The notes beneath the pieces are model-generated. The model had not been told where the DNA came from and ran no database searches. It saw nothing but the letters and a program-made list of their open reading frames with translations. Shown here in pieces: positions 1 to 50,701 of a stretch of DNA of 50,701 nucleotides. The position numbers and the translations under genes were made by a program. This stretch comes from Acidobacteria bacterium Ga0077522 (GTDB lineage Bacteria; Acidobacteriota; Vicinamibacteria; Vicinamibacterales; Vicinamibacteraceae): positions 1 to 50,701 of the forward strand of contig LNDN01000025.1 in the NCBI GenBank assembly GCA_001464065.1. Reading direction: 5' to 3'. Positions within the stretch are counted from its first letter, which is position 1. Each line of letters begins with the position of its first letter.

Positions 1-1620
1 CCACTCCGCATCGCCCTGGTGCCGCTCGACGACCGGCCGGTCTGCCTGCAGTACCCGCAGATGCTGGCGCCGATCGCCTACGCGGAGGTCGTCGCGCCCC
101 CGCTCGAGGACCTCGGTCGCTTCACCACGCCGGGCAACACCGACGCCATCACCCGGTGGATGCGCGCCCAGGACTGGTCGCGCATCGACGCGCTCATCGT
201 CTCCACCGACATGCTCGCCTATGGCGGGCTGGTCGCCTCCCGCGTCCACGGCGTGGACCAGGCGCGGGCCCTCTCCCGTCTGGCCGTGCTCCGCGACCTC
301 AAGCGCGCGCATCCCGCGCTGCCGATCTACGGCTTCAGCACGATCATGCGGCTCGCGCCGACGGCCGATGGTCGCAACGAGGCCTGGCGCGAGAAGCTCG
401 CGCGCTGGGCCGAGATGGCCGACGATGCGCGGCCGGGCGCGGAGCGGCAGGAACTGGCCACCCTCGTTGCCGACATTCCCGCCGCGGCCCTCGCCGACTA
501 CCGGCGCGCACGGGCCAGGAACCGCGCCGTCAATCTCGCCGCCGTGCAACTGGTGGCCGACCGGGTCGTCGACTTCCTGGTCGTGTCGCAGGACGACGCG
601 AAGCCGCGTGGGGTGCACCTGGCAGACCGGCAGGCGGTGACGAGCGCCGTGTCGGAGCAGGATCTCGTCGGTCGGGTCGGCGTGCAGCCGGGCGCGGACG
701 AAGTGGCGATGTTGCTGCTCGCACGCGCGGTGCTGCGTGCACGGGACCTGCAGCTGGCCATGCGGGTGACCTACTCGTCCGAAGCCGCCCGGACGATGGT
801 GGCGCCGTTCGAGGACCGTCGACTGCATGAGACGGTCGAGTTCCAGCTCGTCGCGGCGGGCGCGGGCGAGGCCCGCATGGACGACCCCACCGATTTGCAC
901 CTGTTCGTGTTTGCATCGCGTCACGACCCCGGACGCCCAGCGCCGTTCGCCGCGGACGTCGTGAAGGCTGTGGACGCGGGCCATCGCGTGATCGTGGCCG
1001 ACGTCGATCCGAAAGGTGATGTGCAGGGCGGATCGACGACGTTCACCGACGCCCTGCTGGCTGCGCAGGTGTTTCCGCGACTGTATGGGTATGCCTCCTG
1101 GAATACGGCAGGCAATACGCTCGGAACGGCGATTCCCCAGGGCCTGCTCGCGGCGGCGGGGACCTGGCTCGCGGCGCGCTGTGCCAGCCCGGCCTGGGCA
1201 TCGATCGCCAACGCCCAGGCGACCTTCATGCTGCACCGAGTGCTGAACGACTATGCCTATCAGGGCGTGCTGCGGCCGCAGGTGAATGCCGAACTCCGGC
1301 AGGCGAACCGTACCCCGCTGTGGCTGGCGGACAACGCCTCCGAGGTGGCCTCGCGCATCCAGCAGGCGCTGGCGCCGACGCTCGCGGGATACGCCGCGCC
1401 CTTCACCGCCGGACCGTACGTCCTGCGCGCGTCTCGCGCGCCGGCGGTCTCCGTGCAGCTCGGCGCGCCGCGCGACCTGCGCGTGACGCTCCCCTGGGCG
1501 CGCACGTTCGAGGCGGCCATCACGTTCGACGTCCCGGTGCATCTTCCGGTGACGGCCGGCTCGGAGAGCCGGCCCTACCCACCCGCCCCGGTACCTGCCT
1601 GCGCCCCGACACCGCCGTGA
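1..1620 (+). CDS. DUF4127 family protein (5' end cut by window)
   Basis: The frame is open from base 1 and reads PLRIALVPLDDRPVC. This is the hallmark N-terminus of the DUF4127 family, so the true start lies just left of the window and the GTG at 19 is probably internal. Other family signatures are SDML-type 'DMLAYGGLVASR' and 'TIMRLAPTA' in the first third and 'SWNTAGNTLGTAI' in the last third. No signal peptide or membrane segment is visible in the part present. DUF4127 has no established biochemical role. The stop overlaps the GTG start of the permease by 4 nt (GTGA), so the two are translationally coupled. Context suggests a step in small-molecule catabolism, possibly of an amino sugar or an amide/lactam compound (inference). 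The family call is firm; the function is unknown. Confidence 0.85.
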   Translation, partial: PLRIALVPLDDRPVCLQYPQMLAPIAYAEVVAPPLEDLGRFTTPGNTDAITRWMRAQDWSRIDALIVSTDMLAYGGLVASRVHGVDQARALSRLAVLRDLKRAHPALPIYGFSTIMRLAPTADGRNEAWREKLARWAEMADDARPGAERQELATLVADIPAAALADYRRARARNRAVNLAAVQLVADRVVDFLVVSQDDAKPRGVHLADRQAVTSAVSEQDLVGRVGVQPGADEVAMLLLARAVLRARDLQLAMRVTYSSEAARTMVAPFEDRRLHETVEFQLVAAGAGEARMDDPTDLHLFVFASRHDPGRPAPFAADVVKAVDAGHRVIVADVDPKGDVQGGSTTFTDALLAAQVFPRLYGYASWNTAGNTLGTAIPQGLLAAAGTWLAARCASPAWASIANAQATFMLHRVLNDYAYQGVLRPQVNAELRQANRTPLWLADNASEVASRIQQALAPTLAGYAAPFTAGPYVLRASRAPAVSVQLGAPRDLRVTLPWARTFEAAITFDVPVHLPVTAGSESRPYPPAPVPACAPTPP

Positions 1621-2882
1621 CCGCTGTACTGCTGCTTGGCGTGTTCGCGCTGTTCGCGACGCTGATGTTCCTGCGTCGACTGCCGGCCCTGCTCGCGTTG
1701 CCGGCCATGGCCGCCGCCATCGCCATCGTCGTCGGCGATCCGCTGGCGCACTGGCTGACGGTGGTGATGGCCGACGGCGCGGTGCGCCTGGCGCCGGCGT
1801 ACGTCGCCGTGGCCGCGGGCGCGATGCTCGGGCGCGTGATGATGTCCACCGGCATCGCGGAGGACGTGATCCGTCGCGCCGCCGAGTTCGGCGGCGACCG
1901 GCCGATGGTCGTGGCGGGCGCCCTGATGGCGGTCACGGCCGTGCTGTTCACGTCGCTGACGGGCCTTGGCGCCATCATCATGGTCGGCTCGCTGGTGCTG
2001 CCGATCATGATGAGTCTCGGCGTGCCGCGTCGCCTCACCGCCATCCTCTTCCTGCTGGCGTTCGCCACCGGCTTCATCTTCAACATCGCGCTCTGGCGGC
2101 TCTACCGGGAGCTGCTCCAGCTGTCGCCTGGCGCCCCGTTGCCGCGCGAGATCGTGACGTTCGCGGTCGGACTGGCGGTGATCATGACCACGGTGGTCGC
2201 CGGCTATGCGACATGGGCGGCCCGGCGTGCCCCGGAACTGCGCCTGTGGTCCGCGCCGGCGCGACCCTCGCGCAAGCCGGGGGTGCCATGGCCCGCGTGG
2301 CTGACGCCCTTCGTGCCGCTCGTGCTCTACGTCGGCTTCGGATGGCGCGAGGTGCCCGCGTTCCTCGCCGGCGCGCTCTACGGCATCCTCCTGACGCGTC
2401 CCCGCGCGATCGTCCAGACGCTGCTGTCGTCGATGATTCGCGGCGTCGAGGACGCCGCACCGGCCGCCATCCTGCTGGTCGGCATCGGCATGCTGCTCAA
2501 CGCGCTGATGCTGCCGGAGGTCCGTGTCGCCCTCGCACCGCTGGTGGCGCAACTCCCGGTGCAGTCGCCGATCAGCTACGTGGTGTTCTTCACGGTGCTG
2601 TCGCCCCTCGCCCTGTATCGCGGTCCGTTGAACCCATATGGCGTCGGCGTCGGCGTCTACAGCCTCATGCTGGCCACGGGTGTGTTGCCGGCGCTGGCGC
2701 TGCTGGCCGCGATCATGTCGATCGTGCAGGTCCAGAACGTGTGCGATCCGACCAACACGCACAACGTCTGGGTGGCGACGTACACCGGCGTGCGGGTCGA
2801 GGACATCACCATCGCGACGCTGCCCGCCATGATGGTCGTGTGCCTCGGCGGACTGCTGGTCGGAGCCTGGCTGTTCCTGTGA
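1617..2882 (+). CDS. CitMHS/GntP-like multi-spanning permease
   Basis: This 421-residue protein is almost entirely hydrophobic, with about 10-12 predicted membrane segments. It has the layout of ion-transporter-superfamily carboxylate permeases, with two halves separated by a basic loop around residues 205-225. The stretch 'GLGAIIMVGSLVLPIMM' in the first half and 'CDPTNTHNVWVATYTGV' near the C-terminus look like the substrate/ion-site regions of such permeases. I chose the GTG at 1617 because it gives the coupled GTGA overlap with the upstream stop and starts directly with a membrane helix (VTAVLLLGVFALF); the longer open frame upstream is antifamily sequence. It probably imports the substrate of the surrounding operon. 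The specificity cannot be read from sequence. Confidence 0.8.
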   Translation: MTAVLLLGVFALFATLMFLRRLPALLALPAMAAAIAIVVGDPLAHWLTVVMADGAVRLAPAYVAVAAGAMLGRVMMSTGIAEDVIRRAAEFGGDRPMVVAGALMAVTAVLFTSLTGLGAIIMVGSLVLPIMMSLGVPRRLTAILFLLAFATGFIFNIALWRLYRELLQLSPGAPLPREIVTFAVGLAVIMTTVVAGYATWAARRAPELRLWSAPARPSRKPGVPWPAWLTPFVPLVLYVGFGWREVPAFLAGALYGILLTRPRAIVQTLLSSMIRGVEDAAPAAILLVGIGMLLNALMLPEVRVALAPLVAQLPVQSPISYVVFFTVLSPLALYRGPLNPYGVGVGVYSLMLATGVLPALALLAAIMSIVQVQNVCDPTNTHNVWVATYTGVRVEDITIATLPAMMVVCLGGLLVGAWLFL

Positions 2883-5044
2883 GCGCCGCCACCCGCCTCC
2901 GCATCGGTGTCGACGTCGGCGGCACGTTCACCGACGTGGTGGCCGTCGACGCCGACTCGTTCGCCATCGTCGCCCAGCTCAAGGTGCCGACCACCCACCA
3001 CGCCGCCGAGGGGGTGGCCCGCGGCATCATCGACGGCCTGCGCCAACTGCTCGGGCAGCTCGACGCGGCGCCAGACGATGTCGTGTTCATCGCCCACTCC
3101 ACCACGCAGGCCACCAATGCGCTGCTCGAGGGTGATGTGTCGCGGGTCGGCGTGATCGGTGCCGGCCGGCGCGGCGAACGCTGGAAGGCCCGGATCGACA
3201 CCCGCGTGCCGCCAGTGCCGCTCGCGCCGGGCAAGGCGCTGCAGCCACTGCACGTCTTCGTCGCGATCGACGACCCGGTCGGCGCGGCTGCGGCCGCGGC
3301 GCGTGCCATCGAGACGTTGCGGACCGCCGGCACCGAGGTGATCGTCGTCAGCGAGGCCTTCGCCGTCGATGACCCCTCCGTCGAAGAGGCCATCGTCGAG
3401 GCCGCCAGAGCCGCCGGCCTGTGGGCGACGAGCGGGCACGAGGTGAGTGCGCTGTACGGCTTGCGTACCCGCACCCGCACGGCCGTCCTCAACGGCGCGA
3501 TTCTGCCGAAGATGGTCGGCACGGCGACGATGACGGCGCAGGCGGTGGCGCAGGCGGGGATTCGGGTGCCGCTGATGATCATGCGATCGGACGGGGGCGT
3601 GATGACCGTCGAGGAGGTCGCGCGGCGTCCGATCCAGACGATGCTCTCGGGCCCGGCGGCGGGCATCGCCGGCGCGCTGATGCACGAGCAGGTCTCCGAT
3701 GGCATCTTCATCGAGGTCGGCGGCACGAGCGCGGACATCTCGGTGATCCGCGACGGTCACCCCCAGATGCGCCCGGCACGCGTCGGTGGCCATCGGACGT
3801 TCCTCAATACCCTCGACGTCCGCACGCTCGCCATCGCCGGCGGCAGCATGGTGCGTGTGCAGGGCAGCCGCCTGGTGGACGTCGGCCCGCGATCGGCCCA
3901 CATCGCCGGCGTCGGCTACGCCTGCTTCGCGCCGCCTGGGGCGTTTGCCGGCCCGGTGCAGGTCGTGTCCGTGCAGCCGATGTCCGGCGACCCGGCCGAC
4001 TACGTCGTGCTCGAGAGCGAGGCGGGTCGCTTCGCGCTGACGCCGACCTGTGCCGCCAATGCCGTCGGTCTCGTGCCGGAGACCGCGTTCGCCAGGGCGG
4101 ATCGCGAGACGGCGCGCGCGGGCTTCGCGGTGCTCGGGCGTGCGATTGGCCAGGACGGCGACGCGCTCGCGCAGGCGGTGCTCGATGCCGCGTGCGCGAA
4201 GGTGGTCACGCAGGTGCGTGCCCTCGTCGAGGAGTATCGATTGCCACCGGCCAGCGTGGACCTGATTGGCGGCGGTGGCGGCGCGGCGGCGCTCGTGCCG
4301 CGGAGCGGCGCCCTGATGGGCGTGCCGTGGCGACTGGCGCGGCAGGCCGAGGTGATCTCGCCGGTCGGTGTGGCCCTCGCCATGGTGCGCGACACCATCG
4401 AACGCAACATCGTCGATCCCACACCCGCCGACGTGTTGCGCGTGCGTCAGGAGGCGCTGGAGGCGGCCGTCCGCAATGGCGCCCTGGCCGAGACGGTCGA
4501 GGTGCAGGTCGAGGTGGATGCCCGGCGCAACCTGGTACGCGCCGTCGCCGTGGGGTCGGCGGAACTGCGTCGGGGGGCGGCTGCGGAACGCGCGGTGGAC
4601 GACGAGGCGCGCCGCATCGCTGCGGCGCGATCGATGCAGCGGTCGCCGGAGGACGTCACGTGCGTGGCGCGCACCACGGGCCTCGACATCTTCACGAGTG
4701 ACGCCAGGCCCGGCGTCTGGTGGCAGCCCTGGCGACGGGAGGCCTCCCAGCTCAGGGTGCTCGACCGCGGCGGCGTCGTGCGCCTGCAACGGCAGGGCGC
4801 CGTCGTGTCGACGACGACCGTCGCGGCGCTGGACGCCGAGCTCCGCGCGCTGGTGACGCGTCTGGCCGACTTCGGGGACGCGGGCCGGAGCATCCCCGAC
4901 GTGTACGTGCTCGTCGGCGCACGCCTCGTCAACCTGTCGGGGCTCGCCGACGAGGGCCAGATGCTCGGGCTCGCCGGCGTCGAGGTGCGGGCGCAGGCGC
5001 CGGACCAGCCGGTGGTGATCGTCGCCACGGCGCGGCAGCCCTGA
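2879..5044 (+). CDS. Hydantoinase/oxoprolinase A-type ATPase (HyuA family)
   Basis: At 721 residues this has the normal length for HyuA, the ATP-using subunit of N-methylhydantoinases and 5-oxoprolinases and the relative of the acetone carboxylase beta subunit. The N-terminus carries the phosphate-1 loop 'IGVDVGGTFTDVV' (residues about 9-21), then 'HSTTQATNALLEG', 'RSDGGVMTVEEV', 'MLSGPAAGIAGA' and 'EVGGTSADISVI', all HyuA/ASKHA motifs. The GTG at 2879 overlaps the permease stop by 4 nt. A HyuB partner subunit, usually the next gene, is absent; the next gene is an FAD oxidoreductase. The protein may therefore open a lactam/hydantoin ring, or phosphorylate a carbonyl, with a different partner (inference). 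The family assignment is secure and the substrate unknown. Confidence 0.9.
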   Translation: MSAATRLRIGVDVGGTFTDVVAVDADSFAIVAQLKVPTTHHAAEGVARGIIDGLRQLLGQLDAAPDDVVFIAHSTTQATNALLEGDVSRVGVIGAGRRGERWKARIDTRVPPVPLAPGKALQPLHVFVAIDDPVGAAAAAARAIETLRTAGTEVIVVSEAFAVDDPSVEEAIVEAARAAGLWATSGHEVSALYGLRTRTRTAVLNGAILPKMVGTATMTAQAVAQAGIRVPLMIMRSDGGVMTVEEVARRPIQTMLSGPAAGIAGALMHEQVSDGIFIEVGGTSADISVIRDGHPQMRPARVGGHRTFLNTLDVRTLAIAGGSMVRVQGSRLVDVGPRSAHIAGVGYACFAPPGAFAGPVQVVSVQPMSGDPADYVVLESEAGRFALTPTCAANAVGLVPETAFARADRETARAGFAVLGRAIGQDGDALAQAVLDAACAKVVTQVRALVEEYRLPPASVDLIGGGGGAAALVPRSGALMGVPWRLARQAEVISPVGVALAMVRDTIERNIVDPTPADVLRVRQEALEAAVRNGALAETVEVQVEVDARRNLVRAVAVGSAELRRGAAAERAVDDEARRIAAARSMQRSPEDVTCVARTTGLDIFTSDARPGVWWQPWRREASQLRVLDRGGVVRLQRQGAVVSTTTVAALDAELRALVTRLADFGDAGRSIPDVYVLVGARLVNLSGLADEGQMLGLAGVEVRAQAPDQPVVIVATARQP

Positions 5045-5093
5045 CGTCGACATTTTCATCATCACGCCGCGCGTTTCGTTGCAGAGTACTGAT

Positions 5094-6467
5094 GTGACCG
5101 AGTTCGACGTCCTGGTCGTGGGTGGAGGCAATGCCGGCTGTACCGCGGCGATCGCGGCGGCGCGGCTCGGTGCGCGTGTCTGCCTGGTCGAACGCTACGG
5201 CTTCCTCGGCGGCACCGCGACCGCGGCGATGGTCGGTCCGTGGATGACCTATCACGCCGGGACCGCCGACGAGGCCGGACGCGTCACGGGAGCCATCGCC
5301 CAGGAATACGTCGAGCGCCTGATCGGGATGGACGGCTCGCCGGGACATCTGCCCGACGCCTCCGACTACGTGCCGACCATCACGCCGTTCGATCCCGAGA
5401 TCCACAAGTGGCTGCTGATGGCGATGTGCGAGGAGGCTGGCGTGCAGTTGCTGCTGCATGCCACCTTCCTCGACGCGATCCTCGATGGCGCCCGCATCGC
5501 CGGTGTGCGGGTGCAGACGGTGTCGGGGCCGCGCGACCTGCGGGCACGCCGCACCATCGACTGCACCGCCGACGCACTCGTGTCCCATGCCGCGGGTGTC
5601 CCCTGCGAGCAGGGGAACGCCGACGGACTGGTGCAGCCGATGACGATGATGTTCAGGCTGAGCCACGTCGATCTGGCAGCGACGGCCGCGTGGTTGCGCG
5701 ACCATCCGGATCAGGTGCGGACCAGCCTGCGGCCCGAGCAGTTCTCGGCCGACACGCTCACCGCGATTGCCGGTCTCTGGGACCTGTGGCAGGCGGCACG
5801 CGACGCCGGGGAGGTCGACATCCCGCGCGAAGTGGTCAGCCTGTTCCGTGGTGCGCACCTCGACGAGGTCACGGTGAACATGACGCGTGTGACCGGCCTC
5901 AATCCGCTGGACGCCGACGATCTCACGCGCGCCGAGGTCGAGACCCGGCGCCAGACGATGGCGCTGCTGCGGTTCTTCAGGACGCGCGTGCCGGGTTTCG
6001 GGCGATGTCGACTGGCGGCCACGCCGGCGCAGGTCGGCGTCCGCGAGAGCCGTCGCATCGTCGGCGAGTACCAGTTGACGGGCGACGACCTGCTGCACGC
6101 GCGGACCTTCCCGGATGGGGTCGCGAGGAGTGCCTATCCGATCGACATCCACAATCCGAAGGGCGCCGGCACCACGACCGTGCGACTGCCTGCAGGCCGC
6201 ACCTACGAGATTCCCTACCGCTGCCTCGTGCCGCTGCGGGTCGACGACCTGCTCGTGGCCGGGCGGTGCATCTCCGTGACGCACGAGGCGCTGGCCTCCA
6301 CGCGTCTCACGCCGACCATCATGACGCTCGGGCAGGCCGCCGCGACGGCGGCCGTGCAGAGCCTGCACGCCGGCGTCGCGCCGCGCGTGATCGACACCGA
6401 TGCGCTGCGCGCGTCGCTCGTGGCGCAGGGCGTGGACCTGCGTCGCGCGGAGTCCATGCCTTCGTGA
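5094..6467 (+). CDS. FAD-dependent oxidoreductase (FAD_oxidored family)
   Basis: This 457-residue flavoprotein has an N-terminal Rossmann dinucleotide motif, 'VVGGGNAGCTAAIAAARLG', with the ribose-binding glutamate in 'VERYGFLGGTAT'. That order is characteristic of the FAD_oxidored family. The C-terminal 'LLVAGRCISVTHEALASTR' closes the FAD site. A TTG at 5079 is also in frame, but the GTG at 5094 has a purine run (AGAG) about 7 nt upstream and starts right before the Rossmann strand, so I prefer it. No signal peptide is present, so it should be cytoplasmic. It sits between hyuA and the HExxH gene and ends in a GTGA overlap. It probably oxidises an intermediate of the operon's substrate (inference); family members are often annotated only generically. 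Confidence 0.85.
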   Translation: MTEFDVLVVGGGNAGCTAAIAAARLGARVCLVERYGFLGGTATAAMVGPWMTYHAGTADEAGRVTGAIAQEYVERLIGMDGSPGHLPDASDYVPTITPFDPEIHKWLLMAMCEEAGVQLLLHATFLDAILDGARIAGVRVQTVSGPRDLRARRTIDCTADALVSHAAGVPCEQGNADGLVQPMTMMFRLSHVDLAATAAWLRDHPDQVRTSLRPEQFSADTLTAIAGLWDLWQAARDAGEVDIPREVVSLFRGAHLDEVTVNMTRVTGLNPLDADDLTRAEVETRRQTMALLRFFRTRVPGFGRCRLAATPAQVGVRESRRIVGEYQLTGDDLLHARTFPDGVARSAYPIDIHNPKGAGTTTVRLPAGRTYEIPYRCLVPLRVDDLLVAGRCISVTHEALASTRLTPTIMTLGQAAATAAVQSLHAGVAPRVIDTDALRASLVAQGVDLRRAESMPS

Positions 6468-6763
6468 ACGACATCGCCATCCAGGAAGGGCGCTGGGCGC
6501 CCGTCTCTGCCGGAGAGTACGACCGCCGCACGCGCACGGTCTCGGTGAATCTGACCGTGGTCGAGGAGGTGGCCGCCCGGTTCGGTCACCACGCGGCGGT
6601 CGTGATCGCCGCCATCGTCGCGCACGAGCGGGTGCACGTGCTCTCGACCCCCGAGGCCCTGCCGCACGACGAGGAACTGCGAGCCCGGGCCGCGGCGACC
6701 GCGGCCTCCAGCGCGGACGTCGTCGCCCACATCGACGAGGTCCTCGCGGGAGCCTGGACGTGA
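6464..6763 (+). CDS. Small HExxH-motif protein (putative minimal zincin)
   Basis: This is a 99-residue protein that I do not recognise as a named family. Its central helix, 'VVIAAIVAHERVHVL' (about residues 46-60), contains a perfect HExxH zinc-protease signature (HERVH, residues 54-58), followed by an acidic stretch 'PHDEELRARA' that could supply a third ligand. The GTG at 6464 overlaps the FAD-oxidoreductase stop (GTGA), and its own stop overlaps the kinase start in the same way, so it is a true member of the coupled operon. There is no signal peptide and no cysteine. It could be a tiny metallo-hydrolase (amidase or deacetylase) or a structural zinc protein. An amidohydrolase role would fit an operon acting on amide or amino-sugar substrates (inference). 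Confidence 0.7.
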   Translation: MNDIAIQEGRWAPVSAGEYDRRTRTVSVNLTVVEEVAARFGHHAAVVIAAIVAHERVHVLSTPEALPHDEELRARAAATAASSADVVAHIDEVLAGAWT

Positions 6764-7809
6764 GCGGCGGCCATGGGCCTTCGGCCTTCGGCCTTCGAGA
6801 GGAACCCGCCCGGTTGCCGGTTCCCGGTTCCCGGTTCCCGAGGCTGTTCCTGGGTATCGACGGCGGGCAGACCGGGACGCAAGCGGTGCTGGCCGATGCC
6901 ACCGGACGCGTGCTCGGGCGCGGCGCCGGCGGCCCCTCCAACCACGTGGAGATGCCGGGCGGTCGCGAGCGCCTGCGTCAGGCGATCCTCGACAGCGCGG
7001 GCGCCGCGCTGGTCGAGGCCGGTCTCGGCGGTCTCGAGCGCGTCAGCTTCGACGCGGTCTACTGCGCGATGACCGGCGAAGCCGACTTCAAGACCGAGAT
7101 CATCACGCCGATGTTCACGGCAGGGGTCGTGCAGGTCGAGCACGATGCACCGGCCGCCCTCGCGGGCGCGACGCTCGGCGCCCCCGGGATCATCGTCGTC
7201 GCTGGTACCGGGTCGGTCGTGTTCGGCGAGAACGCGTCCGGTCAGACGGCACGGACGGGTGGGTGGGGCTATGTCTTCGGCGACGAAGGCAGCGGCTTCG
7301 GCCTGGCGCGTGACGCCGTCCGCGCCGCCCTGGATGCCCTCGATGGCGTCGGTCCCGACACCAGGCTCGTGCCGGTGCTGACCGGGACCTTCGGCGTGAC
7401 CGACCTGCGCCTGCTGCCGATGGTGATGTACAACGGCCACATCAGCCGCGATGGCGTGGCCGCCGCGGCCCGTCAGGTGCTCGACACGTGGCAGGCCGGT
7501 GACGCCGTGGCCACGCGCGTGGTGATGGAGGGACTCGACGCGCTGGCCAGCCGCGTGCAGTCGGTGGCCGCTCGCGTCTGTCTCGACGCACCGCTCGTCT
7601 GCCTCTCCGGCGGGGTGTTTCGCTCGGCGCCGTACGCCGCCGCGTTCGCGGCCGCGGTGCAACGCCGCGTGCCTGCCGCGCACGTCGAGCCTGCCCGTCT
7701 CAGTCCGGCCGCCGGCGCGGTCCTGCTGGCGCTGCGTGCGGGCGGCATTCCGGTGACCGACACCGTGCGCGAGACTTTGCGCGCGTCCGCGCTCGAGGAG
7801 CGTCCGTGA
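6760..7809 (+). CDS. BadF/BadG/N-acetylglucosamine kinase-type ATPase
   Basis: The protein shows the ASKHA-fold signature of the BadF/BadG/BcrA/D group that includes N-acetylglucosamine kinases: phosphate loop 'FLGIDGGQTGTQAVLADATG', 'VVAGTGSVVFG', the highly typical 'GGWGYVFGDEGSGFGLARDA', and 'VCLSGGVF' near the C-terminus. The next gene is nanE, so phosphorylation of ManNAc or GlcNAc is the most likely reaction (inference). The GTG at 6760 gives the operon's usual GTGA overlap. About 28 residues then precede the first conserved strand, and they are encoded largely by heptanucleotide repeats (6776-6796 and 6811-6838). Relatives normally begin a few residues before the GIDGG loop, so either the repeats have expanded inside the gene or translation starts later (TTG 6814 is in frame). 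Confidence 0.85.
   Translation: MSGGHGPSAFGLREEPARLPVPGSRFPRLFLGIDGGQTGTQAVLADATGRVLGRGAGGPSNHVEMPGGRERLRQAILDSAGAALVEAGLGGLERVSFDAVYCAMTGEADFKTEIITPMFTAGVVQVEHDAPAALAGATLGAPGIIVVAGTGSVVFGENASGQTARTGGWGYVFGDEGSGFGLARDAVRAALDALDGVGPDTRLVPVLTGTFGVTDLRLLPMVMYNGHISRDGVAAAARQVLDTWQAGDAVATRVVMEGLDALASRVQSVAARVCLDAPLVCLSGGVFRSAPYAAAFAAAVQRRVPAAHVEPARLSPAAGAVLLALRAGGIPVTDTVRETLRASALEERP
6776..6796 (+). repeat. Heptanucleotide array, 3 x GGCCTTC
   Basis: Three perfect tandem copies of GGCCTTC lie 16 nt after the kinase start codon, inside its reading frame. Seven is not a multiple of three, so a gain or loss of one unit would shift the frame relative to the GTG start. Confidence 0.9.
6811..6838 (+). 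repeat. Heptanucleotide array, CGGTTGC + 3 x CGGTTCC
   Basis: Four tandem heptamers, one CGGTTGC followed by three CGGTTCC, lie immediately before the first conserved strand of the kinase. Together with the GGCCTTC array they encode most of the atypical N-terminal extension, including the 'LPVPGSRFP' segment. Confidence 0.9.
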
Positions 7810-8516
7810 TCCACTCGCAGCAACTGCTGGCCCACCTCCGCAACCGTCTGATCGTGTCGTGTCAGGCGCCGGCCGAGTCGCCCCTGCACGATCCCTATGT
7901 CATCGCGCGGCTGGCGCGCGCCGCCGAGTTGCAGGGCGCCGGCGGCGTGCGCATCGACTCGCCTGCCCACGTCGCCGCGACGCGTGCGCTCGTGGGGGTG
8001 CCCATCATCGGCCTCCACAAGCAGACGCACGACGGTTCGGCGGTGTACATCACGCCGACGTGCGGCGCTGCGGCCGGGGTCGTCGAGGCGGGCGCCGACA
8101 TCGTCGCGGTCGACGCCACCGCGCGGCACCGCCCGCACGGAGAGCGACTGGTCGACATCATCGGCGTCATCAAGGCGCACGGGCGGCTGGTCATGGCCGA
8201 TGTCGCCACCGAGACGCAGGGCTTCGCCGCCGCCGATCTCGGCGTCGACCTGATCGCGACGACGCTGTCGGGCTACACCGAGGACAGCCTGCGGCACCCC
8301 GGACCGGACCTCGTGCTGGTCGAGCGGCTCGCCACGGCCACTCGCCTGCCGGTGGTGGCGGAGGGCCGCATCCGATCGGCGAGCGACGTCAGAGCCGCCT
8401 TCCGGGCCGGCGCCTATGCCGTCGTCGTCGGCGGTGCCATCACCGGCATCGACGCGCTCGTGCGTCACTTCGTCGAGGCGACGCCGGCGGGCCTGGCGGA
8501 GACCACCGATGCGTAA
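7806..8516 (+). CDS. nanE: N-acetylmannosamine-6-phosphate 2-epimerase NanE
   Basis: This 236-residue TIM-barrel enzyme interconverts ManNAc-6-phosphate and GlcNAc-6-phosphate. Diagnostic segments are 'AAELQGAGGVRID', the catalytic lysine region 'PIIGLHKQ', 'VAVDATARHRPHG', 'MADVATETQGFAAADLGVD', 'ATTLSGYTE', and the phosphate-binding end 'VVAEGRIRSASDVRAAF' with 'AVVVGGAITG'. Length and motif order match the family. The GTG start at 7806 overlaps the kinase stop (GTGA). Paired with the kinase upstream it could funnel phosphorylated ManNAc into GlcNAc-6-phosphate. No N-acetylneuraminate lyase, NagA or NagB gene is near, so this is not a standard sialic-acid operon. Confidence 0.93.
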   Translation: MIHSQQLLAHLRNRLIVSCQAPAESPLHDPYVIARLARAAELQGAGGVRIDSPAHVAATRALVGVPIIGLHKQTHDGSAVYITPTCGAAAGVVEAGADIVAVDATARHRPHGERLVDIIGVIKAHGRLVMADVATETQGFAAADLGVDLIATTLSGYTEDSLRHPGPDLVLVERLATATRLPVVAEGRIRSASDVRAAFRAGAYAVVVGGAITGIDALVRHFVEATPAGLAETTDA

Positions 8517-9108
8517 GCATGCCGAATGCCGAGGGCCGAAGGCCGCAGGGCGCGGGCTGAGAGGCACCGTCGCTCGTGGCGTGGTGCTGGCGCTGTGGGC
8601 GCTGGCTGGATGCGCGTCGCCCTCGGCCCCTCCGCCGTCACAGGCCACGCCGCCGATCGTCAGTGCGCCGGCCCCGGAGGCGGCCGTCCCGCGCGCGGCG
8701 CCACCGGCAGCGGCGATCGACGAGTGGGACGTCGATCTCGAACGCGACGAACGCCGGGGCGGTCACACGATCGCCAGGCATGTCGGACGCACCGAGGCGC
8801 AGCTCCAGGCGCGGTTGCGCCGCGAGTCCATCTCGGCGGCGTCCACCTATCCCGATCTCGAGACGGCCGAACGGGTCGTCGCAGCGACCCTGACCGCCAA
8901 TCGTCAGCGTGTACAGACGTGGGTGAAACGATCCGCTCCCAAGCCCAACCTCGCCGTGCGTCACCGCGCGCGCGACGACCTGCCGACGGGGCGGTTGCTG
9001 CGTCGTGGCGATGATGCGTCCGACGAGGTCTTCGGCGCGGTCGTCGTCCTCCGCTGGCGAGATGAGGCGTGGTACGTGCTGACGTCGTATCCGGAGAACG
9101 TGCGATGA
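8509..9108 (+). CDS. Lipoprotein with bacterial RNase A (CDI-toxin type) domain
   Basis: The 199-residue product has a hydrophobic segment ending in the lipobox LAGC (Cys35), an Ala/Pro-rich linker (about 36-70) and a C-terminal domain (about 80-197) matching the bacterial CdiA-CT RNase A family. 'RGGHTIARHVGRT' is followed by 'AASTYPDLETAERVV', 'GRLLRRG' and the terminal 'YVLTSYPE'. By analogy with the Yersinia kristensenii CDI toxin, the likely active site is His91, Arg102 (11 residues later), Thr192 and Tyr194. The predicted activity is cleavage of RNA. The ATG at 8509 overlaps the nanE stop by 8 nt; heptamer repeats (8519-8553) encode part of an unusually long n-region. The next gene is its probable immunity partner. 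Recognition of the fold is strong; the biological target and delivery route are inference. Confidence 0.8.
   Translation: MRKHAECRGPKAAGRGLRGTVARGVVLALWALAGCASPSAPPPSQATPPIVSAPAPEAAVPRAAPPAAAIDEWDVDLERDERRGGHTIARHVGRTEAQLQARLRRESISAASTYPDLETAERVVAATLTANRQRVQTWVKRSAPKPNLAVRHRARDDLPTGRLLRRGDDASDEVFGAVVVLRWRDEAWYVLTSYPENVR
8519..8553 (+). repeat. Degenerate heptamer tract (2 x ATGCCGA, then variants)
   Basis: Five consecutive 7-mers are visible: ATGCCGA, ATGCCGA, GGGCCGA, AGGCCGC and AGGGCGC. They fall inside the 5' end of the RNase-lipoprotein gene, 10 nt after its ATG. The ATG triplets at 8509, 8519 and 8526 lie in three different reading frames. The ATGCCGA unit recurs at 40865-40878. Confidence 0.8.
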
Positions 9109-9413
9109 ATCTCAAGGGGCCGTTGGACTGGCCACACCTCGAATCGCTGTGTGGCGGCTACCTGCATCAGGACTTCACGGCCGAGCACGGATCGGCGGTG
9201 CAGGCCGCGCGGGCCTGGCTGGCCGACGGAAGCGCCGTCGACGCGCGGGAGCTCTCCTCGGAGTGGCGGACGTTCCTCAACGTCACGCACGGCATGGGTG
9301 CTGACGCGCGGGCGCTGGCCCTGCGCGAGGTGGCCGGTGGGGCCTGGGCGCCGACCAGCGAGGCCGAGTTCGAGGCGGTCTCGGCGTTGCTCATCGAGGC
9401 AGGACACACCTGA
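9105..9413 (+). CDS. CdiI-like immunity protein
   Basis: This 102-residue, cytoplasmic, acidic protein starts at an ATG that overlaps the toxin stop (ATGA). The N-terminal 'LESLCGGYLHQDFTAEHGS' matches the 'gaYfHQDw' signature of the CdiI_2 / contact-dependent-inhibition immunity family. It is followed by the helical 'ELSSEWRTFLNVT' and a C-terminal segment 'GAWAPTSEAEFEAVSALL' in the place of the family's last helix. Such proteins bind and block the cognate toxin domain. Adjacency and coupling to the RNase A-type gene strongly support a toxin-immunity pair. No cdiB, cdiA, VgrG or Rhs genes are present in the window. The C-terminus nearly abuts the convergent sulfatase gene (10-nt gap). Confidence 0.72.
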   Translation: MNLKGPLDWPHLESLCGGYLHQDFTAEHGSAVQAARAWLADGSAVDARELSSEWRTFLNVTHGMGADARALALREVAGGAWAPTSEAEFEAVSALLIEAGHT

Positions 9414-9423
9414 CATCCGGCCG

Positions 9424-10935
9424 CTACGGAGTCTGGGGTCGCTTCGGCGGGGCGGTCAGGGCGGGCGGGAATGACGCCGCGCCCGACCCTGCCGGGTTGC
9501 GCAGGCGCATCTGGCCCCCGCGCAGCGGGTAGAGCGGAATCTTGAGGCCGCCGGTCTTGTCGAGGGTGTCGAACAGCGCCGCCCGCATCGTCGCGATCGT
9601 CGCCGCGTGTGCCGGGTCGTCGATGAGGTTGCGCGCCTCGTGGGGGTCGGCCTTCAGGTCGAAGAACATGTCGACGTCCCACACCCCGTGCGTGAACACG
9701 TACTTGTACTGCTCGCCGCGCAGGGCGAACTGCGTCGGCGTCTGCGGGAAGCTCCACTCCCAGTAGTACTCGTAGAGCAGCGTGTCGCGCCACGGGGCGG
9801 TCGCATCGCGCAGCACCGGCAGCATGCTCATGCCCTGCATGTGCGCCGGCGGCCTCGCCCCGGCGAGGTCCAGCAGGGTCGGCGCGATGTCGATGTTGGC
9901 GACCACGCGGTCGATCTGCTGCCCCGGCGTCACCAGTCCCGGTGCGTACACGAGCATCGGCACCCGCATCGACCAGTCGAAGGCCGTGCGCTTGTCGATC
10001 AGGCCGTGCTCGCCGAAGGCGAAGCCGTTGTCGCCCATGTAGATGATCAGGGTGTTGTCGAGCTGCCCGGCCTGACGGAGCCAGTCGACGACGCGGCCGA
10101 CGCTGTCGTCGACGGCGCGCAGCGTCTCCATGTATTGCCGGTAGTACTCCGCGACGTCGAGGGTCGAGTGGTAGGGATACTCGACGCCGTGCCAGCTGTT
10201 GCGCTGGTTGCGCACCCAGGTGGGGAAGCGTCCGGCGTCCGCCGCAGCGATCGGCATCGTCACCGGCGATGGCACCGCAACGCCGGCGAGCGACCCCTTG
10301 TGTCGGTCGGCGGGCGAGAAGTTCGCGTGGACGCCCTTGTGCGACAGATAGAGGAAGAACGGCTTGTCGCGCGACGCCTTGCCCAGCCAGGTGATGGCGT
10401 AGTCGGTGAGCTCGTCGGTGATGTAGCCCTTCTGCGGCACGCGCTGGCCATCGACGTTGAGCATCGTCGCGCCGGCGCGCGGCAGGTACTCGCCCTGGCC
10501 GCGGAAGCTGACCCAGTGATCGAAGCCGGGCTGCGGCGCGTCGTTGGCGTCACCGATGTGCCACTTGCCGATGAGGGCGGTCTGGTAACCGGCCGTCTGC
10601 AGCAGCTGGCCGACGTTGGGCAGTCCCGGCGGGATCGGCGTGAAGTTGTCGACGACGCCGTGGGTGTGCGCGTAGGTGCCCGTGAGGATCGACGCGCGCG
10701 ACGGCGAGCAGAGCGCCGTGGTCACGAACGCGTTGCGCATGTGGGCGCCGCCCCGGGCGAGCGCGTCCATGTTGGGCGTTCGGGCGAGGGGGTGGCCCAT
10801 CACGCCGAGGGCATCGTGGCGATGGTCGTCGGTCAGGATGAAGACGATGTTGCGTGGCCGTGGCGCCTGGGCCGTCGCGGCCGGGACCCCCGCGGCCAGG
10901 AGCAGCAGGAGGCACAGCGCCAGCGTGCGCCTCAT
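9424..10935 (-). CDS. Secreted type I sulfatase
   Basis: This 503-residue protein has a clear Sec signal peptide (basic MRR, then LALCLLLLLAAGV, AxA-type cleavage near residue 22). The sulfatase fold follows: metal-binding 'FILTDDH' (Asp36-Asp37), the formylglycine motif C-S-P-S-R at residues 76-80 followed by ASILTG, 'IGKWHIGD', 'YMGDNGFAFGEHGLIDKRT' and 'RVPMLVYAPG'. The cysteine-type motif needs formylglycine conversion for activity. The substrate would be a sulfated sugar or polysaccharide, to judge from S1-family arylsulfatase/glycosaminoglycan-sulfatase resemblance (inference). The ATG start overlaps the upstream isomerase stop (ATGA), so the two form an operon. Confidence 0.92.
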   Translation of the reverse strand: MRRTLALCLLLLLAAGVPAATAQAPRPRNIVFILTDDHRHDALGVMGHPLARTPNMDALARGGAHMRNAFVTTALCSPSRASILTGTYAHTHGVVDNFTPIPPGLPNVGQLLQTAGYQTALIGKWHIGDANDAPQPGFDHWVSFRGQGEYLPRAGATMLNVDGQRVPQKGYITDELTDYAITWLGKASRDKPFFLYLSHKGVHANFSPADRHKGSLAGVAVPSPVTMPIAAADAGRFPTWVRNQRNSWHGVEYPYHSTLDVAEYYRQYMETLRAVDDSVGRVVDWLRQAGQLDNTLIIYMGDNGFAFGEHGLIDKRTAFDWSMRVPMLVYAPGLVTPGQQIDRVVANIDIAPTLLDLAGARPPAHMQGMSMLPVLRDATAPWRDTLLYEYYWEWSFPQTPTQFALRGEQYKYVFTHGVWDVDMFFDLKADPHEARNLIDDPAHAATIATMRAALFDTLDKTGGLKIPLYPLRGGQMRLRNPAGSGAASFPPALTAPPKRPQTP

Positions 10936-12035
10936 GCCGGCCCCACCTTGGTCGTGCGCAGGCCGAGACCCAGCGTCTGCTTGCAGTACGCCAGACTGCG
11001 TTCGATCTCGCGGCGCTGTTCGGCCGGGTCGTTGGGCTTGGTCGTGGTCGGCGCCATCGGCGCCTTTCGACGCATCACCCGGATGAAGCGCGCGAGGCTC
11101 TGGCCTTCGAGGCGGGGCCACGCGTTCCAGAAGGCGTCTTCGAGGAAGGGCAGGTCGCGCCCGACTCCCGAGATCGTCTCGATGTGGATCGGCACGCCCG
11201 GGCACAGCTCGGCGAATCGCGGCATGAAGCGCACGAAGTCGACCTGGCCGTCGCCCATGGCCGTCCACTTCACGCGGCATCCGGTGGGGATCTCGGTCAC
11301 CACGCCATCACGCAGGCTGGTGGTGACGATGTAGGGCGCCAGGATCTCGAGGGCGTCCACCGGGTTCTCGAGGGTCCAGAGCGAGTTGCCGGAGTCGTAG
11401 TTGACGCCGACGAAGTCGCGTCCAGACATCTCGACCAGCGCGGCGAGTTCGTCGGCACGCATGTCGCCGGCGTGATTCTCGACCGCGATCTTGACGTTGG
11501 CGTCGAGGGCCTCGGAGCGTCCACCCTTGAGCACCGACACCAGGCTGTCCATGTGGCGCCCGATGCCGCCAGGCGTCAGCCGGTCCTCCCACGTGCCGAG
11601 CACCACCCGGATGACCGGTGAGCCGACGATGCGCGCGGTGCGAATCGCCTTCGACAGCTGCTCCTGGGCCGAGCCATTGGCCGGCCGGAACGCCTTGCTC
11701 GTCGGGCACACGCTCCAGGTGCCGACGTGGATGGTGACGTTGCGCGCGTCGGCATCCTCGCGCAGCTTGCGCAGGGAGGCTTCTTCGAGCGACTCGAAGG
11801 CCTCGAGGTCACTGATGAACAGCGAGTCCGCGCCGAGGGTGGTGGCGTACTCCAGCAACCGGGGAGCCTTCCAGTTGCTGGCTCTCACCGAGAAGTTGTC
11901 GTAGCCGAGCGCCACGGGGCGCGGCAGCACCACGGACGGCGCCTTGCTGGCGCCGCCCTGACCGCGCAGCGTGGTCGCGGCGAGCACCGCGGCGGACGAG
12001 GACAGGAAGGCCCGACGACTGGAAGATGGGGACAC
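10932..12035 (-). CDS. Tat-exported sugar phosphate isomerase/epimerase-like TIM barrel
   Basis: The 367-residue protein opens with a twin-arginine signal ('SSRRAFLSSSAAVLAATTL'). It then reads as an AP-endonuclease-2/xylose-isomerase-like TIM barrel: 'DSLFISDLEAFESL', 'VIRVVLGTWEDR', 'VKIAVENHAGDMRADELAALV' (metal-ligand Glu-Asn-His) and 'VGVNYDSGNSLWTLENP' (Asp-Ser-Gly-Asn). These residues normally bind a divalent metal. The first in-frame start is a GTG at 12035, exactly 6 nt after a TAGACT -10-like box, which suggests a leaderless message. Partnership with the sulfatase suggests processing of a desulfated sugar in the periplasm (inference). Export of such isomerase-like proteins is common in Planctomycetes and Acidobacteriota; their reactions are mostly undetermined. 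Confidence 0.85.
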   Translation of the reverse strand: MSPSSSRRAFLSSSAAVLAATTLRGQGGASKAPSVVLPRPVALGYDNFSVRASNWKAPRLLEYATTLGADSLFISDLEAFESLEEASLRKLREDADARNVTIHVGTWSVCPTSKAFRPANGSAQEQLSKAIRTARIVGSPVIRVVLGTWEDRLTPGGIGRHMDSLVSVLKGGRSEALDANVKIAVENHAGDMRADELAALVEMSGRDFVGVNYDSGNSLWTLENPVDALEILAPYIVTTSLRDGVVTEIPTGCRVKWTAMGDGQVDFVRFMPRFAELCPGVPIHIETISGVGRDLPFLEDAFWNAWPRLEGQSLARFIRVMRRKAPMAPTTTKPNDPAEQRREIERSLAYCKQTLGLGLRTTKVGPA

Positions 12036-12041
12036 GCCCCA

Positions 12042-12047
12042 AGTCTA
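12042..12047 (-). promoter_or_regulatory. Candidate -10 box (TAGACT) for leaderless start
   Basis: On the minus strand TAGACT is followed by 6 nt and then the GTG at 12035, the spacing expected when transcription starts at the start codon. The TAG also serves as the stop of the VWA gene, so coincidence is possible. No convincing -35 box is seen. Confidence 0.4.
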
Positions 12048-13004
12048 CTGCGACCGCGCCACGTACCCTTCGCGGGCCACCACCGTCCCGGCTCGTGCAC
12101 GGAGCCGCACGTCCAGGCGGTGCCAGCCCGGCGCCGCCGGACCGGACGGGGTATACGTGAGCAGATAGCGTTGCCGGTACTGCGACAGGATGCCGCGGAA
12201 CGTCTCCGACAGGTGGGCGCCCTTGTCCACCCGCAGGAAGTCGCCCCCCGACAGGTCCGCGGCGGCCTGCAACAGGCGCAGGCTGTCGCCCGGCGTTGGT
12301 GCGATCCACGTCTGGCGCGTGAAGGGGTCGGCAAACGGCGACGATGTCACCGCGGCAGGCAACCCGGCTCCCACCGGGAAGACCACCACGTTGGTGCGGC
12401 GCAACGTGTCGAGCGCCCGAGTCGCCGACGTCCAGCTCGTCGTGTCCTGCCCATCGGTGAAGAGCAGGAACACCGACGGTCGCTGGTCGGCATGCGACAG
12501 CGCGCTGCCGAAGACGATGGCGTCGTGCAGCGGGGTGGCCCCGGCGGCCTCGAGCGTCGCCAGCGTCGCGTCCAGGTTGCCATCGGGCGGCGCCGCGCGC
12601 CGCAGCAGGCGCAGGCGATCGGAGAACGTGAACAGCGACAGCCGGTCATCGGGCGTCAGCTCGGCGACCAGGGCCCGGACCGCCACTCGCAGCTGCCCGA
12701 GCGTGCGGCCATCCACGCTGCCACTGAGGTCGAGACCGATGATGACGTGGGCACTGTCGGTCGTGCCGAGTGAGTCCACCACCTGCTCCACGCCGTTGTC
12801 GCGGACGAGGAAGTCGTGCGCCGTCAAGCCGCCGAGCGGCTTGCGATCCTTGTGCGCGAACGCGTCCACCGTGACCACGTCCACGGAGGTGCGGAACAGC
12901 GGCACCTGGTCCTGCGCCCGCGGCGTGGCCGTCAGGTGACACAGCGCGCCTGCCGTGGCCAAGAAGATCCCGTACCGCATGCGGAACACCAGGCGCCTCG
13001 TCAT
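12045..13004 (-). CDS. VWA domain protein (acidobacterial VWFA-related type)
   Basis: This 319-residue protein has an N-terminal signal sequence (about residues 1-30) and an N-terminal segment typical of the 'VWFA-related Acidobacterial domain' ('TSVDVVTVDAFAHKDRKPLGGLTAHDFLVRDNG' region, residues 39-71). A von Willebrand A fold follows, with the MIDAS motif D-L-S-G-S (residues 92-96), 'ATPLHDAIVFG' and 'LLFTDGQDTTSW'. The C-terminal 'YRQRYLLTYTPSG' and 'HRLDVRLR' are typical of the group. It is presumably periplasmic, binding a metal-bridged ligand or partner protein. The ATG overlaps the TPR-gene stop (ATGA). The family is very abundant in Acidobacteriota, which supports the taxonomic guess; no specific role is known. 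Confidence 0.9.
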   Translation of the reverse strand: MTRRLVFRMRYGIFLATAGALCHLTATPRAQDQVPLFRTSVDVVTVDAFAHKDRKPLGGLTAHDFLVRDNGVEQVVDSLGTTDSAHVIIGLDLSGSVDGRTLGQLRVAVRALVAELTPDDRLSLFTFSDRLRLLRRAAPPDGNLDATLATLEAAGATPLHDAIVFGSALSHADQRPSVFLLFTDGQDTTSWTSATRALDTLRRTNVVVFPVGAGLPAAVTSSPFADPFTRQTWIAPTPGDSLRLLQAAADLSGGDFLRVDKGAHLSETFRGILSQYRQRYLLTYTPSGPAAPGWHRLDVRLRARAGTVVAREGYVARSQ

Positions 13005-14146
13005 GGGACCACCGTCTCGCCGAGTGTGGCCAGAATCCGGGTGCGTTCGACGAGTTGCCCCCCGGCATAGATCGTCCAGGCGTCCGCGGGCTGTCGCGCG
13101 GCGAGGGCGGCAGGCGTGCCGAACTGGCGCGTGAGATCGAAGGCGCCGCCGGCGTTGCCCCGCCGCAGCGACGCCTGCATCATCGCGACGAGCGCGGTGT
13201 GCCGCAGTGCCGGCACGGCGGAGGCCCTCGCGTAGGCGGATGCTGCCCGATCGGGCTGTGATCGTGCTTCGTGGACCTCGCCCATGAACAGGTGCGCGAG
13301 ACCACAGATGGCGTCGCGACACGCGCCCGGCAGCAGCGGCGTCAGCACGCGCTCCGCCTCGTCGAGGCGGTCGCGCTCGAGGGCCACCCGACCAAGGCGC
13401 AGCGTCGCCTCCCGGTCATCCGGCGACACCTCCAGCGCGCGTCGGTACTGCTTGCCGGCATCGTCCATGGCGAGCAGCATCGGCCCGAGGCGCGATGGTG
13501 TGGAGAGTCGCCGCATGGACACGGCGACATTCGCCCCTGGTGCCTCGTCGGCCAGCCGGGCCCGGGTCTCGAGGGCCAGCCCCCGCAACAGCGCGAGGGT
13601 GGCGACCGCTTCGGGATCGTCGGCGGGCGGATGGACGGCCATGGCCTCACGAGGCACGTCGCGGAAGCGCCCGGACGCGATCAGGTGCTGCACGTGGCCG
13701 AGTCGCCACCACGTGCGGAAGCGGCGCACCTGCGCCGCCGCCACCCCGTCGTCCTCGTCGTCGAAGGCGTCGAGCCGGCGCCAGGCCTCGCGCCCGGCAT
13801 CCTCGAGCGCGGCCTCGTACGCCGGGTTCAGGGTCCGGCCGGTGACGGCCACCAGGACCTCGAGCGGCAGCAGTGCCGATGCCTGCAGGCGGCGGAGCAG
13901 TTGCCGGCGCGCGTCGGCGTCACCCGCAGGCGCCGGCGTCCAGGCGGCGAAGGCCCTGCGCGAGGACGCCACCAGTTCGCTGGCGGGACTGGCGAGCAGC
14001 AGGCTGGCCGCCTGGTCCCGGCCACCGGACAGGTACCGATCGACGGCCGTGGGCCACACGTCGGGAGCGGCTGTCTGACCGAACCCGACCGCGGGGCTGG
14101 CGATGAGCCACAGCACCAGAAAGGCGGCGATTCGCGAGGGAGCCAA
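13001..14146 (-). CDS. Exported TPR-like repeat protein
   Basis: The protein is rich in Ala, Leu and Arg, with helical repeat pairs such as 'GKQYRRALEVSPDDREATLRLGRVALERDRLDEAERVL' (residues quoted in part) and 'LAHLFMGEVHEARSQPDRAASAYARA'. These fit tetratricopeptide repeats in the C-terminal half. I favour the TTG at 14146, which yields a compact signal peptide (APSRIAAFLVLWLIASPAVG); an ATG at 14260 would put about 40 residues before the hydrophobic core. It is coupled to the VWA gene (ATGA), so the two proteins probably form a periplasmic or envelope complex, as TPR and VWA partners often do (inference). Function is unknown, and the start is uncertain. Confidence 0.75.
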   Translation of the reverse strand: MAPSRIAAFLVLWLIASPAVGFGQTAAPDVWPTAVDRYLSGGRDQAASLLLASPASELVASSRRAFAAWTPAPAGDADARRQLLRRLQASALLPLEVLVAVTGRTLNPAYEAALEDAGREAWRRLDAFDDEDDGVAAAQVRRFRTWWRLGHVQHLIASGRFRDVPREAMAVHPPADDPEAVATLALLRGLALETRARLADEAPGANVAVSMRRLSTPSRLGPMLLAMDDAGKQYRRALEVSPDDREATLRLGRVALERDRLDEAERVLTPLLPGACRDAICGLAHLFMGEVHEARSQPDRAASAYARASAVPALRHTALVAMMQASLRRGNAGGAFDLTRQFGTPAALAARQPADAWTIYAGGQLVERTRILATLGETVVP

Positions 14147-14271
14147 CCACCGGGCTGTCGCGCGCGTCGCATGGATACAGGCTCGACCATGCGCGCATGT
14201 CAGCCCGTCTTGTCTCCCCTCAGGTAGCGCGATAGCATGAGCGATTGTTATAGAGGCCATTAGCAAACGTC

Positions 14272-17200
14272 ATGATCACAGCTGACCCGACCAAGCGAGC
14301 CCAGATTCTCGAAGAGGTGCAACGCCTCGCGACCGACACGGCGCCGGAGGGCGATCGTGACCTGTTCCGCGCCTTCGCCGGCGTGGTCCTGGCCGAGATG
14401 CCCGACAGCGTGGTGTTCCGCCTCCCCACACCGGCCCTCGTGGCGCGCCTCGGAGAGTACTTCAGGTTCGTGGCGCAGACGATGCCGCCGGAAGTCCAGC
14501 TGTATCGGGGGTTGCCGGGTCTCCACGTCGACGTGCGCAATGCCGACGACGCGGAAGACCACGCCATGGCGGGGCATGACGGCGGTCCGCACGAAGTGAC
14601 CATCGTCGAGACGCACACGCCCGACGCGCCGTTCATCTTCGAGAGCCTCACCAATTTCTTCAAGAACGAGGGCCTGCGGGTCTTCTCCGCGATCCACCCG
14701 CGCCTGACGGTGCGCCGGCAGTGGGAGCGGGTGGTGCACGTCGGCCCGCATGGCGAGGAGGGCTCGCAGGAACTCTTCTGCCAGTTCCGCATCGAGCGGA
14801 TCGACCGCACCGACCGGCTGCGTCGCCTCGAACACCAGATCTTCAGTCTGCTCAAGAGCGTGTTCCTGGCCGTCAGTGACTTCGGCGCGATGAAGGTCGC
14901 CGTGACGGCGACGGCAGGGCGTGTGCGTGGGCGGGACGGCGATCCGCGCGCGGCCGACGGCTCACGTCGCCTGCTGCACTGGCTGTGCGACGACAACTTC
15001 GTGCTGCTCGGCGTGATGCGGTACGCGCCCGGGGCCGATGGCGCGATGCAGCCACAGGACGACAGCGCGCTCGGGGCGTTCCGCGACCCGTCGTTGCTCG
15101 AGACCGTGTTCCCCGGCCTGCCCGCCGACATCACGCGCAATCTCGCGCCGCCGGCCGACGACGACCGCATCATCGACATCGACTACTGCGTCAACGGCCG
15201 CGCCATCCATCACCTCGGCCCGCTCGAAGACGTCTTCATCCGCGAGTGGACGGCCGACGGCGCCCTCTCGGGCATGACCCTGGCCATCGGGCGCTTCGCC
15301 AAGAGTGCCTTCGCCGCCAAGTCGGCCGACATCCCCGTCCTCGATGACAAGCTGACCTACATCCTCGACGGCCTCGACGTGTCGCAGAACTCGCACGCGT
15401 GGCGCGAGGCCCGGGCCGTCTTCAACCACTTTCCGAAGCGCGAGCTGCTGTACGCGAAGCGCGAGGACCTGCGCACGATCGTCGAGCAGATGGTCACGCT
15501 GGTCGGCGACGACGAGATCGCGGTGGCGGTGCGGCAGGGGACCGGCTACGCGGCGGTCACGGTGGGCTTCTCCGACGTGCGGTACTCGCCCTCGGCCGAG
15601 GCCGCCCTGCGCGGCTCGCTGCAGCAGGCCTTCGGGCCGATCCTCTTCAGCGAATGGGCCGATCTCGGCAACAAGGCGGTCATCGTCTTCTATTTCGACG
15701 CGGCGGCACTCGAGAGCCCGATCGACGTCGAGAAGGTGCGCGCGCTGACCCGGCAGGGCGTGACGACGTGGGAGGATCAGGCGGCGCTGGAGCTGGAGAA
15801 GGTCTACGGGACCATCGAAGGCCGTCGTCTCTTCAACAAGTACGTGCGGTCGGAGAGTCGCAGCGGCCTGTACCGCGAGTCGACGACGCCGCAGGAAGTG
15901 CCGGCGGACCTCGGCCGTCTCGAGGCGCTCGAGGGCCGTCTCGAGATGAACGTGCTGCCGGAATCTGCCGAGCAGGTCACGATCAAGCTGTTCGCGCCCA
16001 AGCCGCTCGGGTTGACCGGCACCCTGCGTACTCTGCAGCACCTCGGGTTGCCGGTCGTCGAGGAACTGGCGCTACCGCTGATCCTGCCCGACAACCGCAC
16101 CGGCTTCCTCGAACGACTCCGCATCCAGGCCGCGCCCCGTGTCATCGCCGCCGTCGTCGCCGCGCCCGAGCGCCTGCTGGACGCCCTGCGGGCGCTGCAC
16201 GAGCAACGTGCCACCGACGACGCGCTCAATGGCCTGATCACGAGCGAGGGGCTCACGTGGCGACAGGTCGAGGTGCTGCGCACCCTGCGCAACCATCTCG
16301 TCCAGGTCCGTCCCAACTACAACGCCGACACGATCACGGGCGTCATGCTGCGCAACAGCGCGGCTGCCGCGGCGCTGCTGCGCCTGTTCGACGCCCGCTT
16401 CAACCCGGCCGTCGACGGCGATCGCGACCACGCCGTGGATCAGGCCGACCGGGCCCTGCGGATCGCCCTGCAGCAGGTCGGCAGCCTGCTCGACGACGAG
16501 ATCCTGCGTGGGGTGGAGAACCTGCTGCTGGCGGTGGTGCGCACCAATGCGTACCAGAAGCCCGAGCGCCCGGTGGTCTCGATGAAGGTGGAGTGCGCGA
16601 AGGTGGCGGGGATGGTCTCGCCGCGGCCGCTGTTCGAGATCTACGTCCACTCTCCCCATCTGGAGGGCATCCACCTGCGCGGCGGCAAGGTGGCGCGCGG
16701 CGGGTTGCGCTGGAGTGATCGCCACGACGACTTCCGCACCGAAGTCCTCGGTCTGATGAAGACGCAGATGGTCAAGAACTCGATCATCGTCCCGGTCGGG
16801 TCCAAGGGCGGTTTCGTCCTGAAGGGGCAGTTGCCGACGCGGCCGGCGCTCGACCAGTACCTGATCGATCGCTACCGCCAGTTCATCTCGGGCCTGCTCG
16901 ACATCACCGACAACATCATCGGTGGCGCCGTGGTCCACCCGCCCGACGTCGTGCGCTACGACCAGCCGGATCCCTACCTGGTGGTGGCGGCCGACAAGGG
17001 CACGGCGCACCTGTCGGACACGGCCAATTCGGTGTCGGCCCAGTACGGGTTCTGGCTCGGTGATGCTTTTGCCTCCGGCGGCAGCAACGGCTACGACCAC
17101 AAGGTCGAGGGCATCACGGCGCGCGGCGCGTGGGAATGCGTCCTGCACCACTTCCGCAACATGGGGCAGGACATCCAGGTCGAGCCGTTCACGATGATCG

Positions 17201-18510
17201 GCATCGGCGACATGTCGGGCGACGTGTTCGGCAACGGCGCCCTGCGCAGCCGCGTGACGACGCTGGTCGCGGCCTTCAACCACCAGCACATCTTCATCGA
17301 CCCGACGCCGGACCTCGAGAAGTCGTTCGCCGAGCGCGAGCGGCTGTTCGCCCTGCCGCGATCGACGTGGCGCGACTACGACACCTCGCTCATCAGCGAG
17401 GGTGGCGGTATCTTCGATCGGTCCGCCAAGGCCATTCCGGTGTCACCGCAGGTCCGGGCGCTGATCGGCATCGAGGCCGACGAGGTGACGGGCGAGGAGA
17501 TGATCCGGCGCCTGCTGACGGCGAAGGTCGACCTGCTCTACAACGGCGGCATCGGCACCTACGTCAAGGCCAGCAGCGAGGACGACTCGGAGGTGGGCGA
17601 CCGCGCCAACGACCGCGTGCGCGTCGACGCGTGCGACGTCCAGGCGCGGGTCATCGGCGAGGGCGGCAACCTCGGCATGACGCAGAAGGCGCGGCTCGAG
17701 TACTGGGAGCGCGGCGGCCTGTGCAACACCGACGCGATCGACAACTCGGGTGGCGTCGACATGTCGGACCACGAGGTCAACATCAAGATCCTGCTCGACA
17801 TCCTCGTGCGGGAGAAGGTGATTGCCAGCAAGGAGGCCCGCAACGTCGTCCTCGAGCAGATGACCGACAACGTGTCGGAACTGGTGCTCGACGACAACCG
17901 TTTCCAGGCGCGGGCCATCACCCTCGACAGCGTGCGCAGCGTGGTCGACTACGACGCCTTCGTCGAGCTCATCGAGCAGATGATCACCGACCGCGTCTTC
18001 AACCGGCAGGACCAGGCCGTGCCGTCGCGCGACGCGCTGCTGTCCAGTCCGCACCGCCGGCGTGGCCTGCCCCGACCGCTCCTCGCGGTGCTGCTCGGCC
18101 AGGCCAAGATGCACGCCTACGACCTCACGCTGGCCTCGTCGTTCCCGGACAGCCCGTCCGGGCTGCCGCTGCTGACCCGGTACTTCCCCGATCTGATGCA
18201 GGAGCAGTACGCGGCGCTCTTCACCAAGCATCCGCTCAAGCGCGAGATCATCGCGACGGTCGGCATCAACCACGTGATCAACAACGCCGGCATCGGGCTG
18301 CTGCCACGGCTGGCGGCCGAGACGGGCGCGGACTATGGCGCCATCGTCCAGGCGTACATCGAGGCGGACGCGGCGCTCGATGCGACGAGCCGTCGGCAGG
18401 CGGTGACGGCTGCGGGGGGAGACGCCGAGGCCGAGCGACGCCAGTGGCTCGCCATCGAGCACGAGCTCGAACAGGCGATCACGGGCACGCTCGCGGCTGC
18501 GGCGCGCTAG
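14272..18510 (+). CDS. Large NAD-dependent glutamate dehydrogenase (Bac_GDH family)
   Basis: The product has 1412 residues; classical members of this class have about 1600, and the shortfall appears to lie N-terminally. It catalyses NAD+-linked oxidative deamination of glutamate to 2-oxoglutarate and ammonia. Signature regions are the catalytic 'GGKVARGGLRWSDRHDDFR' (near residue 810), 'EVLGLMKTQMVKNSIIVPVG' and 'SKGGFVLKG', the nucleotide region 'DMSGDVFGNGALRS', and 'NGGIGTYVKASSEDDSEVGD' with 'RVIGEGGNLGMTQKARLEY' and 'NTDAIDNSGGVDMSDHE'. The ATG at 14272 starts before 'ITADPTKRAQILEEVQ'. It is divergent from the TPR gene, with a short intergenic stretch. The protein is cytoplasmic and expected to be catabolic, allosterically regulated and oligomeric. 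It stands alone in its transcript. Confidence 0.93.
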   Translation: MITADPTKRAQILEEVQRLATDTAPEGDRDLFRAFAGVVLAEMPDSVVFRLPTPALVARLGEYFRFVAQTMPPEVQLYRGLPGLHVDVRNADDAEDHAMAGHDGGPHEVTIVETHTPDAPFIFESLTNFFKNEGLRVFSAIHPRLTVRRQWERVVHVGPHGEEGSQELFCQFRIERIDRTDRLRRLEHQIFSLLKSVFLAVSDFGAMKVAVTATAGRVRGRDGDPRAADGSRRLLHWLCDDNFVLLGVMRYAPGADGAMQPQDDSALGAFRDPSLLETVFPGLPADITRNLAPPADDDRIIDIDYCVNGRAIHHLGPLEDVFIREWTADGALSGMTLAIGRFAKSAFAAKSADIPVLDDKLTYILDGLDVSQNSHAWREARAVFNHFPKRELLYAKREDLRTIVEQMVTLVGDDEIAVAVRQGTGYAAVTVGFSDVRYSPSAEAALRGSLQQAFGPILFSEWADLGNKAVIVFYFDAAALESPIDVEKVRALTRQGVTTWEDQAALELEKVYGTIEGRRLFNKYVRSESRSGLYRESTTPQEVPADLGRLEALEGRLEMNVLPESAEQVTIKLFAPKPLGLTGTLRTLQHLGLPVVEELALPLILPDNRTGFLERLRIQAAPRVIAAVVAAPERLLDALRALHEQRATDDALNGLITSEGLTWRQVEVLRTLRNHLVQVRPNYNADTITGVMLRNSAAAAALLRLFDARFNPAVDGDRDHAVDQADRALRIALQQVGSLLDDEILRGVENLLLAVVRTNAYQKPERPVVSMKVECAKVAGMVSPRPLFEIYVHSPHLEGIHLRGGKVARGGLRWSDRHDDFRTEVLGLMKTQMVKNSIIVPVGSKGGFVLKGQLPTRPALDQYLIDRYRQFISGLLDITDNIIGGAVVHPPDVVRYDQPDPYLVVAADKGTAHLSDTANSVSAQYGFWLGDAFASGGSNGYDHKVEGITARGAWECVLHHFRNMGQDIQVEPFTMIGIGDMSGDVFGNGALRSRVTTLVAAFNHQHIFIDPTPDLEKSFAERERLFALPRSTWRDYDTSLISEGGGIFDRSAKAIPVSPQVRALIGIEADEVTGEEMIRRLLTAKVDLLYNGGIGTYVKASSEDDSEVGDRANDRVRVDACDVQARVIGEGGNLGMTQKARLEYWERGGLCNTDAIDNSGGVDMSDHEVNIKILLDILVREKVIASKEARNVVLEQMTDNVSELVLDDNRFQARAITLDSVRSVVDYDAFVELIEQMITDRVFNRQDQAVPSRDALLSSPHRRRGLPRPLLAVLLGQAKMHAYDLTLASSFPDSPSGLPLLTRYFPDLMQEQYAALFTKHPLKREIIATVGINHVINNAGIGLLPRLAAETGADYGAIVQAYIEADAALDATSRRQAVTAAGGDAEAERRQWLAIEHELEQAITGTLAAAAR

Positions 18511-18536
18511 CCCGACCGGGGGGCTGGTCGTGCGCG

Positions 18537-18566
18537 CGCGAGGCACGGCTCAGCTCGCGCCTCGCG
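18537..18566 (+). terminator. GC-rich hairpin after glutamate dehydrogenase gene
   Basis: CGCGAGGC (18537-18544) pairs perfectly with GCCTCGCG (18559-18566) across a 14-nt loop, and the stem can be extended outward with a 2-nt bulge. There is no strong T-run, so it is either a weak intrinsic terminator or another RNA structure between the two giant genes. Confidence 0.4.
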
Positions 18567-18641
18567 GGCGCGCGTCTTGCTCGTCCTCGCGTGATGCGTC
18601 AATGATGAGTTGCGCAAGTCGCCTGCAGCGCGCGTGGGACA

Positions 18642-21600
18642 ATGGCTCTCTTGGCTCCTCCTTCTCGAGGCGATTCGCTCGACCTTGGTGGGTTGCAGGC
18701 CTCCGCCCGGCAGCTCGCGGCGGATCTGCGTCCCGTCACCGCGGGCAGTCCCTGGTGGTATCGCCCCACCCATCTGCGGCAGCTCGACCGTGATGCCCGC
18801 GTGCTCGGCCAGGCCTACCGCGCCGTGGCCGACGACGTGCGACGGGCCGAAGCGGTCTCGCCCGCCGCCGAGTGGCTGCTCGACAACTTCCACCTCATCG
18901 CCAACGAAGTCCGCAGCATCCACCATGACCTGCCGCCGGGCTACTACCGGCGGTTGCCGAAGGTGCGCCCGGCCGGTGGGCCCGTCATCGCCCGCGTCGA
19001 GGCCATGGCGGTGGACGTCATCCGCAACAGCGATGGCCGCATCGAGGCCGAGCGCCTGCGCGGCTTCGTGGCGTCGTATCAGTCCGTCTCGCCGCTGACC
19101 ATCGGCGAGCTGTGGGCCTGGCCGAGCCTGCTCAAGGCTGGCCTGATCGCCTACGTCTCGGAGCTGTCCGAGGGCATTCGCGTCGCGCGAGACGAGGTCG
19201 CCAGGGCGGACGCCTACCTGGTCGCGATCGATGCCCGCGATCCGCACTCACTGCCGCCACCGCTCGATGACCAGCGCACCTTCCCGTTCGTCGTGCGCCT
19301 GCTGCAGCGCATTCGCGAGTACGGCCCGCATGCTGCCTCGGTGCGCAGCGATCTGGACGACTGGCTGGCGCGGCGCGGGATGACGCCGGAGGAGGCCATC
19401 CGCGTCGAGGGGCATCGCGAGGCCGCCGACCAGGTGTCGATGGCCAATGCCATCACGAGCCTCCGCTTCTGCGCCAGTCACGACTGGAGCCGCTTCGTCG
19501 AGTCGGTCAGCCTCGTCGAGGCCGTGCTGCACCACGATCCGGTCGGCGTCTATGGCCGGATGGATTTCGCCAGCCGGGATCGCTATCGGCAATCGCTCGA
19601 GTCGCTGGCCGACGGCACCGGGGAAGGGCAGCTCCGCGTGGCGAGGCAGAGTGTCGAAGCCGCCCGCCGATCGGGTGCGCGCCTGCGCAACGGGCGCGAT
19701 GCCCACGTCGGCTACTACCTGATCGGTCCGGGCCGTTCGTACCTGGAAGGCCAGCTCTCCTCTGCCGTCGGCGTGCGCGGCCGGCTGCGGCGCCTGCTCT
19801 ATCGGCACCCCACGCCGCTCTATCTCGTGCCCGTCGCCCTCGTCACGCTGCTGCTCGTGGCGATAGCGTCCGGTTACGCGCGGGCCGCCGGCGGATCCGA
19901 CGGACTGATCCTGCTCGCGGCGCTGCTGGCCGTGATTCCCGCCAGCGACCTCGCCACCGCCTTCGTGCAGCGGATGTCGGCCCGTCTCAGTCGTCCCCGA
20001 CGGCTGCCGCGCCTCGACCTCGAGCACGGTATCCCCGAAGAGGGCCGGACGATGGTCATCGTGCCGACCCTGTTCGGCAACGTCGATGCGGTGGGCGACC
20101 TGCTCGCGCACCTCGAGGTACAGGCACTCGGCAACGCCGATCCGCGGCTGCACTTCGCCGTCCTCAGCGACTTCACCGACGCCGACGCGGAGCATCTGCC
20201 GGGCGACGAGGCCATTCTCGCCGCCGCGCGTGCCGGTATCGCCGAGCTCAACGCGCGGCACGGCCGCGACCGGCAGGACCGCTTCTACCTCTTCCACCGC
20301 GATCGCCTCTGGAACGACAAGGAATCGCGCTGGATGGGCTGGGAGCGCAAGCGCGGCAAGATCGAGGAGTTCAACCGCCTGCTGCGCGGCGCCACGGACA
20401 CCAGCTTTCACCACGTCGTCGGCGACCGCTCGGTGCTCCCGGACGTGCGGTACTGCCTGACGCTCGACAGCGATACGCGCCTGCCGCGCGACGCGGCGCG
20501 TGAACTGCTCGGCATCATGCTGCACCCGCTCAACCAGCCGGAGGTCGATCCGGTGGTGCGTCGGGTGACGCAGGGGTACGGCATCCTCCAGCCCCGCGTC
20601 AGCGTGACGATGTCGAGCGCGGCCGGGTCGCTGTTTGCCCGCGTCTATGCCGGCCACACGGGCGTCGATCCGTACACCACGGCCGTGTCGGACGTGTACC
20701 AGGACCTGTTCGGCGAGGGCATCTTCGCCGGCAAGGGCCTCTATCACGTCGACGCCTTCATGGCGACGCTCGAGGGGCGTGTGCCCGAGAACGCGCTGCT
20801 CTCGCACGATCTGTTCGAGGGCCTGCATGCACGGGCCGCCCTGGTCACCGACATCGAGCTGGTCGACGACTATCCGTCGACCGTGCTGGCCCATGTGCGA
20901 CGACAGCGGCGCTGGGTGCGGGGCGACTGGCAGATCCTGCTGTGGCTGTTCCCGTACGTGCCGACGGCGCAGGGCATGGCGCGCAACCAGCTGCCGTTCA
21001 TCAGCCGCTGGAAGATTCTCGACAACCTCCGGCGCAGTCTCGTGCCGCCGGCGCTGCTCGCGCTGCTGGTCGCCGGCTGGACGATCCTGCCGGGGCGGCC
21101 GGCGGTGTGGACCTCGATGGCCCTGGGCGTCACGGGCGCCGCCACGCTGCTGGCGCTGGCCAGGTTTCTCGTGGCGCCGCTGCACGGGCTGTCGGTCGGC
21201 GTCTTCCTGCGGACCATCTCCGACGACGTGCAGACCGCGGCGGCCCAGGCGCTGCTGGCGCTGATGCTGCTGCCGTTCCACGCATGGGAGATGGTGCGCG
21301 CCATCATCCTGACGCTGGCACGCCTGGCCATCACGCATCGGCGACTGCTCGAGTGGGAGACGGCCTCGGCCGTGGCGGCGGCGACGGCGGGGCTGCGCGG
21401 ACGCGCGGTGCTGCGCATGTTCGTGGTCCAGATGGCGTCGAGCCCGATCGTCGCTGTCCTGGCGGCCGTAGCGGTCAGTGCCTCACCGCGTCGTGGCTGG
21501 CTGCCGGCCCTGCCCTTCCTGCTCGGGTGGTGTGCCGCGCCCCTGATCGCGTGGGCGCTGAGCCAGCCGCGGACGCCACGACAGCGGACGCTCTCGCTGC

Positions 21601-24600
21601 ACGAGCGCGCGCAGGTGCGGCGACTCGCGCGCAAGACCTGGCACTTCTTCGAGGTGTTCCTCGGCCCCCACGATCACTGGCTGCCGCCCGACAATTTCCA
21701 GGAGGCGCCGGGCCGCAGCCTCGCTCGCCGCACGTCCCCGACCAACATCGGCATGGGGCTGCTGTCGACGCTCGCGGCGCGCGATCTGGGCTTCCTCACC
21801 ACGCGTGAGTTGATCGTCCGCGTCGGACACACCCTGGACACCTGCGAGGGGCTGGAGCGCCACGAGGGTCATCTGCTCAACTGGTACGACACGGCGACAC
21901 TGGCGCCACTGGCGCCGCGCTACGTCTCCACCGTGGACAGCGGCAACCTCGCGACGTCCCTCGTCACGCTGGCCAGCGGGCTCGACGCGCTGGCCGCCAG
22001 CCCCGATGGCGATCCGCACCTGCGCGAGGGCCTCGTCGACACCGCGACCATCGTCCGCGGCATGACGTCGGACAGCGCCGCCGCCCCGGAGCACGTCGCC
22101 ATCCACGCCAGGCTCGAGGCCATCGCCTCCCGGGTACTCGCCGATCTGCGCAGTGCCGACGACGATGCGTCTGCGCCGGCGACCAGCATGTCTGCGGCCG
22201 TCGTCGCCATCGACGCCGTGCTCGCCATGCCGGATGCTCAGCCGGGCGGGGAAGGCGACGAGTCGGCCGTGCTGTCGTGGGCCTATGCGCTGCGTGCGGC
22301 CCTGCTGCGCGTCAGTGTGCCGCCGGCGGCGGAAGTGTCCGGTGGCGCAGATGGCACCGAGCGCGACCAGTTGCTCGCGCTGGCCGGGCGCTGCCGGTCG
22401 TTCGCCGAGCAGATGCGCTTCGGTTTCCTCTACGACCGCACCCGGCATCTCTTCTCCATCGGCTACCGACTTGCCGACGCCGACGGCCCGGGCGTGCTCG
22501 ACGCGTCCTTCTACGACCTGCTGGCGTCGGAGTCGCGGCTGGCGAGCTTCTTCGCCATCGCGCGGGGCGACGTCCCGCAACGTCACTGGTTCCACCTGGG
22601 CCGCCGCGCCGTGAGCGTGGACGGCGAGCCGACGCTCCTGTCGTGGAGCGCGACGATGTTCGAGTACCTGATGCCGTCGCTGCTGATGCGGTCGTTCCCC
22701 GGGACGCTGCTCGACACCAGCAACGAGGGCGCCATCGTGCGCCAGATGCAGTACGGCAAGCAGCGGGGCGTGCCCTGGGGCATCTCGGAGTCGGCCTACA
22801 ACGTGCGCGACCGGCACGACACCTACCAGTACAAGGCCTTCGGCGTCCCTGGCCTCGGCTTCAAGCGCGGGCTGGCCGACGATCTCGTGGTGGCGCCCTA
22901 CGCGACGGCGCTGGCCCTGGCGATCGCGCCGCAGGCGGCCCTGAAGAATCTCTCGCGACTGACCGCGGCGGGTGCCGAGGGACGGTTCGGCTACTACGAG
23001 GCCATCGACTACACCCCGCGTCGCGGTCCGGAGGCCGATGACGCCGCCCACCCGGCCACCAGACCCGAGGGCGTCGTCGTCCGCACCTTCATGGCCCACC
23101 ACCAGGGCATGTCGCTGCTGGCGGCCACCAACGTGCTGCTCGACAACGTCATGGTCGACCGGTTCCACGCCGACTCGCACGTGCGGGCCACCGAACTGCT
23201 GTTGCAGGAACGCATTCCGCGACAGGCCGCGGCCGCACCGCCGCGACCGGTCGAGCTGACGCGCACGCCGTGGACGCCGCCGAGCATCCCGCTGCGTCGC
23301 TTCAGGACGGCCCACACGTTCTATCCGCACGCCCAGTTCCTCTCGAACGGCTCGTACGTCGCCGTGCTGACCAACGCCGGCGGCGGATCGAGTCGCTGGC
23401 GCGATCTCTCGATCACCCGGGCCCGCGAGGACGTGACCCTCGACGTCGGCAGCCAGTGCGTCTACCTGCGTGATGTCCGATCCGGGCTGGTGTGGTCGCC
23501 GACCTGGTTCCCCACCATGCGGGAGCCCGAGGAGTGCTTCGTCACCTTTGCGTCGGACAAGGTGGTCTATCGCCGCACCGACGACGGCATCGAGTCGATG
23601 CTCGAAGTGGTGGTGGCGGCGGCCGACGACGTCGAAGTGCGTCGGCTGTCGCTGACCAATCGCAGCGACCGCGTCCGCGAAATCGACGTCACGAGCTATG
23701 CCGAGGTCGTCCTCGGCCGGGCCGAGGACGACTTCGCGCACCCCGCCTTCGGCAAGCTGTTCGTGCAGACCGAGTACCTGCCCGACAGCGCGGCCCTCAT
23801 CTGCGGTCGTCGGCCCCGTGCCGCCAACGAACCGCGCGCCTGGGTCTTCCATGCGCTCAGCCTCGACGGCGACACCAGCTCCAAGACGGAGTGGGAGACC
23901 AGCCGCGTGCGGTTCCTCGGACGGGGCCGGACGATGGCCACGCCGATCGCCCTCGATGGGCGCGCCCTGACCGGCACGACCGGATCCGTCCTCGACCCGG
24001 TGGTCAGCCTGCGGCAGCGCGTACGGCTCGAACCGGGCGGCTTCGCGCGCCTCGCCTTCTCGACCGGTGCCGCCGACACGCGTGAACTGGCCGTCACCCT
24101 GGCCCAGCGCTACCACGACCGTGGTGCCGCGACGCGGGCCGGGGCCATGGCGTTCACGCACAGCCAGATGCTGCTGCGCCACCTGGCGATCTCGAGCGAG
24201 CTCGCGCGCCAGTACGATCGCCTGGCCTCACGCGTGCTGTACCTCGACGAGTCGCTGCGCGCCGCGCCCGCCGTGCTCGGGCGCAACACCCTCGGGCAGT
24301 CGGCGTTGTGGGCCCATGGCATCTCGGGCGACGTGCCGATCCTGCTGGTCGAGGTGCAGCAGGTGGACGACCTGCGACTCGTGCGCCATGTGCTGCAGGC
24401 GCAGGAGTACTGGCGCCTCAAGGGGCTGCGTGCCGACGTGGTGATCCTCAACGAGCATCCGGCCGACTATCTCGATCAGGTGCACGAAGGCCTGTCGAGC
24501 CTGATCGCCGGCGGGTCGTGGGGGGCGTGGCGTGACAAGCCCGGCGGCGTGTTCCTGCTCCGCACCGACGGACTGGCGGCGGCCGACCGTGGCCTCCTCA

Positions 24601-27164
24601 CGTCGGTCGCGCGTGCCGTGCTGTCGGGCAGTCGCGGCGAGTTGTCCGAACAGCTCGATCGTCCGTCGCCCAACCCCACCCTGCCGCGGACGCTGTTCGC
24701 GCAGCGCGCCTTCCCGCTTGCCGACGACGGGCCGAGGGCGATCGAGCCCGGTCCGCTCCTGATGGCCAACGGCATCGGCGGCTTCAGCCCCGACGGTCGC
24801 GAGTATGTCGTGTCGCTGCGTCACGACGGCGACACACCGGGGCCCTGGTCGAACATCCTCGCCAACCCCGACTTCGGCACGCTCATCACGTCGACGGGCG
24901 CGTCGTTCACCTGGTCGATCAACAGCCGCGAGCACCGTCTGACGCCCTTCGACAACGACGCGGTCTCGGAAGGCACGTCGGAGGCGATCTTCGTCAGGGA
25001 CGATGACAGTGGCGAGACCTGGGGCGCGACGCCGGCCCCGATGCCCCGCCGCGCTGGCGACGCCTGGCAGGTCCGGCATCGGGCCGGCGTGTCGACGTTC
25101 GACCGCGTCACCCAGCGCCTGCGGCAGTCGCTCGAGGTGTTCGTCTTCACCGACGCGCCGGTGAAGGCGTCGGTGCTCACCCTCACGAACACGTCGGGGC
25201 GGCCGCGTCGTCTCAGTCTGTTCGGGTACAACGGCTGGGTGCTCGGCCCGCCGCGCCCCGGCCTGCAGCGGTCGGTGGTGACGGGGCGCGACACCACCAC
25301 GGGGGCGCTGGTCGCCTCCAATCCCTACGTGAGCGAGTACGCCGGACGCGTGGCCTTTGCGTGGTGCAGCGAGCCCGTGCGATCGATGACGGGGGACCGC
25401 ACCGAGTTCATCGGACGCAATGGCACGCTGGCCGCGCCGGCCGCCATGCTGTCCGATGCGCTCTCGAACCGACTCGGCGCCGGACTCGATCCGTGCGCCG
25501 CGCTGCACGTGAGCCTGCGGCTCGAGCCCGGCGAGTCGCGCCGCGTGGTGTTCCTGCTCGGTGAGGGCACGTCGATCGACGACGTGCATGCGCTGGTCGC
25601 ACGCTGCGGCGACGCCGAGCGGGTCGATGCGGGATTGGCGCGCGTGGACGCGTTGTGGGAAGAGATCCTCGGCGCTGTCCAGGTCCAGACGCCGGACGAT
25701 TCGTTCGACCTGATGATCAACCGCTGGCTCCTCTACCAGACGGTGACGTCGCGGCTCTGGGCGCGGACGGGGTTCTACCAGCCGGGCGGGGCGTTCGGCT
25801 TCCGCGATCAGCTGCAGGATGCCATGGCGCTCGGCTTCAGCCGTACCGACCTGTACCGCCAACAGATCCTGCTGGCCGCGAGCCGCCAGTTCGTCGAAGG
25901 CGACGTGCAGCACTGGTGGCACCCACCGACGGGGCGGGGCACCCGGACGCGCTGCTCCGACGACCTGCTGTGGCTCCCGTACGTCGTGGCGGAGTACCTG
26001 ACGGTCACGGGCGATACCTCGCTGCTCGACGAACACGTGTCGTTCCTCGAAGCGCCACCGCTGACGCCCGAACAGCACGAGGTGTACGACCTGCCGCAGG
26101 TGTCGGCGGACACGGGCACCGTCTACGAGCACTGCCGACGGGCGATCGACCGCGGCCTGACGTCCGGCGCCCATGGCCTGCCGTTGATGGGGATTGGCGA
26201 CTGGAACGACGGCATGAACCGCGTCGGCCACGAGGGGCGCGGCGAGAGCGTGTGGCTCGGCTGGTTCCTCTACAGCGTGTTGACCGAGTTCGCGCCGCTG
26301 GCCGCCGCGCGCGGCGAGGCCGACACGGCCGCGCGATACCTCGCGGAGGCGCGCCGACTTGCCGGGGCCCTGGAGCTCTCCTGGGATGGCCACTGGTATC
26401 GCCGCGGCTACTACGACGACGGCACGCCGCTCGGGTCGGCGGGCAGCGAAGAGTGCCGCATCGACTCGATCAGTCAGTCGTGGGCCGTGCTGTCGGGTGC
26501 GGCGCCACCGCAGCGCGCCAGGCGCGCCATGGATGCCGTGCGGACGCACCTGGTGCGTCGTGACGCCGGCCTGCTCCTGCTGCTCACGCCGGCCTTCGAT
26601 CGCGGGGCCAAGGATCCCGGGTACATCAAGGGCTACATCCCCGGCATCCGCGAGAACGGCGGCCAGTACACGCATGCCGCGCTCTGGACCATCATGGCGC
26701 TGGCGCGCATGGGCTATGGCGACGAGGTCGTCGAGTTGTTCCACATGGTCAACCCCGTGAACCACACCCGCGACGCAGCGGGCGTCGAGCGCTACGTCAC
26801 CGAGCCCTACGTGATCGACGGTGACGTGTATGCCCATCCGGAGCACACCGGCCGGGGCGGATGGTCCTGGTACACGGGCTCGGCGGGCTGGATGTATCGC
26901 ACTGGTCTCGAGAGCATTCTCGGTCTGCACCGTCGCGGCGCGACGTTCACGGTGGCCCCGTGCATCCCGTCGGCCTGGCCCGGCTACACCATCGACTGGC
27001 GCGTCGGCTCCTGTCGCTACCGCATCACGGTCGAGAACCCCGGCCACCGCACCTCCGGCGTGGCGTCGGTGACGCTCGACGGCGTGCACGTGCCCGGCGG
27101 TGCCGTCCCGATCGTCGACGACGGCGCGGTGCACGAGGTCGTGGTGACGATGGGCGAGCCCTAG
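18642..27164 (+). CDS. Cyclic beta-1,2-glucan synthase (NdvB/Cgs type)
   Basis: At 2840 residues this has the length and layout of Brucella/Rhizobium cyclic glucan synthases. An N-terminal region precedes a membrane segment near residues 385-440. Next comes a family-84 glycosyltransferase with '[17 protein letters not shown]' (near 470), the DxD-type '[10 protein letters not shown]' and the Q-x-x-R-W motif '[11 protein letters not shown]' (near 752). Membrane helices follow (about 800-980), then a glycoamylase-like domain ('[14 protein letters not shown]', 'HHQGMSLLA'), and GH94-like C-terminal modules with '[16 protein letters not shown]' and the catalytic '[13 protein letters not shown]' (Asp near 2520). 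Such enzymes initiate, elongate and cyclise periplasmic glucans. The ATG at 18642 is used; TTG 18651 is an alternative. The stop overlaps the convergent gene by 4 nt. Confidence 0.95.
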
Positions 27165-28621
27165 TCGGCCTTCTTCTTCGTGGTCGCGTCCGTGCTCGCC
27201 TGATCGTCGCCGGTGGTCATGCCGGTGATGGGCGCCGGTGGGGCCCCGAGGTTGACGCGGGCCTTCTTCGCGGCCGCCTGCAGCGCGTCGGCACCTGCGG
27301 GCGTGACCTGCGTCTGCCACGCGAAGACCGAGCGGAGCCGGGGCAGACCGTCGAGCGCCTTCAGGCCGGCATCGGTGACCGAGGTCGCGTAGAGGTTGAC
27401 CGACTCGAGGCGCTGGAGCTTGCCGAGCGGCAGCAGGGTGCGGTCGGTGATGGCCGTGCGATCCAGCGACACCTTCCACAGGTTCACGAGCCTGGGCAGC
27501 AGCAGCGACAGGCCGGCGTCGGTGACCTGCGTGCCACCGAGGTCGAGCCAGGCGATCTGGGCGCTCAGCGGTTCGAGGGCCTTCAGCGCCGTATCGTCGA
27601 AGGCGCGGGCAGCAGGCGGGGCCTGCACCATCAGCAGTGACGACCCGGCCTGCAGCGGCTCGACGCGGAGCTTCAGGGCCTTGACGGCCTCGATGGCGGC
27701 GGGGTCGCCCGGCTGGACGCGTACCGAGAGAATGGACGGCGCGCCGAGATCGACCGGGCCGAGCCGATCGGCCATCGCCGGCTCGAGGTCCGGTGTGACC
27801 TGGGCGTCGGCCAGCACCAGGTCGAACGACGCGCCCTGATCGATCCACCACCGCAGCAGCGAGACCTCGGCGTGCGACGGCGCCGGATGCCCCCTGGGCG
27901 GCATGGCTTTCTTGTCGGACGTGGGCAGGAAGATGCGCCGCACCAGCAGGCTCGCCGAGGCGCTCCCGGGCACGATCACCGCGCCGGACTCGCCGCCCGT
28001 GCGGATGGCCTCCGGGGAATCGAGCCGCAGCTTGCCGGCCTGCCGCGCCGGCCCGTGGCAGGTCACGCAGCGGGCGTCCAGGGTGGGAGCGACCAGGGTC
28101 TTGAAGACCAGCGTGGCGCTCGGGTCGACCGGCCCGCGCGTCGTGCTGGCGCTGGCTCGGCCCGAGAACGGCGCCGGCATGTGCTCGGTGAGGTAGGTCT
28201 CGCCGTGCGTCAGCGATCCGCCGAAGTGACCGGTGCCGGCCACCAGCACCAGCGCCGCCACGAAGGCCCCGGCATAGAGGCGATCGGGGGCCGCACCCTC
28301 GGCGCGCGTGCGCCACCAGGCCGCCACACACGCCAGCGTCACGGCCACGCCGAGCATCAGGCCCCACTGCTGGTGCCGCCCGACGAGGGCCGCGTCGTAC
28401 TCGCCGCTCCACGACAGCAGGTTGCCGGTGACGATGGCGCCGAGTGTCGTGAGGGCGGTGAGGCCGAGCACGGTCGGCATCAGCCGTCGCAGCCCGACGC
28501 CCTCGAAGCGCGGCACCCGCGACAGCAGCTCCAGCGCGCCCGCGAGGAGCAGGAAGCCGATCGGCAGGTGGACGAGCAGCGGATGGAAGCGGCCGATGAA
28601 CGGCTGGAGTTCGGTCAGCAC
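27161..28621 (-). CDS. DUF2231 membrane / planctomycete-type cytochrome / leucine-rich repeat protein
   Basis: This 486-residue mosaic starts with four hydrophobic helices (about 14-133) of the DUF2231 type ('[18 protein letters not shown]'). A linker leads to a single c-type haem site CVTCH (185-189) inside a planctomycete cytochrome C domain ('[20 protein letters not shown]', '[10 protein letters not shown]', 'LLRWWIDQG'). The C-terminus (about 310-450) has leucine-rich repeats such as '[20 protein letters not shown]' and '[19 protein letters not shown]'. The tail is Lys/Asp-rich. It begins at a GTG, 4 nt after the DUF1501 stop, and is third in a three-gene operon. It probably anchors or delivers electrons to the exported partners (inference). 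Confidence 0.85.
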
Positions 28622-28625
28622 GCGC

Positions 28626-30104
28626 TTACGCCAACAGGGCCTTGACGACGTGGCCGTGGACGTCGGTCAACCGGTAGCGCCGCCCCTGGTGCTTGAACGT
28701 GAGCTGCTCGTGCTCGACGCCGAGCAGGTGCATCAGCGTTGCCTGGAAGTCGTGCACGTGGACCGGGTCGCGCACCACGTTGTAGCCGAACTCGTCGGTC
28801 TCGCCGTAGGTCAGCCCGGCCTTGACGCCGCCGCCGGCCATCCACAGCGTGAAGGCGCGCGGATGATGGTCGCGTCCGTAGTTGTCCTTGGTCAGTTTTC
28901 CCTGCGAGTAGTTGGTACGGCCGAACTCGCCGCCCCAGATCACCAGCGTGTCCTCGAGCAGTCCGCGCTGTTCGAGGTCCTTGACCAGCGCCGCCGACGG
29001 CTGGTCGACCGACCGGGTCATGATCCGGATGTCCTTGGGCAGGTTGCCGTGCTGGTCCCAGCCCTGGTGATAGAGCTGGATGAACCGCACGTCGCGCTCG
29101 GCCAGCCGCCGCGCCAGCAGACAGTTGGCCGCGAAGGTGCCGGGCGTCTTCACCTCGGGTCCGTACATGTCGATGACGCTCTGTGGCTCGCTGGCCAGAT
29201 CCATCACGTCCGGCACCGACGTCTGCATCCGGTACGCCATCTCGTACTGGGCGATGCGGGCATTGATCTCCGGGTCGAGCACCCGCGCGTGCTGTTCCTC
29301 CTCGAGCGCGCGGAAGGTGTCCAGCATGTGGCGACGCGTGTCGGCGCTCAGGCCGTCCGGATCGCCGAGGTAGAGCACCGGGTCCTTGCCGCGGCGGAAC
29401 TGCACGCCCTGGTGCTGTGACGGCAGGAAGCCGCTGCCCCACAGGCGCGAGTACAGCGGCTGGTCGCCCTCACGGGCGCGCGACAGCAGCACGATGAACG
29501 CCGGCAGGTTGGCGTTGTCGGAGCCGAGCCCGTAGGACAGCCACGATCCGATCGAGGGCCGCCCGGCCTGCTGCGAGCCGGTCTGGACGAAGGTGACCGC
29601 CGGGTCGTGGTTGATGGCCTCGGTGTGCATCGACTTGACGAAGCACAGCTTGTCGGCGATCGAGGCGATGTGCGGCAGCAGTTCGCTGACCATCGCGCCG
29701 CTCTGCCCGTGGCGGGCCATGTCGAAGTGCGATCCCGCCAGCGGGAACTGCTTCTGGTGGGCCGTCATGCCCGTCAGGCGCTGGCCCTTGCGAATCGAGT
29801 CGGGCAGGTCCTGCCCGTTCATCGTCCGCAGCAGGGGCTTGTCGTCGAAGAGATCGAGCTGCGACGGCCCGCCACTCTGGAACAGGTAGATGACGCGCTT
29901 GGCCCGCGGCACGAGATGGGTGGCCGTCAGCGGGCCGCCGGCCGTCGTCCCTGGCGCCGCACCGGCAGGCGCCTGGGCCGGCCCGCCGAAGAGGCGCGAC
30001 GGATCCAGCAGGGCGCCGAGGGCCACCGAGCCGATGCCCAGGCTGGCCGCCGACAGGAAGTGCCGCCGCGTGGCGTTGAACTTGAGATCCTCGAGAGCCT
30101 TCAT
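28626..30104 (-). CDS. DUF1501 family Tat-exported protein
   Basis: This 492-residue protein opens with a twin-arginine signal, T-R-R-H-F-L (residues 12-17), and then a hydrophobic segment. It carries DUF1501 signatures: 'RVIYLFQSGGPSQLDLFDDKP', 'MVSELLPHIASIADKLCFVKSMHTEAINHDPA', 'SIGSWLSYGLG', 'VIWGGEFGRTNYSQGK' and 'GRDHHPRAFTLWMAGGGVK'. The fold is alkaline-phosphatase/sulfatase-like, but the activity is unproven. The gene overlaps the DUF1549/DUF1553 gene by ATGA. This pairing is the standard arrangement in Planctomycetes and Acidobacteriota, usually near polysaccharide- or xenobiotic-degrading loci. Confidence 0.92.
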   Translation of the reverse strand: MKALEDLKFNATRRHFLSAASLGIGSVALGALLDPSRLFGGPAQAPAGAAPGTTAGGPLTATHLVPRAKRVIYLFQSGGPSQLDLFDDKPLLRTMNGQDLPDSIRKGQRLTGMTAHQKQFPLAGSHFDMARHGQSGAMVSELLPHIASIADKLCFVKSMHTEAINHDPAVTFVQTGSQQAGRPSIGSWLSYGLGSDNANLPAFIVLLSRAREGDQPLYSRLWGSGFLPSQHQGVQFRRGKDPVLYLGDPDGLSADTRRHMLDTFRALEEEQHARVLDPEINARIAQYEMAYRMQTSVPDVMDLASEPQSVIDMYGPEVKTPGTFAANCLLARRLAERDVRFIQLYHQGWDQHGNLPKDIRIMTRSVDQPSAALVKDLEQRGLLEDTLVIWGGEFGRTNYSQGKLTKDNYGRDHHPRAFTLWMAGGGVKAGLTYGETDEFGYNVVRDPVHVHDFQATLMHLLGVEHEQLTFKHQGRRYRLTDVHGHVVKALLA

Positions 30105-33100
30105 CGTTTGTTCACCGCTTCGTCCGTGTTCATGATCGTACTCGCGACGACGGTCCAGGCGGCAACGTCCACCGGATCCAGGGTCCGCGCCGGCGGGTGC
30201 TCGCCCGACGCGGCCAGCGCGCGGGCCGCCCGGACATCGCCGGCAAACGTCGCGCGCTCCTTCTCGTACAGCGACCGGACCGCCGCCAGTTCCGTCGGCC
30301 GGGGCGCCCGGCTCGTGAGCAGGCGGTACGCCGCGGTGATGCGCGCGTCGGTGGTCGCGCCGCCCTCGCGCAGCAGCCGCTCGGCCAGCACGCGCGCCGC
30401 CTCGACGTACTGCACGTCGTTGAGCAGGACCAGCGCCTGCAGCGGCGTACTCGTCCGCTGCCGCTTGACGATGCAGAGCAGGCGTTCGGAGGCGTCGAAG
30501 CTGATGGCCGACGGCGGCGGCGTGCTCCGCTTCCACACCGTGTACAGGCTGCGCCGGTAGAGGTCGTCGCCCGTGCCCTGCGTGTAGGTGGTCGCGTTGC
30601 GCGTGGCCAGTTCCTCCCACAGCCCCGGGGGCTGGTACGGATAGACGCTCGGGCCCCCGATCGTGCGGACCAGCAGGCCGCTCGCGGCCAGCGCCGTGTC
30701 GCGGATCTGCTCGGCGGCGAGTCGGTACGACGGTCCGCGCGCCAGCCGTTCGTTGGCCGGGTCCACCTCGAGCGCCCGCGGCGACGCGGCCGACGACTGA
30801 CGATACGTCTGCGACAGCACGATCTCGCGCAGCAGGCCCTTGAGGTTCCAGCCACTCTCGCGGAAGGTCACCGCCAGGTGATCCAGCAGCTCGGGATGGG
30901 TCGGCAGTCGGCCCTGGTTGCCGAAGTCCTCGGGCGTGGCCACCAGACCGGCCCCGAAGAGCAGCGCCCAGTAGCGGTTCACCAGCACGCGCGCGGCCAG
31001 CGGGTTGGCGGGCGCCAGCAGCCACTGCGCCAGCCCGAGCCGGTTCTTCGGGCCGCTGAACTTGGGCAGCATCGCCGGCGTGTCGGCCTCGACGCGGTCG
31101 GTCGGGGCGTCGTAGGACCCGCGCGCCAGGAGGAACGTCGGCCGCGCCCGCTCGGGCGGCAGGTCGCGCATCACCATCGCCTGCGGCAGGTTGGTGATGA
31201 TCGTGTTCTCCTTGCCGCGCAGTGCGCGCAGCTGCGTCCGCTCCCGCTCGCCGAGGCGCGCCACCCGCCGCACCCAGTGATCGGCCAGTGCCTCGCGCGG
31301 CAGCCCTGACCCGTTGCTCCGCGGGTGCGCGAGGGCCGCCACTTCGAGCGCGGTCAACTGATCGGGGAAGACCTGGAACTCGTCCACCGAGACGTCCGAG
31401 AGGTTCTCGTCGCCGCGCCGGCCGAGGCGGATGGCCGAGATGCCCCCCCAGTCGCCCTTCGGTTCGCTGATGATGCTGCGCGAGAGGTGGTCCACCACCA
31501 CGCGCGTCTTGCCTGGCACGCCATCGATGAAGAGCGTCAGGCCGGACGCCCGACTCGATCCGTCGTAGGTCACCGCGACGTGCGCCCAGGTGCCGACCTG
31601 CAGCGGCGTCACCGTCTCGATCTCGAGCGAATTGTCGGGCGCCACATGGTGCAGCCCGGTGGTCAGCGTGCCATCGGGCCGCAGGATCAGCTCGTAGCCC
31701 CGCAGGCCGTTCATCACCGCGCCCGACCGCGTGACGATGGGGCCACCAATCCCGTCCTTGTCGCGGCGCACCCACAGCGCGAACGAGAAGGGGTCGTTGC
31801 GCTCGAAGAAGCCGAAGTTCTCGTCACGGCCGCCGAGGTCGATCTGGCTGTCGCCCACGAGGCGCACGGCATTGCCGACCCGACCAGGCACCACTTCGGG
31901 GGCGCGTGCCGTCTTCTTCTTGCGCTCCTCTTCGCTGCCGACCGTCCCCATCCGCCTCGGCGTGGCACGGTTGGCGAACGTGTAGTTCTTCATCGCGTCC
32001 AGCGGCAGGTGGACGATGGCGCGAGGGACCGGCACGTTGAGGGTCGACGGCGTGGCCTGGGCCCTGGCCAGCCAGGCCTCGAAGGCCGGGCCCGTCGCGA
32101 GCCGATCGACGCGGGTGGCGGTTTCGAGCGGACCGATCGCCGCGCGCAGCGTCGCCAGGGCCGCGTCGGCCTCCGGGGTCGAGAGCGTCACCGTCGGGCT
32201 CGGCATGCCCGAGTACGGAATCTGCCCGGTCTCGTTGACGTTGTTGAAGAACGCGAACAGCTTGAAGTAGTCCTGCTGCAGGACCGGGTCGTACTTGTGG
32301 TCGTGGCAGCGCGCGCATTGCAGCGTCAGGCCGAGGAAGGCCGCGCCGAAGGTGCTGACCCGGTCGGCCACGTACTCGACCCGATACTCCTCCGAGACGA
32401 TGCCACCTTCCTGCGACTGCATGTGGTGGCGGTTGAACGCCGTCGCCAGCCGTTGCTCGGGTGTCGGATTGGGCAGCAGGTCGCCGGCGAGCTGCCAGGT
32501 GATGAACTGATCGACCGGCATGTTCCGGTTGAACGCCGCGATGACCCAGTCGCGCCACGGCGACATCTGCCGCATCCCATCGTCCTGATAGCCGTGCGAG
32601 TCGGCGTAGCGGGCGACGTCGAGCCAGTCGGCGGCCATGCGCTCGCCGAAGGCCGGCGAGGCCAGCAGGCGGTCGACGACCGTCTCGTAGGCCGTCGCGC
32701 TGGTGTCGGCGAGGAAGGCATCGACCTCGGCGACCGTCGGCGGCAGGCCCGTGAGATCGATCGAGACGCGTCGGATCAGCGTCTCGCGCGACGCCTCCGG
32801 TGAGGGCGTCAGGCCGGTGCCGCGCAGGCCAGCGCGGACGAACGCGTCGATCGGCGGGCGGCCCGCCCCGATGTCGGGGCCGGTGGGCAGGGCGGCCTTC
32901 TTCGGCGCCACGAACGCCCAGTGCGGCGTCCACGTCGCGCCCTGCTCGATCCAGCGGACGAGCGTGCCCTTCTCGATCTCCGACAGGCTCAGGTGCGAAT
33001 CGGGCACCGGCATCATCACCGCGGGATCGGTGCTCAGGATGCGGCGCACCAGCTCGCTCTTGCCGGCGTTGCCCGGCACCACCGCCCGACGGCCAGTGGC

Positions 33101-33370
33101 GAGCGTGGCGAACGCGCCCTCCATCGTGTGCAGGCTCAGCCCGCCCTTGCGGGCCCGGTCGTCGGGCCCATGGCACGCGAAACACTTGTCCGACAGGATC
33201 GGCCGGACGTGAAAATTGAAATCGACCTGCGCGGGCACACCCGCGACGACGGGCGCGGACGGGCGGCACGCGACCGTGCCGATCAGGATGGCAGCAAGGG
33301 TCGCAGCAGCCACGACGGACCATGCGGCTCGCGTCGGGCCCGCGACCGCGGGACAGGGCTCAATGGCCAT
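30101..33370 (-). CDS. Planctomycete-type cytochrome DUF1549/DUF1553 protein with LamG insert
   Basis: The 1089-residue protein has an N-terminal hydrophobic segment (about 17-34) ending in TVAC (Cys35), possibly a lipobox. It then carries a haem motif CFACH (63-67) in a planctomycete cytochrome C domain ('HVRPILSDKCFACHGPDDRARKG' region), a DUF1549 domain ('RVSIDLTGLPPTVAEVDAFLAD', 'YADSHGYQDDG', 'QCARCHDHKYDP' with a second CxxCH), and a LamG/concanavalin-like domain (about 525-650, 'GTWAHVAVTYDGSSRASGLTLFIDG'). The C-terminal DUF1553 domain has 'VLVNRYWALLFG' and 'RSLYTVWKRSTPPPS'. I use the ATG at 33370, which follows a reasonable promoter. It is first in the operon with the DUF1501 gene. 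Exported; reaction unknown. Confidence 0.93.
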   Translation of the reverse strand: MAIEPCPAVAGPTRAAWSVVAAATLAAILIGTVACRPSAPVVAGVPAQVDFNFHVRPILSDKCFACHGPDDRARKGGLSLHTMEGAFATLATGRRAVVPGNAGKSELVRRILSTDPAVMMPVPDSHLSLSEIEKGTLVRWIEQGATWTPHWAFVAPKKAALPTGPDIGAGRPPIDAFVRAGLRGTGLTPSPEASRETLIRRVSIDLTGLPPTVAEVDAFLADTSATAYETVVDRLLASPAFGERMAADWLDVARYADSHGYQDDGMRQMSPWRDWVIAAFNRNMPVDQFITWQLAGDLLPNPTPEQRLATAFNRHHMQSQEGGIVSEEYRVEYVADRVSTFGAAFLGLTLQCARCHDHKYDPVLQQDYFKLFAFFNNVNETGQIPYSGMPSPTVTLSTPEADAALATLRAAIGPLETATRVDRLATGPAFEAWLARAQATPSTLNVPVPRAIVHLPLDAMKNYTFANRATPRRMGTVGSEEERKKKTARAPEVVPGRVGNAVRLVGDSQIDLGGRDENFGFFERNDPFSFALWVRRDKDGIGGPIVTRSGAVMNGLRGYELILRPDGTLTTGLHHVAPDNSLEIETVTPLQVGTWAHVAVTYDGSSRASGLTLFIDGVPGKTRVVVDHLSRSIISEPKGDWGGISAIRLGRRGDENLSDVSVDEFQVFPDQLTALEVAALAHPRSNGSGLPREALADHWVRRVARLGERERTQLRALRGKENTIITNLPQAMVMRDLPPERARPTFLLARGSYDAPTDRVEADTPAMLPKFSGPKNRLGLAQWLLAPANPLAARVLVNRYWALLFGAGLVATPEDFGNQGRLPTHPELLDHLAVTFRESGWNLKGLLREIVLSQTYRQSSAASPRALEVDPANERLARGPSYRLAAEQIRDTALAASGLLVRTIGGPSVYPYQPPGLWEELATRNATTYTQGTGDDLYRRSLYTVWKRSTPPPSAISFDASERLLCIVKRQRTSTPLQALVLLNDVQYVEAARVLAERLLREGGATTDARITAAYRLLTSRAPRPTELAAVRSLYEKERATFAGDVRAARALAASGEHPPARTLDPVDVAAWTVVASTIMNTDEAVNKR

Positions 33371-33398
33371 TCGGGGCACCCACTCCAGGATCAGGTCC

Positions 33399-33427
33399 AG
33401 CCTATGCCATGCCGGGGGCCGGCGCAA
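33399..33427 (-). promoter_or_regulatory. Candidate sigma-70 promoter TTGCGC-17-TAGGCT
   Basis: Reading the minus strand, TTGCGC (33427-33422), a 17-nt spacer and TAGGCT (33404-33399) precede the DUF1549/DUF1553 ATG at 33370. The layout resembles the TTGCAT-17-TAGGGT promoter in front of nrfH. Confidence 0.45.
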
Positions 33428-33462
33428 TGCGGGCGGCACGAACGGTGGGCGCCCCCGCGGCT

Positions 33463-33468
33463 ACAATG
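33463..33468 (+). promoter_or_regulatory. -10 box TACAAT for a leaderless gene
   Basis: TACAAT is followed by 6 nt and then the GTG at 33475 that opens a signal peptide. The context GCTACAATGCGCGCCGTG is nearly repeated at 35307-35324, so the placement looks meaningful rather than random. No clear -35 element is seen. Confidence 0.6.
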
Positions 33469-33474
33469 CGCGCC

Positions 33475-35296
33475 GTGCGCACCACCCTCGTCCTCATCGC
33501 GTCGCTGTCGCTGCTCGTCACCCTCGACGCGACCCAGCCTGGCAGCCCGACCGAACCGGTGCGCGTCGTCGGCGCGGCCCTCGATCCCGACCGTCACGAC
33601 GGGGGGCTCCCGCTCGTGGTCGGCGCCGAGCACATCCAGGTCCTGCGCGCCAATCGCACCCGCCCGCAGGAGGCCGATGGCTGGGGCTGGACGTACAGCC
33701 ATGCGCCGTTCCTCGCCTACTGGAACGGCCGCTTCCACCTGCAGTACCTGAGCAACCCCTTCGGCGAGCACCTCGCGCCCGGGCAGACCTTCATCACCAC
33801 GTCGGTCGATGGCCGACAGTGGAAGCGGCCCGAGCCCGTGTTTCCGATCTATCACCTGCGGCCAGGGCCGATCTCCGGTCACGAGTCGGGGATGGCGATG
33901 ATGCACCAGCGCATGGGCTTCTACGTGGCGCCCAACGGCCGGCTCCTCGTCGTCGGTCACTATGGCCACGCCCCCAATCCCACCGGCGCGACGGGCATCG
34001 GGCGCGTGGTGCGCGAGGCGTACACGGACGGGTCCTATGGGCCGATCCACTTCGTCCGCTACAACGCACTGGCCGGGCGCACGGAGGAGAACACCCCGCG
34101 TTTCCCTTTCTACACGCGGGCCACGGACGCCGGGTTCGTCGAGGCGTGCGCGGCGCTGCTGGCCGACAAGCTCGTGACGTTGCAGTGGCGCGAGGAAGAC
34201 CGGAGCGAGGATGGCTTCTTCACCGTGCCCGGCCGCGTGCTCGAAGCCCCGTCGGTGTTCCATCGCCAGGACGGGACGGCGGTCGCGCTGTTCAAGCACG
34301 CCTGGGCGGCGTTGTCCACCGACGAGGGCCGGAGCTGGAGCCCCCCGGTCCGGGTGCCCGGCATGGTCACGGGCGGGGCCAAGACGTGGGGGCAGCGCAC
34401 GGCCGACGGCCGCTTGGCCACTGGCCGTCGCGTCGAGCGAGGACGGCATCACGTTCGGCCCGCTGCGGCTCCTGAACGGCGAAGTCGCGCCGCGGCGCTT
34501 CGTCGGCCGGGCGAAGGACTTCGGCCTGCAGTACGTGCGAGGCATCGCGGAAGGCAACGGTCGTCCTCCCGGGAACGATCTCTGGGTGACCTACAGCAGC
34601 AACAAGGAGGACATCTGGGTCAGTCGCGTGCCCCTGCCGCTGAGGGACACGGTCGACACGCCGGTCGCCGACACGTTCGACGAGGTGCCTCCGGGCGGTC
34701 GCCTCCCCGACTGGACCACGTACCGGCCGCGCTGGGCGGACGTGCGCGTGGCGGCGCTGCCGTCCTCACGCAACCACAGCCTTCGCCTGGAGGACCGCGA
34801 TCCCTACGACCACGCCAGCGCCGTGCGGCTGTTCCCGCCCGCGCGCGAGGCCGAGGTCCGCCTCGCCGTCCTGGCGGGGCAGGAGCGGCACGGTCGCCTC
34901 GAGATCGAGGTGCTCGGTCGGGCAGGGGAGCGGGCCGTGCAGGTGGCCTTCGAGGAGAACGGCACCATCGGGGTGACGAGTGGCGACACCCGGACGGCAG
35001 CGGGAGCCTATACGGCTGGTCGCTGGCACCGGATCACGATCCGCGCGTCCACTACGTCCTCTCGCTTCGACCTGCTCGTCGACGACCGCATCGTCGCGCG
35101 CGACGTGCGCTTCGCGGTCGAGGCCCCGATCCTGGAGCGCCTCTCGCTGCGCACCGGCCGCCACCGCACGGCGCCCACGCGCGACGACGATCGCTACGCC
35201 GTGCAGGCCGACCTCCCCCACCCCGACGACCCGGATCCGCTGGCGGTGTTCCACGTCGACGACGTGCGCGCAGGGCCGCTGCCGACGCCACGCTGA
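33475..35296 (+). pseudogene. Sialidase-fold (BNR/Asp-box) secreted protein, frameshifted
   Basis: A signal peptide (VRTTLVLIASLSLLVTLDA) leads into a beta-propeller-like protein with Asp-box motifs ('STDEGRSW', 'TSVDGRQW') and aromatic-rich strands. A C-terminal concanavalin-like domain follows ('TAGRWHRITIRASTTSSRFD', 'LLVDDRIVARDV'). The first frame is convincing up to 'KTWGQRTADGR' (codon 34411-34413). The homologous-looking continuation 'WPLAVASSEDGITFGPLRLL' lies in the +1 frame from 34415 and runs to the TGA at 35294. The original frame runs on as Arg-rich nonsense to 35346. One extra base, or loss of 3n-1 bases, at about 34414 explains this. It is either a true lesion or a sequencing error. 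The enzyme class is uncertain; glycoside hydrolase or sialidase-like is a guess from the fold. Confidence 0.7.
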
Positions 35297-35308
35297 GCGC
35301 GGACACGC

Positions 35309-35314
35309 TACAAT
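35309..35314 (+). promoter_or_regulatory. -10 box TACAAT for a leaderless gene
   Basis: TACAAT is followed by 7 nt and then the GTG at 35322, the start of the DUF5916 protein's signal peptide. It lies 13 nt after the stop of the frameshifted gene, so the DUF5916 gene may have its own promoter. Confidence 0.55.
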
Positions 35315-35321
35315 TCGCGGC

Positions 35322-37991
35322 GTGGGACCTCGTGATGTCACCCTGAACCTCCTGCTGGTCGGGGCGATGTCGAGCCTGCCGTCCGGCGTCGTCGCCCAGA
35401 CCGCCGACCCCCGCCAACTCCACGCCGCCCGCGCCGTCTCGCCGCCCGTCATCGACGGGCGCCTCGACGATGTCGTCTGGCGCACCGCCGAGCCGATGTC
35501 GGGGTTTCATCAACGTGACCCGGTGGAGGGTGACCCGGCGTCGGAGGACACCGTCGTCCGGATCGCGTACGACGAGCGCGCGCTCTACGTCGCGGCGCGG
35601 CTGCACGATCGCGACCCCTCGGCCATCGTCGGCCAGCTGTCGCGGCGCGATGTCGCCGTCGAGGCCGACGCCTTCGTGGTCTACCTGGACCCGCATCACG
35701 ACCATCTCACGGGCGCGCAGTTCGGCGTCTCGGCGGCCGGCGTGCAGCGAGACGCCCTCATCTACAACGACCAGTTCCTCGACGTCACCTGGGATGCCGT
35801 GTGGTCCTCCGCGGTGTCGGTGGACGACCAGGGCTGGGTCGTGGAGATGCGGATCCCGCTGTCGCAGCTGCGCTTTCCGGCGGCGGACCGCTACACGTGG
35901 GGCATCAACGTCCAGCGCGTGATCCAGCGCCGCAACGAATCGTCCTGGCTGCAACTGGTGCGCAAGAACGAGGCGGGCCTCGCCTCGCGCATGGCCCATC
36001 TCGAGGACATCGTCGGCATCACGCCGCCGGGCACCCTCGAACTGATGCCGTACGTCACCTCGCGTGCCGAGTTCATCGAGCCGCCGCTGGCCGGCAACCC
36101 GTTCAACGACGGCGCGCGCGCGTTCGGGGCCGCGGGCATGGATCTCAAGTACGGCGTCACCAACAGCCTCACGCTCGACGCCAGCTTCAACCCGGACTTC
36201 GGCCAGGTCGAGGTCGATCCCGCCGTGGTGAACCTGACACAGTTCGAGGTGTTCTTCGAGGAGCGGCGCCCGTTCTTCACGGAGGGCGCCAAGGTGTTCG
36301 GCAACTTCGGCCGCAGCGGGGCCAGCGAGTACTGGGGCTTCTTCCGCCCCGAGCCGACGCTGTTCTACAGCCGGCGCATCGGTCGAGCGCCGCAGGGACG
36401 GGCGACGGGCCCGTATGCGGACGCCCCGGGGACGACGACGATCCTCGGCGCCGGCAAGCTGGTCGGCCGCACGCGTCACGGCTGGACGATCGGGGCCCTC
36501 AATGCCGTGACGGGCCGCGAGCAGGCCAGGCTGTTCGACGGCGCGGCGACGACCCGCCGGGACGTCGAGCCCCTGACCAACTACGCGGTGATCCGGGCGC
36601 AGCGCGAGCTGGGGTCGCGGGCGGGGATTGGCGTGCTCGGCACCTCGGTGGTGCGTGAGCAGCGCGATCCGCAGCTGGAGGCCTCGCTGGCCTCGCGCGC
36701 CCACATGCTGGGGATGGACGGCCACTGGTTCCTCGACGCGTCCCGCCGCTGGGTGCTGCATGGCGGCATCGCCGGCAGCTGGCTGCAGGGCAGTCAGGCG
36801 GCGATCGAGCGACTGCAGCGTGCCGAGCAGCGCTACTACCAGCGCCCGGACGCACCCCACGTCTCGCTGGACCGCTCGGCCACGAGCCTGGCGGGCTGGA
36901 CCGGGCAGGCCAATCTCAACAAGCAGAGCGGCAACGTCACGGCCAACTTCGGCGTCTGGGGCATGAGCCCCGGGCTCGAGGTCAACGACCTCGGCTTCTC
37001 GACGCAGACCGATCGGGCTGGCGGCCACGCGATGGTCCTGTTCCGCAAGCTCGTTCCGGATGGCTGGACGCGCGAGCGATCGGCCTGGATCTCGAAGTGG
37101 TGGACCTGGAACTACGGCGCCGAACTGCAGGGTGATGGCTGGCAGGCGGCCAGCAGCATCCAGTACCGCAACTTCTGGCGGTCCACGCTCACGGTGACCC
37201 ATGCCCGGCGAGTCTGGGACGACAAGCTCACGCGCGGCGGGCCGACGATGATCCGGCCCGGCAACCTCGGGGCCCAGCTCTCGGTGGTCACCGACAACCG
37301 GCGCGTGGCGGTGCTCGGCACCGACATCGGGTACACGGCGCGCCAGTACGGGGCGTCGGCCTTCACCGCCGGCACCAGTCTCACGCTCCGCCCCGTGCCG
37401 GCCGTGACGGTCAGCGCCGGACCGGCCATCCGTCGCAACATCGTGGCGGCGCAGTATCTCTCGACGGTGGAGGATCCGCTGGCCACGCAGACGTTCGGTC
37501 GCCGTTACGTGTTCGGCGAACTCGACCAGACCGAGGTCTCGATGATCGCGCGGCTCAGCGTCGTGCTGTCGCCACGGATGTCGCTGCAGACGTTCCTGCA
37601 GCCGCTGGTCTCGGCGGGCGACTACGGCGCCATCAAGGAAGTGGCGGCGCCACGCACGTTCGCCTTCGTGCGGTATGGCGAGGACGCCGGCAGCACGGTC
37701 ACCGCCGGCCCCGGTGGGCAGGGGCTGGTCATCGATCCCGACGGCGCCGGCGCCGCGACGCCGTTCGCCCTCGCGCGCCCGGACTTCAACGTCCGATCGC
37801 TGCGCGCCAACACCGTGTTCCGCTGGGAGTTCCGCCCGGGCTCCGCGCTGTTCTTCGTCTGGACCCAGCAGCGCCGCGACCTCGACGCCACGGGGACCTT
37901 CGACCTGGGCGCCGATGCCGGCCGCGTCTTCGGCGCGCCGGCCGACGACGTCCTGCTCGTGAAGATGTCGTACTGGTTCGGGGGCAGGTGA
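35322..37991 (+). CDS. DUF5916 outer-membrane protein with CBM9-like N-terminus
   Basis: The 889-residue protein has a signal peptide (about 1-24, ending GVVAQ), then a carbohydrate-binding-family-9-like beta-sandwich: 'VIDGRLDDVVWRTAEPMSGF', 'VRIAYDERALYVAARLHD', 'AFVVYLDPHHDH', 'WVVEMRIPLSQLRFP'. The large remainder is the DUF5916 beta-barrel: 'DLKYGVTNSLTLDASFNPDF', 'GQVEVDPAVVNLTQFEVFFE', 'ERRPFFTEGAKVFG', and alternating-residue strands to a C-terminal 'VLLVKMSYWFGGR'. That terminal aromatic strand is typical of outer-membrane insertion. I chose the GTG at 35322 because it immediately follows the TACAAT box. It probably binds or passes a carbohydrate or peptide at the cell surface (inference); no activity has been shown for the family. 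Confidence 0.9.
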   Translation: MGPRDVTLNLLLVGAMSSLPSGVVAQTADPRQLHAARAVSPPVIDGRLDDVVWRTAEPMSGFHQRDPVEGDPASEDTVVRIAYDERALYVAARLHDRDPSAIVGQLSRRDVAVEADAFVVYLDPHHDHLTGAQFGVSAAGVQRDALIYNDQFLDVTWDAVWSSAVSVDDQGWVVEMRIPLSQLRFPAADRYTWGINVQRVIQRRNESSWLQLVRKNEAGLASRMAHLEDIVGITPPGTLELMPYVTSRAEFIEPPLAGNPFNDGARAFGAAGMDLKYGVTNSLTLDASFNPDFGQVEVDPAVVNLTQFEVFFEERRPFFTEGAKVFGNFGRSGASEYWGFFRPEPTLFYSRRIGRAPQGRATGPYADAPGTTTILGAGKLVGRTRHGWTIGALNAVTGREQARLFDGAATTRRDVEPLTNYAVIRAQRELGSRAGIGVLGTSVVREQRDPQLEASLASRAHMLGMDGHWFLDASRRWVLHGGIAGSWLQGSQAAIERLQRAEQRYYQRPDAPHVSLDRSATSLAGWTGQANLNKQSGNVTANFGVWGMSPGLEVNDLGFSTQTDRAGGHAMVLFRKLVPDGWTRERSAWISKWWTWNYGAELQGDGWQAASSIQYRNFWRSTLTVTHARRVWDDKLTRGGPTMIRPGNLGAQLSVVTDNRRVAVLGTDIGYTARQYGASAFTAGTSLTLRPVPAVTVSAGPAIRRNIVAAQYLSTVEDPLATQTFGRRYVFGELDQTEVSMIARLSVVLSPRMSLQTFLQPLVSAGDYGAIKEVAAPRTFAFVRYGEDAGSTVTAGPGGQGLVIDPDGAGAATPFALARPDFNVRSLRANTVFRWEFRPGSALFFVWTQQRRDLDATGTFDLGADAGRVFGAPADDVLLVKMSYWFGGR

Positions 37992-37992
37992 G

Positions 37993-38068
37993 AAGGGACA
38001 CGTACGCAAGTCACAAGGGCGCCAAGGGAGAAGGGACAGGGACGGCAGTCGCAAGGGCGGCAAGGGAC
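37993..38068 (+). repeat. Imperfect 38-bp tandem duplication with G-rich heptamers
   Basis: Two 38-nt units (37993-38030 and 38031-38068) match at about 31 of 38 positions. Both start AAGGGACA and end in an AAGGG-rich segment. Internally they are built from 7-8-mers such as AAGGGAC and AAGGGCG. Bases 38017-38041 hold four GGG runs with loops of 6, 4 and 3 nt, a canonical G-quadruplex pattern. The sequence sits directly after the DUF5916 stop. Confidence 0.75.
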
Positions 38069-38162
38069 GGGGACGGACGTTCACCAGTGGCGAGGAGCTG
38101 CGAGCCTTGGGCGTAGCCGGCCCTGTGCCTTGTCTCCCGTGTGACTTGCGTACTCGTCCCTT
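37993..38162. repeat. 27-bp inverted repeat flanking ~116 bp
   Basis: The left arm 37993-38019 and the right arm 38136-38162 are reverse complements at 24 of 27 positions, sharing a GTACGCAAGTCACA core. The inside is G-rich on the left and C/T-rich on the right, with no open reading frame of note. It is too short for an insertion sequence but has the look of a miniature inverted-repeat element or a large transcribed hairpin/terminator. The stretch 38163-38234 to the promoter of the next gene shows nothing else recognisable. Confidence 0.75.
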
Positions 38163-38234
38163 GTCCCTTGCCCTGTTCGCTGTAGGAGAAATCCGACGCC
38201 GATCCTGCCTTGAGTCCTGAGCCCCGAGCCCGTA

Positions 38235-38240
38235 TACACT
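38235..38240 (+). promoter_or_regulatory. Candidate -10 box (TACACT)
   Basis: TATACACT occurs at 38233-38240, 12 nt before the ATG at 38253. A transcript starting 6-7 nt after the box would have a leader of about 6 nt. Confidence 0.4.
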
Positions 38241-38252
38241 CTGCACACCGCC

Positions 38253-39161
38253 ATGCCCATGAATCGACGCGCGTTCCTTTCGGCAACGGCCTCGGCGGCC
38301 GTGGTCACGACCCTGTCTCCGGCCTCTGCTCCCGCGGCGCCGATCAGTCGGGCTGGTCAGAGCCAGCTGCGGATCGGGCTGGCGGCGTACTCGATGCGCC
38401 AGTACCTCCAGGCCAAGCCCGGCACCAAGGGCAAGATGGACCTGCTCGGGTTCATCGACTGGTCGGCGACGCTGGGCGTCGATGCCGTGGAGCTGACGTC
38501 CTACTTCTTTCCGGAGACGTTCGATCGGGCTTACCTGAACGAGGTCAAGCGCCGCTGCCACATCAACGGCCTCGACATCTCCGGCGGCGCCATCCGGAAC
38601 AACTTCACGCTGCCGGACGAGGACCCCGAGCTGCAGAAGTGGCTGACGCACACCGACACCTGGCTCGGCCACTACGCCGTGCTCGGGGCGCCGGTGGTCC
38701 GGGTGTTCAGCGGCGTGCCGCCCAAGGGGATGACCGAGGAGCAGGGCATCGCCAACGGCATCAAGAACCTCAAGAAGGCGCTGGTCTTCGCCGAGAAGCA
38801 TGGCGTGATCCTCGGGCTCGAGAATCACGACTACCTGATGAAGATCGATCGCATGCTGCCGGCGCTCAAGGCGATCGACTCGCCCTGGTTCGGCGTCAAT
38901 CTGGACTCGGGCAACGTCGACGACACCGACGTCTACACGCAGTTGCAGAAGATCGTGCCCTACGCCGTCAACGTGCAGCTCAAGGTCGACACCGGCCCGG
39001 TCAAGGCCAAGGTGCCGACCGACGTGCCGCGTTTCGTCAAGATGCTCAAGGACGCCAACTACCGCGGCTACGTCGTCCTCGAGTACGAGTCGGCCCCTGA
39101 TCCGTACGAGGCCATCCCGAAGCACCTTGCCGCCCTTCGCGACGCCATCGGAAAGGCCTGA
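38253..39161 (+). CDS. Tat-exported sugar phosphate isomerase/epimerase-like TIM barrel
   Basis: This 302-residue protein has a twin-arginine signal N-R-R-A-F-L (residues 4-9) and a hydrophobic Ala-rich stretch ending near residue 30. The TIM barrel of the AP-endonuclease-2-like superfamily follows: 'GVDAVELTSYFFPETF', 'RRCHINGLDISGGAIRNNF', 'VVRVFSGVPPKG', 'GVILGLENHDYLMKIDRM' (Glu-Asn-His metal site), 'WFGVNLDSGNVDDTD' (Asp-Ser-Gly-Asn) and 'RGYVVLEYES' with a last glutamate. An ATG at 38259 is an alternative start. It resembles the 10932-12035 protein in type but not closely in sequence. It lies 3 nt before pntA2, so it may be co-transcribed; a functional link to transhydrogenase is not obvious. 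Confidence 0.88.
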   Translation: MPMNRRAFLSATASAAVVTTLSPASAPAAPISRAGQSQLRIGLAAYSMRQYLQAKPGTKGKMDLLGFIDWSATLGVDAVELTSYFFPETFDRAYLNEVKRRCHINGLDISGGAIRNNFTLPDEDPELQKWLTHTDTWLGHYAVLGAPVVRVFSGVPPKGMTEEQGIANGIKNLKKALVFAEKHGVILGLENHDYLMKIDRMLPALKAIDSPWFGVNLDSGNVDDTDVYTQLQKIVPYAVNVQLKVDTGPVKAKVPTDVPRFVKMLKDANYRGYVVLEYESAPDPYEAIPKHLAALRDAIGKA

Positions 39162-39164
39162 TCC

Positions 39165-39452
39165 ATGGACTTCGTCACTGCGCTGTTCGTGTTCATGCTG
39201 GCCACGTTCATCGGCATGGACGTCATCAGGCGCGTCTCGCGCCTGCTGCACACCCCGCTGATGTCGCTGACCAACGCGATCTCGGCCATCGCGATCGTCG
39301 GTGCGATCATCCTCGCCGGTCCGCAACACGACCAGACGAGCACGATCCTCGGCGCCATCGCGGTCTTCGCCTCGACCACCAACATCATCAGCGGCTTTCT
39401 CATCACCGACCGCATGCTGAAGATGTTCAAGAAGAAGGAGCCCGGCCAATGA
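39165..39452 (+). CDS. NAD(P) transhydrogenase alpha subunit, membrane part (PntA2)
   Basis: The 95-residue protein has three hydrophobic helices (about 4-18, 29-53, 59-77) and the conserved 'TPLMSLTNAISAIAIVGAI' helix of the transhydrogenase alpha-subunit membrane domain. It ends in a basic tail. With PntB it forms the proton channel of the transhydrogenase, which couples H+ entry to hydride transfer from NADH to NADP+. It represents only the membrane segment; the NAD(H)-binding domain I (PntA1) is a separate gene in split systems and is not next door here. Its stop overlaps the pntB ATG by 4 nt. Confidence 0.93.
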   Translation: MDFVTALFVFMLATFIGMDVIRRVSRLLHTPLMSLTNAISAIAIVGAIILAGPQHDQTSTILGAIAVFASTTNIISGFLITDRMLKMFKKKEPGQ

Positions 39453-40843
39453 GCCCGCAGACGATCGATCTCGTCTACCTCGTCTCCGCGGCGCTCTTCA
39501 TCTTCTCGCTCAAGTGGATGAGCGACCCGAAGACGGCGCGCAACGGCGTCTTCGCCGGCGTCGCCGCCATGGCGCTGGCCGTGGCCGGCACGCTGCTGCG
39601 GCCCGACATCACCGCCGGCGGCTACACGTGGATCTTCGTCGCCGTCGTCCTCGGCACGATGGTCGGCGTGCCGCTGTCGTGGGTGCCACTGACGGCCGTC
39701 CCGCAGCGGACCGCGTTGTCGCACGCGTTCGGTGGCCTGGCCGCCGGCCTGGTCGGCATCGGCAAGTACTACCTGTTCCTGCACGACGGTGATCTGACGG
39801 CGTTCCGCACGGGAGCCATCGTCTTCGAGGTGGCGCTGGGCCTGATGACCTGCACCGGCAGCCTGGTGGCCGCCGGCAAGCTGCAGGAAGTGCTGCCGAC
39901 CCGCCCGGTGACCTACCCGGGACAGAACTTCGTCAACTTCGCGCTGATCGGCGCCGGCGTCCTCATCGGCATCGCGCTGGTGGTCAACCCGACGCTGACC
40001 TTCCTGTTCCCGGTGCTGATCGTGCTCGCGCTGGCCTTCGGCGTGATGCTGGTGATGCCGATCGGCGGCGCCGACATGCCGACCGTGATCTCGCTGCTGA
40101 ACTCGTACGCCGGCCTGGCCGCCGTCGCGATGGGCTTCGTGCTCGAGAACAAGCTGCTCATCGTCGCCGGCGCGCTGGACGGGTCGTCGGGCCTGATCCT
40201 GTCGATCATCATGTGCCGGGCCATGAACCGGTCGTTCACCAACGTCCTGTTCGGGGCCTTCGGTCAGGTGACGGCGGCCAAGGGCGCCGTGGAGCAGCGA
40301 TCGGTCAAGTCGGCGACGATCGAGGACGCCGCGCAGATCCTCGAAGCCGCCGACCGCGTCGTCATCGTGCCCGGCTACGGCATGGCCGTCGCCCAGGCGC
40401 AGCATCGCGTCCGCGACGTCTTCGAGCAACTGACGAAGAAGGGCATCAACGTGCAGTTCGCCGTCCACCCGGTGGCCGGCCGCATGCCCGGCCACATGAA
40501 CGTGCTGCTGGCCGAGGCCGAGATTCCCTACGACAAGCTCGTCGAGATGGACGACATCAACCCCGAGATGAGCCAGATCGACGTCTGCATCATCCTCGGC
40601 GCCAACGACGTCGTGAACCCGGCGGCCCGCCACGACAAGAGCAGCCCGATCTATGGCATGCCGATCATCGACGCCGACAAGGCCAGGACCGTCCTGGCGA
40701 ACAAGCGCTCGATGAACCCGGGCTTTGCCGGCATCGAGAACGAACTCTACTTCGCCCCCAACACGCTGATGATGTTCGGCGACTCGAAGGTCGTGATGGG
40801 CGAACTGGCCAAGGCGCTCAGTGGCGAGAGCGGCGGGCACTAG
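39449..40843 (+). CDS. pntB: NAD(P) transhydrogenase subunit beta
   Basis: At 464 residues this has the usual PntB length. The N-terminal two-thirds consists of membrane helices with 'GGADMPTVISLLNSYAGLAA' and 'GFVLENKLLIVAGALDGSSG'. The C-terminal domain III binds NADP(H): 'VVIVPGYGMAVAQAQH' (modified Rossmann loop), 'FAVHPVAGRMPGHMNVLLAEA', 'ILGANDVVNPAA', 'GMPIIDADKARTV' and 'GFAGIENELYF'. These are near-invariant in the family. The ATG start is coupled to pntA2 (ATGA). It supplies NADPH at the expense of the proton gradient. Downstream lies a repeat tract (40849-40913) and a new gene. Confidence 0.97.
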   Translation: MSPQTIDLVYLVSAALFIFSLKWMSDPKTARNGVFAGVAAMALAVAGTLLRPDITAGGYTWIFVAVVLGTMVGVPLSWVPLTAVPQRTALSHAFGGLAAGLVGIGKYYLFLHDGDLTAFRTGAIVFEVALGLMTCTGSLVAAGKLQEVLPTRPVTYPGQNFVNFALIGAGVLIGIALVVNPTLTFLFPVLIVLALAFGVMLVMPIGGADMPTVISLLNSYAGLAAVAMGFVLENKLLIVAGALDGSSGLILSIIMCRAMNRSFTNVLFGAFGQVTAAKGAVEQRSVKSATIEDAAQILEAADRVVIVPGYGMAVAQAQHRVRDVFEQLTKKGINVQFAVHPVAGRMPGHMNVLLAEAEIPYDKLVEMDDINPEMSQIDVCIILGANDVVNPAARHDKSSPIYGMPIIDADKARTVLANKRSMNPGFAGIENELYFAPNTLMMFGDSKVVMGELAKALSGESGGH

Positions 40844-40848
40844 CCGGC

Positions 40849-40913
40849 ATGCCGGAATGCCGGAATGCCGAATGCCGAATGTGGAATGCTGAGGGAATGA
40901 GGGACGAAGGGCG
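40849..40913 (+). repeat. Heptamer/octamer tract with ATGCCGA units
   Basis: Successive units are two ATGCCGGA, two ATGCCGA, ATGTGGA, ATGCTGA, then GGGAATG, AGGGACG and AAGGGCG. The ATGCCGA unit is the same as at 8519-8532, and AAGGGCG recurs at 38015-38021. The tract fills the gap between pntB and the next gene, and its purine-rich end lies just before the TTG start at 40920. No open frame passes through it. Confidence 0.85.
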
Positions 40914-40919
40914 AAGGCG

Positions 40920-42089
40920 TTGAGACGGCGTGTGGTGGTGGTCGGTGCCGGTGCGTTCGGCGGCTGGACGGCGCTGATGTTGCGTCGTGCCGGCGCGCAG
41001 GTCACGCTGGTCGACGCCTGGGGGCCTGGACACGCGCGCTCGTCCTCGAGTGGCGAGACGCGCGTGATCCGCGGCACCTACGGCGACCGGGCCATCTACA
41101 CCACGATGGCGGCGCGGGCGATGCAGTTGTGGAAGGCGCACGACGCGCAGGCCGGCCGGGCCCGTGCCCCCCACACGCCGTTCTTCCATCGCAACGGCGC
41201 TCTGTGGATGTTCAGCGGCGACGATGCGTTCGGGCGGGCGTCGCTCGAGCCGATGCAGGCCGCCGGTCTGCCGGTCGAGTGGCTCGACCCCGCAGAGGCC
41301 AAAGCCCGCTGGCCGCACATCTCGTTCGACGGCGTGACCGCGGTGCTGTTCGAGGCCGAGGCCGGCTACGCGCTGGCGCGTCGCGCCTGCGAGCACGTCG
41401 TCGAGACCTTCGTCGCGGAGGGCGGCGGCTACATCGTCGGCCACGTCCCGCACGTCCCGGTCGAAGGGGCGTCGCTGCGCGCGCTCACCCTCGAGCGCGG
41501 CGAGACACTGCAGGCCGATCACTTCGTCTTCGCGTGCGGGCCGTGGCTCGGCTCGCTGTTCCCGGACGTCGTCGGCCGACGGATTCGGGCGTCACGGCAG
41601 GAGTCCTTCTACTTCGGGACGCCCGCCGGTGATGCGCGATGGCTGCCGTCGCACATGCCGGTCTGGCTCGACATGGCGCGCCGCGGCCGTCAGGCGGACG
41701 CAGACGACACGGCACAGCTCTACTACGGCATCCCCGGCAACGCGCATCGCGGCTTCAAGGTGGCCGACGACACGTACGGCCCGACGTTCGACCCGACGCA
41801 CGGCGACCGGGCGCACACGCCCGAGATGCTGGCCGAGGCGCGCGCCTTCCTGCGCCTGCGGTTTCCCGCCATCGCCGACGCGCCGCTGCTGGGCTCGGAG
41901 GTCTGCCAGTACGAACTGACGTCGGACACGCACTTCCTCATCGACCAGCATCCGGCCGCGGCCAATGCGTGGCTCGTCGGCGGCGGCTCGGGGCACGGCT
42001 TCAAGATGGGGCCGGCGATTGGCGAGTACGTCACCCGCGTGGTCCTGGAGCAGGCACCGGTCGACGCCGTCTTCAGGCTCGTGCGCTAG
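40920..42089 (+). CDS. Sarcosine oxidase/N-methyltryptophan oxidase-like FAD oxidoreductase
   Basis: This 389-residue DAO-family flavoenzyme has an N-terminal dinucleotide motif 'VVVVGAGAFGGWTALMLRRAG'. The segments 'SSSGETRVIRGTYG' and 'EAEAGYALARRACEHVV' are typical of monomeric sarcosine oxidase and N-methyl-tryptophan oxidase. 'EVCQYELTSDTHFLID' holds the cysteine (near residue 329) that carries covalent flavin in that group, and 'GGGSGHGFKMGPAIGEY' follows. The TTG at 40920 is the only start that preserves the Rossmann strand, because frames through the upstream repeat are closed. It probably oxidises a secondary amine or amino-acid derivative, giving peroxide (inference). The aldo/keto reductase follows 2 nt later. 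Confidence 0.88.
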   Translation: MRRRVVVVGAGAFGGWTALMLRRAGAQVTLVDAWGPGHARSSSSGETRVIRGTYGDRAIYTTMAARAMQLWKAHDAQAGRARAPHTPFFHRNGALWMFSGDDAFGRASLEPMQAAGLPVEWLDPAEAKARWPHISFDGVTAVLFEAEAGYALARRACEHVVETFVAEGGGYIVGHVPHVPVEGASLRALTLERGETLQADHFVFACGPWLGSLFPDVVGRRIRASRQESFYFGTPAGDARWLPSHMPVWLDMARRGRQADADDTAQLYYGIPGNAHRGFKVADDTYGPTFDPTHGDRAHTPEMLAEARAFLRLRFPAIADAPLLGSEVCQYELTSDTHFLIDQHPAAANAWLVGGGSGHGFKMGPAIGEYVTRVVLEQAPVDAVFRLVR

Positions 42090-42091
42090 GC

Positions 42092-43003
42092 ATGCTGTCG
42101 CGCGCGGCCTTCCTTCGTCTCCTCCCCGCGGCCCTCGGCGCCGCGGGCATCGTGCCGGTCGCCACGGCACAGCGAGCCTCTCCCATGCTCACGCGCCGCC
42201 TGCCGTCCAGTGGGCAGGAACTCCCGGTCATCGGCCTCGGCACCTGGCGCGGCTTCGACGTCGGAGCCGACCCCGCCGCCCGGGCCAGACTCACCGAGGT
42301 GCTGCGCGCCCTGTTCGACGCCGGCGGGCGCGTGATCGACAGCTCGCCGATGTACGGGTCGTCCGAGGACGTGGCGGGCGCGCTGCTGACTGCGCTGCAG
42401 GCGCACGATCGCGCGTTCGTGGCGACCAAGGTCTGGACAGAAGGGCGCGAGGCCGGCATCGCGCAGATGGAGACCTCCATGCGCAGGCTCCAGCACGCGC
42501 GCATCGACCTGATGCAGGTCCACAACCTCGTGGACTGGCGCACGCACCTCGACACCCTGCGCGCGTGGAAGCGGGAGGGGCGCATCGCGCACCTCGGCAT
42601 CACCCACTACCGAGACGATGCGCACGAGCAGCTGGATGCCGTGATGCGGGCAGACGCCGTCGATTCGGTTCAGTTCAACTACTCGCTGGACAACCGCGCG
42701 GCAGAAGCGCGTCTGTTGCCCCTGGCGGCCGACCGCGGCGTCGCCGTGCTGGTGAACCTGCCGTTTGGCGGCGGCGGCCTCCTCAGGCGCCTGGAGGGCA
42801 GTCCCCTGCCCGCATGGGCGTCCGAGATCGGGTGCCGCACGTGGGCCCAGGTCCTGCTCAAGTACGTTGTGAGTCATCCCGCGGTGACGTGCGTGATTCC
42901 CGGCACGAGTCGGCCGGACCACATGCGGGAGAATGCCGAAGCCGGCACGGGCGTGCTGCCGGACGCCGCCCTGCGTCGTCGCATGATCGCGGCGCTGCCG
43001 TGA
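42092..43003 (+). CDS. Exported aldo/keto reductase
   Basis: The 303-residue protein has an N-terminal hydrophobic segment (about 5-27) preceded by S-R-A-A-F-L, a degenerate twin-arginine motif with only one arginine, and an 'ATA' cleavage site. The AKR barrel then shows 'LPVIGLGTW', 'RVIDSSPMYGSSE' (catalytic Asp and Tyr), 'FVATKVW' (Lys), 'RIDLMQVHNL' (His), 'HLGITHY', 'SVQFNYSLDNR' and 'VIPGTSRPDHM'. All four catalytic residues are present. Cytoplasmic AKRs use NADPH, so an exported form raises the question of cofactor loading; folded export by Tat would solve it (inference). It shares an operon with the flavoenzyme. Confidence 0.88.
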   Translation: MLSRAAFLRLLPAALGAAGIVPVATAQRASPMLTRRLPSSGQELPVIGLGTWRGFDVGADPAARARLTEVLRALFDAGGRVIDSSPMYGSSEDVAGALLTALQAHDRAFVATKVWTEGREAGIAQMETSMRRLQHARIDLMQVHNLVDWRTHLDTLRAWKREGRIAHLGITHYRDDAHEQLDAVMRADAVDSVQFNYSLDNRAAEARLLPLAADRGVAVLVNLPFGGGGLLRRLEGSPLPAWASEIGCRTWAQVLLKYVVSHPAVTCVIPGTSRPDHMRENAEAGTGVLPDAALRRRMIAALP

Positions 43004-43045
43004 GCCGGTCCGTGCTGGACAGGGCGCTCCTGAGGCGTGAGACTC

Positions 43046-46147
<3,102 letters not shown>

Positions 46148-46302
46148 GGAACGGCAGACGGCCTTCGACGCCCCCGCGGCAGACGCGCCGGAGCTGTCCA
46201 CGCCGCCGCCGGCGGATCGCTCCTCAGGGCGCTGAGCCGCTCGCGCGATCGCGTCGGCAGACCTCCGACTCTGCTGTGGTCTCTGGCTCTGTGGCGACGA
46301 GT

Positions 46303-46320
46303 GCTATGCGCTTGCATGGC
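46303..46320. promoter_or_regulatory. Operator-like inverted repeat overlapping the nrfH -35 box
   Basis: GCTATGC (46303-46309), 4 nt, then GCATGGC (46314-46320): the arms match at 6 of 7 positions. The right arm covers the TTGCAT -35 hexamer, a position suited to repression or to contact by an activator. I do not recognise the regulator, and it is not an Fnr-type site. Confidence 0.4.
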
Positions 46321-46340
46321 GTGTCGATTGTGGATAGGGT
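46312..46340 (+). promoter_or_regulatory. Sigma-70-type promoter TTGCAT-17-TAGGGT upstream of nrfH
   Basis: A -35 TTGCAT (46312-46317), an exact 17-nt spacer and a -10 TAGGGT (46335-46340) are followed after 9 nt by the GTG at 46350, leaving almost no leader. The rest of the gap 46148-46311 holds three copies of CGGCAGAC (46152, 46177, 46255) and no open frame. Confidence 0.5.
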
Positions 46341-46349
46341 GTCGCCATC

Positions 46350-46847
46350 GTGGTCGACGGGCAGCCTACCCCAGACGCGGCACGGCGGCGCACCCGAGCC
46401 TTCGAGTGGCGCTGGTACCTCGTGCCCGCCGCGCTCATCGGGGTGCTGGCGGGCGTCGGCAGCTACACCTTCGTCTACGCGAAGGGGTATTCCTACCTGA
46501 CCAACGACCCGGCGGCCTGTGCCAACTGCCACGTGATGAACGAGCAGTACGACGGCTGGACGCGCGGGAGTCATCGCGCCGTCGCCGTCTGCAACGACTG
46601 CCACACGCCCAAGGGCGTCATCGGCAAGTACGTGACCAAGGCCAACAACGGCTTCTGGCATTCCTTCGCCTTCACCACGGGCTGGTATCCCGAACACATC
46701 CGGGCCACGCCGCGCAACAAGGCGATCACCGAGGCGTCATGTCAGAAGTGCCATGCGGACATGACGGCCGCCATCCAGCCGCAGCACCCGAAAGCCGAGG
46801 CCACGTCGTGCGTGCGCTGCCACGATTCGGTGGGGCACCTCAGGTGA
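46350..46847 (+). CDS. nrfH: NrfH-type tetrahaem cytochrome c, quinol dehydrogenase of nitrite reductase
   Basis: The 165-residue protein has one N-terminal membrane helix (about 22-44) and four c-haem motifs: CANCH (57-61, followed by V-M, the first-haem Met pattern of NrfH), CNDCH (81-85), CQKCH (131-135) and CVRCH (154-158). It matches the NapC/NrfH family in length and spacing. It oxidises menaquinol at the outer face of the inner membrane and passes electrons to NrfA. The GTG at 46350 follows a sigma-70-like promoter closely. nrfA begins 28 nt after its stop, so the pair forms a minimal nrfHA operon. Confidence 0.95.
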   Translation: MVDGQPTPDAARRRTRAFEWRWYLVPAALIGVLAGVGSYTFVYAKGYSYLTNDPAACANCHVMNEQYDGWTRGSHRAVAVCNDCHTPKGVIGKYVTKANNGFWHSFAFTTGWYPEHIRATPRNKAITEASCQKCHADMTAAIQPQHPKAEATSCVRCHDSVGHLR

Positions 46848-46861
46848 CGGCCTCGACGCGC

Positions 46862-46867
46862 AAGGAG
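46862..46867 (+). promoter_or_regulatory. Ribosome binding site AAGGAG for nrfA
   Basis: AAGGAG lies 8 nt before the GTG at 46876 and only 2 nt before the GTG at 46870, which decides the nrfA start in favour of 46876. It is one of few strong Shine-Dalgarno sequences in a window dominated by overlapping starts. Confidence 0.75.
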
Positions 46868-46875
46868 ATGTGCAC

Positions 46876-48327
46876 GTGACCACTCGTGACGGATCGCACG
46901 GCACCGGTTCCGGTCGCCCCGCCTGGAAGCTCCTCGCCATCACGGCAGCCCTCGCGGCGCTGTTCGCGGTGGGCGTGACGGCCCTGCTCGTGAACATCTT
47001 CCAGCGCCAGCAGGAAGCGCGCGATCCGTTCTTCCGCGTCGTCGAGCTCACCGACGAGACGGTGGATCCGGCCGTGTGGGGCAAGAACTTTCCGTCGCAG
47101 TACGACAGCTATCGACGCACCGTCGATCAGCAGCGCACCCGGTTCGGTGGCAGTGAAGCGGTGCCGCGGACACCGACAGCCGCCGATCCCAGGTCGGTCG
47201 TGTCGCAGTCGCGGCTCGAAGAGGATCCGCGCCTCAAGACGATGTGGGCCGGCTATGCGTTCGCGACCGACTTCCGCGAGGAACGCGGCCACGCGTACAT
47301 GCTCGACGACCAGACCTACACGGAGCGCCAGCAGGTCGTGAAGCAGCCAGGCACCTGCATCCACTGCCACGGCTCGGTGTACGTGCCGTACAAGAAGCTC
47401 GGCGGCGGCGACCTGATCAAGGGCTTCGAGGCGATGAACAAGATGCCGTTCGGCGAGGCGCGCAAGCTCGTCGAGCACCCGGTCGCCTGTATCGACTGCC
47501 ACGACCCCTCGACGATGCAACTGCGCGTGACCCGACCGGGCTTCCTCGAGGGGATCAAGCTCGTCAAGGCCAAGGCCGGTATCGAGAACTACGACGTCAA
47601 CACGATGGCGACGCGTCAGGAGATGCGTACCTACGTCTGCGGGCAATGCCATGTCGAGTACTACTTCAAGGGACCCGAGAAGCGCCTGACCTACCCCTGG
47701 CGCGATGGCATCAAGGGCGACGAGATCCTGGCCTACTACGACAAGGAGGGCTTCTCGGACTGGACCCACGCCGAGACCGGCGCGAAGACGCTCAAGGCCC
47801 AGCATCCCGAGTTCGAGATGTACAGCCAGGGGATCCATGCCCGTTCGGGCGTGGCCTGTGCCGACTGCCACATGCCGTACCAGCGCGAAGGTGCGCTGAA
47901 GGTCACCGACCATCACGTGCGCAGCCCGCTGCTCAACGTCAACCGCGCCTGCCAGACGTGCCACAAGTGGTCCGAGGCCGAGCTCACGGCGCGGGCCCAG
48001 ATCATCCAGGAACGGGTCTTCGGCCTGCGCAACCGGGCCATGGATGCGCTGATGGCCCTCATCGCCGACACCAAGGCTGCTCGTGAGAAGGGGGCCTCGG
48101 AGGCACAGCTCGACGAGCCGCGCCGGCAGCAGCGCGCCGCGCAGTTCCTGCTCGATTTCGTCGAAGCCGAGAACTCGGTGGGCTTCCACGCCCCGGCCGA
48201 GGCCGAGCGTCTGCTGGCGGTGTCGATCGACCTGGCGCGGCAGGGACAGATCGCGCTGCTCCGTGCCGGTGCGCCGGCGCCGCCGGTCTCGAAGATGCCG
48301 CCGGCCGTCGTGGCGTCGAGCAAGTAG
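46876..48327 (+). CDS. nrfA: Ammonia-forming cytochrome c nitrite reductase NrfA (CXXCH type)
   Basis: This 483-residue pentahaem enzyme reduces nitrite to ammonium with six electrons. After a signal-anchor helix (about 17-40), the haem motifs are CIHCH (161-165), CIDCH (205-209), CGQCH (255-259), CADCH (328-332) and CQTCH (359-363). Catalytic and structural residues are recognisable: Arg in 'ERGHAY', Tyr in 'CHVEYYFKG', and the Lys-x-Gln calcium site plus catalytic His in 'LKAQHPEFEM'. The first haem site, the active-site haem, is CXXCH where the best-known enzymes have CXXCK; a minority NrfA clade shares this. The start is set by the AAGGAG. It acts in the periplasm with NrfH. A hairpin (48329-48347) follows the stop. 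Confidence 0.96.
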   Translation: MTTRDGSHGTGSGRPAWKLLAITAALAALFAVGVTALLVNIFQRQQEARDPFFRVVELTDETVDPAVWGKNFPSQYDSYRRTVDQQRTRFGGSEAVPRTPTAADPRSVVSQSRLEEDPRLKTMWAGYAFATDFREERGHAYMLDDQTYTERQQVVKQPGTCIHCHGSVYVPYKKLGGGDLIKGFEAMNKMPFGEARKLVEHPVACIDCHDPSTMQLRVTRPGFLEGIKLVKAKAGIENYDVNTMATRQEMRTYVCGQCHVEYYFKGPEKRLTYPWRDGIKGDEILAYYDKEGFSDWTHAETGAKTLKAQHPEFEMYSQGIHARSGVACADCHMPYQREGALKVTDHHVRSPLLNVNRACQTCHKWSEAELTARAQIIQERVFGLRNRAMDALMALIADTKAAREKGASEAQLDEPRRQQRAAQFLLDFVEAENSVGFHAPAEAERLLAVSIDLARQGQIALLRAGAPAPPVSKMPPAVVASSK

Positions 48328-48328
48328 G

Positions 48329-48347
48329 CCCGACGCTGCCCGTCGGG
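48329..48347 (+). terminator. Hairpin terminator after nrfA
   Basis: CCCGACG (48329-48335) and CGTCGGG (48341-48347) form a perfect 7-bp stem with a 5-nt loop, starting 2 nt after the nrfA stop. The following sequence is GTTGTG rather than a full T-run, so termination strength is uncertain. Confidence 0.6.
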
Positions 48348-48359
48348 GTTGTGGGAGGA

Positions 48360-48376
48360 CGCGTGCGCGGCACGCG
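48360..48376 (-). terminator. Hairpin terminator after the porin gene
   Basis: CGCGTGC (48360-48366) and GCACGCG (48370-48376) form a perfect 7-bp stem with a 3-nt loop, 2 nt beyond the porin stop on the minus strand. It probably ends the convergent transcript. No T-run is evident. Confidence 0.5.
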
Positions 48377-48378
48377 CC

Positions 48379-49878
48379 CTATCGCCGCAGCAGGGTGTCG
48401 AGGCGCAGGACCTGCTCGACGTACAGGAACCAGAGCCGGTCCCCGTTGAAGGTGCCGGTCACCACACGACCGCCATCCACCCGCCCGACGAAGGCGTTGA
48501 CCGACCACGATGGCGTCACCGTCACGTCAGCCGACGCCTCGACCGAGGTGCCGAGCACCGACGACCCATTCGACCGCCGGCCGGCGTACCCGAAGGCCGT
48601 GCCCTTCTCCAGCGTGGCGCCGCTCCCGATGTACCAGAGATCGGCCGCCGAGGCGAGCAGCAGTCGATGCACATCGAGGCGCAGACCCACGCGCGTCGAC
48701 GGGCGGGCCATCACCTGCGCAAAGACATCGTCGACGTTCATCGTCGAGAACACGGTCGTCTGCGAGAAACGTCGGACGGTCGGGAGCACGGCGAAGTAGG
48801 TGCCATGGCGCGTGTCGGTCGGGGACTCGTCGCCGCTGGCGTGCAGCAGGCCCGCGCGCAGCCACGGCGCCCAGGTCGCAGTCGTCCACTGGTAGCCGGC
48901 CTCGATCGCGAACGAGTTGGCGCGGTGCGGCTGGCCGTACCAGTCGCCGTCCTGCAGCACGCCCCAGGCGAGGACGTCGGCAGCGCCTCCCGCCAGCGGG
49001 TAGGCGCCGATCACCGTGGCGCCGATGCTGGTGATGCCGACGTCGGCGCGTGCCGCGGGGAGGCCGGTGTTGTCGGGGCGCTGCGTGACGCGACGCGTGT
49101 CGTCGTAGCGCAGCACGAAGCCCTGGACCTGGGTGTGGCGCAGGCGGCGGGTCGGCTGCACGCTGACGGTGGCGCCCAGCACGTCGATGTCGTCGATGGT
49201 CGGGCCGGCGACGCGGGCGAAGCCGCCCTGCGTCGGTCGCACGGCCACGCCCGTGACCTTCACGGGGCCGCGCGTCCAGTCCGCCCGCACCCCGTCGAAG
49301 CCGCGTTGCCAGATCGACCACTCGAACTCGCCGAGGATGCGGGCGTCCAGTCGCTGCCGCTTGATCGCCTCGATGCGCGCATCGCCGCTCGCGGCCTCTG
49401 CCCCCGAGGTGTAGCCCATGCGTCCGACCTGGAGGTCGAGGCCGGGGAGGACCTGCTTCACCCGGATGTTGGCGTAGCGCAGCCAGAGCTGCTGCGGATG
49501 GGTGCTGCGCAAGCCCTGCTCGTAGTAGAGCGATCCGATCCCCAGGGGGCCGGGCCCCGTGGCGTCGCTCGGCAGGCCGACAAACCCCACATGCTGCGCC
49601 GTCACCTGCAGGTCGACCTTGCGCCAGGCCCGCTTCAGCTCGAGCTGCAGTCGGTTGGCCACGAAGGCGTACTCCGGATCGCCGGCCCCGGGGTTGGGCT
49701 CGAAGTAGCGCCACAGCTCGGCGCGGGTCCAGTCGCGAACCGACAGCGTGAAACCCGAGGCGGGGGAGGATTTCGCGTCGGGTGGGGGAGCCTGCGCACC
49801 TGCGTCGTCGGCCGACCCGATCCAGCCGACGGCCATCACCGAGGCGATGACGAGGAGACTCCTGCGCGAAGTGAACAT
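48379..49878 (-). CDS. Alginate-export-type outer-membrane porin
   Basis: This 499-residue protein has a signal peptide (FTSRRSLLVIASVMAVGWI, then Ala-x-Ala near residue 29). Long alternating beta-strand sequence resembles the Alginate_exp family: 'FTLSVRDWTRAELWRYFEPN', 'YAFVANRLQLELKRAWRKVD', 'LWLRYANIRVKQVLPGLDLQ', 'VGRMGYTSGAEA', 'WSIWQRGFDGVRADWT', and a C-terminal strand ending 'RLWFLYVEQVLRLDTLLRR'. I chose the ATG at 49878, which starts directly at the basic n-region. In many bacteria such porins sit near respiratory nitrite or nitrate genes, and here it converges with nrfA, so nitrite/ammonium or organic-anion passage is possible (inference). It has its own 109-nt upstream region shared with nothing recognisable. 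Confidence 0.8.
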   Translation of the reverse strand: MFTSRRSLLVIASVMAVGWIGSADDAGAQAPPPDAKSSPASGFTLSVRDWTRAELWRYFEPNPGAGDPEYAFVANRLQLELKRAWRKVDLQVTAQHVGFVGLPSDATGPGPLGIGSLYYEQGLRSTHPQQLWLRYANIRVKQVLPGLDLQVGRMGYTSGAEAASGDARIEAIKRQRLDARILGEFEWSIWQRGFDGVRADWTRGPVKVTGVAVRPTQGGFARVAGPTIDDIDVLGATVSVQPTRRLRHTQVQGFVLRYDDTRRVTQRPDNTGLPAARADVGITSIGATVIGAYPLAGGAADVLAWGVLQDGDWYGQPHRANSFAIEAGYQWTTATWAPWLRAGLLHASGDESPTDTRHGTYFAVLPTVRRFSQTTVFSTMNVDDVFAQVMARPSTRVGLRLDVHRLLLASAADLWYIGSGATLEKGTAFGYAGRRSNGSSVLGTSVEASADVTVTPSWSVNAFVGRVDGGRVVTGTFNGDRLWFLYVEQVLRLDTLLRR

Positions 49879-49987
49879 GGACACCTGCCCTGGCCTTGCT
49901 CCGGACGTCGTGCCCGCAAGCGGTCGTGGCACTGCCGACGCAACATTCGCGCCAGCCGCCCAGAGGCGTGGCGTCGCGCTGGCCTGC

Positions 49988-50701
49988 TCACGACGCCGGC
50001 GCGCGCGTGCCGGCCCTCAGGTCCGCGACCGACGTCAGGCCGCGCGTGGCGCGGGTCCACCACTGCGAGAAGGAGTCGCAGCGCCGATCGACAGGAGGGA
50101 ACAGCGTGGGCGCCGCGTCACAGGCGGCCCATCGTGTCAGCCACGGCGTCAGATGCGGGTCGTCGATGCTGCGCACCGTGCGCGCGCCCTGCAGCGCCGC
50201 GCCGATGGCGGCGGCGTCGCCAGACCACCGATCCGTGGCGAGTTCCGCCATGCGACTGCCGACGAAGTGCCAGCGGCGCTCGCTCCACGGCCAGGCACGG
50301 TGGACGTCGGCCACGAACACACCGATCACCAGCGCGTCGGCCGGCAGCGTGGTCGGCAGTGGGCCCAGATTCCAGGGATGCACCAGCCAGACGTCGCGTC
50401 CGGCGACCGCGGCCGCATTCGGTGCCATCACGCCAGAGGTGCTCGGCGGCACGCCGGTGAGGGCCGGTTCGATCACCCCAACGCCATCGACATGTGGGCG
50501 TCCGTTGGCTGGCTCGCACGGCGCCGGCCGGCGCGCCAGGATGTCGAGCGCTTCATAGGACGTGTCGATCACCGTGCCTGGGCTGTGCCACGACGGTGGG
50601 GCGTAGCGCGCGACGTTGTCGGCGTTGAAGAGATACGGCTTGCGGCTGCCGGTGCCGGCCACCCACTGCCAGCTCAGGTGGTTGCTGGCCAGGTCGCCGT
50701 C
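49988..50701 (-). CDS. DNA photolyase/cryptochrome-type FAD-binding protein (5' end cut by window)
   Basis: The frame enters from the right edge as DGDLASNHLSWQWVAGTG and continues 'KPYLFNADNVARYAP'. This is the FAD-binding helical core of photolyases and cryptochromes (Asn-His-x-x-Trp-Gln-Trp and Tyr-x-x-Asn patterns). About 190 residues follow, including 'VWLVHPWNLGPLP', 'VIGVFVADVHRAWPWSERRW' and 'QWWTRATRGL'. These look more like the alpha/beta antenna-type domain that normally lies N-terminal to the FAD core. The GTG at 50662 is internal, not the start. The expected role is flavin-dependent light-driven repair or sensing. Identification of the FAD core is firm; repair activity is uncertain because the N-terminus is not visible. 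Confidence 0.78.
   Translation of the reverse strand, partial: DGDLASNHLSWQWVAGTGSRKPYLFNADNVARYAPPSWHSPGTVIDTSYEALDILARRPAPCEPANGRPHVDGVGVIEPALTGVPPSTSGVMAPNAAAVAGRDVWLVHPWNLGPLPTTLPADALVIGVFVADVHRAWPWSERRWHFVGSRMAELATDRWSGDAAAIGAALQGARTVRSIDDPHLTPWLTRWAACDAAPTLFPPVDRRCDSFSQWWTRATRGLTSVADLRAGTRAPAS

Follow-up and report, generated by a model that had tools for sequence, protein, structure and literature searches.

An intergenic inverted repeat in Luteitalea as one copy of a dispersed, border-anchored heptamer repeat family

The window, a 50,701-nucleotide stretch of contig LNDN01000025.1 from Acidobacteria bacterium Ga0077522, holds an inverted repeat in the 261-bp gap at 37992-38252, between a DUF5916/CBM9 gene and a TIM-barrel gene that both lie on the + strand, and the question this locus raises is what kind of sequence puts such a palindrome between two genes. 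The sequence-only reading had described a 27-bp inverted repeat around a 38-bp tandem duplication with a G-quadruplex motif, and had proposed a miniature mobile element, a transcription-ending hairpin or a regulatory RNA structure. Its anatomy of the gap holds: 37993-38019 agrees with the reverse complement of 38136-38162 at 24 of 27 positions, Tandem Repeats Finder (TRF) recovers the duplication at 37990-38067 (period 38, 2.1 copies, score 114), and the four GGG runs, whose loops measure 6, 4 and 3, conform to the usual pattern of a G-quadruplex. The inverted repeat is longer than the 27 bp reported, with full arms of 53 nt at 37982-38034 and 38121-38173 that are 79% complementary (on the right side it runs on past the model-matched arm end), and the best ungapped inverted repeat in the gap scores 28, where 200 shuffled versions of it average 9.1 and reach 13 at most. 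The left arm's first heptamer, CAGGTGA, takes in the stop codon of the upstream gene, and the 38-bp duplication is a second arm placed head to tail (Table 1).

Table 1. Features of the window locus and its two neighbouring genes (positions in the window)
Feature	Position	Strand	Basis
Upstream gene, DUF5916 with CBM9-like domain	35322..37991	+	Pfam, gene call; left arm starts at its stop codon
Left arm, model positions 1-57	37985..38041	+	Model match, E 4.5e-12
Left-arm core AAGTCACAAGGG	38008-38019	+	Core position
G-quadruplex motif, four GGG runs	38017..38041	+	Sequence
Second head-to-tail copy, 38-bp period	38028..38067	+	TRF; 76% to copy 1
Second-copy core CAGTCGCAAGGG	38046-38057	+	Read from sequence
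Spacer between arms, outside arm model	38068..38120	no strand	Sequence and arm model
Right arm, inverted; core GTGACTTGCGTAC on + strand	38121..38170	-	Model match, E 6.4e-11
Downstream gene, xylose isomerase-like TIM barrel	38253..39161	+	Pfam PF01261

The arm and its family

The family is built from a directional arm of 57 bp in which eight CAAGGGA-like heptamers follow one another at a spacing of 7/7/8/7/9/7/7, the series being interrupted by one 1-nt and one 2-nt insertion; its consensus, drawn from 59 arms hand-picked from the fetched loci and the window, is CAAGGGACAAGGGACAAGGAnACAAGTCACAAGGGCGnCAAGGGACAAGGGACAAGG. The fourth unit is a fixed variant, CAAGTCA, that contains the letters of greatest constancy, with AGTCAC near-invariant. 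The conservation of AGTCAC suggests that a putative factor, copying or binding, recognises the arm. CsrA binding at ACAAGGGAC-like sites, which we take to resemble the CsrA binding site, was tried and dropped, since CsrA is present in 5 of 5 genus genomes, arm-bearing or not, which makes the test uninformative. The arm is not itself palindromic, and its consensus alone folds at only -2.6 kcal/mol. A profile search of the fetched loci, which had been selected for carrying arms, gave 146 arms, 90 of them in 45 convergent pairs with spacers of -4 to 145 bp and 56 single; arms may also follow one another head to tail, as four do in G002 (L040), where tandem arms are non-independent counts. The link to a heptamer family that had been drawn from the letters is borne out by the eight heptamers of the arm. 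It fares less well for the tract at 40843-40913: AAGGGCG is common to that tract and to position 38015, but the tract has no AGTCAC core and consists mostly of GAATGCC, and so is the same kind of sequence from a different family.

Used as a query in the window's own genome (G000), the 271-bp region finds 42 matches across many contigs. The exact 12-mer AAGTCACAAGGG occurs 19, 15, 6, 1 and 0 times in G000 and in four further genomes of the genus Luteitalea, G001 to G004 (G001 presumably being L. pratensis), and once in each of two of the 55 other relatives searched, with 0 occurrences of the reversed 12-mer in the five genus genomes. An arm model using sequence only, built from the arms of G000, G001 and G002, counts 44, 55 and 65 arms in these three genomes; G004 has a single arm and G003 has none, and the other 55 genomes together have three (one in G031 and two in G045). 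The window locus represents one copy of an intergenic repeat family dispersed through three Luteitalea species. Searches with family arms gave nothing in phages or plasmids at E<=0.01, and the 25-position core pattern gave nothing in viral contigs; an origin from phage or plasmid was rejected on these grounds.

Gene borders, copying and word change

The arms are anchored at gene borders. With a codon-usage gene caller, which replaced an earlier caller whose over-long starts had put 27 elements inside ORFs, 136 of the 146 arms were placed after 7 that fell inside genes and 3 that lacked a neighbour gene had been dropped. From the outer arm end to a stop codon the median distance is 9 bp (n=77) and from the inner end 151 bp (n=71), the corresponding figures for start codons being 52 bp (n=59) and 189 bp; in 44 cases the arm starts within 12 bp of a stop codon. 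Of the 136 arms, 115 have their outer end nearer the border than their inner end, as do 43 of the 50 single arms (p=2e-7), and the G-rich strand runs from the gene border into the gap. Classified by the flanking genes, 91 of 101 elements comprise 43 co-directional, 27 convergent and 21 divergent cases, against 71, 14 and 48 among 133 arm-free gaps of at least 120 bp, so that convergent gaps are over-represented among elements. The orientation rule is weak in other heptamer families, which obey it in 27 of 43 arrays (p=0.13) over an unbiased 250 kb (the window plus 100 kb each of G001 and G002) and in 59 of 89 arrays (p=0.003) over all loci.

Elements are both copied and inherited. Three dispersed whole-element pairs are 84-90% alike over 183-219 bp, whereas most elements share arms only and homology of this grade is seen in few of the 45 pairs; three tandem sets are 96-98% alike. 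Whole elements are thus sometimes copied as a unit, and the arm is not always that unit. At L034 2943-3617 (G001 near 6,339,300) lie three tandem units of about 223 bp, 98% alike, each made of a REP-like palindrome and a CAAGGGA element. Six gene borders (sites A-F) have an arm in two or three species, a count that covers fetched loci only and that more sites may join, and together the dispersed whole-element copies and the six shared positions show copying and inheritance. Mean arm identity is 0.75-0.78 within genomes, 0.63 between G001 and G002 and 0.67 between G000 and G001, so that arms are more alike within than between genomes where G001 is involved; between G000 and G002 it is 0.753, nearly equal to within-genome likeness. 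In four comparisons, positional orthologs involving G001 show a likeness of 0.54-0.67, which does not surpass that of random arms from the two genomes and lies below the within-genome means of 0.74-0.80; this argues that arms have been homogenised or replaced within genomes while some positions persisted. The seven positional-ortholog comparisons between G000 and G002 give 0.71-0.89, the 0.89 belonging to the pair at site E, as expected under plain inheritance.

The words themselves change between species. At the junction orthologous to that of the two window genes, G001 carries GCAGGCT and CGAACGC words and G002 GGGCTCA words, in both cases starting a few bases from the stop codon. Across the 250 kb, exact runs at lags 7, 14 and 21 dominate the gaps, the window alone having few (3 at lag 7, 1 at lag 8). 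Among 37 comparisons of orthologous junctions with at least one gap above 60 bp, an exact array or an arm is present in at least one species in 18, and the 4 comparisons (2 junctions) with an array or arm in both have no common word. Some junctions measure 1-10 bp or a 4-bp overlap in two species and 174-199 bp in the third, filled with heptamers and REP-like palindromes. One convergent junction, at G002 5,592,674-5,592,827, is 174 bp long, against 1 bp in G001 and 10 bp in G000, with a GGGCTCA array at one stop, CGCCTGA at the other and REP-like palindromes between. In the window, the GAATGCC/GGGAATG-type tract at 40843-40913 begins at the stop codon of the PntB gene, and its orthologous junction has CGAACGC words in G001 and GGGCTCA words in G002; GGCCTTC and GGTTCCC tracts at 6764-6840 lie a few bases past a stop codon, and the G002 gap has GGGAATC-like words.

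Competing explanations

We favour, as probable if only by a little, a reading of the window locus as border-anchored intergenic repeat DNA that expands through slippage and the duplication of arms, whole elements being copied now and then. Arms at both borders of a gap produce a long inverted repeat, as at the window locus, and the gap-filling tract would lengthen through heptamer slippage and duplicated arms, would from time to time be copied whole to other junctions, and would be excluded from genes by selection. Any transcript of it would fold into a long hairpin lying between the two genes of the window, and as a side effect this hairpin may delay decay of the 3' end or reduce read-through. 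Against this reading stands the fixed 57-bp order, which slippage alone leaves unexplained. A non-autonomous MITE- or REPIN-like element, whose whole 150-250 bp inverted repeat is copied in trans and whose single arms are decayed remnants, would also fit the multiple copies, the sharp outer end and the dispersed and tandem whole-element copies, and RAYT-type Y1 transposase matches number 2, 4 and 2 in the three arm-bearing genomes and 0 in each of the other two of the genus. We nevertheless regard it as rather unlikely, given that whole-element homology is confined to few pairs, that none of the 8 Y1_Tnp loci has a family arm at E<=1, these loci carrying other, GTAG-headed palindromes, that the flanks have no target duplications (mean longest direct repeat 2.49 versus 2.46 permuted, n=45), that left-left and right-right arm similarities are uncorrelated in three genomes (Mantel p 0.14-0.33), and that paired arms are not more conserved than single ones in any of the three (permutation p 0.82, 0.40 and 0.68), unlike REPIN doublets. 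Of the miniature mobile element first proposed there thus remain the copies, found by the suggested copy search, their sharp outer end and the three dispersed pairs, while target duplications, left and right arms that generally travel together and a transposase linked to the arms (RAYT and RVT_1 families searched) were not found. Among the matches listed, several of the RAYT-like genes at L067-L074 are flanked by GTAG-headed palindromes such as GTAGGG(C/A)CGGCTCTCCGAGCCG, and L067 has a long tandem array of them.

Folding gives the case for a functional RNA or DNA hairpin, acting between genes as a bidirectional terminator or as a stabiliser of mRNA 3' ends: each of the 45 paired elements outdoes its mononucleotide shuffles in folding (median z -7.8), a fold with z -2.46 against dinucleotide shuffles is predicted for the 271-nt window region, and convergent gaps are enriched. 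The strong folding of the 45 pairs, however, follows from the likeness of every arm to one consensus, and under selection for a hairpin, as under an origin by inverted duplication, the arms of one element should match each other best. They do not: complementarity is 0.741 within elements and 0.754 across them (41 pairs, 4 near-duplicates dropped), or 0.807 and 0.813 with G-U pairs allowed, in a test whose power is limited by all arms being close to one consensus. A hairpin selected as RNA was rejected for this lack of coupling, and the window palindrome has the look of one arm at each border, not of a hairpin whose halves evolved together. The hairpin of the transcription-ending proposal is predicted, but 37900-38300 contains 0 sites of the intrinsic-terminator kind (a GC-rich hairpin followed by a T run); the genes flanking 21 of the 91 classified elements are divergent, no partner was detected for 56 of 146 arms, and the element is missing at the orthologous junction in two congeners, so that a functional hairpin seems to us doubtful. 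That absence also divides the outcome of the refutation test attached to the first description, a unique sequence with arms not conserved in orthologous gaps: the sequence belongs to a family, yet the orthologous gap in both congeners holds other heptamers. The suggestion of a regulatory RNA structure gained nothing from Rfam, which had no match at gathering thresholds anywhere in the window. A repeat acting through G-quadruplex DNA or RNA, as proposed for heptamers of Xanthomonas and Nostoc, appears very unlikely: the words are of the G3N4 form, a strict motif is present at the window locus and 28 of 146 arms have one where shuffles predict 5.1, but 118 arms lack it, and AGTCAC, the most conserved part of the arm, breaks up the G-runs. 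It is also conceivable, if improbable, that the arms are laid down separately at each border by a directional process that begins at the DNA end on the gene side and extends the G-rich strand into the gap; repeated rounds of repair synthesis at the two ends of a break between genes, which are then joined, would be one example. End-writing of this kind would leave the arms convergent and uncoupled, put different words at either end of a gap and let the word at one junction change between species. A reverse transcriptase is an unlikely writer because no RVT_1 (PF00078) protein was found at E<=0.001 in G000, G001 or G002, and templated, telomerase-like writing by such an enzyme was set aside for the same reason.

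Relation to described repeats

The closest known case is the GGGAATC repeat of Xanthomonas. Rehm et al. 2015 (PMC4692102) describe GGGAATC and GGGGA(C/T)T repeats in Xanthomonas and Nostoc as intergenic 7-bp G3N4 words whose G-rich strand is sense just after stops and antisense before starts, with 70 convergent inverted pairs in Xcc and 75 in Xac, fewer repeats between divergent genes and most lying between the same genes in two species; their function is given as unknown, and a G-quadruplex role is suggested. The Luteitalea arms share the 7-bp period, the G-runs, the G-rich strand directed away from the border and the convergent pairs. They differ in the unit (GGGACAA rather than GGGNATC or GGGGA(C/T)T), in belonging to another phylum, in the fixed 57-bp arm with its invariant AGTCAC, in the many heptamer words within one genus and their replacement at orthologous junctions, and in having the strict motif in just 28 of 146 arms where the Xanthomonas and Nostoc repeats prefer four G-quadruplex-forming units. 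In sequence, host and some of its rules the Luteitalea repeat is new, and it otherwise resembles these heptamers.

As portrayed by Bertels and Rainey 2011 (PMC3116915), REPINs or REP doublets are likewise intergenic inverted doublets with a variable spacer, and the hairpin-forming, lineage-specific character of REPs (Di Nocera et al. 2013, PMC3733652; PMC3116915) is shared as well. Unlike these, the Luteitalea arm is not palindromic, has no GTAG or CGTC tag that we saw, does not stand beside RAYT genes and is not more conserved in doublets than in singles, and RAYT/REP membership was rejected on the three of these points that were tested (flanking of RAYT genes, a palindromic REP, doublet conservation). 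The lack of target-site duplications in the flank test (n=45) sets the elements apart from MITEs. The TAACTGA repeats of Beggiatoaceae (MacGregor 2015, PMC4679880) are direct heptamer repeats of one word, mostly just upstream of starts; they are like the Luteitalea repeats in being intergenic heptamers near gene borders with many sets per genome, and unlike them in having no inverted arm. PMC4692102 also mentions the heptanucleotide repeats of the cyanobacterium Calothrix, which are short tandem heptamers. The Luteitalea arms resemble them in being short tandem heptamers in a bacterial genome. We know of no arm structure or border rule for the Calothrix repeats. In our literature search, with subscription papers mostly outside it, no description of the present repeats in Luteitalea or Acidobacteria was found.

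Heptamer repeats at gene ends have been noted in a few bacterial groups, and their period of seven, strand direction and spread lack explanation. Three comparable Luteitalea species have different heptamer words, short gaps or full arms at the same junctions, and their 57-bp arm is sufficiently conserved for a factor that binds or copies it to be sought; these together make the origin of such repeats testable. Should the arms turn out to be inert, they would still caution that pairing need not be under selection for long intergenic hairpins that look conserved to arise. Beyond the genus, perfect GGGACAA arrays (21-mer, one mismatch allowed) occur in 7 of 193 genomes of the class, with 44 sites in G096, from another family of the order, and on the one G096 contig read (L114) they lie near gene borders without the AGTCAC core. 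The reversed 21-mer control, itself a GGGAACA array, has 55, 26 and 33 sites in G048, G138 and G140, which belong to another genus of the order that seems to have a heptamer word of its own, GGGAACA.
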